Source: Massilia antarctica (GTDB taxonomy: Bacteria; Pseudomonadota; Gammaproteobacteria; Burkholderiales; Burkholderiaceae_D). Taken from it: a stretch of 64,000 nucleotides of DNA. Positions within the stretch are counted from its first letter, which is position 1, and every line of letters starts with the position of its first letter. Of the stretch, positions 1 to 64,000 are shown one piece after another. The position numbers were made by a program, and so were the translations under genes. The stretch is taken from contig NZ_CP065053.1 in the NCBI RefSeq assembly GCF_015689335.1, positions 4,960,001-5,024,000 of the forward strand, in the 5' to 3' direction. A model generated the notes under the pieces. It saw only the letters and a list, made by a program, of their open reading frames with translations. It made no database searches and was not told the origin of the DNA.

Positions 1-1531
1 TGACGGCGGCGTCGCCAGTATCGGTCTTGCCGCTTAACTTGACGCTCTGGCGCACGTCGAGCGGCGCTTCGACGATGTGCACCGCCGCGCCGCGATTGGC
101 GGCCATGTCGAGCGCGAACCGGTTCACGCTGTCGAGAATGGCGCGGTAGTCCGATGGGCCGACGTCGATGTCGCCGTCGATGCGCAGTAGCTGCACCGGC
201 GCCGATGGCAGGCCCACCACGCTCGCCGGAATGGGGTCGGCAGCGTCGCCGGTCGCCGGTGCCGTGAGGCTGGCGGCAGCGCCGACTTGCGCGAGCGCCG
301 GTTGCTGCACCTGCCAGTCAAGCGCCAGCAGGCGGATCGCGGGGGCGCGTTCGAGCGCGCGGCTGACCAGGGCCACCAGCGGCGCCGGCGCGGGGGCGGT
401 GGCGCCGAGCAGGCGGTCGAGATGCACCGCGGCCTTCATGTTGGCGCTGCGCGCCGGTGTCGGCGGCAGGGTGGCCATGATGGCGCGGTAGCGCGCATCG
501 AGCTGCTCCGCCTCGGCCAGCAGGCGCGCGGCTTGCCCGCCATCGCGCACGCCGCCCCAGACGCCCGCCAGCAGCCAGACGGCGCCGGCGAGGCCGATCG
601 CGGCGCTGGCGCAGTTGAGCGCCAGGCGCGCGCGCCAGATCTGGTAAAAGCGCCCGGCCGCACCTGGCGGGTACTGGCTGGGCAGGGAGTCGCGGCCCAG
701 CAGGCCAAGCAAAAGCTGTTCTGCCGTGTCCACGTCGCCGCCGAGTTTCAGGCGCGCGCAGGCGCTGTCGATGTCGATGAAGTGGAAGGCCAGTTCCGGA
801 TCGTCCTCGCAGCGCTCCTCCAGCGCCGCCACCCGCGCTGGCGGCGCGAGCACCACCACGTGCAGCATCTCGCCCCGTCCCAGCAGGCGGGTGCTGGTCA
901 GGAACTGCCGCATCTTGGCGGTCTCCAGGGCGGTAGCGTCGACCACGTCGTCGTGCGCGGCCAGCACCGTCAGGCGCGAAAATTTCAGGTACGGGCCCTG
1001 GAAATAGCTCTGGCGCAGGCCGCCGCCCTGTGCGGCGATCAGCAGCAGATGGTGCTGGGCCATGCCCATGCGCCGCACCAGCCGTGCCGACAGGTGGGCG
1101 GCCGAATACAGGCCGGCCAGCGGGATGCGGTTCTGCTCCATCAGGGCGACCCACGGCTGCACCATGGCGGCATTGGTCAGGGCCGAGAAGACGGTGTGGT
1201 CGTCGCGCCGGCCTTCGCTGTCGCGGTCCTGGATATCGGCGTGGCGGAACGGCGTGTCGCGAAAGGCGTGCGCGAGGCGCCGTTCGACCAGGCTGCGTCC
1301 GGATGATCCGCCCACATGTGGCAGCAGGCAGCGCTGGAAGTCTTCTTCGACCAGGTCGGCCACGAGGTAGGCGCGCGTGCCTTGCGCGCCATCGAGGTAG
1401 CGCGCAAACGCCTCCATGCCGTCACGGTCGGCGCCAAAGCAGGGTCCGGGCGCAAGAGCCCCGGCGCGCCACTCGAAGGCGCACAGCCGGTCGTTCGTCA
1501 CATGGAATAATTGTTTGGGCAGCACCGCCAT
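1..1531 (-). CDS. GspL/PilM-PilN-like pilus assembly membrane protein (3' end beyond window)
   Basis: The frame opens at an ATG at 1531 and stays open for 510 codons to the left edge, so the C-terminus is missing. The first ~300 residues look like a soluble cytoplasmic domain. A single hydrophobic segment (residues ~320-340, AIGLAGAVWLLAGVW) follows, then an Ala-rich, probably periplasmic part. That layout resembles GspL or a PilM-PilN fusion, the inner-membrane platform proteins of type II secretion and type IV pili. It starts 2 bp after the GspF-type gene and is the last visible gene of this minus-strand cluster. I recognise the layout, not a specific family. The product is inferred from context. 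Confidence 0.6.
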   Translation of the reverse strand, partial: MAVLPKQLFHVTNDRLCAFEWRAGALAPGPCFGADRDGMEAFARYLDGAQGTRAYLVADLVEEDFQRCLLPHVGGSSGRSLVERRLAHAFRDTPFRHADIQDRDSEGRRDDHTVFSALTNAAMVQPWVALMEQNRIPLAGLYSAAHLSARLVRRMGMAQHHLLLIAAQGGGLRQSYFQGPYLKFSRLTVLAAHDDVVDATALETAKMRQFLTSTRLLGRGEMLHVVVLAPPARVAALEERCEDDPELAFHFIDIDSACARLKLGGDVDTAEQLLLGLLGRDSLPSQYPPGAAGRFYQIWRARLALNCASAAIGLAGAVWLLAGVWGGVRDGGQAARLLAEAEQLDARYRAIMATLPPTPARSANMKAAVHLDRLLGATAPAPAPLVALVSRALERAPAIRLLALDWQVQQPALAQVGAAASLTAPATGDAADPIPASVVGLPSAPVQLLRIDGDIDVGPSDYRAILDSVNRFALDMAANRGAAVHIVEAPLDVRQSVKLSGKTDTGDAAV

Positions 1532-1533
1532 CC

Positions 1534-2739
1534 TCAGGTTTTCAACTGGCTCATGGTGTCGTAGATCGGTCCCAGCACGGACAGCATGATCCATCCGAGC
1601 AGCAGGCCAAGCGTGACCGTCATGGCCGGTTCGATCAGCGACTGCACGCGCTCGATCATTTCCTTCACTTCGCGATTATAGAAGTAGCTGACGTTGCGCA
1701 GGGCGTTGTCGAGCGAGCCGGTCGCTTCCCCCACGCGCAGCATGCGCAGCACCAGCGGCGGGAAGATGCCGCTGTTTTGAAACGCCAGGGTCACGCTCTG
1801 GCCTTCCGAGATCAATTGCGCGGCGCGTTGCAGGCCGGCGGCGACCATGCGGTTGGCGACGATGCCTTCGGACAGGCGGATGCATTCGAGGATGGTGATG
1901 CCGGAGCCGTACATCAGCCCGAAAAAGGTGGCGAAGCGCGCCAGGATGATCTTGTGCAGCACGGGCCCGATCAGCGGCAGGCGCAGTTTGAGGCCGTCGG
2001 CCAGCAGGCGCGCGCTGTCGCTGCGGCGCAGCCATGCGCGAGCGCCGAACCAGGCCACCAGCGGCAGGGTAAGCAGCACATACCAGTAGTGGATGAAGAC
2101 GTTCGAGACGGCGATCAGCGCCCGGGTGTGAAACGGCAGCTCGCCGCCCATGTTCTTGATGAAGGAAGTCAGTTGCGGCACCAGCACGATCATCAGAAAA
2201 AAGGTCACGCCCAGCACCACGACGGCGACGACAATCGGATAGGTGATGATTTTCTTGGTCTGGGCGGCCAGTTCATCCTGCCATTTCAGGCTGTCGGACA
2301 GGTTGCGGAATACCTCGGCCAGCTTGCCGCTCGATTCGCCGGCGGTTATCAGGCTGGTGAAGGTGTTGTCGAACACTTCGTCATGGTGGCGCAGCGCTTC
2401 CGACAAGGTCAATCCGCCTTCGATCGATTCGATCAGGTCGGTGACGATTTCGCGAAAGCGCGGGTGGTCAAGGGAGTCGCGCAGGTCGCCCAGGCCTTCC
2501 AGGATCGGCACGCCGGCGGCGGTCAGCTGCTCCATGTGAAAGCAGAAGTTGATCAGGTCGGCGCGCTTGACCACCCGCTTGCCGAAGGCGACTGCCTTCT
2601 GGCCGGCGATATGGAAGTCGATCAGGTCCAGCTCCATGCGGCGCAGGCGCAGCTCCAGGTCGGCGCTGTTGGTCGCGTCCATGGCGCCGGGCACCATCTG
2701 GCCGGCCAGGTCCATCGCGCGGTAGGCGTACAGCGGCAT
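1534..2739 (-). CDS. GspF/PilC/MshG-type inner-membrane platform protein
   Basis: 401 residues starting MPLYAYRAMD, the usual opening of GspF-family proteins. Two GspF repeats can be seen, the first around FCFHMEQLTAAGVPILEGL and the second around FFGLMYGSGITILECIRL. Three membrane segments are visible (after ITYPIVVAVVVLG, around the WYVLLTLPLVAWFG stretch, and near the C-terminus). The protein organises the inner-membrane platform with the ATPase encoded upstream. The start at 2739 shares one base with that gene's stop (TGATG), indicating translational coupling. A longer reading frame upstream is an overlap artefact, because its extra residues are Arg/Gly-rich and match no family. Confidence 0.9.
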   Translation of the reverse strand: MPLYAYRAMDLAGQMVPGAMDATNSADLELRLRRMELDLIDFHIAGQKAVAFGKRVVKRADLINFCFHMEQLTAAGVPILEGLGDLRDSLDHPRFREIVTDLIESIEGGLTLSEALRHHDEVFDNTFTSLITAGESSGKLAEVFRNLSDSLKWQDELAAQTKKIITYPIVVAVVVLGVTFFLMIVLVPQLTSFIKNMGGELPFHTRALIAVSNVFIHYWYVLLTLPLVAWFGARAWLRRSDSARLLADGLKLRLPLIGPVLHKIILARFATFFGLMYGSGITILECIRLSEGIVANRMVAAGLQRAAQLISEGQSVTLAFQNSGIFPPLVLRMLRVGEATGSLDNALRNVSYFYNREVKEMIERVQSLIEPAMTVTLGLLLGWIMLSVLGPIYDTMSQLKT

Positions 2740-4442
2740 CAGGCCAGCCTGTCGGTCAGGTCGACCACGCGCGCCACTTCGTCGAGCGAGGTGGCGCCCT
2801 CCAGCACGCGGCGCATGCCGTCGTCCACCAGCGAACGAAAGCCGGCGGCGCGCGCGCTGTCTTTCAGTTCGCGCAAGGAGGCGCGGCGGGCGATGGCTTC
2901 GTCGATGTCGGCGTTCACCTTGAGCAGTTCCATGATCGCCATGCGGCCCTTGTAGCCCTGGTGGCCGCAGGCTTCGCAGCCGCCCGCCTGGCAGATGGTC
3001 GCCGGCGGGTCCTCGGCGCCCAGGCCAAGCAGGCGGCGCTCGGTCGCATCGGCCAGCGCTTCGGTCTTGCAGGCCTGGCACAGGCGCCGCACCAGGCGCT
3101 GGGCGATGATGCCGATGATGTTCCCGGCCATGATGTCGGGCAGGATGCCGATGTCGAGCAGGCGCGATACCGAGCCGATGGCCGAATTGGTGTGCAGGGT
3201 CGTGTACACCTGGTGGCCGGTCATGGCGGCCGAAAACGCCATTTCGGCGGTTTCCCTGTCGCGCACTTCACCCACCAGGATGATGTCCGGGTCCTGGCGC
3301 ATCATCGAGCGGATGCCGTCGGCAAAGCCCATCTTGGCCGATTCGTTGATCGAGGTCTGGCGGATCATGTTCATCGGGTACTCGACCGGGTCTTCCAAGG
3401 TCATGATGTTCACGCTCTCGGTGTTGATGTGGTTCAGGATCGAGTACAGGGTGGTGGTCTTGCCGCTGCCGGTCGGCCCGGTCACGAGGATGACGCCGTG
3501 CGGACGGGCGATCATCAGTTTCAAGAGCTGCAGTTCATCCTCGCCCAGTCCCAGGCCGTCCAGCGGCACCAGTCCTTTTTGCCGGTCGAGCACGCGCAGC
3601 ACGAAGTTTTCACCGTGGGTCGTCGGCTGGGCGGAGGCGCGAAAGTCGATCTGGCGGCCCGAGAACTTGATCGAGATGCGCCCGTCCTGCGGCGCGCGCG
3701 ATTCGGCGATGTTCATATTGCTCATCACCTTCAGGCGTACCGCCATCGCCGGCCAGTACGATTTGTGCAGGCTGCGGATCTGGCGCAGGATGCCGTCGAT
3801 GCGGTAGCGGATGCGCAGAAAGCTCTGTTCCGGCTCGAAGTGGATGTCGGAGGCGCCGTTTTGCACCGCGTCGGCCAGCAGCGCATCCATCAGGCGCACC
3901 ATCGGCTGGCTGTATTCGTCGGTGGTGGCGGCCATGGCGGCGTAATTGACTTCGCCCGTCTCGATTTCCAGCAAGATGCCGTCGATCGACAGCTCGAAGC
4001 CGTAGTACTGGTCGATGGCGCGCGCGATGTCCGATTCGTTCACCAGCACCGGCGCGATCGTGATGCCCTTGACCAGCATGGCGCTGATCTGGTCGAGCGC
4101 GACGATGTTGCTGGTGTCGGCCATGGCCAGGATCAGGTTGTCGGTATCGCGCTCGTACACGATGGGGAACACGCGGTAGCGCTTGGCGACATCCTTCGGA
4201 ATGAGTTTCAGGGCGATGGCGTCGACCACCAGGCTGGTGAGGTCGGCGCTTTGCTGGTTCAGGTTTTCCGACAGCGCTTCGCGCACCGTCGCTTCGGTGA
4301 CGAAACCGAGGGTGATCAACAGTTTTCCGAGCGGCTCGCTGCTGCGCTTTTGTTCGATCAGCGCGATGCGCAGCTGGTCTTCGCTGATGACCCCTTTCTG
4401 GATCAGCAGTTTGCCGAGGGGGAATTTTGCAGGTTCCGACAT
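2739..4442 (-). CDS. GspE/PulE/MshE-type assembly ATPase (cluster 1)
   Basis: 567 residues. The N-terminus has two MshEN-like motifs, PLGKLLIQKGVISEDQL and PLGKLLITLGFVTEATV, then a GspE catalytic domain. Walker A is GPTGSGKT at about residue 322, the Walker B region is DPDIILVGEVRD, and a zinc site of two CxxC pairs (CQAC, CEAC) lies near the C-terminus. It hydrolyses ATP to drive pilus or pseudopilus assembly at the inner membrane. Both N-terminal motifs have Pro where the c-di-GMP-binding MshEN motif usually has Arg or Lys, unlike the second ATPase at 9713. Spacing to the upstream TPR gene is 4 bp. No PilT-like retraction ATPase is present in the window. Confidence 0.93.
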   Translation of the reverse strand: MSEPAKFPLGKLLIQKGVISEDQLRIALIEQKRSSEPLGKLLITLGFVTEATVREALSENLNQQSADLTSLVVDAIALKLIPKDVAKRYRVFPIVYERDTDNLILAMADTSNIVALDQISAMLVKGITIAPVLVNESDIARAIDQYYGFELSIDGILLEIETGEVNYAAMAATTDEYSQPMVRLMDALLADAVQNGASDIHFEPEQSFLRIRYRIDGILRQIRSLHKSYWPAMAVRLKVMSNMNIAESRAPQDGRISIKFSGRQIDFRASAQPTTHGENFVLRVLDRQKGLVPLDGLGLGEDELQLLKLMIARPHGVILVTGPTGSGKTTTLYSILNHINTESVNIMTLEDPVEYPMNMIRQTSINESAKMGFADGIRSMMRQDPDIILVGEVRDRETAEMAFSAAMTGHQVYTTLHTNSAIGSVSRLLDIGILPDIMAGNIIGIIAQRLVRRLCQACKTEALADATERRLLGLGAEDPPATICQAGGCEACGHQGYKGRMAIMELLKVNADIDEAIARRASLRELKDSARAAGFRSLVDDGMRRVLEGATSLDEVARVVDLTDRLA

Positions 4443-4446
4443 GCGG

Positions 4447-5790
4447 CTATTGCCCGCCCAGTTCGCGCGCGCGGGTGGCGGCCGCGTTGCTGTCGAAATT
4501 GACGGCGCCGCGTGGGGCCAGTTCCAGCGCGCGCTGGTAATAGCTCAGCGCCAGTTTGCCTTGGTTCAGGCGGTCCAGGCCGATGGCGAGGTTGAAGGCG
4601 TAATCGGCATTGTTCGGATTGGCGGAATAGGCGCGGAAATAATGCTGCTGGGCTTCCGGCCAGCGCCCCTGTCGCGCGTACAGATTGCCCAGGGCGAACA
4701 GCAGCGGGCCGGATTCGGGATTGCGCTCGACCACGCGGCGCAGGCGGCCTTCGGACTGGCTTGGGTCGCCCTGGCGCACGCTGGTCAGGCCGGCCAGGGC
4801 GTCGGTGTCGTTGGGGTCGAGGTCGAGCAGGCGCGCGTAAATGCCTGCTGCTTGCTCGGCCTGGTTGTCGCGGGCGGCGAGGGCGGCCATGCCGAGCAGG
4901 GCGTCGCGGTTGTTGGGGTCTTGCCGCAGCACCGACTGGTAGCTCTGGCGCGCGCTTGGCAAGTCGCCATTGTTGTAGGCTGTAAAGCCGCTCTGGAGCG
5001 AGGGATTGACTTGCTCGGGCTTGCTTGAGCGGGCCACGCGGATGCCGCTGCTGTCCGCGTCCGCAGCCGGCGCACGCCGGGCCGGACGCGGCATGGCGTG
5101 CGGCGCAGACTGTTGCTGCAACTGCGCGATGCGCATGGCTTCATCGGGCGGGATCTGGTCGCGCGAGGATTGCGCCGGTGCCGGTGCCGGTGCCGGCGCC
5201 GGCGCCGCCTCGGCCTGGACCGGCTGGGCTGGCTGGATCGGCGCATCCGCACCGGGCTGGGCGGCAACGACCGCGATGCCTGGCGCGGCTGCGCCAGGAT
5301 CGGGCACGGCCGGCTGGTTCTGGCCCGGCATCGGCACCATCGGCAAGTTGCGGCTGGAACCGGGACCGTACACCGCGTGCCAATAGATGTACCCGAACAC
5401 GGCCGCGATCAGCAGGGCAATGCTGCCGAGGACGGCAATGCGGATGGTGCGCGCGTCCATGCGCGCCATGGCGCGCTTTTGCGCCTTGACACGCGGCGGT
5501 GGCGGTGGAGGGGCGTTGCGCGCACGCCGTGGCGGCGCGGCCTGCGGGTCCGGCACGGCCATGCGCGGCGGCGGCTCGGGCACGAAGCCGATGGACGGTT
5601 CGGCGCGCGCCTCGGCCGGGCCAGCCTCGAGTGGCGACAGGCTCAGCGGCTCGGCGGCCGTGGCCTCCTCATGCGGCGCCAGCGCCAGTACCTCGTCGTA
5701 GGCTTCGGACGGCTTGGCCAGTTCCTCGTCGGGAACGTGGTTTTGCTTGGCGCGCTCGGCTTTCTTGAGCGCCTGCATCAGGAGGCTCAT
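4447..5790 (-). CDS. Inner-membrane anchored TPR protein, MshN-like
   Basis: 447 residues. The cytoplasmic N-terminus (~1-115) begins MSLLMQALKKAERAK, a start seen in MshN/GspB-like proteins. One membrane helix is at about 117-137. An Ala/Pro-rich linker with a run of Ala-Pro pairs follows, and the C-terminal third carries TPR-like repeats (for example AYNNGDLPSARQSYQSVLRQ). Such proteins link the platform to the secretin in MSHA and type II systems. It lies 1 bp downstream of the secretin gene and 4 bp upstream of the ATPase gene, so they form one operon. The role is inferred from architecture and position. Confidence 0.8.
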   Translation of the reverse strand: MSLLMQALKKAERAKQNHVPDEELAKPSEAYDEVLALAPHEEATAAEPLSLSPLEAGPAEARAEPSIGFVPEPPPRMAVPDPQAAPPRRARNAPPPPPPRVKAQKRAMARMDARTIRIAVLGSIALLIAAVFGYIYWHAVYGPGSSRNLPMVPMPGQNQPAVPDPGAAAPGIAVVAAQPGADAPIQPAQPVQAEAAPAPAPAPAPAQSSRDQIPPDEAMRIAQLQQQSAPHAMPRPARRAPAADADSSGIRVARSSKPEQVNPSLQSGFTAYNNGDLPSARQSYQSVLRQDPNNRDALLGMAALAARDNQAEQAAGIYARLLDLDPNDTDALAGLTSVRQGDPSQSEGRLRRVVERNPESGPLLFALGNLYARQGRWPEAQQHYFRAYSANPNNADYAFNLAIGLDRLNQGKLALSYYQRALELAPRGAVNFDSNAAATRARELGGQ

Positions 5791-5791
5791 G

Positions 5792-7657
5792 TCAGTTCAC
5801 CTTTACCCGCACGGGTTCGGAGTACGGTTCGGATGATGCCGACCCTGCGCCAGTGGTGTCGGGCAGCAGGTAGCGGTAATCCTTGTAGTCGCCGTTGACG
5901 CTGGCGTTTTTCACCACCACCGGACGGATGAAGATCACCAGTTCCGTCTTGCTGACTTTTTCGTTGCGATACGAGAAGAAATTGCCGATCACCGGCAGCA
6001 CACCGGCACCCGGCACCGCATCCTTGGCGTTGTCGACCGAATCCTGCATCAGCCCGCCAAGCACGGAAATGTCGCCGCTGTAGACCTTGAGGATGGATTC
6101 GACTTCGCGCGCCTGGATCACCGGTACCTGGCTGGTCACCTTTTCGGCCGCCAGCGCCGGATTGGGGTCGGTCACGTAGCCGACGATGCGGGTAATCGTT
6201 GGGCGCACGTTGAGGGTGACTTCGTCCGAGTCGGCGATCTGGGGCGTCACGCTCATCACGAAGCCGACCGGCACGGTTTCGAGCTTGGATTCGTAGGTGG
6301 CCGGTGTGGTGACGTTGCCGTTCACGCCGATCACGGCGGGGGTGACCTTGATGGTGAAGAAAACGTTGTTGTCGACCACTTTCAGCATCGCGGTCTGGTT
6401 GTTCAGCACGCTGATTTTCGGGCTGGACAGCACCTTGACCTTGCCGAACGATTCGAGCAACTGGATCGCGGTGGTGATATTGCCCAAGGCCGAGGTGGGG
6501 TTGAGGTAATTGATCGAAAACAGGCCCGGCGTGCTGCCGATGGCGACACCGGAAGCGGGCAGGGCGCTGCCGACCGGCTTCTGGGTCAGGGTCAGGCCGC
6601 CATGCAGGCGGCTCCAGTTGATGCCTTGCTGGTACTGGTCGGACAGGCGCACTTCGATGATGGTCGCTTCGATCAGCACCTGGCGCTTGGCGCTGCCGAG
6701 CACGATGTCGAGAAATTGCTGGATTTTTTCGTGCTGGCGTCCGGTTGCGCGCACCGCCAGCAAGCCGCCCTCGGCATTGACGATGACCGATGGCGCGTTG
6801 CGCTGGCGCTCGTTCGACGAGGCGTTGAAGGCGGCCAGCACGGTGTCCGGCACGGCCTGCGGCGCGGGCGGGGCCGGCTGGTTCGGGTTGGCCGGGGCCG
6901 CGCCGGGCGCCGCCGCGCCGGGCGCCGCCGGGGGCGCGGCCGAAGAGATCGTGCTCGGCGCGTCATTGAGCGTGGTATCGCGCAGCATGTCGCGAATATT
7001 TTTTTCCAGGCTACCCCAGAAATTGTTTTCCGAGCGGTTGGTGACCGAGGTGGTCGAATTATTGTTGCCTGACCCGCCGGATGCTGCCGCGCCGCCGCTG
7101 GTGGTGCCGTTGGCGTTGGTTAAGGTGGGGCTGCTGGAGCCGCCGCCGGTGGTCGAAATCTGGGTGGCGATGTTGACGCTGCTGTTGGTGCTGCGCGCCA
7201 TGTTGACGTAATCGACCTTGTAATTACGCCATACCGGCGTATCGGGCAACACGGTGAGGGTCGTACCATCGATTTCGTAGCGCATGTCGATCTGGCGCGC
7301 AATGCGGGTCAGGAGTTGCGGCAGGGTCTGGTCGAGCGCGTTGAGGGTCACCGCGCCTTCGATGCCGGGGTGGATGTCGACATTCAGCCGGGCGTCGCGC
7401 GCCAGCGCAAACAGCAGCGACTGCACCGGCACCTTGTGCACCGTCACGCTGTAGGTCTCGGCCTTGGGCGTGGCCTTGGGCGGCGGCAGCGGCGCGCTGT
7501 GCATGACCGGGTCGGGAATGCGGCCGGCCGCCGGGGGCGCTTGGGTCACATGCGACGGCGAACCGGGCAGGGTTGGTGTGGCACACGCGCCCAGGAAGGC
7601 GCAGGCAATGGCGGCGCCGGCGGTGCTCAGCGGAAAAACGGATTTTTTCAGGGTCAT
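5792..7657 (-). CDS. Outer-membrane secretin, MshL/PilQ/GspD family (cluster 1)
   Basis: 621 residues from the ATG at 7657. The signal peptide ends in a lipobox (LGAC), so it is probably a lipoprotein. An STN/N1-type domain (VPVQSLLFALARDARLNVDI) is followed by a long Gly/Ser/Pro-rich linker and the secretin core. The core is marked by VKVLSSPKISVLNNQTA, the VPGAGVLPVIGNFF hallmark and a C-terminal VIFIRPVVV. Secretins form the outer-membrane pore for the pilus or secreted protein. The upstream extension to 7786 is rejected because it lacks a signal peptide and is Arg-rich. A 67-bp gap separates it from the upstream ATPase gene. Confidence 0.92.
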   Translation of the reverse strand: MTLKKSVFPLSTAGAAIACAFLGACATPTLPGSPSHVTQAPPAAGRIPDPVMHSAPLPPPKATPKAETYSVTVHKVPVQSLLFALARDARLNVDIHPGIEGAVTLNALDQTLPQLLTRIARQIDMRYEIDGTTLTVLPDTPVWRNYKVDYVNMARSTNSSVNIATQISTTGGGSSSPTLTNANGTTSGGAAASGGSGNNNSTTSVTNRSENNFWGSLEKNIRDMLRDTTLNDAPSTISSAAPPAAPGAAAPGAAPANPNQPAPPAPQAVPDTVLAAFNASSNERQRNAPSVIVNAEGGLLAVRATGRQHEKIQQFLDIVLGSAKRQVLIEATIIEVRLSDQYQQGINWSRLHGGLTLTQKPVGSALPASGVAIGSTPGLFSINYLNPTSALGNITTAIQLLESFGKVKVLSSPKISVLNNQTAMLKVVDNNVFFTIKVTPAVIGVNGNVTTPATYESKLETVPVGFVMSVTPQIADSDEVTLNVRPTITRIVGYVTDPNPALAAEKVTSQVPVIQAREVESILKVYSGDISVLGGLMQDSVDNAKDAVPGAGVLPVIGNFFSYRNEKVSKTELVIFIRPVVVKNASVNGDYKDYRYLLPDTTGAGSASSEPYSEPVRVKVN

Positions 7658-7724
7658 TGGTGCGCTCTTGAGTGCCAAGGCACAATAATGGCGGAAAAGT
7701 AAGCGTGGGGCAATTGCTGCACGT

Positions 7725-8630
7725 TTAATGGAAGAAGATGCTGCGCGAAACGAGCCACGCCAGCAACGCCAGGGTGGCGGCGCCAAGGCCGGCCAGGGTC
7801 AGCCAGCGGCGCGTGTGGCCGCCGTTGGCAAAGGCACAGTCGGCGATGGCCGCCTTGGCATGGCGCGCTTCGACCCGCTCGGATTCGTCGATGTAGGCAG
7901 CCATCAGGGCTTTGTCCGCCAGGATGTTGATGCGCCGGACGATCCCGCGCGACACGCGCGCGATCTGTCTGCTCGCGGCGGCGCTGAACACGGCCGGGCC
8001 GTTGTAGCCGGCCGCATGCAGGCGGAATGCCAGGAAGTCAGGAATCACGTCGGGCGGCATGGCCGGCACCACGAAGTTGTGGGTGATGCGTTCCTTGAAC
8101 TGGCGCATGCTGGCCAGGTTCAGGTGCTCATCAAGCTCGGGCTGGCCGAACAGCACGATCTGCAGCAGCTTGTGGCGCGCCGTTTCCAGGTTGGAAAACA
8201 GGCGCACCTCTTCCAGGGTTGCCAAAGGCATGGCCTGGGCTTCCTCGACCAGCAGCACCACTTGCTTGCCGGCGCTGTGGCGGGCGATCAGGTCGGCCTG
8301 CAGCATGCGCGTGACTTCGTCGATGCGCTTGCCGCTCACGTCGAGTTCGAGTTCGCCGGCGATGGCGTAGGCCACCTCGGTGTTTTTCAGGGTGGGATTG
8401 GCGAGGTAGATGACATCGATATGGGGCGGCAGCTGGCTTTCCAGCATGCGGCACAGCATGGTCTTGCCGCTGCCGACTTCTCCCGTGACCTTGATGATGC
8501 CTTCACCGTGTTCGACCGCGTAAAGCAGGGCGTCGAGTATCTCGCCGCGTGTGTTGCCCGCGTAGAAAAAGGCGGGGTTGGGCGTGATGCCGAAGGGTGA
8601 CTGGTGCAGGCCGAAGTGTTGGTGGTACAT
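7725..8630 (-). CDS. ExeA/MshM-like AAA ATPase (cluster 1)
   Basis: 301 residues beginning MYHQHFGLHQSPFGITPNPA, the characteristic opening of the ExeA/GspA/MshM family. Walker A is GEVGSGKT and the Walker B region is VVLLVEEAQAMP. One C-terminal membrane helix (LAGLGAATLALLAWLV) leads to a very short tail, shorter than in ExeA, which carries a peptidoglycan-binding domain. These ATPases help the secretin cross or assemble in peptidoglycan. An alternative start lies six codons upstream at 8648, overlapping the ABC gene. I chose 8630 because the family homology begins there. It is paralogous to the gene at 24189. Confidence 0.88.
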   Translation of the reverse strand: MYHQHFGLHQSPFGITPNPAFFYAGNTRGEILDALLYAVEHGEGIIKVTGEVGSGKTMLCRMLESQLPPHIDVIYLANPTLKNTEVAYAIAGELELDVSGKRIDEVTRMLQADLIARHSAGKQVVLLVEEAQAMPLATLEEVRLFSNLETARHKLLQIVLFGQPELDEHLNLASMRQFKERITHNFVVPAMPPDVIPDFLAFRLHAAGYNGPAVFSAAASRQIARVSRGIVRRINILADKALMAAYIDESERVEARHAKAAIADCAFANGGHTRRWLTLAGLGAATLALLAWLVSRSIFFH

Positions 8631-8635
8631 GGGAT

Positions 8636-9352
8636 TTAGTGCACGCATGCGAGGAAAGCCTGTTCCAGGGTAGCGGCGCCGTAGGCGTCGCGGCAGGCGG
8701 CCGGCGTGCCGGTGAAACGCAGCTTGCCGTCGTGCAGGATGGCCATGCGGTCGCACAGTTCCTCGATGTCGGCCAGCGCGTGCGAGCTGAAAAACACGGT
8801 GGCGCCCTGCTTGCGCGCATGCCGCAGGCGTTCTTTCAAGTGTGCACGCGCTTTCGGGTCGAGGCCGCTCATGGGCTCGTCCAGCACGTAGGCTTGTTTG
8901 TTCGCCAGGAAGCAGGCGGCCAGGCCGAGCTTTTGGGTCATGCCTTTCGAGTGCTTGCGTACCGGCAGGGATAGCGCGGCATGGTCGAGGTCGAGCGCAT
9001 CGAGCATGGTGTGGGCCGCCGTCGTGTCGTAGGGATTGCCGTGCAGTTTGGCCATGTATTTGAGGAATTCGGCGCCGGTGAGGTAGTAGGGCGGCATGAA
9101 GCGTTCGGGCAGGAAGGCGAGGGGACGGCGCGCCGCCGGCTGGCGGTGGCCGTGGCCGAAGATCTCGATGCTGCCGGACTCGAAGGAAACGAAGTCGAAC
9201 AGGCATTTCAACAGGCTGGTTTTGCCGGCGCCGTTCACGCCGACCAGGCCCACGCATTCGCCCGCGGCGATGTCGAGGTCGATGCCTTCCAGCACCGGCG
9301 TGCCGGCGTAGCGTTTGACTAGCTGGCGGAAGCGCAGCGCGGGTGTGCTCAT
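8636..9352 (-). CDS. ABC transporter ATP-binding protein
   Basis: 238 residues with Walker A GVNGAGKT, Walker B followed by D-loop (YVLDEPMSGLD) and switch His (FFSSHALADIE). The signature motif is HSKGMTQKLGLA, the 'SxGMxQ' variant found in NatA/GldA-like exporters rather than LSGGQ. No permease gene is adjacent. The next gene, 5 bp downstream, is the ExeA-like ATPase, so it is transcribed as the first gene of the cluster 1 operon. Whether it serves the pilus system or is a stray exporter subunit cannot be told. The substrate is unknown. Confidence 0.88.
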   Translation of the reverse strand: MSTPALRFRQLVKRYAGTPVLEGIDLDIAAGECVGLVGVNGAGKTSLLKCLFDFVSFESGSIEIFGHGHRQPAARRPLAFLPERFMPPYYLTGAEFLKYMAKLHGNPYDTTAAHTMLDALDLDHAALSLPVRKHSKGMTQKLGLAACFLANKQAYVLDEPMSGLDPKARAHLKERLRHARKQGATVFFSSHALADIEELCDRMAILHDGKLRFTGTPAACRDAYGAATLEQAFLACVH

Positions 9353-9545
9353 GTTGGCAATGTTGGCATAGGATGCAAGGTTGACAGGGAGCGACCTTCC
9401 GACTGTAGCGCATTCAGTGTCGCTTGCACAATGGTTGCACGTTCGTACGACACAAAATCATTGTGAATGTAAAAAACGAGTGTTTCTGGAATAGAATAGT
9501 TCGACGGTTTCTCGAACACGGATGCAAATGCCGCTATCTTAAAAA

Positions 9546-9642
9546 CCGTCATTCCCGCGCAGGCGGGAATCCAATGCACCTTCGCTCAGCAAGCAGAGCT
9601 TGGATTCCTGCGGGTGCGCCGAGCCCTGCGCGGGAATGACGG
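9546..9642. repeat. REP-like nested inverted repeat
   Basis: An 18-bp perfect inverted repeat (outer arms 9546-9563 and 9625-9642, reading CCGTCATTCCCGCGCAGG) encloses a second arm pair around GGAATCCAA and TTGGATTCC. Elements at 33422 and 39288 share the outer-arm pattern CCGTC...CCCGCG / CGCGGG...GACGG. This looks like a dispersed REP/IME-type intergenic repeat. It sits in the 360-bp gap between the two divergent pilus clusters, and apart from their promoters I see nothing else there. Confidence 0.8.
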
Positions 9643-9712
9643 ATTTGGGTGTAGCGGTAGACGGTGCAGCCACTGTCTTATTCACTCGACAAGCAAATCA
9701 ACAAAGGTCTTC

Positions 9713-11416
9713 ATGGCACGCCCAGAAAAAGTCCGCCTCGGCGAAATCCTCGTCCAGCAAAAGCTGTTATCCGAAGACCAATTGGGCGCGGCGTTGCAGG
9801 ACCAGAAACGCACCGGCCGCAAACTGGGCCGGGTCTTCATCGAAAACGGTTTCGTGACCGAGGAACAAATCTCGGGCGCGCTGGCCAAGCAGCTCGACAT
9901 TCCTTACATTAACCTCAAGTTTTACAACACCAACCCGGATATCGTGCGCCAGTTGCCGGAAACCCAGGCCCGGCGTTTCCGCGCCATCGCGCTGGAAGAC
10001 CGGCGCGGCGCACTGCTGATAGGCATGTCTGACCCGACCGACCTGTTCGCCTACGACGAGATCGCACGCCTGGTCAAACGCAATATCGAACTGGCCGTGG
10101 TCAACGAGACCGAGGTGCTGGCCGCGATCGACCGCATCTACCGCCGCACCGATGAAATCACCGACTTCGCGCGCGAGCTGGAACTGGATCTGGGTGACAC
10201 TTTCGTCGACTTCGGCACCCTGGCCGCCAATCCGAACCTGGAAGAGGCCCCCATCGTCAAGCTGCTGCAATCGGTGTTCGACGACGCCACCCAGGTGCGC
10301 GCCTCGGACATCCACATCGAACCGCAGGAAACGCGGCTGCAAATCCGCTTCCGCATCGATGGCGTTCTGCATTTGCAGACCGAGGCCGATATCAAGATCG
10401 CCACCCCGCTGGCGCTGCGCCTGAAACTGATGTCCGACCTCGACATTTCCGAGAAACGCTTGCCGCAGGATGGACGCTTCGCCGTCAAGGTCAAGCAGCA
10501 GCGCATCGACGTGCGGATTTCGACCATGCCGACCCAGTACGGCGAATCGGTCGTCATGCGGCTGCTGAACCAGGGCGGCACCACCCTGCGGCTGGACGCG
10601 ATCGGCATGCCGGCGCGCCTGGTGGAAAAATTCCGCGCCATCGTGCAGCGCCCCAATGGCCTGGTGCTGGTCACCGGCCCCACGGGGAGCGGCAAGACCA
10701 CCACCCTGTATAGCGCGCTGGCTGAACTCAATTCCGTCGAGAAAAAGCTGATCACGGTGGAAGACCCGGTCGAGTACCGCCTGCCCGGCATCAACCAGGT
10801 ACAGGTGAACGAAAAAATCGACCTCTCGTTCGCGCGCGTGCTGCGCTCGGCACTGCGCCAGGATCCCGACATTGTGCTGGTCGGCGAGATGCGCGACCAG
10901 GAAACCGCCCAGATCGGCCTGCGCGCCGCCATGACGGGTCACTTGGTCCTGTCGACCCTGCACACCAACGACGCGGCCAGCACGCCGCTGCGCCTGATGG
11001 ACATGGGCGTGCCGCGCTACATGGTGGGCAGCTCCCTGCAAGCGGTGCTGGCGCAGCGCCTGGTGCGGGTGATTTGCGAAAGCTGCAGCACCACGTACCA
11101 ATTGACCCCGACCGAGCGCGAATGGCTGCGCGCGGAATTGCACGAGCATGCCGACAGCACCCAGTTTTTCCACGGTAAAGGATGTTCGCATTGCAACGGC
11201 ATGGGATACCGCGGCCGGACCGGCGTGTATGAACTGCTGGAAATGACGCGCGCCGTGGTGGACGCGGCCAACCATCCCGATCCGGCCCACTTCCTGAAGG
11301 CGGCGCACGCCGAAATGCAGGGCGAAACCTTGCGCCGCCACGCCGTGCAGCTGGCCGTGCAGGGCCGCACCACGGTGTCCGAAGCGATGCGCATCAGTAA
11401 CCAGATCGAGGAATAA
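9713..11416 (+). CDS. mshE: MSHA biogenesis ATPase MshE
   Basis: 567 residues from the ATG at 9713, preceded by AAAGG at good spacing. The N-terminal domain holds two tandem MshEN motifs, RLGEILVQQKLLSEDQL and KLGRVFIENGFVTEEQI, each ending in a conserved Gln. This is the c-di-GMP-binding signature described for Vibrio cholerae MshE. The GspE catalytic domain follows, with Walker A GPTGSGKT at about residue 322, Walker B region DPDIVLVGEMRD and two CxxC pairs (CESC, CSHC) as a zinc site. It powers pilin extrusion at the inner membrane. It opens the plus-strand MSHA operon and is followed 3 bp later by mshG. Upstream in-frame extension to 9614 lies in the repeat and is rejected. Confidence 0.95.
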   Translation: MARPEKVRLGEILVQQKLLSEDQLGAALQDQKRTGRKLGRVFIENGFVTEEQISGALAKQLDIPYINLKFYNTNPDIVRQLPETQARRFRAIALEDRRGALLIGMSDPTDLFAYDEIARLVKRNIELAVVNETEVLAAIDRIYRRTDEITDFARELELDLGDTFVDFGTLAANPNLEEAPIVKLLQSVFDDATQVRASDIHIEPQETRLQIRFRIDGVLHLQTEADIKIATPLALRLKLMSDLDISEKRLPQDGRFAVKVKQQRIDVRISTMPTQYGESVVMRLLNQGGTTLRLDAIGMPARLVEKFRAIVQRPNGLVLVTGPTGSGKTTTLYSALAELNSVEKKLITVEDPVEYRLPGINQVQVNEKIDLSFARVLRSALRQDPDIVLVGEMRDQETAQIGLRAAMTGHLVLSTLHTNDAASTPLRLMDMGVPRYMVGSSLQAVLAQRLVRVICESCSTTYQLTPTEREWLRAELHEHADSTQFFHGKGCSHCNGMGYRGRTGVYELLEMTRAVVDAANHPDPAHFLKAAHAEMQGETLRRHAVQLAVQGRTTVSEAMRISNQIEE

Positions 11417-11419
11417 ACC

Positions 11420-12655
11420 GTGCCGTTCTTCGCCTACAAGGGACGCAATGCCAAAGGCGAGCTGATGCAAGGCGTGCTGGAGGGCGCCGACAGCGGGGCC
11501 GTTGCCGACCAGCTGTTCGGCAACGGCGTCACGCCGCTGGAGATCACCGCGACCAGCCGCACGGTCACCAGCAGCGGCGATGAAGAAAGCTGGCTCGACC
11601 GCATGTTCGAGAAAAAAGTCACGTCGATGGATGTGCAGTTATTCAGCCGTCAACTCTACACCTTGCTCAAATCCGGCGTGCCCATCATGCGCGGGCTGGC
11701 CGGGCTGCAGGAATCGGCCATCAGCAAGTCGTTCGGCAAGGTGATCAAGGATTTGCGCGAGTCGCTCGATTCCGGGCGCGAACTGTCGGCCGCCATGCGC
11801 CGCCATCCGACCGTGTTTTCCAATTTCTACCTGTCGATGGTGAGGGTGGGCGAAATGACCGGGCGCCTCGAAGATGTGTTCCTGCGCCTGTTCGACCACC
11901 TCGAATTCGACCGCGACATGCGCGAACGGGTGAAAACCGCCACGCGCTATCCGATGTTCGTGATGATCGCCATGCTGCTGGCGATGATCGTGGTGAACAT
12001 TTTCGTCATTCCCCAGTTCGTGAAGGTGTTCGAAAGCTTCAATTCGCAATTGCCGCTGATGACGCGCATCCTGATCGCCAGCTCGAACTTCATGGTGCGC
12101 TTCTGGCCGGCGATGCTGGGATTCTCGGTGGTGGGGTTTTTCGGCTGGCGCTCCTACATCAATTCGGTGGACGGGCGCATGTGGTGGGACCGGGTGCGCC
12201 TGCGTCTCCCGATCGCCGGCAAGATCATCCTGAAAGGCACCATGGCACGCTTTGCGCGCAGTTTCGCGCTGTCCATGAAGAGCGGGGTGCCGATGGTGCA
12301 GGCGCTCACGGTGGTGTCGCAAACGGTCGACAACGCCTACCTGTCCTCCAGGGTGGAACAGATGCGCGATGGCGTCGAGCGCGGCGAGAGCATCTTGCGC
12401 ACGGCCGTGGCGGCCGGGGTGTTTACGCCGATCGTGCTGCAAATGGTCGCGGTGGGCGAGGAAACCGGCTCGCTCGACGATCTGATGGATGAAATCGGGC
12501 AAATGTACGAGCGCGAAGTCGATTATGAACTCAAGACCCTGTCGGCCCAGATCGAGCCGATCATGATCGTGTTTTTGGGGGCGATGGTGCTGGTGCTGGC
12601 GCTGGGCATCTTCCTGCCGATCTGGGATCTGGGTAAAGCCGCTTTGCACAAATGA
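11420..12655 (+). CDS. mshG: MSHA platform protein MshG (GspF family)
   Basis: 411 residues from a GTG at 11420, 3 bp after mshE. It opens with the family hallmark PFFAYKGRNAKGE and has the two GspF repeats (FSRQLYTLLKSGVPIMRGLA and FARSFALSMKSGVPMVQALT) with three membrane helices. It is the inner-membrane core that couples to MshE during pilus assembly. Its stop overlaps the next prepilin gene by 4 bp (ATGA). Confidence 0.95.
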   Translation: MPFFAYKGRNAKGELMQGVLEGADSGAVADQLFGNGVTPLEITATSRTVTSSGDEESWLDRMFEKKVTSMDVQLFSRQLYTLLKSGVPIMRGLAGLQESAISKSFGKVIKDLRESLDSGRELSAAMRRHPTVFSNFYLSMVRVGEMTGRLEDVFLRLFDHLEFDRDMRERVKTATRYPMFVMIAMLLAMIVVNIFVIPQFVKVFESFNSQLPLMTRILIASSNFMVRFWPAMLGFSVVGFFGWRSYINSVDGRMWWDRVRLRLPIAGKIILKGTMARFARSFALSMKSGVPMVQALTVVSQTVDNAYLSSRVEQMRDGVERGESILRTAVAAGVFTPIVLQMVAVGEETGSLDDLMDEIGQMYEREVDYELKTLSAQIEPIMIVFLGAMVLVLALGIFLPIWDLGKAALHK

Positions 12656-13185
12656 GACAGCTTGCCACCCCACCAACGTTGTCATCGGGCCTGTTGCGCC
12701 CGCGCGGCTTTTCGCTGCTGGAAATGGCGGTGTGCACGGTGGTGATCGCGGTGTTGACTGGTGTGCTTTTACAACGCTTGCTCTACTATCGGGAACAGGC
12801 CGAACTGGCCGCCGTCGAACAGCTCGCCGGCGTGCTGCGCACCGCGCTGGTGCTCAAGATCGGCCAGTTGCAGGCCCGTGGAAAAGAGGCGGACATCCCC
12901 TCTCTCATTGGGAAAAACCCGATCGAGTGGCTGGCCGAAAAGCCGCGCAATTATGCCGGCGAATACTTCGCGCCGACCCCGGCCCAGGTCGCTCCAGGCA
13001 ACTGGTATTTCGACCGGAAAACCAAAACCTTGGTGTACTTGATAAGTAAGGAAAAAAAATTTCCACAAGGCACCGTGAATCGCATCAACTTCAAGGTAGA
13101 ATTCATTCGCTTGCCCCCAATCCCCGCCAAGCAGAGTGGTACGTCAGAGTCACAGACCGTTGCCCTTACTCAAGTTAATAGTTAA
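12652..13185 (+). CDS. mshB: MSHA minor prepilin MshB-like
   Basis: 177 residues. A 19-residue basic leader ends RG before FSLLEMAVCTVVIAVLTG, the class III/IV prepilin signal with Glu at +5 that is cut and methylated by the prepilin peptidase. The peptidase gene is not in the window. The mature part is short, has no obvious Cys pair and ends in a Ser/Thr-rich tail. Position between mshG and the major pilin matches mshB. An ATGA overlap with mshG shows coupling. The assignment is from position plus fold, not sequence recognition. Confidence 0.8.
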   Translation: MRQLATPPTLSSGLLRPRGFSLLEMAVCTVVIAVLTGVLLQRLLYYREQAELAAVEQLAGVLRTALVLKIGQLQARGKEADIPSLIGKNPIEWLAEKPRNYAGEYFAPTPAQVAPGNWYFDRKTKTLVYLISKEKKFPQGTVNRINFKVEFIRLPPIPAKQSGTSESQTVALTQVNS

Positions 13186-13265
13186 ACCGCCGTTAAAGAA
13201 TACGGTAGTCGTGTTTCTGTTACGCACCTCATATTTCACTGCTTAAATCGAATTTGGAGATCCAC

Positions 13266-13790
13266 ATGAAAATGCAATCCCACGGTAAGTTCATTCGCAC
13301 CGCCCAAGCCGGCTTCACCCTGATCGAACTGATCGTTGTGATCGTCATCCTCGGCATTCTCGCAGCCACCGCGCTGCCAAAATTTGCCGACCTCGGCGGC
13401 GACGCCCGTGGCGCCACCATGAAGGCGGCCAAGGGTTCCCTGGAAGCCGTCTCGGCCATGGTGCATGGCAAGTACCTGATCACCCCGACCGCGACCGTAT
13501 CGCTCGAAGGCACCGCGGTGACCGTCACCAATGGCTATCCCGGCGGCGACGCCGCCCTGCTCGACGCAGCCGGCCTGAAAGCGACCGACTACCTGCTCAT
13601 CACCACCGCGCAAAGCTCGGTCAACACCCCGACCACTGTGGCCGGCGAAGTGGCGATCGTGCCGACCAGCGTGGCGGGCACCGTCAAGGGCTTGAACTGC
13701 TACGTGCACTACAAGCCAGCAGTTGCACCAGTGGCCCCGGCCACCGATGCGACCCCGCCGGTGATCACCGTCAAAGTCACCTCCTGCTAA
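13266..13790 (+). CDS. mshA: Major MSHA pilin MshA
   Basis: 174 residues from the ATG at 13266, which sits 5 bp after a GGAGA ribosome site. A TTG 12 bp upstream would place the ribosome site inside the gene. The prepilin leader ends AG before FTLIELIVVIVILGILAATALPKF, the canonical type IV pilin helix. Two Cys residues in the C-terminal half (LNCYVHY and the final VTSC) can form the D-region disulfide. It is the major structural subunit. An 80-bp gap before it may hold its own promoter, and a strong hairpin (13803-13867) follows it. Confidence 0.9.
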   Translation: MKMQSHGKFIRTAQAGFTLIELIVVIVILGILAATALPKFADLGGDARGATMKAAKGSLEAVSAMVHGKYLITPTATVSLEGTAVTVTNGYPGGDAALLDAAGLKATDYLLITTAQSSVNTPTTVAGEVAIVPTSVAGTVKGLNCYVHYKPAVAPVAPATDATPPVITVKVTSC

Positions 13791-13802
13791 GCCGTACCGA
13801 GT

Positions 13803-13867
13803 GACTGGCGCACTGGCGCACGGCACCATGGGCATCGCGGCCAAGGCCGCTGCCCGGTGCGCCAGTC
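13803..13867 (+). promoter_or_regulatory. Long hairpin between mshA and mshC, no U-run
   Basis: An 11-bp perfect inverted repeat (GACTGGCGCAC at 13803-13813, its complement at 13857-13867) encloses an inner stem GCGGCC-AA-GGCCGC (13837-13850) flanked by GGGC/GCCC. CTGGCGCAC occurs twice in tandem on the left arm, giving two alternative pairings. No T tract follows, so it is not a classical intrinsic terminator. A 3' stabilising or partial-termination structure that raises mshA mRNA over the downstream minor pilins is an inference. Confidence 0.6.
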
Positions 13868-13884
13868 CTCCCTGCAACTTCCCC

Positions 13885-14439
13885 ATGAGCGGCATCCCCC
13901 GGCGCCACGGCAAGCACCTCAGGCAGGGCTTCACCCTGGTCGAGCTGATCGTTGTCATGGTGATCGTCGGCATCCTCGGCGCCGCCGCCGCCGCCCGCTA
14001 TTTCGACCGCGCCGTGTACGACGCGGCCGCCTTCACCGAACAAGTCCGCTCCCTGATCCGCTATGGCCAGAAAGTGGCCGTCGCCCAGAACCGTCCCGTG
14101 TTCGTGCGGCTCGACGGCAACAGCGTGGCGCTGTGCTTTGTGTACCTGGCCGACGGCAGTTGCGCGGCCGACCAGCGGGTCATGTCGCCCTCGGCCAACA
14201 ATACCGCCAGCACCAATACCCTGGCGCGCTGCGCCGGGTCGACCAGCTGGGCTTGCGAAGGCAATCCACCCGGCGTCAGCTATACCAGCAATCCCGCCAC
14301 TGCTTTTTTTTCCTACGATGCGCTGGGCCGTCCCGCCAATGTCGGGGCGGCCGCGTTCACCAGGATGACCATGACCGTCAAGTCGGGCGCGAGCAGCGTC
14401 GCCCTGGTGGTCGAAGCCGATACCGGCCATGTGCACTGA
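13885..14439 (+). CDS. mshC: MSHA minor prepilin MshC-like (GspH type)
   Basis: 184 residues from the ATG at 13885. The leader ends QG before FTLVELIVVMVIVGILGAAAAARYF. A GspH-like body has several Cys (ALCFVY, SCAAD, ARCAG, WACEG). Minor pseudopilins of this kind prime pilus assembly. A frame extending to GTG 13801 would place the start inside the hairpin and lengthen the leader implausibly. It overlaps mshD by 11 bp. Confidence 0.82.
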   Translation: MSGIPRRHGKHLRQGFTLVELIVVMVIVGILGAAAAARYFDRAVYDAAAFTEQVRSLIRYGQKVAVAQNRPVFVRLDGNSVALCFVYLADGSCAADQRVMSPSANNTASTNTLARCAGSTSWACEGNPPGVSYTSNPATAFFSYDALGRPANVGAAAFTRMTMTVKSGASSVALVVEADTGHVH

Positions 14440-15043
14440 GCGCGCCCGCAGCCGCCCGCGCAGCTTCGCTCACCAGCGCGGCATCAGCTTCGTCGAGCTG
14501 ATCATTTTCATGGTGATCATCGGGGTCGGCCTGGCCGGCATCCTCAACGCCATGAACCTGACCACCCGGGTCAGCGCCGACCCGCTGGTGCGCAAGCAGG
14601 CGCTGATGCTGGCCGAGGGCTTGATGGAAGAAGTCCAGCTGGCCCGCTTCACCTTTTGCGACGCCACCGACGACCAGGTCGACAGCGCCACCAGCGCGGC
14701 GATCGGCCCGGCCGGCTGCGCTACCCTGGTCGAGAACGTCGGCAACGAGGCCGGCGGCACCCGTCCCTTCGACAACGTCAACGATTACGTCGCCGCTTAC
14801 GGAACCCCCACCCAGGCTTTCCTCACCGCCGGCAAGCTCAGCGACGCGGCCGGGCAAGACATTCCCTTGCCGGGCTACACCGTTAAACTGACCGTGACAC
14901 CCACCAGCCTGCTGGGCCCCGCGGGCGCCGGCTTGCCGCAGTCCGAGGTTCTGTGGATCCGGGTGGCGGTGTCGTACAACAATGTCGAAACGGTGGTGCT
15001 GGACGGCTACCGCGCGCGCTACGCACCGAATTCGCCGCCATGA
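14429..15043 (+). CDS. mshD: MSHA minor prepilin MshD-like (PilV type)
   Basis: 204 residues. The leader ends RG before ISFVELIIFMVIIGVGLAGIL, with Glu5 conserved. The region after the helix (QALMLAEGLMEEVQLARFTFCDA) matches the PilV/MshD layout where an LAEGLMEE-type segment follows the helix. It starts inside the end of mshC and its TGA overlaps the next gene's ATG (15040). Confidence 0.82.
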   Translation: MCTERARSRPRSFAHQRGISFVELIIFMVIIGVGLAGILNAMNLTTRVSADPLVRKQALMLAEGLMEEVQLARFTFCDATDDQVDSATSAAIGPAGCATLVENVGNEAGGTRPFDNVNDYVAAYGTPTQAFLTAGKLSDAAGQDIPLPGYTVKLTVTPTSLLGPAGAGLPQSEVLWIRVAVSYNNVETVVLDGYRARYAPNSPP

Positions 15044-15882
15044 TGCCGCCACCTTCACGCCAGCACGGTTTTACCCTGGTCGAGGCGATCGTCGTGATCG
15101 TCATCACCGGCATCCTGGGCGGCATTGTCGCCACCTTCCTGCGCCTGCCGGTGCAAAACTATGTCGACAGCGCCGGCCGCGCCGAACTGACCGATGTGGC
15201 CGACACGGCCGTGCGGCGCATGGTGCGCGAACTGCGCCTGGCGCTGCCGAACACGGTGCGGGTGGCGGGCGCGGCGGGCACCTCGATCGAGTTCGTGCCC
15301 ACCAAGACGGGCGGGCGCTACCTGGCCGCCGAGGATGTCGAGGCCGGCCAGCACCTCAATTTCGTCAACAGCGCCGACCTCGACTTCCGCGTGGTCGGCC
15401 CCTTGCAGGGTGGGACCCAGCAGATCGTGGCGGGCGACACGGTGGTGGTCAACAATATGTCCATCGATGCCGACCTGGCCAATGTGTACGCGGCCGTGCC
15501 GACCAACCGCGCCCAGGTGACGGCGGTGGATGCGCCCAACAAGCTGATCACGCTGGCGGCCAACCCGTTCGCGGCGCAAAACCCGCCCATGGCCCATCCG
15601 CTGCACCGCTTCCAGGTGATCGGCCAGCCGGTGACCTACAGCTGCGCCAACGGCATGCTGTACCGCCACGCCAATTATGGCTACAACGCCGTGCAAAATC
15701 CGGTGCCCAGCGCCGCGCCGGCGATCCTGGCGACCAATGTGGAATCCTGCGAATTCAATTATTTTTTGGTTGGCAACACGCGCTCGGCCCTGGTGCGCCT
15801 GACCCTGACCCTGCGCCGGGCCAATGGCAACGATGGCGCCATCCGCCTGATCCAGCAGGTGCACGTGGACAATAACCCATGA
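15040..15882 (+). CDS. mshO: MSHA minor prepilin MshO-like (PilW/GspJ type)
   Basis: 280 residues beginning MMPPPSRQHG before FTLVEAIVVIVITGILGG. The prepilin helix and the long beta-rich body fit the GspJ/PilW class. Position after mshD and before the PilX-like gene fits mshO. The ATG at 15040 overlaps the mshD stop. The longer frame to 14953 would remove the short prepilin leader and is rejected. The stop overlaps mshP by 4 bp. Confidence 0.8.
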   Translation: MMPPPSRQHGFTLVEAIVVIVITGILGGIVATFLRLPVQNYVDSAGRAELTDVADTAVRRMVRELRLALPNTVRVAGAAGTSIEFVPTKTGGRYLAAEDVEAGQHLNFVNSADLDFRVVGPLQGGTQQIVAGDTVVVNNMSIDADLANVYAAVPTNRAQVTAVDAPNKLITLAANPFAAQNPPMAHPLHRFQVIGQPVTYSCANGMLYRHANYGYNAVQNPVPSAAPAILATNVESCEFNYFLVGNTRSALVRLTLTLRRANGNDGAIRLIQQVHVDNNP

Positions 15883-16325
15883 AACGCTTTCCCAACCCGG
15901 AACGCATGCGCGGCGTGAGCCTGGTCACCGCCATTTTCCTGCTGGTGGTGCTGGCCGGGCTGGCGGTGGCGATGGTGACCCTGGCCACCAGCCAGCAAAC
16001 CAGTTCGGCGCTGGACTTGCAGGGCACGCGCGCCTATCTGGCGGCGCGCGCCGGCGCAGAATGGGGCGTGTACCAGGTCACGCGCGCCAATGGGGCCTGC
16101 GCCACCAGCACCTTCCCGCTGCCGGCCGACAGCACCCTGGCGCGCATGAAGGTGACGGTGATCTGCACGCGCACCTTGGATGCGGTCAGCAAGCTGCAAC
16201 GCTACACGGTCCTGAGCACCGCCTGCAACACCCCGGGCGCGGGCGCCTGCCCGAGTCCGACCAACAGCATCGACTATGTGCAGCGCGTGGTGCATGTCGA
16301 ATTCAGCGAACCGGGGCAGCCATGA
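15879..16325 (+). CDS. mshP: MSHA biogenesis protein MshP-like (PilX type)
   Basis: 148 residues. After MRGVSLVTAIFLLVVLAGLA comes a single hydrophobic N-terminal helix without the Glu5 of true prepilins, as in MshP/PilX. Two or more Cys residues (ACATS, VICTR, TACN, GACPS) occur in the body. It overlaps mshO by 4 bp and mshQ by 4 bp (ATGA), consistent with tight coupling in the operon. Confidence 0.78.
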   Translation: MKRFPNPERMRGVSLVTAIFLLVVLAGLAVAMVTLATSQQTSSALDLQGTRAYLAARAGAEWGVYQVTRANGACATSTFPLPADSTLARMKVTVICTRTLDAVSKLQRYTVLSTACNTPGAGACPSPTNSIDYVQRVVHVEFSEPGQP

Positions 16326-19300
16326 CGCAGCGCATCGACACCTTCTGGCGCGCCGCGCTGGGCATTCTGTGCAGCGCCGGCCTGCTGCTGGGCAGCCTGC
16401 CGGCCCGGGCCGACACGCCGATCTCTCTGTTCAAGAGTTACGCCGGACGGCTCAATTTCACCGGGACCCAGAAAACCATGCGCACCGGGGCCAACGGCAC
16501 CAGCCCGTGCTCGATCAATACGGGGACACTGACGGCCAAGCTGGCCGGCATTCCCGCCACAGCCAAGATCGTCAGCGCGCACCTGTACTGGGCCGGGTCG
16601 AGCAGCACCCCCGACTACACGGTCAGCATGGATGGGGCGGCGCTGAGCGCGCCGGCCAACCGCCGCTTCACCACCGCCACCATCGGCTACAATTATTTTT
16701 CGGGTGCGGTCGACGTGACGGCGCAAGTGACGGCGAAACGCAATGCCGACTACACCTTTTCCAACCTCACCGTCGACAACTCGTCCACCTACTGCGGGGT
16801 GGAAGGGGTGTTGGGCGGCTTTTCGCTGCTGGTCATCTATTCCGAACCGAACGAAGCATTCCGCGTGCTGAACCTGTACGAGGGCTTCCAGTACATCCGC
16901 ACCTACGGCGCCGACAATATCAAGGTCAGCCTGAACCTGAGCAATTTCAGGACGCCGTCGCCGCTGGGCACCGCCACCGGGCGCATCGCCCACGTCACCT
17001 GGGAAGGCGACAGCACGCTCTCCGGCGGCGGCGAGAACCTCAAGTTCAACGGCGCCGAGATGGTCGATGCCGCCAATCCGAGCGGCAACCAGTTCAATTC
17101 CACCAGCAATATCGGCGGCACGGTTGACAACCTGTCGTACGGGGTCGACTTCGATTCCTACCTGCTGGCCAGCCCCAAGCTGTTCGCCGGCCAGACCACC
17201 GCCTCCATGCTGTACGAGTCGGGCCAGGACATGGTCTTGCTCAATGCCGAAATCGTCTCGGTGCCGAATGTCGACGTGGCCGACCTGTCCCTGGCGATCG
17301 CGTTGACCGGCACGCCGGCGCGCGGCAACAACATCAACCTGATCCACACGGTCACCAACCAGGGCCCCTTGCCGGACGCCGGGCCGCTCACGGTCAAGCA
17401 TACCCTGGCCAACGGCTTGACTTACCTGTCCTCGTCCGGCACCGGCTGGAGCTGCACGGCCAGCGGCCAGGTGGTCACCTGCACCAGCGCCGCCGCGCTC
17501 GATCTGAACGCATCGGCGCCGGCGCTGACCATCACGGCCAGGATCGGCCTGACGGCGCCCAACAGCATGACCAGCAGCGCGACCGTCAGCGGCTTGCAGT
17601 TCGATAATGACATGGCCAATAACAGTGCCAGCAATACCATCACCTTCAGCAGCGCGCGCTATGTGTTTACCAACATGCCCTGCGACGTCGGGGTCGCGTT
17701 CGGTACCGCCGGCAAATGCAATCTGCTCAGCGTGCCGACCCTGCAGGCGGGGGTGCAATCGCCCGTGTATGTGACCTTTGTCGACAGCAACTTCCTGCCA
17801 GCCTTGCCGCCATCGACCACGCCGACCCTGCAATTCTCATTTCGCTGCGTTAATCCCATCACCGGTGCCGGCGGCGTGGCCAAATTGAAGGGCGTGGCGC
17901 TCAAATCCTGTATTTCCAGCACCGCCCTGCAAAGCGCGACCCAGTGGCAAGGCATCGCCATGGCATTTGCGACCGGCTCGCCCAGCAGCGCGCTGATGCA
18001 GTTCGTGTATGGCGATGTGGGCATGATCGAGCTGTTTCTGTCGGAAACGGCGTCCGCCGTGTCCCTGACCAGTACCAGCGGCCAGTTCGTGGTCAGGCCG
18101 TATAAATTTGCCTTGAGCACGCCCCTGAGCAATCCCGCTGGCGCGGTCTCGGCCGACAACATGACCGCCGCCATCGGGCGCTTCTGGGCAGCCGGCGCCG
18201 GCTTCACCTTGAACGTGGTGGCGCAAGCGGCGGACAGCACTGCGACCCCGAATTTTGGCAAGGAAACCACGCCGCAAGGCGTCGAGCTGCTGACCACGCC
18301 GACCATCGATTCGACCAATTTCGCCATCCCCGGCGATAGCAATTCGGAAACCTTGCCCTTCGCCGACATGGCGACCGACCCGGGCGACCCGGTGCCCAAG
18401 GTGGAAGGCAGTTTCGGCACCTTCAGCGCGGGCGCGGCCACGGGCGCCAATTTCACGTTCGCCGAGGTCGGCATCGTCAATGTGAGCGTGCACATGAATA
18501 ACAGCAACTATCTTGGGGTCGAGGATGTCGCCAGCGATGGCGTGGCGCTGGGCCGGTTTTATCCCGACCATTTCCGCACCGCCGTGCCGATCGCGATCAC
18601 CTGCGCCGCGCCGCACCCGCTCAATTGTGTCAATATCGGCTTGCATTACTCGAAGCAGCCGATCCAGACCATCGTGACCGCCTACAATGCGGCCGGCAAT
18701 ATCACCAAGTTTTACCAGGGCAAGTTCGTCAAGTCGCCCAAGCTGTTGGCCTACACCGCCCTCGGCGGGCTGACCCAGTCGCCCGCGGGCACGCTCAACC
18801 CGAGCCCGATCGCCAACGCCGCCAGCGCGTTCGTGCAAGGCAGCGGCACGGCCTGGCCGAGTTTCGATTTTTCCGCCAGCAGCATGGCGGCGGTCGATAT
18901 TTACCTGCGCGCCAGCGACGCCGACCTGGTGACCTCGGGCCGCTCCGGCCTGTCGGTCGAGGGCGCCACCAAAATCATGCGCGGGCGCTTGCTGATCGAA
19001 AACGCCTTCGGTTCGGAATTGCTGGCGCTGCCGGTCGTCATGCGCGCCCAATACTGGACCGGCACCACCGCGACCGATGGCCGCTGGGCCGACAGCCGCA
19101 CCGACACGATCAGCATCGTCGCCACGCCGCTGCCCGGCTCCGGTGTGGTGACCTTCCCGCACAGCGTCACCGCCGGCCAGCTGGTGCTGAGCTATTCGCA
19201 ATGCTTGAAAAACATGGCTGCGTGCAGCACGGTCACCCCGTTTCCCGATCCGAAGGCCACCTTGGCCGGCACGAGAATGGTCAACGGTTTGGTAACGTTC

Positions 19301-19438
19301 AAATTCGCGCCGACCAACAAGACCGGCAGCGTGAACGTGAGCGTCAACCAGCCCGTGTGGCTGCCGCCGACGGCCGGCAAGCTGACTTTCGGCGTGTACA
19401 AACCGACCCCGCTGATCTACATCCGCGAGGTTTTCTGA
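16322..19438 (+). CDS. mshQ: MshQ-type pilus-associated adhesin with DUF11-like insert
   Basis: 1038 residues from the ATG at 16322, with a Sec signal peptide ending near ARA-DTP. Residues ~25-310 form a beta-rich domain (SAHLYWAGSSSTPDYTVSMD, GGFSLLVIYSEPNEAFRVL). Residues ~317-440 look like a DUF11 domain (VADLSLAIALTGTP through to NSASNTITF). The last ~590 residues resemble the MshQ/DUF6701 module, ending KLTFGVYKPTPLIYIREVF. In Vibrio and Shewanella MshQ closes the structural operon. A surface or tip adhesin role is inferred. It ends the tightly overlapping mshE-Q unit, and 163 bp separate it from the next msh gene. Confidence 0.85.
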   Translation: MTQRIDTFWRAALGILCSAGLLLGSLPARADTPISLFKSYAGRLNFTGTQKTMRTGANGTSPCSINTGTLTAKLAGIPATAKIVSAHLYWAGSSSTPDYTVSMDGAALSAPANRRFTTATIGYNYFSGAVDVTAQVTAKRNADYTFSNLTVDNSSTYCGVEGVLGGFSLLVIYSEPNEAFRVLNLYEGFQYIRTYGADNIKVSLNLSNFRTPSPLGTATGRIAHVTWEGDSTLSGGGENLKFNGAEMVDAANPSGNQFNSTSNIGGTVDNLSYGVDFDSYLLASPKLFAGQTTASMLYESGQDMVLLNAEIVSVPNVDVADLSLAIALTGTPARGNNINLIHTVTNQGPLPDAGPLTVKHTLANGLTYLSSSGTGWSCTASGQVVTCTSAAALDLNASAPALTITARIGLTAPNSMTSSATVSGLQFDNDMANNSASNTITFSSARYVFTNMPCDVGVAFGTAGKCNLLSVPTLQAGVQSPVYVTFVDSNFLPALPPSTTPTLQFSFRCVNPITGAGGVAKLKGVALKSCISSTALQSATQWQGIAMAFATGSPSSALMQFVYGDVGMIELFLSETASAVSLTSTSGQFVVRPYKFALSTPLSNPAGAVSADNMTAAIGRFWAAGAGFTLNVVAQAADSTATPNFGKETTPQGVELLTTPTIDSTNFAIPGDSNSETLPFADMATDPGDPVPKVEGSFGTFSAGAATGANFTFAEVGIVNVSVHMNNSNYLGVEDVASDGVALGRFYPDHFRTAVPIAITCAAPHPLNCVNIGLHYSKQPIQTIVTAYNAAGNITKFYQGKFVKSPKLLAYTALGGLTQSPAGTLNPSPIANAASAFVQGSGTAWPSFDFSASSMAAVDIYLRASDADLVTSGRSGLSVEGATKIMRGRLLIENAFGSELLALPVVMRAQYWTGTTATDGRWADSRTDTISIVATPLPGSGVVTFPHSVTAGQLVLSYSQCLKNMAACSTVTPFPDPKATLAGTRMVNGLVTFKFAPTNKTGSVNVSVNQPVWLPPTAGKLTFGVYKPTPLIYIREVF

Positions 19439-19520
19439 TGAGGGCGCGTCAAGAACATTCCATCCTGCTAAGGCTATGCGGTCGAAATCAGACGGTTTTA
19501 GTTGCTGATCGCAAATTTCG

Positions 19521-19550
19521 TGTTAAATCGCGGTGAAACTTGAATATAAT
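19521..19550 (+). promoter_or_regulatory. Putative promoter for the mshI-N half of the locus
   Basis: A perfect TATAAT at 19545-19550 lies 52 bp upstream of the next gene's ATG. An 18-bp spacer separates it from a weak -35 (TGTTAA, 19521-19526). The 163-bp gap after mshQ otherwise holds nothing I recognise. It suggests the accessory half of the locus can be transcribed independently of the pilin half. Confidence 0.45.
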
Positions 19551-19601
19551 CAAGACGCTACCGTGCGAACTTCGCGCGCGGTATTCATATAGATTGCGGG
19601 C

Positions 19602-20543
19602 ATGGGATTTTTCTCGAAATCAAAGAAGAAGGATGGCTTGCTGGCGATCGCCTTGCATGGCGAGGGCGTGTTCGCCGCCCGGATCAAGCGCCAGGCCGAG
19701 GGCTTGCCGCGCGTTACCATGGCATCGTTTTATCCTGCCGACAAGGGCAGCGGCCCGGACATGCTGGAAAAGACGGGCAAGGATTTGCACGCGAGTAGCT
19801 TCCGCTGCACGACCATTCTCGGCGCCGGTGAATACCAGTTACTGTCGGTGGAGTCGCCCAATGTGCCGGCCGACGAACTGCGCACCGCCGTGCGCTGGCG
19901 CCTGAAAGACATGCTCGACTTTCCCGCCGACCAGGCCAGCATCGACGTGCTCGACATTCCCACCGATAAAGCCCAGGGCCGCAGCCAGTCCGTGTTCGCC
20001 GTGGCCGCGCGCAACAGCCTGATCGAAAGCCGCCAGAACCGCTTTGTCGACGCCGGCGTGCCGCTGAGCGTGATCGACATTCCCGAAATGGCGCAGCGGA
20101 ATATCTCGGCCCTGGTCGAGCCGGAAGGGCGCGGCGTGGCCATGCTCTCGTTCGGCACCGAGGGGGGCTTGTTGACGGTCACCTACAAAGGCGAGCTGTA
20201 CCTGGCGCGCCGCATCGATGTGACCCTCGATCAATTGCTCGACAGCGATCATGATCGCAAGAACGTGTGCTACGACAAGATCACCCTCGAATTGCAGCGT
20301 TCGCTTGACCATTTCGACCGCCAGTACAACTTCATCAATGTCTCGAAACTGGTGCTGGCGCCGACCGGTGCGAGCGGTCTCGACGAATACCTGTCCAGCA
20401 ATCTGTACACCAAGGTCGAATCGCTCGACCTGGCCTCGGTGCTGGATCTGGGCAGCGTGCCGGACCTGGCTGCGCTGGCCCAGCAGCAGCGCTTCTTCCT
20501 GACCCTGGGTGCGGCGCTGCGGCAAGAGGAGGCCGCCTCTTGA
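19602..20543 (+). CDS. mshI: MSHA biogenesis protein MshI (PilM-like)
   Basis: 313 residues, soluble, starting MGFFSKSKKKDGLLAIALHG. The actin-like PilM/MshI pattern is visible in VRWRLKDMLDFPADQASIDV, FAVAARNSLIESRQNRFVDAG and SVIDIPEMAQRNI. It is expected to sit on the cytoplasmic face and link MshE to the PilN/PilO-like proteins encoded next. The following gene starts inside its stop codon. Confidence 0.88.
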   Translation: MGFFSKSKKKDGLLAIALHGEGVFAARIKRQAEGLPRVTMASFYPADKGSGPDMLEKTGKDLHASSFRCTTILGAGEYQLLSVESPNVPADELRTAVRWRLKDMLDFPADQASIDVLDIPTDKAQGRSQSVFAVAARNSLIESRQNRFVDAGVPLSVIDIPEMAQRNISALVEPEGRGVAMLSFGTEGGLLTVTYKGELYLARRIDVTLDQLLDSDHDRKNVCYDKITLELQRSLDHFDRQYNFINVSKLVLAPTGASGLDEYLSSNLYTKVESLDLASVLDLGSVPDLAALAQQQRFFLTLGAALRQEEAAS

Positions 20544-21274
20544 GCCAGCAGATCAATCTGTTCAACCCGGAATTTCTCACACAGAAGAAGATCTTCACGT
20601 CCCACGCCATGCTGCTCGCGCTTGGCGTGCTGGTGGCCGGCGCGCTGGCGCTGGTGATGGTGGGCCGTCACACGGTGGCCGTGCTCGAAGCCGAGGCGGC
20701 GGCCGGCGCCGAGCAGCTGGCCTTGAAAAAGGAACGCCAGGCCAGGGTCATGACGGAGTTCGCCCCGCGCCAGAAAAGCAAGGAGCTCGACAACCAGATC
20801 GCCAGCGCGCAAGCCGAGCTGGCCTCGCTGCACCAGGTGTCCGCTGTGCTCAACGGCAAGACCATGAGCGACGCGCGCAAGGGCTATTCACGCTTTTTCA
20901 AGGCGCTGGCGCGCCAGTCCACGGGTGAGCTGTGGCTGACCGGGGTGCGCATCGGCGGGGTCCAGTCGCAGATCGCGCTGCAGGGCAGGGCGCTCGATGC
21001 CAATCTGGTGCCGGCCTATGTCAGCCGGCTCACGCGCGAGCCGGCCATGCAGGGCAAGAGCTTTTCCAGCCTGCAGATCAGCCGCGCCCGCTTGCAGGTG
21101 GACGGCAAGGAATCGGAAGACCCGTCCCGGCTGGCCCCGTATATCGATTTCACCCTGCAGGATGTGACGGCCGAGCGGGCGGCAGTGTCCGCCGGCGCCG
21201 TTTTCGCCGCGCCCACCGCGCCCTCCGAGATGACCCAGGTGGCGGACCGGATCAAGGCGGAGGTTGCCAAATGA
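20540..21274 (+). CDS. MSHA PilN-like membrane protein (MshI2/MshJ position)
   Basis: 244 residues from a TTG at 20540 with AGAGGAGG at suitable spacing upstream. Opening SQQINLFNPEFLTQKKIF is typical of the PilN-like protein of MSHA loci. One membrane helix (~residues 24-44) is followed by a coiled-coil stretch rich in Glu/Ala/Gln and a periplasmic domain. It forms an inner-membrane alignment subcomplex with the PilM-like and PilO-like products. Both ends overlap neighbours by 4 bp. Confidence 0.85.
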   Translation: MSQQINLFNPEFLTQKKIFTSHAMLLALGVLVAGALALVMVGRHTVAVLEAEAAAGAEQLALKKERQARVMTEFAPRQKSKELDNQIASAQAELASLHQVSAVLNGKTMSDARKGYSRFFKALARQSTGELWLTGVRIGGVQSQIALQGRALDANLVPAYVSRLTREPAMQGKSFSSLQISRARLQVDGKESEDPSRLAPYIDFTLQDVTAERAAVSAGAVFAAPTAPSEMTQVADRIKAEVAK

Positions 21275-22029
21275 AAGCGCGCCTGCTCAAGCTGCAACTG
21301 AAAATCGATGCGATGAGCGTGCGCGAGCGCGCCATGGTGTTCGGCGCCACGGTCGGCGTGATCGTGTTCGTCATGTTCGCCATGCTGTTCGACCCGCTGT
21401 TCGCGCGCCAGAAAACCTTGCGCAGCCAGATCAGCCAGCAGCAAAACAATATGCAGGGCATCGACGCCGAAATCACGGCCATGGTGCAAGCCCACGCGAT
21501 CGATCCGGACCTGGCCAGCAAGGCGCGCCTGGCGGCGCTCAAGGAAACCAGTGCCACCCTGTCGGCAAGCCTGCGCACGGCGCACAAGAGCCTGGTGGCG
21601 CCAGAACGCATCGCGCCGCTGCTCGAATCGATCCTCAAGGCCAATGGCCGGCTGCGCCTGGTGGCCCTGAAAAGCTTGCCGGTGACCGCGTACGGCGGCG
21701 CATTCGAGCCCGATCCGCGCCTGGCCGACGCCCCGGCCACCGACAGCGCGTCGCCTAGCGCGTCGCCTAGCGCGTCGCCTAGCGCGTCGCCTAGCGCGTC
21801 GCCTGGCGCGTCGCCGGGGATTACCGGCCGCGCCATCTATCAGCACGGGGTCGAGGTGACGGTGCGCGGCAATTACCTGGACATGATCAATTACATGGAT
21901 GCGCTCGAAGCGATGCCGGCCCAGCTGTTCTGGGGCAAGGCCCACCTGGAGGTCGATGCGTATCCGGAGGCGCGTCTGAGCCTGACCTTGTACACACTCA
22001 GCCTGGACAAGAAATGGATGGCCTTGTGA
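21271..22029 (+). CDS. mshJ: MSHA PilO-like membrane protein MshJ
   Basis: 252 residues. A short cytoplasmic start (MKARLLKLQLKIDAMSVRER) precedes one helix (VFGATVGVIVFVMFAMLF), a coiled coil, and a C-terminal domain ending VDAYPEARLSLTLYTLSLDKKWM, matching the usual MshJ/PilO ending. A Ser-Ala-Ser-Pro linker encoded by a 12-bp tandem repeat sits at about residues 159-182. It overlaps the next gene (22014) by 16 bp. Confidence 0.86.
   Translation: MKARLLKLQLKIDAMSVRERAMVFGATVGVIVFVMFAMLFDPLFARQKTLRSQISQQQNNMQGIDAEITAMVQAHAIDPDLASKARLAALKETSATLSASLRTAHKSLVAPERIAPLLESILKANGRLRLVALKSLPVTAYGGAFEPDPRLADAPATDSASPSASPSASPSASPSASPGASPGITGRAIYQHGVEVTVRGNYLDMINYMDALEAMPAQLFWGKAHLEVDAYPEARLSLTLYTLSLDKKWMAL
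21745..21816 (+). repeat. 12-bp coding minisatellite (five perfect copies plus one variant)
   Basis: AGCGCGTCGCCT is repeated perfectly five times (21745-21804), followed by a variant GGCGCGTCGCCG. Each unit encodes Ser-Ala-Ser-Pro and keeps frame. It forms a flexible linker in the PilO-like protein. The perfect identity suggests recent expansion and possible length variation. Confidence 0.9.
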
Positions 22030-22397
22030 ACGCGCGCCTGCTGCTGTGCGCCGCCGCGCTGGCGCTGCAAGGCGCGGCCATGGCCCAGCCGCTGGCCGAC
22101 CCGACCCGCCCGCCAGCGCGCTTTTACGCACCGGCCGGCGACCCGGCCACGGCGCCGCCGCCCCCAATGGCGAACGCGGCGCCGCAACTGCAGTCGGTGC
22201 TGATCGCGCGCCATCCCGGCGGGCGCCACGTGGCGGTGATCGACGGCCAGACCGTGCGCCTGGGCGACCAGTTCAAGGGCGCAAGAGTGGCCCAGATGAC
22301 GCAAACCGAAGTTGTCCTGGTGGACGGCAAGAGCCGCCGCGTATTGCGGCTGTACCCGCCGGCGCCACCGCCGCAGCGGCACAACGAGAGAGACTGA
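22014..22397 (+). CDS. mshK: MSHA biogenesis protein MshK (PilP/GspC-like)
   Basis: 127 residues with a signal peptide (LLLCAAALALQGAAMA-QPL) and the conserved LADPTRPP segment. The C-terminal HR-like domain (LQSVLIARHPGGRHVAVIDG ... VRLGDQFKGARV) resembles GspC/PilP, which contacts the secretin from the periplasm. It starts inside the mshJ end and lies 8 bp before the secretin gene. GTG at 22026 is an alternative start. Confidence 0.85.
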   Translation: MDGLVNARLLLCAAALALQGAAMAQPLADPTRPPARFYAPAGDPATAPPPPMANAAPQLQSVLIARHPGGRHVAVIDGQTVRLGDQFKGARVAQMTQTEVVLVDGKSRRVLRLYPPAPPPQRHNERD

Positions 22398-22405
22398 CAA
22401 ACAGC

Positions 22406-24187
22406 ATGCAAAAACACCGTGTGGTATACCTCGTGATGGCAAGCGCCGCGCTCCTGGCCGGCTGCGAGGCCACGCCCAAGCGCGACACCTACGACAACAT
22501 CACCGCCCAGGTGGCGGCCGCCGCGCGCCCCGTGCCCGCCACGGCGCGGCCCGACGATCCGGTGGCGGCGGCCCTGCTGCCGCCGGTCGCGGCCCTGGCC
22601 GGGCAATTGCCCAAGTCGCGACAAGCGCTCGAAGAACGCTTCAATGTCAGCTTCAACAACGTGCCGGCGCAGCAATTCTTCAATTCGATCGCCACCGGCA
22701 CGCGCTACAACATGCTGATCCATCCCGAGGTCAGCGGCAACATCAGCGCCAACCTGAAGGACGTGACCCTGGCCGAAGCGCTCGACGCCGTGCGCGAAAT
22801 GTACGGCTACGACTACCGCATCGAGGGCAACCGCGTCTCGATCAAGCCGCTCACCATGCAGACGCGCATGTTCCAGGTCAACTACCTGGTCGGCAACCGC
22901 AAGGGCAAATCGAATCTGCGCGTGACCTCCACCTCGGTTTCGAATGCCGGCACCAGCAACAGCGGTGGCGGCAGCGGCAGCTCGGGGCAGGGCAACAATA
23001 GCAGCGGCAATAACAATAACAACAACCAGGGCGGCGAGGGCAGCACCACCGAGCGTGCCGACAGCAGCAATGTCAGCACCACCTCGGAGAGCGATTTCTG
23101 GGTCGAACTCAAGGCCTCGATCGGCGCCATTATCGGGTCGAAAGAGGATGGCCGCACGGTGGTGGTCAATCCGCAGTCGGGTGTGGTGGTGATCCGCGCC
23201 ATGCCGGAGGAATTGCGCAATGTCGACCTGTTCCTGAAGGCGACCCAGCTGTCAGTCGGGCGCCAGGTGATTTTGGAAGCCAAGATCCTCGAAGTGGAAT
23301 TGAACGACAGCTACCAGAGCGGCATCAACTGGGCTTCGTTCGCCTCCTTCCCCGGCTCGCACGGCAACCGTGTCTCGACCGGCTTGCTCACACCAGGCAC
23401 CACCTTGAGGCCGCTGCCGTTCGACGGCGGCCAGCCGCCGGTCATCACCGATGGCAAGGGCATTGCCGCCAGCACCGGCTTCCTGCTCTCGAATGCGGCG
23501 TCGGCGGCCGGATCGATGTTCGGACTGGCCTTCCAGACCAGCAATTTCGCCGCGCTGATTTCCTTCCTGGAATCGCAAGGCACCGTGCACGTGCTATCGA
23601 GCCCGCGCATTGCCACGATCAACAACCAGAAAGCCGTGCTCAAGATCGGCACCGACGAGTTTTACGTGACCGGCGTGTCGACCACCACCAGCACGGGCGC
23701 GACCAATAATACGGTCAGCCCGAGCGTGACCTTGCAACCCTTCTTTTCCGGCGTGGTGCTCGACGTGACCCCGCAGATCGATGACAAGGGCAATATTTTG
23801 CTGCACGTGCATCCTTCGGTCAGCCAGGTGACGACGGTCAGCAAGTCCGTCAGCCTGGGCAGCGCCGGCAACCTCAGCCTGCCGCTGGCGGCCTCGTCCA
23901 CGTCGGAAATCGACAGCATGGTGCGCGGCCAGGATGGGCGGGTGGTCGCCATTGGCGGCTTGATGCGCCAATCCTCGACCGCCGACGGTTCGCAAGTGCC
24001 GGGCGCGGGTAGTCTGCCGGTGATCGGCAACCTGTTCCGCAACAAGGCCAATGTCAACCAGAAGCGCGAACTGGTGGTGCTGATCAAGCCGACCATCGTC
24101 GACGGCCCGAATGGCTGGAATCAGGACTTGCTCGACACCAGCCGCCGCTTCGACGACCTGGACCCGAACGCGGCGGGGCGCCGCTGA
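22406..24187 (+). CDS. mshL: MSHA outer-membrane secretin MshL
   Basis: 593 residues from the ATG at 22406. The lipobox LLAGC follows a short signal, so it is a lipoprotein. An STN-type N domain (FNVSFNNVPAQQFFNSIATG) precedes a Ser/Gly/Asn-rich linker (residues ~180-220). The secretin core carries VHVLSSPRIATINNQKAVLKI, VPGAGSLPVIGNLFRN and a final VVLIKPTIV. It is the pore through which the pilus leaves the cell. It is distinct from the cluster 1 secretin at 5792. Confidence 0.95.
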   Translation: MQKHRVVYLVMASAALLAGCEATPKRDTYDNITAQVAAAARPVPATARPDDPVAAALLPPVAALAGQLPKSRQALEERFNVSFNNVPAQQFFNSIATGTRYNMLIHPEVSGNISANLKDVTLAEALDAVREMYGYDYRIEGNRVSIKPLTMQTRMFQVNYLVGNRKGKSNLRVTSTSVSNAGTSNSGGGSGSSGQGNNSSGNNNNNNQGGEGSTTERADSSNVSTTSESDFWVELKASIGAIIGSKEDGRTVVVNPQSGVVVIRAMPEELRNVDLFLKATQLSVGRQVILEAKILEVELNDSYQSGINWASFASFPGSHGNRVSTGLLTPGTTLRPLPFDGGQPPVITDGKGIAASTGFLLSNAASAAGSMFGLAFQTSNFAALISFLESQGTVHVLSSPRIATINNQKAVLKIGTDEFYVTGVSTTTSTGATNNTVSPSVTLQPFFSGVVLDVTPQIDDKGNILLHVHPSVSQVTTVSKSVSLGSAGNLSLPLAASSTSEIDSMVRGQDGRVVAIGGLMRQSSTADGSQVPGAGSLPVIGNLFRNKANVNQKRELVVLIKPTIVDGPNGWNQDLLDTSRRFDDLDPNAAGRR

Positions 24188-24188
24188 C

Positions 24189-25079
24189 ATGTACACCTCG
24201 CACTTCGGCCTGCGCGAAGTCCCGTTCGGCATTACCCCGGACACGAGTTTCTTTTTCACCAGCCCGCATTCGCAGGAAGCGCTCAATACCCTGCTGGTGG
24301 CCGCCAGGAATGGCGAAGGCTTCATCAAGATCACCGGCGAAGTCGGCACCGGCAAGACCTTGCTGTGCCGTAAATTCATGGCGACCCTGGGCGACACTTT
24401 CTTCACCGCCTACATTCCCAACCCCTACCTGGAACCGCGCACCCTGATGCTGGCCCTGGCCGACGAACTGGAAGTGGTGCTGGACAAAAATGTCGACCAG
24501 CATCAGTTGATCAAGGCCATCACGCACAGGCTGCTGGCCTTGGCCAATGAGGGCAAGCGCGTGCTGCTGTGCCTGGACGAAGCGCAGGCGATTCCCATCG
24601 ACAGCCTGGAAGCGCTGCGCCTGCTGACCAACCTCGAAACCGAAAAACGCAAGCTGTTGCAGATCGTGCTGTTCGGCCAGCCCGAGCTGAACCGCAACCT
24701 GGCCCTGCGATCGATCCGCCAGTTGGCCCAGCGCATCACCTTTCACTACCATCTGGGACCGCTGACCCGCGACGACGTCGAGTATTACCTGGCGCACCGG
24801 CTGCGGGTGGCCGGCTTCACCGGCGCGCGCCTGTTCAGCCGGCCGGCGGTAGGCGCGCTGTATGCGGCCAGCGGCGGCATTCCGCGGCTGGTCAACATCC
24901 TCGCGCACAAGGCGCTGATGCTGTGCTACGGGCAGGGCAAGCAGCAAGTGAGCCGCCGCCACGTGCGCGCGGCGATGCGCGATACCATTTCCGCCAGGCG
25001 CCGTCTGTGGCCCTGGTTTGTCGCGCTGGCGCTGACCCTGGCGGCGGGCGGGGGACTTACCTGGGCCTTGAACACATGA
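24189..25079 (+). CDS. mshM: MSHA biogenesis ATPase MshM (ExeA family)
   Basis: 296 residues from the ATG at 24189, opening MYTSHFGLREVPFGITPDTS. Walker A is GEVGTGKT, the Walker B region is VLLCLDEAQAIP, and one C-terminal membrane helix (LWPWFVALALTLAAGGGL) ends the protein. It starts 1 bp after the mshL stop and overlaps mshN by 4 bp. It is probably needed for secretin assembly through the cell wall. It is a paralogue of the gene at 7725. Confidence 0.93.
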   Translation: MYTSHFGLREVPFGITPDTSFFFTSPHSQEALNTLLVAARNGEGFIKITGEVGTGKTLLCRKFMATLGDTFFTAYIPNPYLEPRTLMLALADELEVVLDKNVDQHQLIKAITHRLLALANEGKRVLLCLDEAQAIPIDSLEALRLLTNLETEKRKLLQIVLFGQPELNRNLALRSIRQLAQRITFHYHLGPLTRDDVEYYLAHRLRVAGFTGARLFSRPAVGALYAASGGIPRLVNILAHKALMLCYGQGKQQVSRRHVRAAMRDTISARRRLWPWFVALALTLAAGGGLTWALNT

Positions 25080-26272
25080 GTCTGATCAACAAGATGCTGC
25101 AAGACCTCGACAAGCGCGGCGCGCCCGGCGCCGATGGCGCCCCGGCCGATATCCGCCCGGTGGGGCGCAGCGAGCGCGCCGTGCCGCTGCCGGTGGTGAT
25201 GGGGGCGCTGGCGGGCGTGCTGATCCTGGGCGCAGGCGCGGCGATCGGCTGGCGTTTCCTGCACCAGCAGCCGGTGGCGCCGGGCCCGCAGCTCGTGATC
25301 AAGCCGCCGGAACAATTGCCGCTGCCGCAAGCCGTCCAGCCGCCCCAGATTGCGAGAGTGGCGACGACGCCGCCGCCACCGCAGCCTGCGGCTAGTCCGG
25401 CAACGGAGTCGTCCACGCTCAGGCGTATTCCGGAGCTGGAAAAGATGCAAAAGACGCTGCTTCAGAGCACCCGGGATGCTTCCCTGGCTGCACCTGCGGT
25501 AACGGACAAGGGATTGCCCGCCGGGCAGTCCGCGCAGAAGGAGCTTCCCGCGCTGGCGCGGACGGAACGGGAGCGGATCAGGCGCAGCCGGGAGCCGGAG
25601 GTGGCCGCGGCTGAAGCCGGCAAAAATCGCCCGGCGGCCCCACTGCGCACGAAGACCTTGGAAACGGACGTCGAGGTGGCGCCGCAGTCCGGACGTCAGG
25701 CGCCGGCCGGGCTGGGTGCCGAGGGCGCTTACCGGCGCGCCCTGGCCAGCCTGCAGGAAGGGCGCATAGCGGAGGCGGTGGCGCAGCTGGAGCAGGCGCT
25801 TGGCATCGATGCGCGCCACGAGGCGGCGCGCCAGACCCTGGTCGGCATCCTGATCGAGCAGCGCCGCACCGACGAGGCGATGCGCTTGCTGCAGGCCGGG
25901 CTGGCGCTCGACACCAGACAGCCGGCCATGGCCATGCTGCTGGCGCGCCTGCAGATCGACAGCGGCGGATCCGGGGTAGCGACCCTGATGGCGAGCTTGC
26001 CGGCGGCCGTGGGCAATGGCGAGTACCACGCCTTCCTGGCCGGCGCGCTGCAGCGCGAGCGGCGCCACCAGGAGGCGGTGGAGCAGTATCAGGCCGCGCT
26101 GCGCGGCACGCCCGACAATGCTGTGTGGTCGATGGGACTGGGGATCTCGCTGGAAGCCGAAAAGCGGCTCCCGGAAGCGCTGGCGGCGTTCCAGCGCGCC
26201 CGGGCGGCGGGGACCTTGTCGCCCGAGTTGCAGGGGTTTGTCGAGCGCAAGGTGGGCGCATTGGGGCGCTGA
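25076..26272 (+). CDS. mshN: MSHA biogenesis TPR protein MshN
   Basis: 398 residues. The first residues MSLINKMLQDLDKRG are the MshN hallmark. A membrane helix at about residues 37-60 is followed by a Pro-rich linker and a C-terminal TPR domain (AYRRALASLQEGRIAEAVAQ, LLQAGLALDTRQPAMAMLLA). It is the last gene of the plus-strand MSHA locus. No terminator with a T tract was found in the 72 bp to the next gene, so some read-through into the GNAT gene is possible. Confidence 0.9.
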   Translation: MSLINKMLQDLDKRGAPGADGAPADIRPVGRSERAVPLPVVMGALAGVLILGAGAAIGWRFLHQQPVAPGPQLVIKPPEQLPLPQAVQPPQIARVATTPPPPQPAASPATESSTLRRIPELEKMQKTLLQSTRDASLAAPAVTDKGLPAGQSAQKELPALARTERERIRRSREPEVAAAEAGKNRPAAPLRTKTLETDVEVAPQSGRQAPAGLGAEGAYRRALASLQEGRIAEAVAQLEQALGIDARHEAARQTLVGILIEQRRTDEAMRLLQAGLALDTRQPAMAMLLARLQIDSGGSGVATLMASLPAAVGNGEYHAFLAGALQRERRHQEAVEQYQAALRGTPDNAVWSMGLGISLEAEKRLPEALAAFQRARAAGTLSPELQGFVERKVGALGR

Positions 26273-26344
26273 CATGCCGCGGCCCTGCAAGGTTCGGAAA
26301 CGTGACGTATTATTATTCTCCCACGTCAATTTCCTTATCCAGCC

Positions 26345-26800
26345 ATGAGCATCGCCAACGAATCGCCCGACCAGCCTGACGTGACCGCCCTCATCGCCGA
26401 ACTCGATGCTTACCAGGACAGCCTGTACCCGCCGGAATGCAGGTATGCGCTGGACCTGGCGTCGTTAAAGCAATCGAATGTCCTGTTTGCCGTGGCGAGG
26501 GACAGTACGGGCCAGGCGATCGGCTGCGGGGCGATCGTGCTCGAACCGGAATTTGGCGAAGTCAAACGCCTGTATGTCAGTCCCCGGAGCCGGGGGCAAG
26601 GCGTCGCCAGGGGGCTCATGGCATTGCTCGAAGCGCGGGCCATGGCGGCGGGCTGTCAGGTGTTCCGGCTAGAAACCGGACCGTTCCAGCCCGAGGCGAT
26701 GGGAATGTATATATCGGCCGGCTATGCGCGGCGCGGACCGTATGGCGATTACAAGGACGATCCGATGAGTATATTCATGGAAAAGCGCATCGCAGCCTGA
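26345..26800 (+). CDS. GNAT family N-acetyltransferase
   Basis: 151 residues with the acetyl-CoA-binding motif A (RLYVSPRSRGQGVARGLMALL) and the C-terminal YISAGYARRGPYGDY motif, close to the YsnE/PhnO-like small GNATs that end in a YxxDxxxxFMEK pattern. Acetyl-CoA dependent N-acetylation is expected, with substrate unknown. Its stop is 8 bp from the convergent HD-GYP-like gene. Confidence 0.88.
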   Translation: MSIANESPDQPDVTALIAELDAYQDSLYPPECRYALDLASLKQSNVLFAVARDSTGQAIGCGAIVLEPEFGEVKRLYVSPRSRGQGVARGLMALLEARAMAAGCQVFRLETGPFQPEAMGMYISAGYARRGPYGDYKDDPMSIFMEKRIAA

Positions 26801-26808
26801 GGCTGGCG

Positions 26809-27906
26809 CTACAAACTGGCCAGCTCGCCCCAGATCTGCTTCATCGGAAAGCGTAACTTCGCATGGTCTTCATGCAGGGCTTCCGCGATCGCGCAGCCGG
26901 GCTGGCTGGTCAGGCGCTGCTGCGCCTCGGGCAAGGTCTTGCCGTCGGCCGCGCGCAGCACGTGCACCGCCAGCCCCGCGCCGTCCTCGTCGCGTCGCGC
27001 CACCACGCCCAGCTCCCCGTTCTCCAGCCGCACCAGGGTGCCGGGCGGATAGGCGCCGATCTGCGTGGCGAAATGCCCGAGCACGATCTGGTCGTAGGGC
27101 ATCTCGTTACCTGCGCATAAGCGTTGCAGGGCCACCGGCGGCAGCAGGGAGCGCCGGTAATTGCGCGCCGAGACAAAGGCGCAATAGCGGTCGGCCAGCC
27201 CGATCAGCTTGGCGTTTTGCGAAATCTCGTCGCCCAGCTTGCCGGCCGGATAACCGCTGCCATCGTCATTTTCGTGATGCATCAGCACCAGGTCGAGCCA
27301 GGCGTCGTCGCTGACGCCGGCAAAGCGCAGCATGTCGACGCTGGCCGAGGGATGGCGCCGCACCAGCGCCCGTTCTTCGTGCGACAGCGCGCCATCCTTG
27401 TTCTGGAACAGTTCGGCCTGGCGTACCATGCCCACGTTCATGCTCAGGGCGGCGGCCGTGATCACCAGCACTTCGGCCGGTGTCTTGAGCATGGCGCGCG
27501 CGATCAGGCAAGCGACGACGGCCGCCTCGGTGCAATGACGCACGGCATAGGCGCCGGCGATCTGGTTGAGGAAAATGGCGGCCAGGGCGATGTCGGCACC
27601 GCGTTCGACGGTGGCGATCAGGTCTTCGGCGATGGCGCGCAGTTCGCGGTCGGCGCTGCCCTGGTCGCGCAAGTCCATCAGGGTGCGTTCGAGGCGGCGG
27701 TTGATCTGGTTCAGCGATTGCAGCACCGACACCGGCGACGAGGCTTCGGCGTACAGGCCGGCTTCGATCCAGTCGTCCAGCTGGCCGGGCGCGAGGACCT
27801 GGCCTTTTTGCAGCAGCGGACGGTTCGACGAGGGCGTGCTGAAAATATCCCAGCGCAGCGGTTCGCCGAATGCCAGATCTGCCAGGGTGATGCGCCTGAT
27901 TGCCAT
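26809..27906 (-). CDS. Degenerate HD-GYP domain protein (HD dyad lost)
   Basis: 365 residues from the ATG at 27906. The HD-GYP domain covers about 120-300. The GYP half is intact (HHENDDGSGYP at 210-220), as are the upstream His (~124) and the HP site (RHPSASVDM). The catalytic HD dyad of the usual LLHDIGK segment is replaced (ALSMNVGM at ~153-160), so two metal ligands are missing and c-di-GMP hydrolysis is doubtful. A C-terminal domain (~300-365) includes RLENGELGVVARRDEDGAG, a strand pattern common after HD-GYP domains. It may bind c-di-GMP without cutting it. It is close to the MSHA locus but has a separate transcript. Confidence 0.82.
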   Translation of the reverse strand: MAIRRITLADLAFGEPLRWDIFSTPSSNRPLLQKGQVLAPGQLDDWIEAGLYAEASSPVSVLQSLNQINRRLERTLMDLRDQGSADRELRAIAEDLIATVERGADIALAAIFLNQIAGAYAVRHCTEAAVVACLIARAMLKTPAEVLVITAAALSMNVGMVRQAELFQNKDGALSHEERALVRRHPSASVDMLRFAGVSDDAWLDLVLMHHENDDGSGYPAGKLGDEISQNAKLIGLADRYCAFVSARNYRRSLLPPVALQRLCAGNEMPYDQIVLGHFATQIGAYPPGTLVRLENGELGVVARRDEDGAGLAVHVLRAADGKTLPEAQQRLTSQPGCAIAEALHEDHAKLRFPMKQIWGELASL

Positions 27907-27928
27907 GATGATGTTCCAGCCTGGTGAA

Positions 27929-29086
27929 TCACAGTCTTGCGAGGCGCTCCAGCGCCAGGCGCAAGGTTTCGTCTTTCTTGGCGAAGCAAAAACGCACAAT
28001 GCCGGACTCCCGGCCCTGGCTGTAAAACGCCGAGACGGGAATGGCGGCGACCTTGATGTCGGTGGTCAGCCATTGTGCAAAATCCGACTCCAGTATAGGC
28101 GAAATCGCCTCATACTTGACGCACTGAAAATAAGTTCCGTCGGCTGGCAACAACGTGAAGCGCGAGCCTTTCAGGCCGTCGCGGAACAGGTCGCGCTTGC
28201 GCTGGTAAAACGCGGGCAGGTCGCGGTACGGGGCCGGATCGGCCATGTAGGTGGCCAGGCCGTGCTGCATCGGCGTGTTGACGCTGAAGACATTGTATTG
28301 GTGGACTTTGCGGAACTCCGCCATCAGGCTGGCGGGCGCGGCGACGTAGCCGATTTTCCAGCCGGTCACGTGGTAAGTCTTGCCGAAACTCGATACCACG
28401 AAGCTGCGCTCGGCCAGTTCCGGATAGCGGCATACCGACTCGTGACCCGCGCCGTCGTAGACCATGTGTTCGTAGACTTCGTCCGACAAAATCAATATGT
28501 CGCTGCCGCGCACGATGTCGGCCAGGGCGTGCAGGTCGGGCGCGCGCAGGATCGAGCCGGTCGGGTTGTGCGGGGTGTTGATGACGATCAGGCGCGTGCG
28601 CGGGGTGACGGCCGCGGCGATGCGGTCCCACGGCACGCTGTAGCCTTGCTCGCCGAGCTGCATGGCGACCGGCACTGGCACGCCGCCGGCCAGGGTGATG
28701 GCGGGCAGGTAGCTGTCGTAGGCCGGTTCGATGACGATCACTTCGTCGCCGGGGTGCACGCAGCACAGGATGGCGGTGGTCAAGGCCTGGGTGGCACCGG
28801 CGGTGACGGTGATCTCGCTGGCGGGGTTGTATTGTGCGCCGTAGAGGGCGGCAATCTTGGCGGAGATAGCTTCGCGCAAGGCGGGCACGCCGGTCATCAT
28901 CGGATACTGGTTGTGACCGGCGCGCATGGCCGTGTCGACATGATCGAGCAGGGCAGGGTCGCAGGCGAAATCGGGAAAGCCCTGGCCCAGGTTGACCGCG
29001 CCATGCTCGCTGGCCAGCGCCGACATCAGCGAAAAGACGGTGGTGCCGACGGCGGGCAGGCGGGTATGCAGGACGGGAGTGGACAT
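27929..29086 (-). CDS. PLP-dependent aminotransferase (methionine aminotransferase type)
   Basis: 385 residues, fold type I class I/II aminotransferase. Seen are the N-terminal NLGQGFPDFACDP, the cofactor site TAGATQALTTAIL, NTPHNPTGS, the Asp of LSDEVYEHMVYD and the Schiff-base Lys in SSFGKTYHVTGWKIGY. The layout matches YbdL-type methionine aminotransferases, which transaminate Met and aromatic residues with 2-oxo acids. Substrate specificity cannot be read from sequence alone. The HD-GYP-like gene follows 22 bp downstream on the same strand. Confidence 0.9.
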   Translation of the reverse strand: MSTPVLHTRLPAVGTTVFSLMSALASEHGAVNLGQGFPDFACDPALLDHVDTAMRAGHNQYPMMTGVPALREAISAKIAALYGAQYNPASEITVTAGATQALTTAILCCVHPGDEVIVIEPAYDSYLPAITLAGGVPVPVAMQLGEQGYSVPWDRIAAAVTPRTRLIVINTPHNPTGSILRAPDLHALADIVRGSDILILSDEVYEHMVYDGAGHESVCRYPELAERSFVVSSFGKTYHVTGWKIGYVAAPASLMAEFRKVHQYNVFSVNTPMQHGLATYMADPAPYRDLPAFYQRKRDLFRDGLKGSRFTLLPADGTYFQCVKYEAISPILESDFAQWLTTDIKVAAIPVSAFYSQGRESGIVRFCFAKKDETLRLALERLARL

Positions 29087-29393
29087 GGAGCGTTCGGATA
29101 GTGAAGGGAATAACTATTCTAGCGCAGGCGCAGGCGCGGGCGGCCGGTGCTGGCCTGCCTTATTCGCCGGGGCGGTCGACAGCAGGGCTGTCGAATGTCC
29201 CATGCCGACCGGCTTGAGCTGAAGTCGACAATGCTTTATGAGCAGGTTCCTGGAAGTCGCCGTTTCTTGATTGTTTTTTGAAATTCTCTCGGCGATCTCA
29301 TTATTGCGGTTTCACCTGGCTCAGCGAGTTCAATAATCTCAATCGCTAGTCGCTTCCTGGCCATGCATCAAGGATAGTTCCACTGGGGAGTCC
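29087..29393. other. Non-coding stretch upstream of the MITE
   Basis: I see no gene here. It contains an 8-bp hairpin at 29176-29194 (TCGACAGC-AGG-GCTGTCGA) without a T tract and is clearly AT-richer from ~29220 on. It must contain the promoter of the aminotransferase gene near its left end. Confidence 0.5.
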
Positions 29394-29402
29394 ACTTCAG
29401 GC

Positions 29403-29610
29403 CATATCGTTATACACATCTTTTTTCATTAACAAAATCAGTGACTTGCAGCGGCCTTGCTCCGGTCGCCACCAGCATGGGCGAACGCAGAAATGATGCG
29501 ACTGATGCCAAACGCCCACATTTCTGCCTAATTTTTGGGCAAAATTTCATGAAAATCGCCGCTCTGGGCTCAAGTAGCGCTGAGCGGGAAAAGATGTGTA
29601 TAACGGTATG
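29403..29610. mobile_element. 208-bp MITE with 22-bp terminal inverted repeats and 9-bp target duplication
   Basis: The left end 29403-29424 and right end 29589-29610 are inverted repeats with a single mismatch at position 5. The core CGTTATACACATCTTTT is matched perfectly on the other side. The element is flanked on both sides by ACTTCAGGC (29394-29402 and 29611-29619), a perfect 9-bp direct repeat of the kind left by a transposase. It has no coding capacity. A 9-bp duplication fits elements mobilised by, for example, IS4- or IS256-like transposases. The helper is not in the window. It landed at the stop codon of the gene remnant at 29614. Confidence 0.9.
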
Positions 29611-29613
29611 ACT

Positions 29614-29805
29614 TCAGGCTCGCCTCCTGCCACTCGATTCATGGCGCGTGATCCTTACGATCGCCCCGCTATTCATATGCATCTGCGCCAGAATTTTATC
29701 GCTAAAAATCCCCTCAATCGTCACGTAGTTGCCATTCAAAGCCCTGATTTTTTCAGCTGCCAAACCCAGCTTGTCGAATGTTGTGGTATCTAATTTCAGC
29801 CACAA
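29614..29805 (-). pseudogene. 3' remnant of a small secreted-protein gene (paralogue at 43622)
   Basis: 63 codons read on the minus strand. LNGNYVTIEGIFSDKILAQM and the following VRITRHES align with LSGGYVLVEGIFSAKERGHF and VTRIQSWE at the C-terminus of the intact protein at 43622-44014. The signal peptide and first half of that family are absent, so this is a 5'-truncated copy. Its stop codon lies within the 9-bp target duplication of the MITE, so the MITE insertion itself did not shorten it. Confidence 0.65.
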
Positions 29806-30013
29806 GCAATTTTTTTAAGATGCAGGAAATGGCTTTGATGCGGCGTTATGTCGACAAGAAAGTCAAGCGCCGCAAGGCTTTCTGCTTTGGCCTTTCAACA
29901 CATTGGACAGCATATCGAGACTGAGCGAACTCACCCGCTCGCCGCACATTTGGTGAACATGGTGGCCCGAACGCGTCGCTGAATACTCACAGATTGTTGC
30001 GAAAAAATAAATC

Positions 30014-30043
30014 TTGACAAGAATGGCGATCATTATCATTATC
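30014..30043 (+). promoter_or_regulatory. Promoter with overlapping Fur-box-like site, RTX gene 1
   Basis: A perfect -35 (TTGACA, 30014-30019) and a CATTAT -10 (30037-30042) are 17 bp apart. Overlapping the spacer and -10 is a 19-bp site (30025-30043) which, on the minus strand, reads GATAATGATAATGATCGCC, matching 15 of 19 positions of the Fur consensus. Repression by Fur with iron is inferred. Confidence 0.6.
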
Positions 30044-30179
30044 ACATTTATGCCTGTAAAGACATCATGCGGGTACGCAGCGAGCTGCACCTATGCGCGT
30101 CCACGCAGCGAACAAGCCATCATCGCAATTCCGGATGAGGATTTTTGATTATTATTTTTAAAAAAGGACGATTATTAAA

Positions 30180-30716
30180 ATGGCTAAATTTTGGTATGGT
30201 AGCGAGTCCGACGATCATTTTACTGGCGATAATTTCGACGAAACGATGATAGGGAACAGCGGCAACGACACTCTCGAAGGCTTGGGCGGCAACGATTATC
30301 TGTCCGGAGGCTACGGCAACGATATACTTGATGGTGGCTTCGGAAATGACAATCTGAATGGCGGCAAGGGAAGCGACATTATCCTGGGTGGCGACGGTAA
30401 CGACGCCATCTGCGGCGGTAGTGGCAGCGATGTCGATCGTTTATCAGGTGGACGCGGCGCGGATACCTTTGATTTTTACGACTGGGGTCATGGCAGAACC
30501 GATATCATCACGGATTTTAATTTTGCCGAAGGTGACGTTCTTCGGATCTTTCACGGAACGGTTGGAAGCAATGATGATGGACTGGTTGTCTTCGACCAGA
30601 TGTTGCAAGTGGGCGGCGATACGATATTAAAGGAGGGTAGCGCCACTATTCAATTAATTGGCGTTGACCTGAACGCGTTGATCGCCTCGGGCAGCATTCA
30701 TTATTTGCCTACTTAG
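30180..30716 (+). CDS. Small RTX calcium-binding protein, copy 1
   Basis: 178 residues. Residues ~20-95 contain about eight nonapeptide repeats of the GGxGxDxUx type (GLGGNDYLS, GGYGNDILD, GGFGNDNLN, GGKGSDIIL), which bind Ca2+ as a beta-roll. The C-terminal half (TDIITDFNFAEGDVLRI and after) resembles the region following RTX arrays in proteins exported by type I secretion, which use no N-terminal signal. No type I transporter is in the window. There is no catalytic domain, so it is nearly a bare RTX module. AGGA precedes the ATG by about 12 bp. It is nearly identical to the copy at 31163. Confidence 0.88.
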   Translation: MAKFWYGSESDDHFTGDNFDETMIGNSGNDTLEGLGGNDYLSGGYGNDILDGGFGNDNLNGGKGSDIILGGDGNDAICGGSGSDVDRLSGGRGADTFDFYDWGHGRTDIITDFNFAEGDVLRIFHGTVGSNDDGLVVFDQMLQVGGDTILKEGSATIQLIGVDLNALIASGSIHYLPT

Positions 30717-30836
30717 CGTCAAAGTTCCGCATGCCTGATTCCGGTTGAATTGCTTTTTGCGCAAGTGCGAGACGGGAAATTCGACGCCAGGCACAGGCTG
30801 ATCGTTGTGCGCAGGAATGCGTCGGCGGGGGAGCTG

Positions 30837-30893
30837 TCAGGCTTGAGCGGCCGGCTCCGCAGCCGCCAGCTTGACCCTGGCTTCGGGCAGCAT
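30837..30893 (-). pseudogene. C-terminal remnant of the PIN-domain gene
   Basis: On the minus strand this reads MLPEARVKLAAAEPAAQA and a TGA stop, matching the last 18 codons of the PIN gene at 32102 (MLPEAWVKLTAAEPAAQT). It was carried along by the tandem duplication and has no start or domain of its own. Confidence 0.8.
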
Positions 30894-31003
30894 GGGAGGA
30901 CGTGAACGAACTCACCCACTCGTCGCTCATTTGGTGAATATGATGCCCCAAATGCATCGCTGAACGCTCACAAATTGTTGCGAAAAATATATTCGACAAG
31001 AAT

Positions 31004-31022
31004 AACGACAATTATCATTATG
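31004..31022 (-). promoter_or_regulatory. Weaker Fur-box-like site upstream of RTX gene 2
   Basis: Read on the minus strand, CATAATGATAATTGTCGTT matches 13 of 19 Fur consensus positions and is the homologue of the site at 30025. The -10 CATTAT (31016-31021) is kept, but the TTGACA -35 of copy 1 is changed to TTCGACA by one extra base. The two copies may therefore differ in expression. Confidence 0.45.
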
Positions 31023-31162
31023 GCATATCTGCCTGAGAAAGCATCATGGGGTACGAAACGAACTGCAACCTATGGGCCTTCACGCAGCGAACAAGCCATC
31101 GGCATCGCATTGCCGGATAAGGATTTTTGATTATTATTTCTAACAGGAAAACGATTATTAAA

Positions 31163-31699
31163 ATGGCTAAACTTTGGTATGGTAGCGAGTCCGACGATCA
31201 TTTCACGGGCGATAATTTCGACGATAAGATGATAGGAAATAGCGGCAACGACATTCTCGAAGGCTTGGGCGGCGACGATTATCTGTCCGGAGGCTACGGC
31301 AACGATACGCTTGATGGCGGCTTCGGAGATGATGATCTGAATGGCGGCAAGGGAAGCGACATCATCCAGGGTGGCGACGGTAACGACGCCATCTGCGGCG
31401 GTAGCGGCAGTGATGTCGACCGTTTATCAGGTGGACACGGCGCGGATATTTTTAGGTTTTACGACTGGGGTCATGGTAGAACCGATATCATCACCGATTT
31501 TAATTTTGCCGAAGGTGACGTTCTTCGTATCCTTCACGGAACGGTTGGAAGCAATGATGACGGACTGGTTGTCTTCGACCAGATGTTGCAAGTTGGCGGC
31601 GATACGATCTTAAGGGAGGGCGGCGCCACTATTCAATTGATTGGAGTTGGTCTGAACGCGTTGATCGCCTCGGGCAGCATTCATTACGAGCCTACTTAG
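31163..31699 (+). CDS. Small RTX calcium-binding protein, copy 2
   Basis: 178 residues from the ATG at 31163. It has the same length as copy 1 and differs at about 20 positions (for example DFYDWG to FRFYDWG, NDNLN to DDDLN). The nonapeptide array has more Asp (GLGGDDYLS, GGFGDDDLN), which leaves the Ca2+-binding pattern intact. The changes are conservative and the frame is intact, so both copies appear functional. A longer frame starting at 31127 runs through the leader and is rejected. Confidence 0.88.
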   Translation: MAKLWYGSESDDHFTGDNFDDKMIGNSGNDILEGLGGDDYLSGGYGNDTLDGGFGDDDLNGGKGSDIIQGGDGNDAICGGSGSDVDRLSGGHGADIFRFYDWGHGRTDIITDFNFAEGDVLRILHGTVGSNDDGLVVFDQMLQVGGDTILREGGATIQLIGVGLNALIASGSIHYEPT

Positions 31700-32101
31700 C
31701 GCCAAAGTTCCGCATGCCTGATTCCGGTCGAGTTATTTTTTGTGCAAATACGAGACGGGGAAATTCGACGCCAGGCACAGGCTGACGCTCGTGCGCAGGC
31801 TCCGCGGCCAAGCGTCCACCGGAGCGAGCGGGGTGTTGTGCCACTCATCGATGCGGATGAGCGCCCCGTTTCGCTGCTTCCATCAAAGGGGACATTCCAC
31901 GGCGCTACCTCGCGCTGTGCCGGCCCGTGCATGATCGAAGGGATGTTTCCACGAATTGCCTGGCGGCCGATGCCGCCATGCTCATGGAATAAACCTGGCA
32001 AGAACAATTTTTTACTGTCCAGTCAGTCCCACAACGGACAGGCAATGCGCGTGAAATCCGGGTGCGTTGCGCGCTGATTCGGCAGGCGCCGGCGGGAGTT
32101 G

Positions 32102-32563
32102 TCAGGTTTGAGCGGCCGGTTCCGCAGCTGTCAGCTTGACCCAGGCCTCGGGCAGCATGATGCGGAACATGCCCGCCTGCGCCGTCTTGCGCGCCAGTTT
32201 CAGTAGCGCCTTGTCCTTGGTAATGAGGATATCGGCGCTCGCATCGCGCGCCAGTTCCAGGAATTTCTGGTCGTCGCGGTCGGTGCAGACCGGCAGGCGC
32301 ACCGGTTTGGTGTCCGGCGCGACGACGGCGATCAAGGCGTCGAAGCGCGCCGCCGCAAGCGGGCGGCTCGCTTCGTCGAGCGGCAGGTGCTTGTAGTGCA
32401 GCACCACCAGATATTCCTCGCGACAATCGGCGCGGGTGACGGCCTCGACCGCGCCACGCTCGATGGCGGCCAGCAGGCTGGCCCAGCGCGGATCGTGGAA
32501 GACGAACAGGTCGAGGCAGACATTGGTGTCGAGCACGATGCGTTTGGCTGGAGCGGGTATCAT
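32102..32563 (-). CDS. PIN-domain protein, putative toxin-antitoxin toxin
   Basis: 153 residues from the ATG at 32563. The PIN fold is marked by VLDTNVCLDLFVFHDPR (first Asp), the central E of REEYLVVL, and TDRDDQKFLELARDASADIL followed by TKDKAL (remaining acidic residues). This places it with COG1569-type predicted ribonucleases. No antitoxin gene is next to it. The upstream side is the divergent yaaA gene 37 bp away, and the downstream side is the RTX duplication, so a partner may have been lost. The extension to 32656 lies in the intergenic region and is rejected. Confidence 0.8.
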   Translation of the reverse strand: MIPAPAKRIVLDTNVCLDLFVFHDPRWASLLAAIERGAVEAVTRADCREEYLVVLHYKHLPLDEASRPLAAARFDALIAVVAPDTKPVRLPVCTDRDDQKFLELARDASADILITKDKALLKLARKTAQAGMFRIMLPEAWVKLTAAEPAAQT

Positions 32564-32600
32564 ATTGGTCTGTTTATTCGTAGTAAGTTGATTGAATCTT

Positions 32601-33371
32601 ATGCTGATTGTCTTGTCGCCCGCCAAATCGCTGGACCTTGAAACGCCCCCGACCACCGAACTTCACACCACGCCCGATTTTCTCGACCGTTCCAGCGCGC
32701 TGATCGACGTGCTGCGCCACTATTCGCCGCCCGAGCTGGCCAGCCTGATGCATCTGTCCGATACCCTGGCCGACCTCAACGTCGGCCGCTACGCGAGCTG
32801 GAGCAAGGACACCAGCGAGGCGCGCCAGGCGATCATGGCCTTCAACGGCGACGTCTACGCCGGCTTCGATGCGCGCACCCTCAAGCCGGGCCAGCTCGAT
32901 TATGCGCAGCACAGCGTGCGTATTTTATCCGGGCTGTACGGTGTGCTGCGCCCGCTCGACCTGATTCATCCGCACCGGCTCGAGATGGGCACCAAGCTGG
33001 CCACGCCGCAGGGCAAGGACCTGTACGCGTTCTGGGGTGAAACCGTCACCGGCGCGCTCAATGAGGCGATTGCTGCCAAGGGGGCCAAGGTGCTGGTCAA
33101 TCTGGCGTCGCAGGAATACTTCAAGTCGGTCAAGCCCAAGCTGCTGTCGGTGCCGGTCGTCACCCCCGTGTTCGAGGACTGGAAGGGCGGCAAGTACAAG
33201 ATCATTTCCTTCTTCGCCAAACGGGCGCGCGGGTTGATGGCGCGCTATGCGGCGGTCAAGGGCATTGTCGATGCCGAGAAGCTCAAGAGTTTCAAGGTCG
33301 ATGGCTATGCGTTCGACAAGCATGATTCCGACGACCGCACGTGGGTGTTCAGGCGCAAGGTCGAGGTTTGA
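32601..33371 (+). CDS. yaaA: Peroxide stress protein YaaA
   Basis: 256 residues from the ATG at 32601. It is recognised by the DUF328 opening [17 protein letters not shown], the [20 protein letters not shown] core and the C-terminal [20 protein letters not shown]. YaaA lowers intracellular free iron and protects from H2O2 damage in E. coli. The gene stands alone, diverging from the PIN gene and followed by a repeat and a bidirectional terminator. Confidence 0.95.
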
Positions 33372-33421
33372 GGCCAATTGCGCGTGATCGCAAATAGCGC
33401 CGAAGGACGTTAACATTAAAA

Positions 33422-33463
33422 CCGTCGCCCCCGCGCCAAGGCGGCACTCGGCGGGGGCGACGG
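33422..33463. repeat. REP-like inverted repeat
   Basis: 13-bp arms CCGTCGCCCCCGC (33422-33434) and complement (33451-33463) surround GCCAAGGCGGCACTCGG. The same central sequence occurs in the element at 39288, and the arm pattern matches the element at 9546. Confidence 0.75.
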
Positions 33464-33508
33464 AATTTAGGTCGACGCGATAAGGGGCGACGTGCTACTG
33501 GCGCCAAC

Positions 33509-33535
33509 AAAAAACCGGGTCTCCCCGGTCTTTTT
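33509..33535. terminator. Bidirectional intrinsic terminator between yaaA and bamD
   Basis: Stem ACCGGG/CCCGGT (33514-33519, 33524-33529) with a 4-base loop has T residues at 33531-33535 on the plus strand and a run of A at 33509-33514, so it can end both the plus-strand yaaA and the minus-strand bamD transcripts. Confidence 0.8.
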
Positions 33536-33552
33536 CATTTTCCTCAATGCAA

Positions 33553-34407
33553 TCAGCGGGCCGGACGGTTTGACCTGGCCCAGAACTTCCACCACGATTT
33601 GCCGCTGGCGTTCGGGTCGAGGAACTTGCTGTTCGGGTAGTTGCGCACGAAAATGCGCTTGGTGTCGTCGCGCAGCTCCGGCATGCCCAGCTTGTCGTAG
33701 TTGCGCATCATCAGGAACAGCGCTTCTTCGCGCGCCGGCGCATCCTGGTAGTCCGATACCGCCGCCATCGCACGGTTCAGCGACGCAAGATACGCGCCGC
33801 GATCGTGGTAGTAGTTGGCAACGTGCACTTCGTACTGCGCCATCGCATTCACCAGATACTTCATGCGGGCAATCGAATCCGCCGCGTAGATGCTCTCAGG
33901 GAACTTGTCGACCAGGGCCTTGAAGGCGGCGAACGCTTCGCGCGTCGCTTTCGGGTCGCGTTCGGTCGGGTCTTGCTCGTAGACGAAGCTCAGGAAGCCG
34001 ATCTGGTCGTTGAAGTTGATCAGCCCGCGCAGGTAGTACATGTAGTCGACGTTGGCATGGTTCGGGTGCAGCTTGATGAAGCGCTCCACCGCCGCCAGCG
34101 CCTGCGCCTGGTCCTGGCTCTTGTAGTAGGCGTAGGCGATTTCCATCTGCGCCTGCACTGCATAATTGCCGAACGGGTAGTTGGTTTCGAGGCGCTCGAA
34201 CAGCTTGATTGCCGCCTCGTAGTGGCCACCGGCCATTTCTTCGCGTGCCTCAGCGTATAATTTCGTCACCGGCCAGTTTTTGGTCTCGTCGGTTTTTTCC
34301 GGCAACAAGCTGCAAGCGGACAAACCGAGCAGAAGAGAAGCAGCAACGGTAGTAGCAACAGTACGGGCAACAACACGCGATAATTTTTTTTGCATAACTT
34401 TTTGCAA
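33553..34407 (-). CDS. bamD: Outer-membrane protein assembly factor BamD
   Basis: 284 residues. A signal peptide with lipobox (LLGLSAC-SLLP) makes it a lipoprotein. The TPR-like body begins NWPVTKLYAEAREEMAGGHY and has the conserved RLETNYPFGNYAVQAQMEIA and ERDPKATREAFAAFKALVDKF stretches of BamD/ComL. It is an essential partner of BamA in beta-barrel insertion. It diverges from rluD with only 53 bp between them. A conserved bamD-rluD head-to-head order is known in many proteobacteria. Confidence 0.96.
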   Translation of the reverse strand: MQKVMQKKLSRVVARTVATTVAASLLLGLSACSLLPEKTDETKNWPVTKLYAEAREEMAGGHYEAAIKLFERLETNYPFGNYAVQAQMEIAYAYYKSQDQAQALAAVERFIKLHPNHANVDYMYYLRGLINFNDQIGFLSFVYEQDPTERDPKATREAFAAFKALVDKFPESIYAADSIARMKYLVNAMAQYEVHVANYYHDRGAYLASLNRAMAAVSDYQDAPAREEALFLMMRNYDKLGMPELRDDTKRIFVRNYPNSKFLDPNASGKSWWKFWARSNRPAR

Positions 34408-34460
34408 GAGAGTATTAACTGAGATTCAACGAAAGGCTGATTATAGCCGATGGGACTGCT

Positions 34461-35510
34461 GTGATATTAACTCCAACGCCGAATTCGGCGGATTTGCCCT
34501 TAGACCCCGATCTGGAGATCGACCTCGACGACGAGGCAGGCGACGAATACGTGCCTGCCGCCCCCGGCATCGACCTCTCCCCGATCCACCTTGAACTGAC
34601 GCCGGACGCTTGCGGCCACCGTCTGGACAAGGTCATTGCCGGCCTGGTTCCGCAATTTTCGCGCAGCCGCCTGCAACTGTGGTTCGAAGCCGGCCACGTG
34701 CTGGTCGACGGCAAACCCGCGCGCGGCAAAGACACCGCCTACGGCGACGAAGCGGTCGTCATCCTGCCACAAAGCGCGCCGGAAGACGAGGCCTACACGC
34801 CGGAAGCGATGGAACTGAACATCGTCTTCGAGGACGAGCATATCATCGTCATCAACAAACCGGCCGGTCTGGTCGTGCATCCGGGCGCCGGCAACTGGTC
34901 CGGGACCCTGCTCAACGGCTTGCTGCACCACTGCCCGCAACTGGCCGGCGTGCCGCGCGCGGGGATCGTGCACCGGCTCGACAAGGATACCAGCGGCCTG
35001 ATGGTGATCGGCAAAACCCTGGCGGCGCAAACCGACCTGGTGCGCCAATTGCAGGCGCGCAGCGTCAAGCGCGAGTACTTTGCGCTGGTCTGGGGCACGC
35101 CGCAACTGAGCAGCACCATCGACGCCTCGATGGGTCGCCACCCGAAAGACCGGGTCAAGATGGCTGTGTCGACCAATTTCTCGGCCAAGCCGGCCATTAC
35201 CCACTACCAGCGCATCGCCACCGGTATGTTGGACCGTCGTCCCGTCAGTTTGGTTCAATGCCAGCTCGAGACCGGCCGCACCCACCAGATCCGCGTGCAC
35301 ATGCTCTCGATCGGCTTCGCGCTGGTGGGCGACGCCGTGTACGGCAAGCAGCACCTGACGCCGGTCTTCCCGCGCCAGGCCCTGCAGGCGCGCCGTCTGG
35401 GCCTGGTGCATCCGGCCACGGGCGAGGACATGGAATGGATCGTGCCGCTGGCCGATGATTTCGCCGAGCTGATCGCACGCGCCGGCATCCCCGAGCCCGA
35501 GCAGGTGTGA
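34461..35510 (+). CDS. rluD: 23S rRNA pseudouridine synthase RluD
   Basis: 349 residues from a GTG at 34461. An acidic N-terminal tail is followed by an S4 domain (CGHRLDKVIAGLVPQFSRSR) and the RluA-type catalytic domain with the catalytic Asp in GIVHRLDKDTSGLMVIGKT. The FETGRTHQIRVH-type motif appears as CQLETGRTHQIRVHMLSIGF. It makes pseudouridines 1911, 1915 and 1917 in helix 69 of 23S rRNA. The pgeF start overlaps its stop. Confidence 0.95.
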   Translation: MILTPTPNSADLPLDPDLEIDLDDEAGDEYVPAAPGIDLSPIHLELTPDACGHRLDKVIAGLVPQFSRSRLQLWFEAGHVLVDGKPARGKDTAYGDEAVVILPQSAPEDEAYTPEAMELNIVFEDEHIIVINKPAGLVVHPGAGNWSGTLLNGLLHHCPQLAGVPRAGIVHRLDKDTSGLMVIGKTLAAQTDLVRQLQARSVKREYFALVWGTPQLSSTIDASMGRHPKDRVKMAVSTNFSAKPAITHYQRIATGMLDRRPVSLVQCQLETGRTHQIRVHMLSIGFALVGDAVYGKQHLTPVFPRQALQARRLGLVHPATGEDMEWIVPLADDFAELIARAGIPEPEQV

Positions 35511-36298
35511 TGCCTGGCGTGCATGTCATCGTGCCCGACTGGCCGGATATGCCGGCCGGGGTCAGGGCCATCGCCACCACCCGGCCCGGCGGCGTCAGCC
35601 CGGCGCCGTATGACGACGGGGCTGGCGGGGGCGGGCTGAACCTGGGCGACCATGTCGGCGACGATGCGGCGCTCGTAGGACTGAACCGGGCACGCCTGCG
35701 CCAGTCGCTGCCTTGTGAGCCGGCCTGGATGTCGCAGGTGCATGGGGTGGCCGTGGTCGACGCCGCCGGCGTGCAGCCGGGCCAGCCGGTGCCGGTGGGC
35801 GACGCCAGCATCGCCAAGGTCCCCGGCGTGGTGTGCGCCATCATGACGGCCGATTGCCTGCCGGTGCTGTTCGCGTCGAGGGACGGCAAGGTGGTGGGCG
35901 CCGCGCACGCGGGTTGGCGCGGGCTGGCCGCCGGGGTGTTGGGCGACACCGTGGCGGCCATGCGCGCGGCCGGTGCCGGCGAGATCACTGCCTGGCTGGG
36001 CCCGGCAATCGGTCCGGCCCGGTTCGAGGTCGGCCGCGACGTGGTCGATTGTTTTATTGCTGAGGCGGATGGCGCTGACGAGGAAAGCCAGAGCGCGCAG
36101 TGTTTCACGCCGTGTCCCGGGCGTCCGGGCAAGTATCTGGCCGATATCTACTGGCTGGCGCGCATCGCGCTGGCACGCGATAACGTGACGGATGTTTCCG
36201 GCGGCACCTATTGCACCGCCAGTGAGCCCGGCCGCTTTTATTCCTACCGCCGCGACCAGGTCACGGGCCGCCAGGCCAGCCTGATCTGGATCGAATGA
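35510..36298 (+). CDS. pgeF: Peptidoglycan editing factor PgeF (YfiH, laccase-domain)
   Basis: 262 residues from the ATG at 35510, whose A is the last base of the rluD stop. The zinc-binding signature of the YfiH family is present (MSQVHGVAVV, MTADCLPVLF, AAHAGWRGLAAGVL). These enzymes remove wrongly incorporated residues from peptidoglycan stems and also show purine nucleosidase or polyphenol oxidase activity in vitro. rluD-pgeF pairing is widespread in proteobacteria. Confidence 0.92.
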   Translation: MPGVHVIVPDWPDMPAGVRAIATTRPGGVSPAPYDDGAGGGGLNLGDHVGDDAALVGLNRARLRQSLPCEPAWMSQVHGVAVVDAAGVQPGQPVPVGDASIAKVPGVVCAIMTADCLPVLFASRDGKVVGAAHAGWRGLAAGVLGDTVAAMRAAGAGEITAWLGPAIGPARFEVGRDVVDCFIAEADGADEESQSAQCFTPCPGRPGKYLADIYWLARIALARDNVTDVSGGTYCTASEPGRFYSYRRDQVTGRQASLIWIE

Positions 36299-36309
36299 GG
36301 CCGGCGGCG

Positions 36310-36666
36310 CTAGTCGCTGCTGGAGCTGCTGTCGCTGCCGCCGCTGTCACTGCCGCCACTGTCACTGCTGTCGCTGCTGCCGCTATCGCCGCCGCCGGCG
36401 TCGCTGAAGTCGCTGGTATCGTGGCGGCGCGGCTCGTCGTCAGTGTGCTGGCCCGCGTTGCGTTCGCGCTGCGCGCGTGCGCGGCGCGCCTGTTCCTCTT
36501 TGTGTGCGATCTTCATGCGCCGCATCTTGGAGCCGGCGATGTACCAGACTATTGACAAAGGCAACACACAATAGCCCAAAAACGTCATAATCCCTGCGAC
36601 AATACTGTGCTCGGTAATTGCCATCAGGCCAACAACATAGATCCATGCAATAGCGACAAGCCACAT
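36310..36666 (-). CDS. Small membrane protein with Ser/Asp/Gly tail
   Basis: 118 residues from the ATG at 36666, preceded by AAGGAAAG. Two hydrophobic segments (MWLVAIAWIYVVGLMAI and IMTFLGYCVLPLSIVWYIAG) lead to a basic cytoplasmic stretch and a tail of about 30 residues made almost only of Ser, Asp and Gly. I do not recognise the family. It diverges from phaC with only 28 bp between start codons, so the phaC promoter must overlap its coding region or the reverse. Any link to PHA granules is speculation. Confidence 0.75.
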   Translation of the reverse strand: MWLVAIAWIYVVGLMAITEHSIVAGIMTFLGYCVLPLSIVWYIAGSKMRRMKIAHKEEQARRARAQRERNAGQHTDDEPRRHDTSDFSDAGGGDSGSSDSSDSGGSDSGGSDSSSSSD

Positions 36667-36694
36667 ACAACTTTCCTTGGAAAAGATTGAAACA

Positions 36695-38458
36695 ATGAAC
36701 GCAAACATGAATATGCCCGACCCGCAAGCGATGGCCTCCGCATGGATGGCGCAAATGACCGATCCGTCCGCCTGGCAGGCGATGTTCAAGGCGGCGCCGC
36801 TTGACGCCAGCCCCGTGGCCAACCTGCTCAAGGATGCCGGCGCGACCATCCCGCCGCAAGCGCTCGAATCGCTGCGCAACGATTACCTGCAAAAAGCAGC
36901 GGGATTGTGGCAGGAATTCCTGGCCGGGAAAACTCCCGCGCTCAGCGACCGCCGCTTTGCCGCCCCCGAATGGCTGTCGAATCCGATGTCCGCCTACAGT
37001 GCCGCATCATACCTGTTAAACGCCGAGTTTCTGACCGCCATGGCCGACGCCGTCGAGGCCGCCCCGCGCGAACAGCAAAAGATCCGTTTCGCCGTCCAGC
37101 AGATGGTTGACGCCATGTCGCCGGCCAATTTTCTGGCGACGAACCCGGAAGCCCAGCAAAAACTCATCGAAACCAAGGGCGAGAGCCTCACCCGCGGCCT
37201 GGCCAACATGCTGACGGACATGCAGAAAGGGCGCATTTCGCTGTCCGACGAGTCGGCGTTCGAGGTGGGCCGCAACGTGGCCACCACGCCGGGCCAGGTG
37301 GTGTTCGAAAACGAACTGTTCCAGCTGATCCAGTACACCCCGGCCACGCCGACCGTGCGCCAGGTGCCGCTGTTGATGATGCCGCCTTGCATCAATAAAT
37401 TCTATATTCTCGATTTGCAGCCGGAAAACTCGGTGGTGCGCTACGCGGTGGAGCAGGGCAATACCGTGTTCCTGGTGTCGTGGCGCAATCCGGACGCCTC
37501 GATGGGCACGACCACCTGGGACGATTACGTCGAGAACGGCGCGGTCAAGGCGATCGAGGTCACGCGCGCCATTTCCGGCTCCGACAAGGTCAATGCCTTC
37601 GGTTTCTGCGTCGGCGGCACCATCATGAGCACGGCGCTGGCGGTGCTGGCGGCGCGCGGCGAACAGCCGGCGGCCAGCCTGACTTTGCTGACCACCTTGC
37701 TCGACTTCCAGGACACGGGCGTGCTGGAAGTGTTCATCGACGAAACCCAGGTCGCCATGCGCGAACAAGCCCTGGCCAAGGGCGGACTGATGCCGGGACG
37801 CGACCTGGCCACGACCTTCTCGTCCTTGCGTCCGAACGACCTGGTGTGGAATTACGTGCAGTCGAACTATCTGAAGGGCAAGGAACCGCCGCCGTTCGAT
37901 TTGCTGTACTGGAATTCCGACAGCACCAACCTGCCAGGGCCGATGTTTTGCTGGTACTTGCGCAATACCTACCTGGAAAACAGCCTCAAGGTGCCGGGCA
38001 AGCTGACCGTGGCCGGGGCGAAGGTCGACCTGGGCGCGATCGAGGCGCCGGTGTTCGTCTACGGTTCCAGGGAAGACCACATTGTTCCCTGGAGCGCCGC
38101 GTATGGCTCGATGCACATTCTCAACCCAAGGAATGCCCAGGCAAACCGGTTTGTGATGGGGGCGTCCGGGCACATTGCCGGCGTCATCAACCCGGCCTCG
38201 AAGAACAAGCGCAGTTACTGGACCAATGACCAGCCCCCCGCTGGCAAAGGCAAGAGCAAGGCCAAGGCCAGTGTCGCGCCGGCGCAGGAATGGCTGGATG
38301 GCGCGACCGAGCACAAGGGCAGCTGGTGGCCGGGATGGGCGGCTTTCCTGGCTGACCATGGCGGCAAGCAGGTCAAGGCGCCGGCCAAGGCGGGCAGCAA
38401 GGCCTACCCGCCGATCGAGCCGGCGCCGGGGCGTTACGTCAAGGTCCGGGCGGACTGA
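36695..38458 (+). CDS. phaC: Class I poly(3-hydroxyalkanoate) synthase PhaC
   Basis: 587 residues from the ATG at 36695. An N-terminal PhaC_N domain (~90-260) is followed by the alpha/beta hydrolase core. The lipase-like box is GFCVGG, with the catalytic Cys acylated during polymerisation. Catalytic Asp (YGSREDHIVPW region) and His (ASGHIAGVINP) are visible. The size fits class I enzymes, which polymerise short-chain 3-hydroxyacyl-CoA. It is followed by a terminator and phaR. No phaA or phaB is next to it. Confidence 0.96.
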   Translation: MNANMNMPDPQAMASAWMAQMTDPSAWQAMFKAAPLDASPVANLLKDAGATIPPQALESLRNDYLQKAAGLWQEFLAGKTPALSDRRFAAPEWLSNPMSAYSAASYLLNAEFLTAMADAVEAAPREQQKIRFAVQQMVDAMSPANFLATNPEAQQKLIETKGESLTRGLANMLTDMQKGRISLSDESAFEVGRNVATTPGQVVFENELFQLIQYTPATPTVRQVPLLMMPPCINKFYILDLQPENSVVRYAVEQGNTVFLVSWRNPDASMGTTTWDDYVENGAVKAIEVTRAISGSDKVNAFGFCVGGTIMSTALAVLAARGEQPAASLTLLTTLLDFQDTGVLEVFIDETQVAMREQALAKGGLMPGRDLATTFSSLRPNDLVWNYVQSNYLKGKEPPPFDLLYWNSDSTNLPGPMFCWYLRNTYLENSLKVPGKLTVAGAKVDLGAIEAPVFVYGSREDHIVPWSAAYGSMHILNPRNAQANRFVMGASGHIAGVINPASKNKRSYWTNDQPPAGKGKSKAKASVAPAQEWLDGATEHKGSWWPGWAAFLADHGGKQVKAPAKAGSKAYPPIEPAPGRYVKVRAD

Positions 38459-38569
38459 GGCGGGCAATGGGACGGGGCAATGGGGGTTGCCCTGTACCTA
38501 TGATTTGGGTGCGGCGCACTATTTGCTGCACGCGGCCCGGTAAAGTGGTATTTTTGCGAATATCCACTC

Positions 38570-38575
38570 TATAAT
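38570..38575 (+). promoter_or_regulatory. Isolated perfect -10 (TATAAT) upstream of phaR
   Basis: TATAAT at 38570-38575 has no good -35. Transcription from it would start near 38582 and meet the terminator at 38598-38621 after about 40 nt. It could be a phaR promoter with an attenuator, or a short RNA promoter. Confidence 0.4.
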
Positions 38576-38597
38576 GCAAAAAGTAGGCGTGTCAGGA

Positions 38598-38621
38598 GCG
38601 GACCTCAGTCCGCTTTTTTTT
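38598..38621 (+). terminator. Intrinsic terminator between phaC and phaR
   Basis: Stem GCGGAC/GTCCGC (38598-38603, 38608-38613) with loop CTCA is followed by eight T. It ends the phaC transcript or attenuates a transcript from the TATAAT at 38570. The phaR start is 47 bp downstream. Confidence 0.88.
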
Positions 38622-38667
38622 CGTGATCAGTCAACATGCGCTGCGGCGCAATAAGTGGAACCTTGAG

Positions 38668-39222
38668 ATGAGTAGTGCAAAAAAGAGTACGGAACGCCTG
38701 ATCAAGAAGTACCCGAATCGTCGTCTGTACGATACCCAGACCAGTTCGTATATCACCCTGACGGACGTCAAGCAGCTGGTGCTCGACGCGGATGAATTCA
38801 CCGTGATCGACGCCAAGACGAGCGAAGACCTGACCCGCAGCATCCTGCTCCAGATCATCCTGGAAGAGGAAGCGAACGGCGCGCCGATGTTTTCCAGCGG
38901 CGTGCTGTCGCAAATCATCCGCTATTACGGCCATGCCATGCAGGGGATGATGGGCTCTTACCTGGAGAAAAATGTCCAGGCTTTCACGGATATCCAGAAC
39001 AAGTTCACCACCGGCCAGACCGGGGCGTTCGAGGGGAAGCCGTTCAGTCCTGAAATGTGGACCCAGTTCATGAATGTGCAGGGACCGATGATGCAAGGGA
39101 TGATGAATAACTACATCGACCAGAGCAAAAACCTGTTCGTGCAGATGCAGGAACAGATGCAAAACCAGAGCAAGAGCATTTTTGGGGCGGCGTTTCCGTT
39201 TCCGCCGGTGGAGAAGAAGTAA
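38668..39222 (+). CDS. phaR: PHA synthesis repressor PhaR
   Basis: 184 residues from the ATG at 38668. The N-terminal PHB/PHA accumulation regulator DNA-binding domain starts LIKKYPNRRLYDTQTSSYIT, the hallmark of PhaR. A C-terminal half rich in Met and Gln (MQGMMNNYIDQSKNLFVQMQEQMQ) fits the granule-binding part. PhaR binds nascent PHB granules and represses phasin genes. A TTG-start extension to 38623 begins in the terminator and is rejected. Confidence 0.96.
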   Translation: MSSAKKSTERLIKKYPNRRLYDTQTSSYITLTDVKQLVLDADEFTVIDAKTSEDLTRSILLQIILEEEANGAPMFSSGVLSQIIRYYGHAMQGMMGSYLEKNVQAFTDIQNKFTTGQTGAFEGKPFSPEMWTQFMNVQGPMMQGMMNNYIDQSKNLFVQMQEQMQNQSKSIFGAAFPFPPVEKK

Positions 39223-39287
39223 TCTCTAGCTCGCTACTTTTCCTGTAGCCGTTCGCGTTACCAGAGCGTCGTTCCCACCACCGACCT

Positions 39288-39389
39288 CGTCGTCCCCGCG
39301 CCAAGGCGGCACTCGGCGGGGACCCAAGTTCATCGAGCCGCCGGCGTCTACAGTACGAACTTGGGTTCCCGCCTTCGCGGGAACGACGG
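39288..39389. repeat. REP-like nested inverted repeat
   Basis: Outer arms CGTCGTCCCCGCG (39288-39300) and CGCGGGAACGACG (39376-39388) enclose inner arms around GGACCCAAGTTC and GAACTTGGGTTCC. This is the same nested design as the element at 9546 and shares its centre GCCAAGGCGGCACTCGG with 33422. It fills much of the 257-bp phaR-rimO gap. Confidence 0.78.
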
Positions 39390-39479
39390 AGCTCGTGCGC
39401 AGCGGCAACGCCTAAACCACCAACTCCCCGCCCCAAACAGGTATAATCGCAGATTACCCTGCCTTATTGTGCCTCCAAC

Positions 39480-40859
39480 ATGTCCGAACTTCGTCGTATT
39501 CCCCTTCCTGGTGCCGCTCCAAAAGTCGGCTTTGTCTCGCTCGGTTGCCCTAAGGCGCTGGTCGACTCCGAACAGATCCTGACCCAGCTGCGCGCCGAAG
39601 GTTACGAAACCGCCAAGTCGTACGAAGGCGCGGACCTGGTCATCGTCAACACCTGCGGCTTCATCGATGCCGCCGTCCAGGAATCGCTCGACGCCATCGG
39701 CGAAGCGCTGGCCGAAAACGGCCGCGTTATCGTCACCGGCTGCCTCGGCGCCAAAAAAGATGCTGCCGGCGACGACATCATCATGAAAGTGCACCCGAAA
39801 GTGCTGGCCGTCACCGGCCCTCACGCTCTCGGCGAAGTCATGGACTCGGTCCACCTGCACCTGCCCAAGCCGCATGAACCCTTCTTCGACCTGGTGCCGG
39901 CGCAAGGCATCAAGTTGACCCCGAAGCATTACGCTTACCTCAAGATTTCCGAAGGCTGCAATCACCGTTGCAGTTTTTGCATCATTCCATCGATGCGCGG
40001 CGACCTCGTTTCGCGCCCGATCGCCGACCTGATGCTGGAAGCCGAAAACCTGTTCAAGGCCGGCGTCAAGGAATTGCTGGTCATCTCGCAGGACACCAGC
40101 GCCTACGGCGTCGACGTCAAGTTCCGCTCCGGTTTCTGGAACGGCCGTCCGGTCAAGACCCACATGACGCAACTGGTCGAAGCGCTGGGCCAGCTGGCCG
40201 CGCAGTTCGGCGCCTGGGTGCGCCTGCACTATGTGTATCCGTATCCGCATGTCGACCAGATCATCCCGATGATGAGCGGCGGCTCGGTCCTGCCTTACCT
40301 CGACATTCCGATGCAGCACGCCCATCCGGACGTACTCAAGCGCATGAAGCGTCCGGCCAGCGGCGAGAAAAACCTCGACCGCATCCAGACCTGGCGCGCC
40401 ATGAATCCGGACCTGACGATCCGCTCGACCTTCATCGCTGGCTTCCCGGGCGAAACCGAGGCCGAATTCGAATACCTGCTGGACTTCCTCAAGGAAGCCC
40501 AGATCGACCGCCTCGGTTGCTTCGCGTATTCGCCGGTGGAAGGCGCTACCGCCAACTTGCTGGACAATCCGGTGCCGGAAGAAGTGCGCGAAGAACGCCG
40601 TGGCCGCGTCATGCTGCTGCAGGAAGAAATCTCGGCCAAGCGCCTGCAGGCCAAGGTCGGCAAGACCATGCGCGTGCTGGTCGACGAAGTCGGCGGCAAG
40701 GAAGCCATCGGCCGCTCGTGGGCCGATGCGCCCGAAATCGACGGCGTGGTGCACATCAAGCGCTCGCTGGTGCCGGGCAAAAAGCTGACCGTCGGCGAAT
40801 TCGCCGAGGTTACCATCACCGCCGCCGACGCCCACGATCTCTGGGCCTCGGTGGTCTAG
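39480..40859 (+). CDS. rimO: Ribosomal protein uS12 methylthiotransferase RimO
   Basis: 459 residues. The N-terminal UPF0004 domain ([32 protein letters not shown] and [10 protein letters not shown]) supplies three Cys for one iron-sulfur cluster. The radical SAM domain carries CNHRCSFC for the second. A C-terminal TRAM domain (~390-459) binds RNA. The [12 protein letters not shown] and [14 protein letters not shown] motifs distinguish RimO from MiaB. It adds a methylthio group to Asp89 of S12. Confidence 0.97.
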
Positions 40860-40921
40860 TTCATCACGGCTGGCACGGCCGCACCGGTGGCCGCGCTGGC
40901 CACCGGAAAGAGCGCCAGCCG

Positions 40922-42082
40922 ATGAAAATTTCCCCCCAGACCCAACTGATTCATCACGCCTACGAGCCGCCCGCCGGCTTCGCGGCGTTTCCCACCCCGA
41001 TCCATCACGCCTCGACGGTCCTGTTCAAGGATGTCGCGGCCATGCGTTCGGGCGACTGGAAAGACAAGAGCGCCTACACCTACGGCCTGCACGGCACGCC
41101 GACCACCTTCACCCTGGAAGCGCGCCTGGCCGCCATCGAAGACGGCCAGTTCTGCCTGCTGGCGCCGAGCGGGCTGGCGGCCATCGCCATGGTCGATTTT
41201 GCGCTGCTCAAAAGCGGTGACGACGTGCTGTTGCCCGATAACGTGTACAACCCGAACCGCGAACTGGGCCGCTGGCTCAGCGCCGATTTCGGCATTACCG
41301 CGCGCTATTACGATCCGATGATCGGGGCCGGCATTGCACAGTTGATGCAGCCGAATACGAAACTGGTCTGGACCGAGGCGCCCGGATCGGTCTCGATGGA
41401 AGTGCCGGATCTGCCGGCGATTTGCAAGGCGGCGCATGCCGCGGGCGCGCTGGTGGCGCTGGATAACACCTGGTCCGCCGGGCTGGCGCTGCGCGGCTTC
41501 GAGCATGGCGTCGACATCATCATGCAGGCGCTGACCAAATACCAGTCGGGCGGCTCGGATGTGCTGATGGGCGCCGTGATCACGCGCGAGCGTGCGCTCA
41601 ACGACCGCATCGCAATGGCGCACATGCGCCTGGGGCTGGGCGTGAGCGCCGATGATGCTTACCTGGTGCTGCGCGGGCTATCGAGCATGAAGCTGCGCTT
41701 CGAGGCGCACGACGCGGCGGCCCGCAAAGTGGCGCACTGGCTCAAATCGCGCCCGGAGATTGCGCGGGTGCTGCATCCGGCCCTGGCCGATTGTCCGGGG
41801 CATGAGCTCTGGAAGCGCGACTTTACCGGCGCGGGCGGCCTGTTCTCGGTGGTGTTCGATGCGCGCTACAGCGAGGAGCAGACCGACCGTTTCGTCGACA
41901 GCCTGGCTTTGTTCGGCATCGGATACAGCTGGGGCGGCGCGAACAGCCTGGTGATGCCGTACCGGATGCAGGCGATGCGCAAGGACTGGAAGGATGCCGG
42001 GGTGCTGGTGCGCTTCAATATCGGGCTGGAAGATGCCGATGATCTGATTGCCGACCTGGCGCAGGGGCTGGCGCGGCTGTAA
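40922..42082 (+). CDS. metC: Cystathionine beta-lyase
   Basis: 386 residues, Cys/Met metabolism PLP family. Conserved are the YTYGLHGTPTTFTLEARLA start region, APSGLAAIAMVDFALLKSGD, the Asp of ALDNTWSAGL and the Schiff-base Lys in MQALTKYQSGGSDVLMG. It cleaves cystathionine to homocysteine, pyruvate and ammonia in methionine synthesis. The VLMG after the Lys and the AGL region resemble MetC more than MetB. It starts 62 bp after rimO. Confidence 0.92.
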   Translation: MKISPQTQLIHHAYEPPAGFAAFPTPIHHASTVLFKDVAAMRSGDWKDKSAYTYGLHGTPTTFTLEARLAAIEDGQFCLLAPSGLAAIAMVDFALLKSGDDVLLPDNVYNPNRELGRWLSADFGITARYYDPMIGAGIAQLMQPNTKLVWTEAPGSVSMEVPDLPAICKAAHAAGALVALDNTWSAGLALRGFEHGVDIIMQALTKYQSGGSDVLMGAVITRERALNDRIAMAHMRLGLGVSADDAYLVLRGLSSMKLRFEAHDAAARKVAHWLKSRPEIARVLHPALADCPGHELWKRDFTGAGGLFSVVFDARYSEEQTDRFVDSLALFGIGYSWGGANSLVMPYRMQAMRKDWKDAGVLVRFNIGLEDADDLIADLAQGLARL

Positions 42083-42142
42083 GCCCTTGACCTTCCCGTC
42101 GCTACCCCCGTTGGCTCTGTCAATGCCAGAGGCGGCTCCCTC

Positions 42143-42703
42143 TTGAACTGGAAGCATATGCGACGTTTCATTGGCTTGTTTGTGCTTATCTTGTGTGGCT
42201 TGAGTATCTGGCTGCTCGGACCCTATCTGTTCCTCCCAAGTGGCACCACGACCATTAGTTGGCTGTATGCCGCTGACACATTTCACCAGTGTTCCCGTGA
42301 GGTCCCCGAGGCATCCGGTGACTATTGGATACCAACCGCTGAACAAATCCTTGATCTGGAAATGCAGATGATCAGGGTGATGTCCCAACGGGAGCAGGCC
42401 GGCCTGAGATTGCCGTATCCTGGCACGCGCTTCAACGGTCAGTATATTGGCTTCACGCGCCATGGTGCACGGTACATCTATGGGAATTTTTTCCCCAGTT
42501 ATGAGGTCGGCGAACAGCGCTGGACGGCCGACTGGGCGCCTTTTGAAAGGCCCGTGATTGTGTGTGACGGTGGCCGCAATTTCTGGGGAATTGTCTATGA
42601 CGTGCGGACCAAGCAGGTCGAACAACCGATCTTCAACGGCCCCGCTGACGGGGTCTATCCCGACATTCAAGTACGAAAACCGTCAACAGCGGTTGCGAAC
42701 TGA
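42143..42703 (+). CDS. Membrane-anchored protein of unknown function
   Basis: 186 residues from a TTG at 42143, which has AGAGG at suitable distance. An ATG at 42158 is the alternative. A single N-terminal helix (FIGLFVLILCGLSIWLLGPYLFL) is followed by a ~150-residue presumably periplasmic domain with no recognised motif (YWIPTAEQILDLEMQM, RFNGQYIGFTRHGARYIYG). I do not recognise the family. It has lower GC than its left neighbours and borders the decayed IS, so it is part of an accessory patch. Confidence 0.7.
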   Translation: MNWKHMRRFIGLFVLILCGLSIWLLGPYLFLPSGTTTISWLYAADTFHQCSREVPEASGDYWIPTAEQILDLEMQMIRVMSQREQAGLRLPYPGTRFNGQYIGFTRHGARYIYGNFFPSYEVGEQRWTADWAPFERPVIVCDGGRNFWGIVYDVRTKQVEQPIFNGPADGVYPDIQVRKPSTAVAN

Positions 42704-43525
42704 TACACCGATTCGAGAAGATGGCCGCTGTGCGGCGCGGCCTTGAAACCCCAAGAGTATCCTGTTCGTATTCTGAGCGTATGCAGCCCCTATCCCATCC
42801 AGCGTCCGGAAAACCGCCTTGGAACGAAAGCACCAACAAGAAACGGTCATGGGCCGCGTGTGCCAACGCCATCGGCCCAGCCTTTCGCGTGACTCGACGC
42901 CGTAGCCTGCGATCCGTGCTGAGATTCCTCGCCGGCGCAGCCAGGCCCAATGTGCTCTGGAAGCGCAGGCTCGGTCGGCATGTAGCTTACCTGGACGTTT
43001 GCGCGCGCGGCCGGATAGCCCTTTAACAGCCGGAATCGATTCTGGGAGAGGGATGAGCATGCGCGAATCATGGACCTGCGCGCCTGTGATTTGGGCTGCC
43101 AGCGGCAGTCCACGCTGATCTACCAGCACATGGTGTTTGCAGCCGAGCTTGCCGCGATCAGTCGGGTTTCGGCCAGTATGCTCGCCACCAGCCGGTGCCG
43201 GTACGCTGGCTGCGTCAATGCAGGCTCGATCCGACATGATTTGGTCATACTCTTGGAGTCGCCGCAGCACCGCCTCGTGGACGCTCTGCCAAACACCTGC
43301 TCGCATCCATTTGTGAAGGCGACGCCAGCACGTCATGCCGATCCCGCACCCGAGCTCACGCGGCAGGTACTCCCGAGGTAGTCCGGTTCTGAGGACAAAC
43401 AGGATTCCCGTCAGGGTTGCATGATCGTTGATGCGCGGTCGCCCACCTTTCGGGGATCTACTGTGAGTTGGAAGATGAGCTTCCATAAGCGGCCAAAGGT
43501 CTTCGGGAAGAAGGGCTTGAGCCAT
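42683..43525 (-). pseudogene. Decayed IS5-family transposase
   Basis: The frame from the ATG at 43525 begins MAQALLPEDLWPLMEAHLPT and has the IS5-type N-terminal and DDE core (RACIDAASVPAP for the first Asp, KLHADRACASRAHWAW for the second). After ERLGRWRW the frame departs from the family. The expected VVERT-type segment with the catalytic Glu is missing, and a family-like HDRFLLVL appears in another frame, pointing to a 1-bp frameshift plus substitutions. The predicted protein is therefore probably inactive. Confidence 0.75.
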
Positions 43526-43560
43526 GGCATCGGTCTGTCTGCGAATACGGCCGTCATCTT
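42718..43560 (-). mobile_element. IS5-type insertion sequence, degenerate, ~843 bp
   Basis: The ends are AAGATG at 42718 and CATCTT at 43555, imperfect inverted repeats that enclose one transposase gene. The size fits compact IS5 family members with a single gene. I could not find a convincing target duplication, so the boundaries are approximate. Confidence 0.6.
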
Positions 43561-43621
43561 AGCGCGCGGACCGCGGGCACGTACGACAGTTTCCACCCCA
43601 TGGCAGACGCTCGATCTGCCG

Positions 43622-44014
43622 TCATTTTCGACGACGTTCCCAACTTTGAATGCGGGTAACTTGTTGAACTGAGCCGGAGAACATGCCAAAGTGACCCCGC
43701 TCCTTCGCGCTGAAAATACCTTCGACCAGGACGTAGCCCCCGCTTAGTTTTTTGGACGTGCGAACCTGATTATCGTCAAGCGATATCCAAACCGCATTTG
43801 ACGACAAGGCTTTGTCAAAGTCCTCGCGATGCAGGTAGAGAGCGTTGCCTTCGAATTCCAAGTTCAAATAGGCTATAAGCCGAATCGACTTACCGTCAAA
43901 TTGCTGAGGGTTCGCGATGAGCTGGATCATCGAAACATCGTGAAGTTCGCTCGATGCAACAGTGGTGCAAATGAATACCAGGGTGAGGGCAAGCGCTTGC
44001 AAGATCTTATGCAT
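43622..44014 (-). CDS. Small secreted protein of unknown function
   Basis: 130 residues from the ATG at 44014 (AAGGA 9-10 bp upstream). An N-terminal signal peptide (LALTLVFICTTVASSELHDV) precedes VSMIQLIANPQQFDGKSIRL, LNLEFEGNALYLHREDFD and GGYVLVEGIFSAKERGHFG. I have a sense that this domain is widespread in proteobacteria as a small hypothetical, but I know no function. Its C-terminus is matched by the remnant at 29614. It lies between the IS and other unknown genes. Confidence 0.75.
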   Translation of the reverse strand: MHKILQALALTLVFICTTVASSELHDVSMIQLIANPQQFDGKSIRLIAYLNLEFEGNALYLHREDFDKALSSNAVWISLDDNQVRTSKKLSGGYVLVEGIFSAKERGHFGMFSGSVQQVTRIQSWERRRK

Positions 44015-44049
44015 TTCTTCGTAATCCTTAAATTGCAATCAAATGGTGA

Positions 44050-44081
44050 CTATTGGCCGACTCCCACTGATTGTACTCAAC
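44050..44081 (+). repeat. Imperfect 32-bp direct repeat, left copy
   Basis: CTATTGGCCGACTCCCACTG and the following 12 bases match 25 of 32 positions at 44749-44780. The two copies bracket the unknown gene at 44199. Confidence 0.55.
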
Positions 44082-44186
44082 CGCGAACTGGCGTCGGCCG
44101 GTTTTGCCGCTAGCGCCCCAAAGCAGTCCTATTGCTCGGGCGGCTTTTACTTGGCCGGACGATGCCCAGATAGCAAACCACCCCGT

Positions 44187-44192
44187 TATAAT
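44187..44192 (+). promoter_or_regulatory. TATAAT just upstream of the 44199 gene
   Basis: A perfect -10 lies only 6 bp before the ATG at 44199, so transcription would start at or near the start codon and give a leaderless mRNA. No clear -35 is seen. Confidence 0.35.
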
Positions 44193-44198
44193 CAAAGT

Positions 44199-44723
44199 AT
44201 GAAACGACTTGTCGAGCTCCTGAAAAGCCTGTTGGGCCTTAGCCAGCCAGCATCCCCGCCAGTATCAGTAAACCCACTGGACTACGAGCAGCTAGTAGCT
44301 TTGGACGCGGAGAGTTTGGCGGAGCAGGGTATCCTGACCTCTTATAGCGAGTTGTTGCCCCGGCTCAAGGAGTATTCTGCGGCACCACTTGAAGTCACTG
44401 AGGTCCAAAGCAACGATGGTCTTGGGTACACCGTTGAAGCCGGTGGCAGGCAATTTGTAATCTGGGAAGTGCTGGAGAGCGGTAAGCAGAACAACGATGG
44501 CTGGGAGCGTGCCACGGTTGCCTTTTTCCAGATCGTGAATGCAAGTCTTGAGGCTTCTACTTACCATTTTTACGCAATCAATGGCGGCAACGATCTTTTC
44601 GGGATGTTCCTGACCGAACAGGAATTCATTGCCGCTCGACAAGCCATTGCAAGGCGCTCGGACTGGCCTTGGTTGCCGGATGACAGGTTGCCGCACTACG
44701 GTTTTCCTGTCGAAGATGCGTAA
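44199..44723 (+). CDS. Soluble protein of unknown function
   Basis: 174 residues from the ATG at 44199. It is acidic with alternating short helices and strands (LDYEQLVALDAESLAEQGIL, VIWEVLESGKQNNDGWERAT, NLF-like NDLFGMFLTEQEFIAARQAI). No signal peptide or membrane helix. An SMI1/KNR4-like immunity protein is one possibility, but no motif proves it. A small soluble unknown protein bounded by direct repeats in an AT-richer patch is typical of accessory cargo. Confidence 0.65.
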   Translation: MKRLVELLKSLLGLSQPASPPVSVNPLDYEQLVALDAESLAEQGILTSYSELLPRLKEYSAAPLEVTEVQSNDGLGYTVEAGGRQFVIWEVLESGKQNNDGWERATVAFFQIVNASLEASTYHFYAINGGNDLFGMFLTEQEFIAARQAIARRSDWPWLPDDRLPHYGFPVEDA

Positions 44724-44748
44724 GCGGGCGCTGGCCCACGACCGTCCT

Positions 44749-44780
44749 CTATTGGCCGATCACTGCCGATTGTACTCGAC
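44749..44780 (+). repeat. Imperfect 32-bp direct repeat, right copy
   Basis: CTATTGGCCGATCACTGCCG and the next 12 bases match the copy at 44050 at 25 of 32 positions. The two lie ~0.7 kb apart in the same orientation and flank the 44199 gene. Confidence 0.55.
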
Positions 44781-44849
44781 GGTAGCGGTGCGGTATCAGT
44801 GACGCCGGCAGACGCCCCGGTGCCGACCTCCGGGAGCATCGACTCAGTG

Positions 44850-45452
44850 CTATCCACTTGAAAGAAAGTCCAGTTGAGGGAGATAGTTTGGCTCATACCT
44901 AGCCCGAAAAAGTTCCGCTCCAATTAACCGACGAACGGATACGTTTCTCCGGGCGAGCAGCATCCATCGAGCTTTCTGGCCGCTGCCTTCCTGCCCGCTT
45001 CCCGCAATGATCTCGACACTTTGCCAAAAAGAGGCTGATCCTCGTTGACGCATAAAATTGACCATTCTCCAGAACTCGCGGCGCACACGCCTGTGTAGGT
45101 ACAAGAGCGCAATTTCTTCAAGGCGTCCCTGCTGTTCCGATGTGAGACGAAGCCTCTTCAGCCTATCCCAAACAATTTCCTTGTGATAACCGGACCGAAA
45201 GGTGACCTGATCGACTTCGAGGAAAATTAGTGCCAGTTCAATGCTATCTTTTTCGCCAGCTAAGAACCCTGACCACGCCGCATCCCCACCGGGAAAAAAC
45301 GATTCATCAAAGTACGCGTGAAAATGCGTACATGCCGCTTCCCACGCCGCCCGCCCAGCCGGTGATTCCGAGCGGAACTTGAGCGTTTCGCCAATTTTTG
45401 CCTGCGCAATGCGCAACTTCTCTGCGTTTGCACGAACTTGGTCAGCATCCAA
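44850..45452 (-). CDS. Soluble helical protein of unknown function
   Basis: 200 residues from a TTG at 45452. No internal ATG preserves the conserved-looking opening, and no ribosome site is visible. It is helical and charged (SGYHKEIVWDRLKRLRLTSE, EIALLYLHRRVRREFWRMVN) with no signal peptide, membrane segment or recognised motif. AT-richer than the housekeeping genes nearby, so probably acquired. Function unknown. Confidence 0.6.
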   Translation of the reverse strand: MDADQVRANAEKLRIAQAKIGETLKFRSESPAGRAAWEAACTHFHAYFDESFFPGGDAAWSGFLAGEKDSIELALIFLEVDQVTFRSGYHKEIVWDRLKRLRLTSEQQGRLEEIALLYLHRRVRREFWRMVNFMRQRGSASFWQSVEIIAGSGQEGSGQKARWMLLARRNVSVRRLIGAELFRARYEPNYLPQLDFLSSG

Positions 45453-45585
45453 TTTTTTTACCGTATCCGTTTTTGATGGGAGAGTGGTCAGCGACAGGCG
45501 GCTTCTGGCCGAAAGCGGCGGGTCGCAGTGCTCAGTGCACGCCGTTGTTGCTCTCAGGATAAGTGACCGGTTTTGTCAGGCACGC

Positions 45586-45963
45586 TTAACCCGGCATCGC
45601 CTTATTGTTCTCCAGATCGAAAAACCCCCTCAGCAAGCGGTACGCCTTCCAGATCCACGCCAGCCCGCCCACGACCCACGCGATGAAGATGCCAAGGCCG
45701 AGCAGCCAAAACAGCGCGATCCAGAAAAACGCGGCGACCATGGCCCATACGAAAAACCACCAGAACGAGCGGATCATCCAGCTGTGATGGCTGTACAAGT
45801 ACGTCCCCTCCGTTTCGGGCCGCTTGATATAGTTCACGATCAAAGGCACGACCGACAGCAGGCCCAGCGAGAAAACCAGGGCCAGCGCATGCACGATGTA
45901 CAGGATGCGCACCATGTTCTTTTGATCTTCCAGATTGGAATCGAGTGTCAGCTCTTGCGTCAT
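45586..45963 (-). CDS. DUF4870-like small membrane protein
   Basis: 125 residues with three or four hydrophobic segments (ILYIVHALALVFSLGLLSVV, SFWWFFVWAMVAAFFWIAL, LLGLGIFIAWVVGGLAWIW). Layout and the YIVHALALVFS start fit the DUF4870/COG3671 membrane family. It ends with MPG a few residues after the last helix. Function unknown. Confidence 0.8.
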   Translation of the reverse strand: MTQELTLDSNLEDQKNMVRILYIVHALALVFSLGLLSVVPLIVNYIKRPETEGTYLYSHHSWMIRSFWWFFVWAMVAAFFWIALFWLLGLGIFIAWVVGGLAWIWKAYRLLRGFFDLENNKAMPG

Positions 45964-46038
45964 GATTCATGCTCCTTTAGCAATGTGAGCCGATTGTAGC
46001 AGTCCCTCCGCCGGAACTCTTGCCGTTTCGTGTGCATA

Positions 46039-46482
46039 TCATGCATGACGCATCAGAGCATCCACCCAGGAAACAATTCCGTTCACATCCATTGCGCCCG
46101 GCTGGCGCGCGACTTCCCGGCCGTTGCGAAACAGTGCCAGGGTCGGAATGCTGCGGATGTTGTAGCGCGCCGCGAGATCCTGCAGACGCTCGGTATCGAC
46201 CTTGAGCAGCCGGATACGGGGCTCGAGCCGCTTGGCCGCCTGCTGGTAGGCCGGCGCCATCATCTTGCATGGCCCGCACCACTCGGCCCAGAAATCGACC
46301 AGCACGGGGATATCGTTGCGCTCGATATGCTTGTTAAAGCGTTCCGTGTTGACGTCGATCGGCATGCCGGCGAATAGCTCGCGCGCGCATTTGCCGCACA
46401 CGGGCGTGTCGTTCAGGCGCTCGTGCGCCAGCCGGTTGACCGCTTCGCAATGCGGGCAGACGATGTGGACGGGGTCGGTCAT
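46039..46482 (-). CDS. trxC: Thioredoxin 2 TrxC
   Basis: 147 residues from the ATG at 46482, preceded by AGGAGG. The N-terminal zinc ribbon is CPHC...CGKC (residues ~9-32), and the redox site WAEWCGPCKMMAP sits at about 70. These two features together identify TrxC rather than TrxA. It reduces disulfides under oxidative stress with thioredoxin reductase. It is divergent from the DUF72 gene. Confidence 0.93.
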   Translation of the reverse strand: MTDPVHIVCPHCEAVNRLAHERLNDTPVCGKCARELFAGMPIDVNTERFNKHIERNDIPVLVDFWAEWCGPCKMMAPAYQQAAKRLEPRIRLLKVDTERLQDLAARYNIRSIPTLALFRNGREVARQPGAMDVNGIVSWVDALMRHA

Positions 46483-46580
46483 GAAATCCTCCTGCGTACT
46501 GATTGGTAAAACGCCATTGTAGACCGCGCGCCGCCAACCGTGTTCGGCTCGCGCGCGACTGGCTGCTACACTTTCTCGCC

Positions 46581-47369
46581 ATGACAAATCCTACACATCA
46601 ACACAAGGGCGCGCTGCGCATCGGCTGCGCCGGCTGGACCATTTCGCGCGAGGCGGCAGGCGCGTTCGAGACCGAAGGCAGCCACCTGGAACGCTATGCG
46701 CGCGTGCTCGGCACGGTCGAAATCAATTCCTCGTTTTACCGTCCGCACCAGGCCAAGACTTACGCGCGCTGGGCGCAAAGCGTGCCGCCGGCCTTCCGTT
46801 TCGCGGTCAAGCTGCCGCGCACCATCACGCACGATGCGGGCCTGGTGGGCATCGATGCGGCGCTGCGCCAGTTCGCGGACGAAGCCGGTGCCCTCGGCGA
46901 CAAGCTCGGTTGCCTGCTGGTGCAACTGCCGCCCAAGCGCGATTTCGATCCAGCCGTCGCGGGCGATTTTTTCGCGCGCCTGAAAGATACTTTCGGCTGC
47001 ATGATCGCCTGCGAAGCGCGTCATCCGAGCTGGTTCGGCGAGGACGCCAGCACGCTGTTGCGGCGTGAAACGGTCACGCGCGTGATCGCCGACCCGGCCA
47101 AGGGCCAGGAGGGCGCGCACGTGCCGACCACCGAAAGCATTTACGTGCGCCTGCATGGCGCGCCGCGCATCTATTACTCGCCGTATGCGGCCGACTATCT
47201 GGCCCAGTTGGCGTGCGACATGGCGACCCACGCGGCGCACGGGCGCGATGTCTGGTGCATCTTCGACAATACGGCCTCCGGCGCGGCCCTGCCCAACGCG
47301 CTCGACCTGCGCGCGGCGCTCGGCATGGCGCCGCATGGCGAGGACCTCACTGCCGCACCGACGCCCTGA
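46581..47369 (+). CDS. DUF72 family protein (YecE-like)
   Basis: 262 residues. The family markers are IGCAGWTISREAAGAF, VEINSSFYRPHQAKTYARWA and FRFAVKLPRTITHDAGL, followed by RLHGAPRIYYSPYAADYLAQLA near the end. COG1801 proteins form a TIM barrel with no assigned reaction. The start at 46581 follows the divergent trxC by 98 bp. It is probably independent of the toxin-antitoxin pair 36 bp downstream. Confidence 0.88.
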   Translation: MTNPTHQHKGALRIGCAGWTISREAAGAFETEGSHLERYARVLGTVEINSSFYRPHQAKTYARWAQSVPPAFRFAVKLPRTITHDAGLVGIDAALRQFADEAGALGDKLGCLLVQLPPKRDFDPAVAGDFFARLKDTFGCMIACEARHPSWFGEDASTLLRRETVTRVIADPAKGQEGAHVPTTESIYVRLHGAPRIYYSPYAADYLAQLACDMATHAAHGRDVWCIFDNTASGAALPNALDLRAALGMAPHGEDLTAAPTP

Positions 47370-47404
47370 ACGGCGTAATATGAACCACTCTGTGGAGGTG
47401 TGCG

Positions 47405-48061
47405 ATGGCGACCAAACGACTTGGCGTACTTGGAAAGAAGGGCGCGGAAACGCCGGACACCGCGTCTTCAGCGGGAACGTTTGTCACCGGTAAGTCCCCG
47501 AGACCCGGGCCTGGCCGCGATCGCGCGACTGCCGAAAATTTACGTGCATCAAACCCGGCTAGGGCTGACCCTGGAATGCTGACCAAGGCGATGCATCGCG
47601 CGGAGGCGGTACGCACGCGCCTTGAACGAACAGCGTCACCCGACATCGGCGAGAACGCGTTTGCGGACCTTGTCGGTACGCTGTCGTCGGATCTGAGTAA
47701 GGCGATCCATGCGATTCGCAACGGTTTTCCCGCCAGTATGCTTAAGGACGCAAGCGCGTATTTCGACGTTCCGGCCAACCGGATCGGCGCGATCGTGCGT
47801 CTTCCGGAAACCGCAGTGGCTACGCTTGTCAAACGCGGCGCGAATTTGGACGCCAGTGTTTCCGAGCGCATCTGGCGACTCGCTGATCTGACGAACATGG
47901 CCGAGGATGTGTTCGAGGATGAAGCTGCAGCCAAACTGTGGCTGACGACGCCGAATCGCACTTTTTTGAATCTGGCGCCTCTGGACTATCTTGACACGGA
48001 ACCTGGCGCAATGTCAGTGCGCCAAGTGTTGAACGCCATTGCGACAGGCGGCGCCGCATGA
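47405..48061 (+). CDS. Xre/MbcA/ParS-type antitoxin
   Basis: 218 residues from the ATG at 47405 with GGAGG 8 bp upstream. The Xre-like middle (FDVPANRIGAIVRLPETAVA) and C-terminal MbcA/ParS toxin-binding domain (RIWRLADLTNMAEDVFEDEA, FLNLAPLDYLDTEPGAMSVR) are typical of RES partners. Its N-terminal ~90 residues (KKGAETPDTASSAGTFVTGK) are longer and unstructured compared with most family members. It overlaps the toxin by 4 bp and probably represses the operon. Confidence 0.9.
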   Translation: MATKRLGVLGKKGAETPDTASSAGTFVTGKSPRPGPGRDRATAENLRASNPARADPGMLTKAMHRAEAVRTRLERTASPDIGENAFADLVGTLSSDLSKAIHAIRNGFPASMLKDASAYFDVPANRIGAIVRLPETAVATLVKRGANLDASVSERIWRLADLTNMAEDVFEDEAAAKLWLTTPNRTFLNLAPLDYLDTEPGAMSVRQVLNAIATGGAA

Positions 48062-48513
48062 GGTTTTGGCGGATCGCACAAAAGAAATATGCCATGGATA
48101 AACTATGCGTGGGAGCATCCCAGTTTGGCGGCAGATGGAATCCGATCGGAATCCCGGCACTCTATTGCGGCACGTCAATCGCGCTTTGCGCCCTGGAGAA
48201 GTTCGTACATATCGATAGCGGGATGCTGCCTCCACAAGTTCTCGTTGCGGTTGATGTTCCGGACGATTGCACTATTGCCGAGCCAGGCATCAGCGCCTTG
48301 CCGCCCGGGTGGGATGATATGCCTACCTCGTCTGTCGCCCAGTCCTTCGGTGGGGCGTGGCTCGCGCACGCAGGTCAGCTCGCCCTGAAAGTGCCATCAG
48401 CGATTGTCCCGGAAGAGAATAACCTGATCCTCAATCCCCATCATCACGACTATGCCCGGGTCGCGCTCACTGTCATTCGTTCTTTCGTTTTCGACAAGCG
48501 CATGTACAAATAA
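48058..48513 (+). CDS. RES domain toxin
   Basis: 151 residues from an ATG overlapping the antitoxin stop (ATGA). The RES fold residues are visible: Arg and Gly-Arg-Trp-Asn (FGGRWNPIGIPALYCGTS), Glu (ALEKFVHID) and Ser-Glu (LKVPSAIVPEENNLILNPHH). RES toxins degrade NAD+, lowering its level and stopping growth until the antitoxin binds. It is complete and in frame. Confidence 0.92.
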   Translation: MRFWRIAQKKYAMDKLCVGASQFGGRWNPIGIPALYCGTSIALCALEKFVHIDSGMLPPQVLVAVDVPDDCTIAEPGISALPPGWDDMPTSSVAQSFGGAWLAHAGQLALKVPSAIVPEENNLILNPHHHDYARVALTVIRSFVFDKRMYK

Positions 48514-48547
48514 CCCGCGCCATGCCAGTGCGTGGACGCCAAAAAAA

Positions 48548-50770
48548 TCATTCTACGGTGCTCCCCTGAGTCTGCGCCGTGAGTGCCAGATCCAGGTCTT
48601 CCAGCCTGATCGGCTTGGTGAAGTGCCGGGCGAATCCGGCATCGAGCGCCAGGCTGCGGTCGTTCGCGCTGCCGTAGCCGGTCAGCGCAATGAGTTCGAT
48701 GGCGGCGGTGCGCTCGTCGGCCTTGAGCGCGCGCGCCACCGCATAGCCGTCCATGCCGGGCAGGCCGATATCGATGAAGGCCAGCTCCGGCTGCCCGGCC
48801 AGCGCCGCGGCGATCGCTTCCGGCCCGCTGGCGGCGCTGACCACGTCGCACGAACGCAGTTGCAGCAGCATCGACATCATCTCGCGCGCGTCCGTATTGT
48901 CTTCCACCAGCAGCACGCGGCGCAGGCGCGCCGCCGGAATCGATGGCGCATCCGGCGCCACGGCCGCGTGCCCGGCCAGGCGCGGCAGGGTGACGGTGGC
49001 GGTGCTGCCCTTGCCGCTGCCTTCGCTGTCGATGCGTACATAACCGCCATGCAGCTCGACCAGCCGGCGCACCAGCGACAGGCCGATCCCCAGTCCGCCA
49101 TGGGCGCGTTGCAGGCTCTGCTTGCCCTGCACGAAAATGTCGAACACGTGCGGCAGCAGGTCGGCCGGGATGCCCAGGCCGGAATCGCGCACCTTCAGTT
49201 CCGCCGCGTCGCCCACCTGGCGCACCGACAGCACGATCTCGCCGCCGCCCGGGCTGTATTTGACGGCGTTGTCGAGCAGGTTGTCGATCACTTGCAGCAG
49301 GCGGGTCGGATCGGCGTTGACGATGGCCGGCACGGTATCGATGCGCAAGGTGAAGGCGGCCGTGCGCCCGCTCGCCTTGAGCGTGTCGACGCAGCGCCGC
49401 ACCATCTCGGCCAGGTCGATCGGCGCCTTGTCCAGTTCCAGCTTGCCCATCAGGGCGCGGTTCACTTCGAGCAGATCGTCGACCAGTTTGCGCAGGTGGT
49501 CGGTCTGGCGCCGCAGCACGTCGCGCGCGCGCTGGGCCATGGCGTCGTCGATGTTGCGTCCATTGTCGAGGATGGAGACGGCGCTGGCGACCGCGCTGAG
49601 CGGGTTGCGCAGCTCGTGGCCGAGCATCGCCAGGAATTCGTCCTTGGCGGCGTTCTGTTCCTCGGCGCGGGCGCGCGCGGTCTTTTCCGATACCAGCAGT
49701 GCGTTGCGCTCGTTCTCGGCGTCGCTGCGCGAGCGCATTTCGGCCTGCAGGCGCTTGCTCGCCTCGCGGATCGCTTCGTTCAGGCTTTCCAGTTCATGGA
49801 TGCCGGAGCGCGGCAGCGAGTCGACCGCGCCGCCGCGCCCGAGCAGGGCAGCCGCCTGCGAGGCGCGCGCCACGAAGCGCACCAGGTGGCGTCCCGCCAG
49901 CATGGCCAGGGCCAGCGCCGCGATCAGGGCGATCACCAGGCCGGCGCTCATCACCGGCACGCCGCGCCAGACCGCCGCGTTGATCTCGGCCACCGGCGCG
50001 CCGATGATGATGGACCAGCCGGAGCGTTCGGAGCGGGTGAAGGCGTCGACCATCTCGTTGTCGTCGCCCGAAAGATGGGTGAACACGCCGCTGCGGATCT
50101 TGTCGATGGCGGCCAGGGTGGCGGGACGGACCGTGACGCCGACGAATTTGTCGGCATTCTCGCTGCGCGCGATGATGACGCCGGCGCGGTCCAGGATCGC
50201 CACGCGCCAGCCCGGCGGCAGGGCGCCGCCGGCGAAGGAATGGGCAAAAAACGCCGGCGAAAACGCTTGTCCGATCACATAGCGCTGCCCGCTCGGGGTC
50301 TGGATCGGCTGTTCGACCATGACAAAATAGTTTTTCAGCGCTTCGCCCCACTTGATGCCGGTGACCTGGCCCTGGCCCGAGGCCAGCATCGCCGTCACCT
50401 GTTCCGGATCGGGGCGGCGCGGCAGGCCGATGCCATATGGACGGCGCGTGTTGATCAATTGCTGGCCGCTGCTGTCGTACAGGATGATCCAGCCGCCCGG
50501 CGCGGCGCTCGCTTCGCGCGCCTGCTCGTAGAACAGCGCCAGGTCGCCGCGCGCCAGCGCATGCGAGTGGCCCAGCACCTTGAGCACCGACTGGGCGCGG
50601 TAGATGTCGGCGTCGATGGCGCGCGCGGTGAGCGTGGCGCTTTGCTCGATGCGTCCGATGGCCGAACTGTGCTGGGTATCCTGCAGGATGTGCAGCGCAA
50701 TGGCGCCGAACAGGGCGACCGGAATGCCGATGGCGAGGGCCAGGACGATGTAGTGGGAACGCAGGCGCAT
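48548..50770 (-). CDS. Hybrid sensor histidine kinase / response regulator
   Basis: 740 residues. An N-terminal helix (HYIVLALAIGIPVALFGAIA) leads to a ~240-residue periplasmic sensor, a second helix (VPVMSAGLVIALIAALALAM) and a HAMP-like linker. The HisKA H-box is GHELRNPLSAV, followed by HATPase_c (N box DNLLDNAVKYSPG, G boxes DSGLGIP and GGLGIGLSLV) and a C-terminal receiver (AFIDIGLPGMDGY with the phospho-Asp). It has no partner response regulator gene nearby. The sensed signal is unknown. Confidence 0.94.
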   Translation of the reverse strand: MRLRSHYIVLALAIGIPVALFGAIALHILQDTQHSSAIGRIEQSATLTARAIDADIYRAQSVLKVLGHSHALARGDLALFYEQAREASAAPGGWIILYDSSGQQLINTRRPYGIGLPRRPDPEQVTAMLASGQGQVTGIKWGEALKNYFVMVEQPIQTPSGQRYVIGQAFSPAFFAHSFAGGALPPGWRVAILDRAGVIIARSENADKFVGVTVRPATLAAIDKIRSGVFTHLSGDDNEMVDAFTRSERSGWSIIIGAPVAEINAAVWRGVPVMSAGLVIALIAALALAMLAGRHLVRFVARASQAAALLGRGGAVDSLPRSGIHELESLNEAIREASKRLQAEMRSRSDAENERNALLVSEKTARARAEEQNAAKDEFLAMLGHELRNPLSAVASAVSILDNGRNIDDAMAQRARDVLRRQTDHLRKLVDDLLEVNRALMGKLELDKAPIDLAEMVRRCVDTLKASGRTAAFTLRIDTVPAIVNADPTRLLQVIDNLLDNAVKYSPGGGEIVLSVRQVGDAAELKVRDSGLGIPADLLPHVFDIFVQGKQSLQRAHGGLGIGLSLVRRLVELHGGYVRIDSEGSGKGSTATVTLPRLAGHAAVAPDAPSIPAARLRRVLLVEDNTDAREMMSMLLQLRSCDVVSAASGPEAIAAALAGQPELAFIDIGLPGMDGYAVARALKADERTAAIELIALTGYGSANDRSLALDAGFARHFTKPIRLEDLDLALTAQTQGSTVE

Positions 50771-50888
50771 CAGTGGGCGGCGCCGCTGCGGCGCAAGGGA
50801 AATGCTGCTGGCATGGATGAACGATGGCCGGTGAGGGGGACGGTGGGCACGATTTTACCGCACCGGCCGCCGCCTTTGATGAAACGGC

Positions 50889-51149
50889 TCAACGCCCGCG
50901 CCGCCCGTGCGCCACCGCCAGCGGCAGCAGCGCGCGCCACAGCACCAGGCCGGCCGCGCTGGCGCCGCCGCACAGCCAGCCGCGCGCATCGGAGGTGGGC
51001 TGGGAAGAGAGGAACCACATCATCGCCAGCATGCCGCCGATGGTTACGATCATGGCGGCCAGCGCCGCCCAGGCGCGCCAGTTGGCCAGGTCGGCGGCGG
51101 TGTTCAGGGTCAGGGCGATTTGCTGGTGGATGTTCATGCGGTCCAGCAT
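50889..51149 (-). CDS. Small membrane protein, unknown
   Basis: 86 residues with two helices (WAALAAMIVTIGGMLAMMWFL and WLCGGASAAGLVLWRALLPL). The start at 51149 or at the Met 12 bp later (51137) is equally possible. It is co-oriented with the histidine kinase and 118 bp upstream of it. Coding character is plausible but no family is recognised. Confidence 0.5.
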   Translation of the reverse strand: MLDRMNIHQQIALTLNTAADLANWRAWAALAAMIVTIGGMLAMMWFLSSQPTSDARGWLCGGASAAGLVLWRALLPLAVAHGRRGR

Positions 51150-51266
51150 ATCCGTTGGCGTGGCGAATGTCCATGCGAGCCGGGCAGGCTTGCTGGTACA
51201 CTCACTCCAAATGCTTGACTGAAACTACCATCCGACCGGACCACACTGCGAGGCGCTGAAACGACG

Positions 51267-51665
51267 ATGAAAACGTATTTTGGGAGTTGCCACTGCGGCG
51301 CGGTGCGCTTCGAGGCCGATATCGACCTGAGCCTGGAAACAGTGCGCTGCAATTGTTCGATGTGCAAAAAAATCCGCTGGTGGGCGGCGATCGTGCGGCC
51401 GGAATCGTTCCGCCTGCTGTGCGGCGCCTCGGAGTTGAGCGATTACCAGTTCCAGCGCCGCATCGAGCACCATCTGTTTTGCCGCCACTGCGGGGTGCGC
51501 CCGTTCGGCATCGGCCAGTCGTCCCGGCTGGGCAAATTTTACGGGGTCAATATCGCCTGCCTGGACGGCGTGAGCGACGAAGAGCTGTCCTGGGTACCGG
51601 TGCGCTACGTCGATGGACGCAACGACGAATGGGACAAGCCGCCCGCCGAAACGGGCTACCTGTAG
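51267..51665 (+). CDS. GFA family zinc-binding protein
   Basis: 132 residues. The GFA pattern is CHCGAVRF, RCNCSMCKK and FCRHCGVRPF, supplying Cys ligands for two zinc ions. Members relate to glutathione-dependent formaldehyde-activating enzyme but most have no proven reaction. It stands alone between the small membrane protein and a lipoprotein. Confidence 0.9.
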   Translation: MKTYFGSCHCGAVRFEADIDLSLETVRCNCSMCKKIRWWAAIVRPESFRLLCGASELSDYQFQRRIEHHLFCRHCGVRPFGIGQSSRLGKFYGVNIACLDGVSDEELSWVPVRYVDGRNDEWDKPPAETGYL

Positions 51666-51680
51666 CGCGCGTCCGCCAGC

Positions 51681-52061
51681 TCAGCGGTGGCGCCAGCCGC
51701 GCCCCACATACGCGCTCCCGCGGCCGCCGTGGCCCCAGTAATGGCCGAAGCCAAATCCCAGGCTCAGCGTGACCGGCGGATAATAATAGGCGGGCTCCTC
51801 GATGTACACGGGCGCCGGCACGTACACCGGTTGCGGCACATACACCCGCTCCACCACCGTCACCGGGCGCGACGAATACTCGACACGCGAGCCGGTGGGC
51901 GAGGCCGCGGCCACGCGCTCGCCGGTGCCCGGCGCGACCGGGGTGACCGACACCACGTGCCACTGGGATGGGTCGGACGGCTGGGCGTAGCGCGGGGACG
52001 CAGGGTAGGTGGCGCAGCCGCCCAGTGCGGCCAGGGCCCCGATCAGTAACAGGTTTTTCAT
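51681..52061 (-). CDS. Small lipoprotein with Tyr/Pro/Val repeat-like body
   Basis: 126 residues. A lipobox (ALGGC) follows a 13-residue signal. The mature part is rich in Tyr, Pro and Val (VERVYVPQPVYVPAPVYIEE) and ends in Gly/His-rich sequence (GFGFGHYWGHGGRGS), typical of outer-membrane lipoproteins of the YXWGXW type. Function unknown. Confidence 0.8.
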   Translation of the reverse strand: MKNLLLIGALAALGGCATYPASPRYAQPSDPSQWHVVSVTPVAPGTGERVAAASPTGSRVEYSSRPVTVVERVYVPQPVYVPAPVYIEEPAYYYPPVTLSLGFGFGHYWGHGGRGSAYVGRGWRHR

Positions 52062-52169
52062 GGCGGTAAACTCCTCATGCTCATGCTATCACTATAGGCA
52101 AATGGCGCATAGCGGCGCGCCTAATTACACGTTGTTACAACGATGGCGAGAGGTGAAACTTTATTGTCG

Positions 52170-52198
52170 TTGACACCTTCCTACATGTACACTATGGA
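52170..52198 (+). promoter_or_regulatory. Possible promoter of the Ser/Thr kinase gene
   Basis: TTGACA (52170-52175) and a weak -10 TATGGA (52193-52198) are 17 bp apart. They lie 23 bp before the GTG start. Confidence 0.35.
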
Positions 52199-52220
52199 AA
52201 TATTTTTATAACCAAATGAC

Positions 52221-54395
52221 GTGGAGCGCGATTTGCAGGTGGATGAGCAAGAACTGGGTCATTATCGGCTGAAGCGTCTGTTGGGTGAGGGTGGCTTCGG
52301 GCAGGTATACGAGGCCTGGGATTCCAAGCTCCAGCGTACCATCGCCATCAAGCGACTCAAACCGCAATTGCTGTCGTCGCGGCCGGACAACCTGCTCGAC
52401 GAAGCGCGGCTGGCCGCGTCCCTGCGCCATCCGTGCTTCGTGCGCATTTTCTCGATCGAGGGCGATAGCGCCCAGCAATCGATCGTCATGGAATTCGTCG
52501 ACGGCTGTACCCTGCGCGAAGCAGGCAAGAGCGGCCCGATGTCCGAGGAGTCGGTGCTCGACATCGTGGCCCAGGTGGCCGACGCCATGCGCGAAGCCCA
52601 CGCCGCGCGCTTGATCCACGGCGACATCAAGCCGGCCAACCTGATGCTCGAAGCGTCCGGCAAGGTGCGCATCATGGACTTCGGCCTGGCGCGCAAGATC
52701 GATCCGCAGGCGACCGAATCGGTGGTGTTCGACCAGACCGAGGGCACCATCGCCTACCTGGCGCCGGAATTGATGATGGGCTCCACCCTGAGCGCGCAAA
52801 GCGATGTGTATTCGCTCGGCGTGGTGATGTACGAGCTGCTCACCGGCACCCGTCCGTTTTCGCACCTGAGCGGGCTGGCGCTGGCCGCGGCCCACATTCA
52901 GTCATCCTCCGGCCTGTGGCCGTTTCCGGCCGAAACCAGCGCCGGCGTGGTCGCGCTGGTGCGCGCGATGACGGCGCGCCAGGTCGAGGACCGGCTCCCC
53001 TCGATGCAAGCGGTGCAGGAGGCGGCGCTGGGCCTGCGCCATCCATCGCCAGCAGCGGAGGCACCGGCCACGCCGGCGGGCGCAGACGCGGCGCTCTGGT
53101 TCGGCCGGAACAAGGTGCGCATCGCCATGGTCGTGGCCGGGCTCGCGCTCGCGGCCGGCCTGGGCGGCGTGCTGCGCGGCGGCGGCCTGGGCGACTGGTA
53201 CCAGCGCAACGATCCCTTCTTTTCCGAAGCGACGGCGATGCAGACCGGCCTGACGGCGCTCAAGACCTTCGAACGTCCCGAAAGCCTGGACCTGGCAGTG
53301 CGCAGCTTTTCCGCCATTCTCGCGCACGATCCGAACCATGCTGGCGCCGCCGCCGGATTGTCGTTCGCCTACTGCTTCAAGCAAACCAGCGAACGGCGCG
53401 ACGACGCCTGGCTCAAGCGCGCCGATGCCAGCGCCCAGCTCGCCATCAAGCTCAACCCCCAGCTGGCGCTGGGCTACGCGGCCCAGGCCATCGTGCGCTC
53501 CGGCCAGCGCAGGCTGCCGGAGGCGCTGACCTTGGCCGAGCATGCCTTGCGGCTCGACCCGCTCAACTGGTTCGGGCTCATTGCCAAGAGTAACGTTCTG
53601 ACCCGCGCGCGCCGGTTTGCCGAGTCCGAGCACACCCTGCGCGAAGCGATCAAACTCTATCCGGCCGACCATGTGCTGCAAGACTTGCTGGGCACCATGT
53701 TTTACGAGCAGGGGCAATTCCAGAATGCCGAGCAGGCTTTCCGGCGCAGCATCAAGCTGCAGCCGGATACGGTCAATTCCTACGCCAACCTCAGCCTCGC
53801 CTTGCAGCGCCAGAACCGCATGGATGAAAGCCTGCAAGTGTTGCAGCAAGGCTTGCAGGTGCGTCCCACGGGCGACCTCTACACCAACCTGGGCAATGCC
53901 CTGTTCAACCGCGCCGATTACGTCGGCGCGGCCGAGGCGTTCGAGCGCGCCGTCGCGCCCCCGTTCGCGAGCCATTCCGATTATCTGCGCTGGGCCAACC
54001 TGGGCGACACCCTGCGCTGGATCCCGGGACGCGAGGACGAGTCGCGCAAGGCTTACCGCCAAGCGCTCGGCATACTCAAGCCGCTGGTGGCCGAGGCTCC
54101 GGGCGACCCGACCTTGCAGTCGCGCATGGGACTGTACGAGGCGCGCCTGGGCGAGCGCGCACCGGCGCTGGAACATACCCGGCGCGCCGTGGAAATGCGC
54201 GCGGATGATGCCAACCTGCGCTTTCGCGCCGTCATGGCCTATGAGCTGCTGGGCGAGCGCGACCGCGCCTTGGCGGAATTGGCGGCGGCGCGCCAGCGCG
54301 GCTATCCCGTCCATCTCATCAACGCCGAGCCCGACCTGATCGGACTGCGGCGCGACCCGCGCTACTTTGATTCCACCACAGAAAGTGACAAATGA
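52221..54395 (+). CDS. Membrane Ser/Thr protein kinase with TPR domain
   Basis: 724 residues from a GTG at 52221. The kinase domain covers ~13-275: Gly loop LGEGGFGQVYEAWD, Lys in IAIKRLKPQ, catalytic loop HGDIKPANLML at residues 133-143 (HGD in place of HRD), DFGLA and the APE-like TIAYLAPEL. One membrane helix at ~300-320 is followed by about 400 residues of TPR (for example AEQAFRRSIKLQPDTVNSYA). The C-terminal TPRs are thus on the periplasmic side, suggesting a sensor. It overlaps the next gene by 4 bp (ATGA), and the converging gene is an FHA-like/sigma-54 activator, a likely target of phosphorylation. Confidence 0.93.
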   Translation: MERDLQVDEQELGHYRLKRLLGEGGFGQVYEAWDSKLQRTIAIKRLKPQLLSSRPDNLLDEARLAASLRHPCFVRIFSIEGDSAQQSIVMEFVDGCTLREAGKSGPMSEESVLDIVAQVADAMREAHAARLIHGDIKPANLMLEASGKVRIMDFGLARKIDPQATESVVFDQTEGTIAYLAPELMMGSTLSAQSDVYSLGVVMYELLTGTRPFSHLSGLALAAAHIQSSSGLWPFPAETSAGVVALVRAMTARQVEDRLPSMQAVQEAALGLRHPSPAAEAPATPAGADAALWFGRNKVRIAMVVAGLALAAGLGGVLRGGGLGDWYQRNDPFFSEATAMQTGLTALKTFERPESLDLAVRSFSAILAHDPNHAGAAAGLSFAYCFKQTSERRDDAWLKRADASAQLAIKLNPQLALGYAAQAIVRSGQRRLPEALTLAEHALRLDPLNWFGLIAKSNVLTRARRFAESEHTLREAIKLYPADHVLQDLLGTMFYEQGQFQNAEQAFRRSIKLQPDTVNSYANLSLALQRQNRMDESLQVLQQGLQVRPTGDLYTNLGNALFNRADYVGAAEAFERAVAPPFASHSDYLRWANLGDTLRWIPGREDESRKAYRQALGILKPLVAEAPGDPTLQSRMGLYEARLGERAPALEHTRRAVEMRADDANLRFRAVMAYELLGERDRALAELAAARQRGYPVHLINAEPDLIGLRRDPRYFDSTTESDK

Positions 54396-55015
54396 AGAAA
54401 CCGACATCCATGCTTCTGGAAGCTAATTTCGACATTAACCAGATCGGCGAAACCCTGGAATGGAAGTTCAGCCGCAAGGATGGGGATGGCAACCCCGTCA
54501 CCGGCCGTTACGCCGGCGCCATCTACTTCACCATGGGCGAATTGGTGCACATCAAGGTGCGCGCGGGCGGCTACGAACAGTTCGAATCATTCAAGGTGCT
54601 CGACTGCTCGCTGATCACGCGCCCGCAAATCGTCTGCATCGCGCCCGGCCAGTTGGCCGCGTATGCCAGGCCGTCGCCCTTCGATGGCGTGGCCGGCGCC
54701 TGCGTGAGCGTTGCGGCGGACGAATTCGGCCCGGGCCATGCCCATGCGAGCGAGGAAGGCGGACGCAAATACCACACGATTTCCCGCAAATGGGACCAGT
54801 TCCTCACCGTCGGCGACGACAGCGGTCGCTGGGAAGTCTCGTTCGTGCTGACCGTCGAAATCACGCGCTGCTCCGGCAGGCAGGAAAGGCGCGTGTTCGC
54901 CTTCGATCCTGAAGGCGTGGTCGGCGCCGGCGTGACCCCGCCCGACATGGATGACAGCGGCGACGGCATGGCGTGCATGCCCGAAGGCGATGTCAACGGC
55001 GGCGTGCCGGCCTGA
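54392..55015 (+). CDS. Protein of unknown function coupled to the Ser/Thr kinase
   Basis: 207 residues from an ATG overlapping the kinase stop. No signal peptide. It is beta-rich (EWKFSRKDGDGNPVTGRYAG, IYFTMGELVHIKVRAGG, KWDQFLTVGDDSGRWEVSFV) and ends with the acidic stretch DDSGDGMACMPEGD. I do not recognise the fold. Coupling to the kinase suggests a partner or substrate. It ends 9 bp from the converging activator gene. Confidence 0.78.
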   Translation: MKKPTSMLLEANFDINQIGETLEWKFSRKDGDGNPVTGRYAGAIYFTMGELVHIKVRAGGYEQFESFKVLDCSLITRPQIVCIAPGQLAAYARPSPFDGVAGACVSVAADEFGPGHAHASEEGGRKYHTISRKWDQFLTVGDDSGRWEVSFVLTVEITRCSGRQERRVFAFDPEGVVGAGVTPPDMDDSGDGMACMPEGDVNGGVPA

Positions 55016-55024
55016 TCGGCCAGC

Positions 55025-56596
55025 TCAGCTGGTGCCAGTATCCAGGCCGAGCACCCGCAGATGGCGGCGCAGCGCCTCGCTCGGGGTTTTGAGGCGCGAG
55101 GCGCAGCGGGCCAGGTCGCCGCCATCGGCGCGCAAGGCGGCGTCGAGTTCATCGCGCGGAATCAGGGCCGCCGGGCGGATCGCCGGATGCGCTTCGATCA
55201 GCTTGTACAGCGATGGCCGCGACAAGCCCAGCTGCTGGGCCGCGCCGCTGATCTGCCAGCCGTGCTCCTCGAGCGCGCCGAGCAGGTCGTCGTTGCTGAT
55301 CTCGGCCAGCTTGCGGCGTGGGGCCGCCTCGGACGGCTCCTTCAGGCTGGCGCTGCGCGCTGGTTCGAAGGGGGCCGCGAGGCTGGCGCTGGCCGAGCGC
55401 TGCGGCGCCGCCGCCTGCACGTACTGCGACAGCAGCGGACGCTCGCCCGCCTGCAGCGCCATCACCATGCGCCGTGCCACGTTGGACAACTGGCGGATAT
55501 TTCCCGGCCAATCGTAATTACACATCTCGCTCACCAGCGCGGGCGGGAAGGCGGCCAGCTCCTCGGCGCTCAAGCCGCAGCCTTTTAACATGTGCAGCAG
55601 CAGCACGCCGATATCCTCGCGCCGTTCGCGCAGGGTTGGCACCCGGATCACGAACGCTTCCATACGGCGCAGCAAAGGCTGGTTGAACCCGCGCGCGTCC
55701 AGATCCTGGTCGGTGGCGGCGATCAGGCGCGCCGTGGTGCGCGCATCCTGGCTTGCGCCGAGCGGGCGGTAGCAGCCCGTTTCCAGCACCCGCAGCAGCA
55801 TCGGCTGTACCGACGCCGGCGTGTCGCCCAGTTCGTCGAGGAACAGGGTGCCGCCGTCGGCTTCGGCGAACAAGCCCTGGCGCGGCGCCTGCGCGCCCGT
55901 GTAGGCGCCCTTGGCCGCGCCGAACAGGTCGGCCGCGGCCAGCGACTCGCTCAGGGTCGCCATGTTCACCGCCACCAGCGGATTGGCGCTGCGCTTGCTG
56001 GCCTGGTGGATCGCGCGCGCGGCCACATCCTTGCCGGTGCCGGTCTCGCCCAGCAGCAGCACGGCCAGGTCGGTGCCCGCCACCTGGCGGATCAGCTCGC
56101 GCGTGGCGATGGCGCCGCTGCTCACGCCCAGCAGGCCGGGAAACAGGTTAGGGCGCGGAAAACTCGTCATCCAGTGCAGGCACAGCAGCACATGGCCGCC
56201 CAGGCCCAGCACCACGCCGGCGGCCACGTCCTCGCGGCTGAAGCTGCGGGTGCCGCTCAGCAAGGTGCCATTGACTTCGAGCGCCATGCGGCTGTCCGGC
56301 GCGGCCAGTTCGACACTGTCGCTGGCGGTGCGGCGCACCATCAGCGGCGCGCGCGCGATGGCCCGGTGGCCCAGCGCGATGCCATCCTGGCCGGGACGGA
56401 AGAACAGCGGCGCGTAGCGGCACACCTCGATCGCGCCTTCCTCGGCCGGGCCGATGAATTGCTCGCCGATGCGCTCGGTTTCCGGATGCCACAGGATCGT
56501 CAGTCCCAGCAGGGCACTGGTGATGCCATTTTTCTGCGAGAAAAGCTGCGTCGTCAGCGTGTTATCAACATCATTCACCGTTCGGCTCCATGGCAC
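55025..56596 (-). CDS. Sigma-54 dependent transcriptional activator with FHA-like N-terminus
   Basis: 523 residues from a GTG at 56596 (GTG 56578 is possible). Residues ~40-140 are beta-rich with an FHA-like layout but no certain pThr-binding signature. The AAA+ domain (~155-375) has Walker A GETGTGKD, the sigma-54 contact loop as GAYTGA (Phe to Tyr) and Walker [10 protein letters not shown]. Two Fis-type HTH units follow ([20 protein letters not shown] and the C-terminal [20 protein letters not shown]). It presumably binds the dyads at 56645 and 56731 and activates the promoter at 56817. Confidence 0.92.
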
Positions 56597-56644
56597 AGCG
56601 TTTAGTAATTGCTAATTATAGAGCAAGGTTGCCAATTGTTGACA

Positions 56645-56666
56645 TGTAAAGAGCTGGCGCTTTACA
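56645..56666. promoter_or_regulatory. Activator-site dyad 1
   Basis: TGTAAAG-N8-CTTTACA (56645-56651, 56660-56666), an exact copy of the arms at 56731, embedded in ACATGTAAAGAGC which is also repeated. It lies ~49 bp upstream of the activator start and ~170 bp from the -24/-12 promoter. A further half site (TTTTACACGT) follows at 56671. Confidence 0.8.
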
Positions 56667-56730
56667 CGTGTTTTACACGTTTCGGCCCGCATCCCCTGCG
56701 GCGGCTTTCGGATCATCTTGCCTTCGGACA

Positions 56731-56752
56731 TGTAAAGAGCCCTTCCTTTACA
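56731..56752. promoter_or_regulatory. Activator-site dyad 2
   Basis: TGTAAAG-N8-CTTTACA (56731-56737, 56746-56752) with the same arms and the same 8-base spacer as dyad 1, and the shared ACATGTAAAGAGC context. Centres of the two dyads are 86 bp apart, and dyad 2 is ~84 bp from the sigma-54 promoter, so the three sites are almost evenly spaced. Confidence 0.8.
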
Positions 56753-56816
56753 CGCTCGTTGACATGTTTTTCCTTGTAAATCAAGGAATTGCCATGTCAT
56801 TGACGCACTTATCAGT

Positions 56817-56833
56817 GTGGCACGGGAGTTGCT
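56817..56833 (+). promoter_or_regulatory. Sigma-54 (-24/-12) promoter
   Basis: GTGGCACGGGAGTTGCT holds the -24 GG (56819-56820) and -12 GC (56831-56832) 12 bp apart, matching TGGCAC-N5-TTGC. Expected start near 56844, giving a ~52-nt leader to the ATG at 56896. The 299-bp intergenic region holds the promoter, the two dyads, and no other gene. Confidence 0.85.
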
Positions 56834-56895
56834 ATGTATCAAAGGGTAGCCTTGTCGGGCTGCAAATAGCTAATCAGCAAGAGAGAGTAGGAAAC

Positions 56896-57720
56896 ATGGG
56901 TATCGTGATCGAGAGTTATGCATTTGTTGGCGTGGCAACCCGGGCAACCGGGCCGACGGCCCAGGTATGGCTGCCGCCCGGCTTTACCTTGACTGGCGGC
57001 GGCGCCTACGACATGGGCCGCGGCACCTCGAACACCCTGACCGCCTGCTACCCGACCCGCAACTACGCCGGCGTCTTCAACGGCTGGACCGCGGCCGGCC
57101 GCGATTTCGGCCTGGCCGACCCGGTGCCGCTGGCGGTGTACGCGGTCGGCATCCGCATCACCCGCGACGGGGTGCCGGTCAAGGTCGAGCAGCAAGTGTT
57201 TTCGGCCACCAGCGCGCTGGTGTCGGAACCGGGTGTGAGCGTCAAGCTCGGCGCCGGCTGGATCGGCACCGGCGGCGGCGCCCAGGATAACTACGCCACC
57301 CCCGTGAACGGCAACATGCTCACCGCCAGCTACCCGTTGATCGGCGCCGACGGCAAGATCTGCGGCTGGAGCGCCGCCGGGCGCGACCACGACGCGGTGG
57401 ACCAGGCCCGCGTGACTGCCTTCGTGATCGGCATCCGCACCGGGCCGGACGTGGCGCTGGACGCCCACATCGTCTCGAACACCAGCCTCCTGACCGGATA
57501 CCCGAGCGCGCTGGTGGCCGCGCCGCGCGGCAATGCCGTGGTGGCCGGCGGCGGCGCGCTGGTGGGCGAAAACGGGCGCGGCACCATGCTGAGCGCCTCG
57601 TGTCCCATCATCAGCAGCCAGGATGGCCGCCTGACCGGCTGGTTCGCCGCGCGCAAGGTGCAAAAATCGGCCCCGCCGAGCGGCATTACCGCCTATGGAG
57701 TCATGCTTGAAGCTGCGTGA
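56896..57720 (+). CDS. Protein with three ~85-residue repeats, unknown
   Basis: 274 residues from the ATG at 56896 with AGGAA at the right distance. Three copies of one module are visible: LTGGGAYDMGRGTSN...GVFNGWTAAGRDF, GTGGGAQDNYATPV...KICGWSAAGRDH and VAGGGALVGENGRG...LTGWFAARK, each ending in a VYAVGIRI/FVIGIRT/YGVMLE-type strand. This suggests a three-bladed or pseudo-threefold beta protein such as a lectin-like fold. There is no signal peptide. It overlaps the haem-protein gene by 26 bp. Function unknown. Confidence 0.85.
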   Translation: MGIVIESYAFVGVATRATGPTAQVWLPPGFTLTGGGAYDMGRGTSNTLTACYPTRNYAGVFNGWTAAGRDFGLADPVPLAVYAVGIRITRDGVPVKVEQQVFSATSALVSEPGVSVKLGAGWIGTGGGAQDNYATPVNGNMLTASYPLIGADGKICGWSAAGRDHDAVDQARVTAFVIGIRTGPDVALDAHIVSNTSLLTGYPSALVAAPRGNAVVAGGGALVGENGRGTMLSASCPIISSQDGRLTGWFAARKVQKSAPPSGITAYGVMLEAA

Positions 57721-58939
57721 CTGGATCCTGATCGCCCTGGCGCTGCTGGCAATGGCGGTGGACTTGCCGGCGCGCGCCGCCGGCGCGGTCGGCGCCAGCG
57801 GCGGCCTGCTGGCCAGCGGCATCCACTCCGACCGCCTGGCGTGGCAGCACTTCGCCGGCATCGTGGCGCCGGCCGGGCACGGCCGGGTCGAATTCGAAAC
57901 CTGGGCGGCCGACGACAACATCTACACCGAGACCCCGGCCTGGCCGGGCGACGACGCCGCCCAGCGGCGCCTGCGCAGCAGCGTGCTGCAGCGCGTGCTG
58001 GCGCCCCATGGCAGCCTTGACGCGCCGGTTGGCGATTGCGGCGCGGTGCTTGACGCCGGCTCGGGCAATTTTCCGGTCCAGGCCCCGCAGCCCGGCCAGG
58101 CGCCGTGCTTCGCGGAGGAAGTCAGGCGCAATCTCGCCACCTACCGCTACATCGTGCAAAACGGGCTCAATACCCAGGCCGGGCTGGCCGCCGCCTACCA
58201 GAAGGCGCAAAGCGGCTGGCGCGTGTCGCTGCCGGAAGACGCGGTCCAGGTCAAGGCCGACTGGGTGCCGGTCGAGACCCTGATCGCCTGGCTGGGACGC
58301 AACGGCGTGCGCCTGACCGGCTCGCAGGTACGCGCCCAGTTCCACACCACCTTCGCACAGGGAACCAGCTTCGCGCTGGTGGCCATGCATATCAGTTCCA
58401 AGGACGCGCCGAACTGGGTCTGGGCCAGCTTCGAGCACCGCCTCAATCCGGGCCGCTGCGACACCATGGGCTGCAACGACAGCTACGGCGCGGCGCGCCG
58501 CACCATCGCCCCGCAGGCCGGTGCGCACAACGGCCAGTACGCCGACTGCGCCAAGACGGCGGCGCTGAAAAAACTGTTCGAGGTCAAGCGCGTGGCGCCG
58601 GCGTGGAACAACTACTGCCTCAAGGCCTCCGAAATCGCGTTTGTGGCGCGCGACGGCACGCCGCTCATGCACGGCAATTCGTTCACCGAGCGGGTCGCGG
58701 CCGGGATCCCGATCAAGCGTTCCTCGTGCATTTCCTGCCACGCCAGCGCGGGTTTCAGCCGCGACGGCAGTGCCTACATCAAGCAACTCACTTCGCACCC
58801 CATGGGCACGGTAAAACTGCCCGCCGATATCGTCGCCAACGATTTCATCTGGGGCATCCTGACAATCAACGCCGTGCCAGTGGAGCAGGCGAAGATCCCG
58901 CATAACCTCGATCGAACGAGGATTACAGCCAGACGATAG
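57695..58939 (+). CDS. Secreted protein with a single CxxCH haem-binding motif
   Basis: 414 residues from the ATG at 57695. A signal peptide (ILIALALLAMAVDLPARA) targets it to the periplasm. The C-terminal region has CISCHASAGFSRDGSAYI, a c-type haem site with the CxxCH motif. Other Cys pairs (GDCGAV, PCFAEE, RCDTMGCND, DCAKT, YCLK) suggest disulfides. Residues NWVWASFEHRLNPGRCDT and WNNYCLK are the best-conserved-looking parts. I do not assign a reaction. An electron-transfer or haem-based enzyme role is an inference. It ends just before a strong terminator. Confidence 0.88.
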   Translation: MESCLKLRDWILIALALLAMAVDLPARAAGAVGASGGLLASGIHSDRLAWQHFAGIVAPAGHGRVEFETWAADDNIYTETPAWPGDDAAQRRLRSSVLQRVLAPHGSLDAPVGDCGAVLDAGSGNFPVQAPQPGQAPCFAEEVRRNLATYRYIVQNGLNTQAGLAAAYQKAQSGWRVSLPEDAVQVKADWVPVETLIAWLGRNGVRLTGSQVRAQFHTTFAQGTSFALVAMHISSKDAPNWVWASFEHRLNPGRCDTMGCNDSYGAARRTIAPQAGAHNGQYADCAKTAALKKLFEVKRVAPAWNNYCLKASEIAFVARDGTPLMHGNSFTERVAAGIPIKRSSCISCHASAGFSRDGSAYIKQLTSHPMGTVKLPADIVANDFIWGILTINAVPVEQAKIPHNLDRTRITARR

Positions 58940-58987
58940 GCGGACGGCGTTCCACCGCGCCTGCCGCTGCACCCTTCGTCTCCTTTT

Positions 58988-59015
58988 ACGCGCACCCAGG
59001 GTGCGCGTTTTTTTT
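58988..59015 (+). terminator. Strong intrinsic terminator of the sigma-54 operon
   Basis: ACGCGCACCC/GGGTGCGCGT form a perfect 10-bp stem (58988-58997, 58999-59008) around a single A, effectively a 9-bp stem with a 3-base loop, followed by eight T (59008-59015). Confidence 0.93.
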
Positions 59016-59037
59016 CTGTAGCGCCTGGCCGCGGCGA

Positions 59038-60054
59038 TCATTTCTCCGGTTCGATGCATGCTGAACTCTGCTTGGACACGTACACGGGATTTTCCTGCCT
59101 GCGGAACTCGCAGTAGTAACTGTATTCGAATTGCCGGAAACCTTTATCCCTGCTCTTTTCGTCGTTGCGGATGAAGGTCAGCACAGCGCCGGGATAGTCT
59201 TTTTTAAGCCGTTCCAGATAGTCATTACAGGCGGCCGTGCGATTGAAGCCGCCTCCGCGCCACTCGCCCCAATCTTTTTTGTGTTCATCGATGGCATAGC
59301 GTTCGATCCCGTGGCTGGGATGCTGGCAGACGGGGTAGGCGGCGCAGGCGGCGGATTTCTTCGATCCCACCCCGGCGGCGCTCAACAGATGCTGGGCGCG
59401 GGCGATCGGAATCACGTAGGTGATCAATTGCCCACGGTCGTTCAATGCCACCGCCATCCCGACCACCGTGCCATATTGCCCGAACACCGGGCTGCCGCTA
59501 TTGCCCGGACTAAATGCCAGATTGGTTTGCCACCACGGCTTGATCTGACCTTCCACGATGGTGTTTTGCGCCGTTTTCTGTCCGCCGGGTACCAGCGCCA
59601 GATCCGCCGAACCGGCAAAGCCGAGTCCGCTCAATGGGGCGCCCACGGCAATATCGCCCGGCGCGGCGATCGTCACGGCCGGCCACGGCGCATTCGCCGG
59701 CGCCGCCGGCAGCTTCAGCAGCGCCAGGTCGGATTCGGGATCGCGCGAGACAATGCTCGCTTCGACGGGCGGGTTGAGCAGGGAGCCGGGGCGCACGGTC
59801 ACCATCGCTGAATTGATCGTCAGGTCCTTCAGTTGCGGGCTGACGACATGGGCGTTGGTCAGCACATGACCAGCCGGCGAGACAATGAATCCGGTGCCAT
59901 AGTCAACGCCGGTGCCGTCGGGCGTGCTGTACTCGTACTTGATATGCACGGTCGCGCCCTGGTTGGCAGTGAACAGGCACTGCATGTCCTGGGCCGCCGC
60001 GCAGGGCGACAGGACAGCGAACACGGTCCAGCAAAAGCGAATTCGCGTGCTCAT
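59038..60054 (-). CDS. Secreted trypsin-like serine protease (S1C type)
   Basis: 338 residues. A signal peptide ends near CAAAQ-DMQ. The triad is seen as His (VLTNAHVVS), Asp (RDPESDLALLKL) and Ser (FSPGNSGSPVFG), with GTGFIVSPAGHVLTNAHVV typical of HtrA/DegP-like proteases. There is no PDZ domain. Instead a Cys-rich C-terminal ~100 residues (ACAAYPVCQHPSHGIERYAI, FNRTAACNDYLERLKKDY) follows. It overlaps the upstream NlpC/P60-like gene by 4 bp (ATGA). Confidence 0.9.
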   Translation of the reverse strand: MSTRIRFCWTVFAVLSPCAAAQDMQCLFTANQGATVHIKYEYSTPDGTGVDYGTGFIVSPAGHVLTNAHVVSPQLKDLTINSAMVTVRPGSLLNPPVEASIVSRDPESDLALLKLPAAPANAPWPAVTIAAPGDIAVGAPLSGLGFAGSADLALVPGGQKTAQNTIVEGQIKPWWQTNLAFSPGNSGSPVFGQYGTVVGMAVALNDRGQLITYVIPIARAQHLLSAAGVGSKKSAACAAYPVCQHPSHGIERYAIDEHKKDWGEWRGGGFNRTAACNDYLERLKKDYPGAVLTFIRNDEKSRDKGFRQFEYSYYCEFRRQENPVYVSKQSSACIEPEK

Positions 60055-61715
60055 TTGCGCTCCCCTTCATTGCTCAGGGTTATACGCCGCAGCGGCTTGT
60101 ATCCGGCCTGCTGCAACTCGCCCTGCGTGTACGACCTGCGGCACACGCCCCCGCACGATTTGTTCGCCGCCGATTCGATGACGACCACCACCGGTCCCGC
60201 CGGCCCGTTGTGAACCGACTCGACCAGGCGCACATGGCTGCGCGGTTTGTTGACGATATCCGCCGGAGACAGTTCGTGCCAGAGCACCGGCCTGCTCACG
60301 GCTCGGTCGGGAAGGCTGCCGGTGGTGAAGTAGCGCCCGGTTTGCCATGCGTAGGAAACAAAACCCGAGCAATCCATCCCCGTACTGTTGGCATAAACGC
60401 AGTTGACCTTGCGGCAGGTGCAGTCGTCCCCGGCGAGCCGTCCCGCGTCGAGGTGCTTGGAGAAATTGGCCAGCGCACTCATGTAGCCGCCCCAGCGGTA
60501 AGGCATGCCGGTGACATCCTTGCCGAGCATGCCGTCAAGGCGGAGCGGACGACGCCATATGTTTGACGGCGGAGCGCACCGGTTGGCGACGGCGACGTGC
60601 TCGAACGCGCTCGCCTTCAGGCGCCACACCAGTTCCAGCGGCGCGCGGGCACGTTGCAGGATCTGGCTGGCGCTGATGGATGTCATGGCGATATTTGTGG
60701 CGCCGGAAACGCCATTGAGGCGTTCGAGTGCGCGCAAGGTGTCGTCGTGTTCCGCGATGAGCGTCGCACCGGCAGGATGTGGTCCGAGTGCCAGCGGCTC
60801 GGCTTTGCCCACCGGCGAAAACTGGATGATATCGAGCTTGATGGTGTTGTCCTGGAAAACCAGGCTGACGACCGTTCCGTCGGCGCGGCGCGCGTATGGG
60901 CGGCGGGTATCGCAGGCGAAGGCAGCAGGGCGGACATAGGCTTCGGCGTGCGCGGCGCCGGCGGCATCGACCTTGAGCAGGCGCACGTAGGCAGCCTCGT
61001 GAGGCAGGCGCCGGCTCTCGTGCAGCGCCACCAGCGCACCTTCGCCTTCGTTGACCCACAGGACCCGGGCGTCGACGATGCGCATGCGCGACTTGAGCGT
61101 CATTGTTGAAAGCGGGCCGGCCACCTGAGCCGATGCGATGACGATGGTCGTCGGATCGGTATGCGGTGCCGTCGCGGCATACGACGCGGCGGCGGCCAGG
61201 TTCGCAACCACCGGCGTCCCTGTCTGCAGTGCCGAAAGCGGCACATTGACCCGCTTGCCATTGAGGTCGTCGAGCGCAAAGCCGTCCGCCAGCGCGATCA
61301 GGCGCGGCACGCCCGCCTCGGGATCGTGGCCGGTGCGCGTGCGCGCCAGCACGTCGCCCTTCGCGCTCACCATCGCGACCTCCCCAAGCGCCCCGACAAC
61401 CAGGAAGCCGCGTGAAGTGGCAATGACATCGACCGGTTCGAGGAGGTCGGCCGGTAGCGCGATGTCGTGCCTTCCTGCGGCTGCCACCACGACGATCTTC
61501 CCGTTGACCTTGTCGAGCAGCGCCGTCGCATCGTCACCGGCGGCGACCATGGCGGCCGGTCCCTGGCAGTCCTGGTTGGGATGCATCTCCAGGCCGATCT
61601 GGCCAGGACCTGCCCCGACTTCCAATGCCATGGCGGCAGGCGCTTGCGCATATCCGTACAGCGAAACGGCCATCAGGCAGGCCGGCAGGACGAAGAAACA
61701 GGAAAGATTGCACAC
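60051..61715 (-). CDS. Secreted NlpC/P60-like protein with large N-terminal domain
   Basis: 554 residues from a GTG at 61715, which has AGGAGG 4 bp upstream. A signal peptide (FFVLPACLMAVSLYGYAQA) is followed by ~370 residues of strand-rich sequence without a named domain (VDVIATSRGFLVVGALGEVA). The C-terminal NlpC/P60-type domain holds catalytic Cys (STGMDCSGFVSYAWQTGRYF) and His (KPRSHVRLVESV). It is likely an amidase or endopeptidase on cell-wall or other amide substrates. It is the first gene of a two-gene operon with the protease. Confidence 0.82.
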   Translation of the reverse strand: MCNLSCFFVLPACLMAVSLYGYAQAPAAMALEVGAGPGQIGLEMHPNQDCQGPAAMVAAGDDATALLDKVNGKIVVVAAAGRHDIALPADLLEPVDVIATSRGFLVVGALGEVAMVSAKGDVLARTRTGHDPEAGVPRLIALADGFALDDLNGKRVNVPLSALQTGTPVVANLAAAASYAATAPHTDPTTIVIASAQVAGPLSTMTLKSRMRIVDARVLWVNEGEGALVALHESRRLPHEAAYVRLLKVDAAGAAHAEAYVRPAAFACDTRRPYARRADGTVVSLVFQDNTIKLDIIQFSPVGKAEPLALGPHPAGATLIAEHDDTLRALERLNGVSGATNIAMTSISASQILQRARAPLELVWRLKASAFEHVAVANRCAPPSNIWRRPLRLDGMLGKDVTGMPYRWGGYMSALANFSKHLDAGRLAGDDCTCRKVNCVYANSTGMDCSGFVSYAWQTGRYFTTGSLPDRAVSRPVLWHELSPADIVNKPRSHVRLVESVHNGPAGPVVVVIESAANKSCGGVCRRSYTQGELQQAGYKPLRRITLSNEGERK

Positions 61716-61962
61716 GTTACCTCCTGGAAATAATCGCTGCCCGGGCCGGGCAGAACTCCAGACTAACAGCAAGGACGTGCTGATAACGTCGCTAAATATT
61801 GACGTAGATCAGGTCGACTGACTTGAAAATGTACTAGGTACGCATCAAAAACGAAGGGAATTTGTTGCTCAGCTTCAGGCGATAATGCGTCTGTCGCTAT
61901 ACTTGAGCCTCAATTCCCCCGCCGTCCCTTGGCCAACCTCTGTTATCAGGAATCGATTCGCC

Positions 61963-62493
61963 ATGTTCACTATCCGCCCGGCGCGCATGTCCGAAAAACC
62001 GCTGCTCGAAGCGCTCATCGCGCGCTCCGGCATTGGACTGGCCGATGGTTTCTATACGCCGCAGGAAGCCGATGCCGTCACGCGCGAGGTGTTCGGCGTC
62101 GACAGCGCGCTGGTGGAAGACGGGACGTATTTCGCGATCGAGGATGGCGGCACCGTGGTGGCCTGCGGCGGCTGGAGCCGGCGCGCCACCGATTTCGGCG
62201 GCGACGGCGCCAAGCATGGCAACGACCGCCTGCTCGACCCGGCCAGCGAGCCGGCGCGCATCCGCGCATTCTTCGTCGAGCCGGCGATGGCGCGGCGCGG
62301 CCTTGGCAGCATGCTGCTGCGGCACTGCGTGGAGGCGGCCGCGCAGGCGGGTTTCCGTTCGCTGGAACTGGTGTCGACCATGCCGGGCGAGCCGCTGTAC
62401 CAGGCCCACGGCTTCGTGGCGATCGAGCCGATCGCGCTGCCGCTGCCCGGTGGGGTGGTGATCCGGCTGACCCGCATGGGGCGCAGCCTGTAG
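61963..62493 (+). CDS. GNAT family N-acetyltransferase
   Basis: 176 residues from the ATG at 61963. GNAT motif A is IRAFFVEPAMARRGLGSMLL followed by HCVEAAAQAGFRSLELVSTM and YQAHGFVAIEP. The N-terminal FTIRPARMSEKPLLEALI is typical. Substrate unknown. It converges on serB with 4 bp between them. Confidence 0.9.
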   Translation: MFTIRPARMSEKPLLEALIARSGIGLADGFYTPQEADAVTREVFGVDSALVEDGTYFAIEDGGTVVACGGWSRRATDFGGDGAKHGNDRLLDPASEPARIRAFFVEPAMARRGLGSMLLRHCVEAAAQAGFRSLELVSTMPGEPLYQAHGFVAIEPIALPLPGGVVIRLTRMGRSL

Positions 62494-62497
62494 CGCT

Positions 62498-63349
62498 TTA
62501 CGCGAGGATGGCGAGCAGGCCGTCGAGGCCCGTGTAGTTCAGCGCCACGTCGGCCTGCTCGCGCACCACGGGCTTGGCGCGGAACGCCACCGACAGGCCG
62601 GCGATGCTCATCATGCGCAGGTCGTTGGCACCATCGCCCATGATGATCGCCTGCGAGGTATCGATGCCCATGTCGGCGCACACGCGTTCGACCGTGCGCT
62701 TCTTTTCCTCGGCGTCGACGATCCCGCCCAGCACGCGCCCGGTCAGCTTGCCGTCCATGATTTCGAGCACGTTCGCATGCGTGTAATCGAGCCCCAGGCG
62801 CGTTTTCAGGCGTTCGGTGAAGAAGGTGAACCCGCCCGACACCAGCAGGGTGCGCAGGCCGGCCGCGCGCACTTGCGCCAGCATCGCCTCGCCCCCCATC
62901 GAGATGGCGAGACGCTCCTCATACACCCTTTCAAGGGCCGAGGCGTCCAGGCCCGCCAGCAGCGCCACCCTCCGGGTCAGGCTCTCGGCAAACTCCAGTT
63001 CACCGCGCATGGCCGCCTCGGTAATCGCCGCCACCTGGGGTTTGAGGCCCTGCATGTCGGCGATTTCGTCGATGCATTCGATGGTGATCAGGGTCGAGTC
63101 CATGTCCATCGCCACCAGCTTGAAGTCGGCCAGGGTGCGCCCCGGCGCGATGAAGGTGGCGTCGATGCGGGCCGCGCCGGCGGCCGCCTCGATGGTCTGT
63201 TTGAGGGCCTCGGAGAAGTCGACTTGTTCGCAGCGGATGGCGCCTGCGCCCAGCTCCCTCACGCGCGCGGGATCGGCCAGCGCGCCGATGCGGCGCAGGG
63301 TGTCGATGGTCGTGTCGGGGCCTTGCAGCACCAGGTTCATGGTCGTCAT
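62498..63349 (-). CDS. serB: Phosphoserine phosphatase SerB
   Basis: 283 residues. HAD motif I is DMDSTLI, motif II SGGF, and the motif III/IV region MGDGANDLRMM. The N-terminal ~80 residues form the regulatory part of bacterial SerB. It hydrolyses phosphoserine in the last step of serine synthesis. It follows mfd on the same strand by only 7 bp. Confidence 0.95.
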   Translation of the reverse strand: MTTMNLVLQGPDTTIDTLRRIGALADPARVRELGAGAIRCEQVDFSEALKQTIEAAAGAARIDATFIAPGRTLADFKLVAMDMDSTLITIECIDEIADMQGLKPQVAAITEAAMRGELEFAESLTRRVALLAGLDASALERVYEERLAISMGGEAMLAQVRAAGLRTLLVSGGFTFFTERLKTRLGLDYTHANVLEIMDGKLTGRVLGGIVDAEEKKRTVERVCADMGIDTSQAIIMGDGANDLRMMSIAGLSVAFRAKPVVREQADVALNYTGLDGLLAILA

Positions 63350-63356
63350 GTTCGTT

Positions 63357-64000
63357 TTACGCTAACAGTTGTTTAATCGTTTGCTTGACCTGGGTGACCC
63401 GCGCCGCCAGGTCCGGCATGCTGGCGGTGATTTTCAGCTTGTCCTGGCCGGCCAGCTTGATGTGGCGGTTCTTCTGGATCAGGGTGATGATGCGCATCGA
63501 GTCGATCGGCGGATTGACCATGAATTGCAGGCTGGCCGCTTCGCCGTGGGCATCGATCTTGATGATGCCGACCGTTTTGGCCGCGATGCGCAGGCGGTGC
63601 GTTTCGATCAGGGCCTTGACCGGGTCGGGCAGCTTGCCGAAGCGGTCGATCAGCTCTTCCTGCATGTCGTCGATCTTTTCCTGCGCCGCGCAGTTGGCCA
63701 GCCGCTTGTAGATCGACAGGCGTTCGTGCACGTCGCCGCAGAAGTCGGCCGGCAGCAGCGCCGGGACATGCAGGTTGATTTCGGTGGTGGTGGCCAGCGG
63801 CGCGGCCAGGTCGGGCTCCTTGCCGGCCTTGAGCGAACGCACCGCCGCGTTGAGCATGTCGGAGTACAGCTGGAAGCCGATTTCGAGCATTTCGCCGGAC
63901 TGGTTCTCGCCCAGCACTTCGCCGGCGCCGCGGATTTCCAGGTCGTGCATCGCCAGGAAAAAGCCGCTGCCCAGTTCTTCCATCTGCTGGATTGCGTCCA
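63357..64000 (-). CDS. mfd: Transcription-repair coupling factor Mfd (C-terminal part; 5' end beyond window)
   Basis: The frame continues past the right edge, so only the last ~214 residues are seen. MEELGSGFFLAMHDLEIRGA and GENQSGEMLEIGFQLYSDML mark the translocase/TRCF region, and the tail carries RFGKLPDPVKALIETHRLRI of the autoinhibitory TRCF D7 domain. Mfd removes RNA polymerase stalled at lesions and recruits UvrA. Confidence 0.93.
   Translation of the reverse strand, partial: DAIQQMEELGSGFFLAMHDLEIRGAGEVLGENQSGEMLEIGFQLYSDMLNAAVRSLKAGKEPDLAAPLATTTEINLHVPALLPADFCGDVHERLSIYKRLANCAAQEKIDDMQEELIDRFGKLPDPVKALIETHRLRIAAKTVGIIKIDAHGEAASLQFMVNPPIDSMRIITLIQKNRHIKLAGQDKLKITASMPDLAARVTQVKQTIKQLLA

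Follow-up and report, generated by a model that had tools for sequence, protein, structure and literature searches.

A probable portable signalling cassette of Ser/Thr kinase, partner and sigma-54 activator with a putative sigma-54-dependent output operon in Massilia antarctica

The FHA-domain sigma-54 activators of Myxococcus are thought to be tied to Ser/Thr kinases, and in the ComQXPA locus the polymorphic block comprises the signal and the sensor part of the kinase, the rest being conserved. Activators of the former kind are known from Myxococcus (Jelsbak, Givskov and Kaiser 2005), and the signalling genes of the ComQXPA pherotype locus of Bacillus are presented as strikingly polymorphic (PMC4408185). 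T6SS provide a further precedent with PpkA-Fha threonine phosphorylation and VasH-type sigma-54 activators (PMC10482370), and the V-domain of PCSK9 and the apicomplexan APC-beta domain (PMC6294395) are the comparison systems for the output protein discussed below. A preliminary description of the locus reported here held that no described system has its set of components. Among the papers listed, with most subscription journals outside the coverage, no title or opening lines of an abstract contained a description of a module made of its kinase (K), partner protein (U) and activator (A). FHA-type sigma-54 activators as a kind were already known. We propose that K, U and A probably form one signalling cassette, in which a cue would be relayed through K and U to A, and from A to a sigma-54 promoter and the output protein R, together with protein C in some species. 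The conserved K-U-A-R order, the operators and the -24/-12 element agree with the single signalling module and sigma-54 output operon originally put forward. The unexpected features are the PCSK9-like output and a diverged sensor-partner block.

The window analysed here, 64 kb in length, spans positions 4,960,001-5,024,000 of the 7.43 Mb single-contig genome of Massilia antarctica; in it A is convergent to K-U, and R-C diverge from A. K (52221..54395, forward strand) matches Pfam Pkinase (E 5.9e-51) and carries C-terminal TPRs; its IAIK, HGDIKPAN and DFG motifs supply the Lys, HxD and DFG of Hanks-type Ser/Thr kinases, HGD making it a non-RD kinase. Given its one hydrophobic segment (residues 299-317), the natural reading is that the kinase domain would be cytoplasmic and the TPRs periplasmic. 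Kinase, TPRs and segment are thus as expected of the membrane kinase first suggested, but the segment went undetected at the chosen threshold in two of the eight K proteins examined. U (54392..55015, forward strand), whose start overlaps the end of K by 4 bp and whose family is marked by a C-terminal end (F)DPE..VG, has no Pfam or NCBIfam match, in keeping with the claim that K is coupled to an unfamiliar protein, and no hydrophobic signal-like segment. It appears related to the shorter partner proteins (hhalign probability 74.8, E 2.6e-5). A known fold for U was considered and dropped, the only PDB sequence matches being two at chance level (E about 0.6), with no Pfam match. Anti-phage defence was likewise rejected, the PADLOC matches of K and A being confined to widely shared kinase and AAA/HTH regions; U, R and C had no match to PADLOC models at E 1e-5. 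An Rfam scan of 51900-59200 returned nothing credible (one match, E 0.87).

A (55025..56596, reverse strand) more likely starts at the in-frame GTG at 56578 than at the 56596 end of the ORF, since its matches in L010, L011, L013 and L014 begin at that codon. Matches to Sigma54_activat (E 4.2e-49) and HTH_8 in the Pfam scan, an AAA+ domain with a GAFTGA-type loop (here GAYTGA) and Walker B, and a Fis-type HTH identify it as the convergent sigma-54 activator that had been announced. Its FHA-like N-terminus, residues 28-143 (56168..56515, reverse strand), is weakly recognisable: the best PDB sequence match, itself weak, is 3gqs (E 0.0038), which we take to be an FHA domain, and Pfam FHA was seen in one of 27 A N-termini (E 0.083). 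In the FHA register set by this weak match all 27 N-termini have Met in place of the Asn, and the His of SxxH is lost; Ala replaces the Ser in 11 of the 27, among them the A of the window, and one Arg (Arg60 of A) is invariant. A structure model of A gives the N-terminus as a confident beta domain; the fold comparison with this model covered the AAA part only, AAA+ chains filling the matches listed, and the best 50 of these for A, all to the AAA+ part, included no FHA-titled protein. What remains of the proposed FHA-like reader of Thr phosphorylation is therefore a weak FHA likeness, while phospho-Thr reading is unsupported by the sequence since the canonical Asn and His are lacking.

R was found in 10 of 60 genomes, its own included, and U in the same ten plus one. 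K, U and A adjoin R in all ten (in pieces in the frameshifted assembly G006); kinase and activator thus travel with R. Four A proteins of this type are encoded in the genome of the window. Searches at E 1e-60 gave 36 matches to A in 27 of 195 family genomes; among 398 genomes of the phylum, with at most nine candidates scored per listed genome, the type was seen in the window's own genome only, and among 399 genomes of the order U occurred in three others, from two other families, each with the same K/A arrangement. The 36 family matches, the orthologues L012 and L017 and three order-wide loci make up 41 A loci, L016 and L100 being one contig counted as L100, and L017, a frameshifted assembly with no A match above 250 bits, standing outside the operator-promoter test described below. 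K is convergent with A in 32 of the 41 (32 of 36 before five K-less loci of the LFLDK subtype were added), and a U-like protein lies between them in 29 of the 32, one of these being weak (L113, 22.7 bits); none was seen in L102, L104 and L105. The nine exceptions are seven LFLDK-subtype A, L116, whose 7.3-kb contig carries no kinase, and L050, in which some 8.4 kb separate A from a co-directional K and its partner. The kinase of L098 lies about 6 kb from A, and L055 is a genome with U and K and no A detected. Other copies adjoin a radical-SAM peptide-type cluster, LodB-like flavoproteins, contractile-injection genes or a MACPF protein. K-U-A would thus be a reusable cassette with exchangeable outputs, and the idea of a single circuit contained whole in 7 kb has to be given up.

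The missing phospho-Thr residues and the seven LFLDK-subtype copies of A that stand without K would both suit an arrangement in which A drives R and K bypasses the N-terminus of A, this domain having given up phosphopeptide binding and sensing a metabolite or a protein, or K phosphorylating A elsewhere or only U. Such a bypass is nonetheless unlikely in view of how tightly K and A are linked across families in the remaining loci (32 of 34), and we favour a cassette in which K would signal through A.

The A subtype with no kinase in the stretch read (L051:9202-10656, L117:9255-10721 and L153-L157) lacks GAYTGA and has a Walker B of LFLDK/VFLDK, that is, FLDK instead of FLDE; it is probably sigma-54-independent and perhaps a kdp regulator. 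In L051 this A follows kdpE, kdpD and kdpB (KdpE and KdpB above the NCBIfam cut-off, KdpD 1089 of 1123 bits). In L106, L107, L108, L111, L112 and L114, A keeps kinase and partner and five of these six loci have an operator-like palindrome; A has, however, a degenerate GAFTGA loop, suggestive of a possible loss of sigma-54 dependence. We also note that at L050:5100-6400 a second near-consensus -24/-12, at 6355 on the minus strand, precedes an unusual repetitive reading frame in which CGQ/IVQPIGEIVLMVYAVWAAPC-like units recur, possibly repeated peptide cores.

Motif counts and conservation point to two candidate operators between A and R: operator 1, TTGACATGTAAAG-N8-CTTTACA (56639..56666), and operator 2, TGTAAAG-N8-CTTTACA (56731..56752). 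A further half-site, TTGACATGT, lies at 56759..56767, and the putative -24/-12 sigma-54 promoter TGGCACGGGAGTTGC follows at 56818..56832 (forward strand). Both dyads (56645-56666 and 56731-56752) are built of the same 7-base arms around spacers that share the 8-base length originally noted but differ in sequence; ACATGT and ACACG cores within each lie 22 bp apart. The spacings from dyad to dyad to promoter are 86 and 87 bp, close to the 85 bp first estimated. TGTAAA-N10-TTTACA, with a chance expectation of 0.00 in the window, occurs genome-wide in two places, both here, against one for the reversed control. At least one exact dyad is present in eight of 10 orthologous A-R intergenic regions, and both in three. 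In most relatives both arms of the second dyad co-vary and the spacers are variable, AAAG...CTTT in the window corresponding to AAAT...ATTT in L009, L010, L011, L013 and L015; L053 has mismatched arm ends in this dyad, and L010, L011, L013 and L015 have imperfect copies of the first. The promoter, TGGCACG-N4-TTGC, is the exact -24/-12 match that had been reported, and all 10 orthologous regions keep its TGGCA and TTGC at unchanged spacing. Its position and conservation are what give it weight, since 1.26 chance matches with at most one mismatch are expected per 64 kb. An exact -24/-12 by itself says less than the dyads do: such sites number 20 genome-wide versus 8 for the reversed control, but four of the 20 fall in the three loci of this genome with K-U-A (the window, L049 and L050). 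A sigma-70-type promoter-like site of A (56615..56642, reverse strand; one found versus 1.4 expected in region shuffles) has a -35 that overlaps the operator 1 region, which suggests autoregulation of A. A weaker hint of feedback, on K, comes from ACATGTACA in the spacer of its promoter-like TTGACA-N17-TATGGA (52170..52198, forward strand), present in seven of nine aligned loci. Elsewhere in the same genome, at about 1,659,917 (L135), a putative secreted protein is preceded by an exact -24/-12 that has CATGTAAAAAG immediately ahead of it and CATGTCAAC at -270, a possible further regulon member.

K-mer counting with no motif set in advance, over 25 non-orthologous regions upstream of A (the nine orthologues and two loci of the LFLDK type excluded), returned top overlapping words that assemble to ACAYGTMAA, such as CATGTCAA (seven of 25 regions versus 0.18 expected) and ACGTGTAA (five regions versus 0.05), with a few unrelated words ranked below this set. 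One genus (L106, L108, L111, L112 and L114) has the exact palindrome TTTACATGTAAA in four of five loci and an 11-of-12 form in the fifth, in the intergenic stretch upstream of the gene preceding A. The DNA element is therefore more aptly defined by half-sites or palindromes of ACAYGTMAA, which the 22-bp dyad presents in one arrangement; its recurrence beside copies of A agrees with the assignment of the operators to this activator. The TGTAAA...TTTACA pattern also resembles the TyrR box, and the dyads might be bound by a different regulator, A acting elsewhere; that the motif recurs beside A or its neighbours across families, and that palindrome and dyad are rare in this genome, make this most improbable. 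When whole stretches were scanned, 11 of the 32 non-orthologous loci had an operator upstream of a near-consensus -24/-12 and no more than 450 bp from it. All 11 belong to the 19 loci with GAYTGA in A, versus none of the 13 without, the other eight GAYTGA loci having no such pair in the DNA read. The Fisher p of 0.006 on the first 27 loci and 0.0006 on 32 is indicative only, since both the score cut-off and the motif pattern were settled with the loci already in view, and since the 13 loci that lack GAYTGA go back to few independent losses. Read in this way, the test links the motif with A and sigma-54.

R (56896..57720, forward strand; ATG 56896 is a more likely start than GTG 56668) is a true triple repeat, as first described, with GGGA at residues 34, 127 and 218. 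Its model has the pseudo-threefold beta-prism of the PCSK9 V-domain/APC-beta double-layer fold, with Foldseek TM-scores of 0.51-0.59 against full-length PCSK9 rows; PCSK9 was the only good match among the solved structures ranked, the weak ones being apicomplexan perforin domains. A sequence profile of R matched no PDB sequence up to E 10. A below-cut-off sCache match of R was dropped after the fold result. R probably binds a surface, membrane or protein, and the cassette here appears to switch on this product, whose predicted shape is that of the human PCSK9 tail. C (57695..58939, forward strand) overlaps R by 26 bp and begins with a hydrophobic signal-peptide-like segment; with its single CISCH it is probably the exported CxxCH protein that had been supposed. 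It is best taken as accessory and outside the core, and no longer as a core member, since full-length C adjoins R in only four of 10 R loci and belongs to a broad unnamed family, scoring of 8,000 candidates having given 562 relatives versus 69 for R and 54 for U. In three of the 10 an in-frame deletion leaves a 64-residue frame made of the signal-peptide region and about the last 12 residues of C; in three more C is absent from the locus, one of these (G006) having a relative elsewhere. The strong terminator of the preliminary description (58988..59008, forward strand; intrinsic, with a 9-bp stem and T run) is found also in the three C-deleted relatives. In these relatives the stretch 58899-58950, which takes in the last part of C and the bases after it and holds a CCTCG-ATCGAA-CGAGG hairpin, has been kept at the DNA level and could be a 3' RNA element. 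Convergent with R-C, a trypsin-like protease and an NlpC/P60-like gene occupy 59038-61772, a stretch matched in L009 and not in L010-L015 or L017.

The part of K 3' of the kinase domain, together with U, forms a diverged block (52941..55015, forward strand, boundaries approximate). The DNA of L010 and L013 is 88-97% identical on either flank and 68-81% identical at +900 to +2700 from the K start, within a dip that spans about +600 to +2700 with intermediate bins at its edges. In this pair dS reaches 1.26 for the K 3' half and 1.01 for U, whereas the kinase domain has 0.20 and values for A, R and two flanking genes run from 0.17 to 0.22. The likely cause is an exchange of the block or diversity long maintained in it, since dS is not raised by relaxed constraint. 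L011 and L015 are of one type, with 89% identity in both the K sensor half and U versus 61-69% to others. This shared type, and a block that takes in both parts, would be expected if the K sensor half and U recognised each other as a matched pair, a receptor with its ligand or its specificity partner, selected for differing types as in ComQXPA of Bacillus, instead of forming a receptor for one fixed cue from the environment. We hold this to be rather unlikely, given that the two pieces are adjacent, so that a single exchange moves both without interaction, that U has no signal-like segment, and that the K sensor half is not hypervariable in another genus; adjacency alone can explain their joint divergence. 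Hypervariability of the sensor block as a general property was rejected on eight pairs of other cassettes: in six the K sensor half and the kinase domain are conserved to about the same degree, or the sensor half more strongly, and in L123-L124 and L103-L109 the sensor half is the less conserved of the two; U identity falls to 42-53% in four of the eight. A still bolder view, to which we give a low probability, would have the K TPR half and U as a swappable pair, a Ser/Thr-kinase counterpart of a pherotype that controls lineage-specific surface or antagonism genes via A and sigma-54, with R, as a bacterial single-domain relative of the PCSK9 tail, binding cells or membranes.

Returning to the single cassette, the gene order, kinase and sigma-54 motifs, operator-promoter architecture and conservation can be read directly from the DNA; that K phosphorylates A or U, and that the FHA-like domain takes part, we infer. 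The TPR half of K and U would sense the cue and set kinase activity, and phosphorylation would switch A either directly or via a phosphorylated partner met by its FHA-like domain. The sequence supports the steps that follow: A would recognise phased ACAYGTMAA elements upstream of the -24/-12 and overlapping its own promoter-like site, with possible feedback, and its GAYTGA loop would open RNA polymerase-sigma-54 at the -24/-12 promoter. The output would be R, a PCSK9-tail-like beta-prism, plus the probably exported C in some species. Bacterial Ser/Thr phospho-signalling would thereby become modular and portable, with a DNA code that can be read, in which K-U-A and ACAYGTMAA sites point to the putatively controlled operon, radical-SAM peptide-type and LodB-like genes included. 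The diverged block offers a natural allele set for testing what such kinases sense, and R a simple bacterial protein with a predicted PCSK9-tail fold.

Compared with the Myxococcus activators, A is likewise a sigma-54 AAA+ activator, with an N-terminus that is weakly FHA-like; it differs in lacking the Asn and His, in its fixed convergent order with K and U, in having its own candidate operator and, in the samples searched, in being of a type found in one bacterial order only. With the T6SS systems the locus shares a Ser/Thr kinase, an FHA or FHA-like protein and a sigma-54 activator around antagonism genes, but in this locus the activator itself carries the FHA-like domain as a fusion, and no T6SS family is found among the window proteins scanned. 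Polymorphic signalling genes are common to this locus and ComQXPA, but the kinase here is of the Ser/Thr and not the His type, and U is only a candidate for a secreted signal. Unlike the PCSK9 V-domain and APC-beta, finally, R is a stand-alone bacterial protein at 12% identity, the shared fold being a predicted one.
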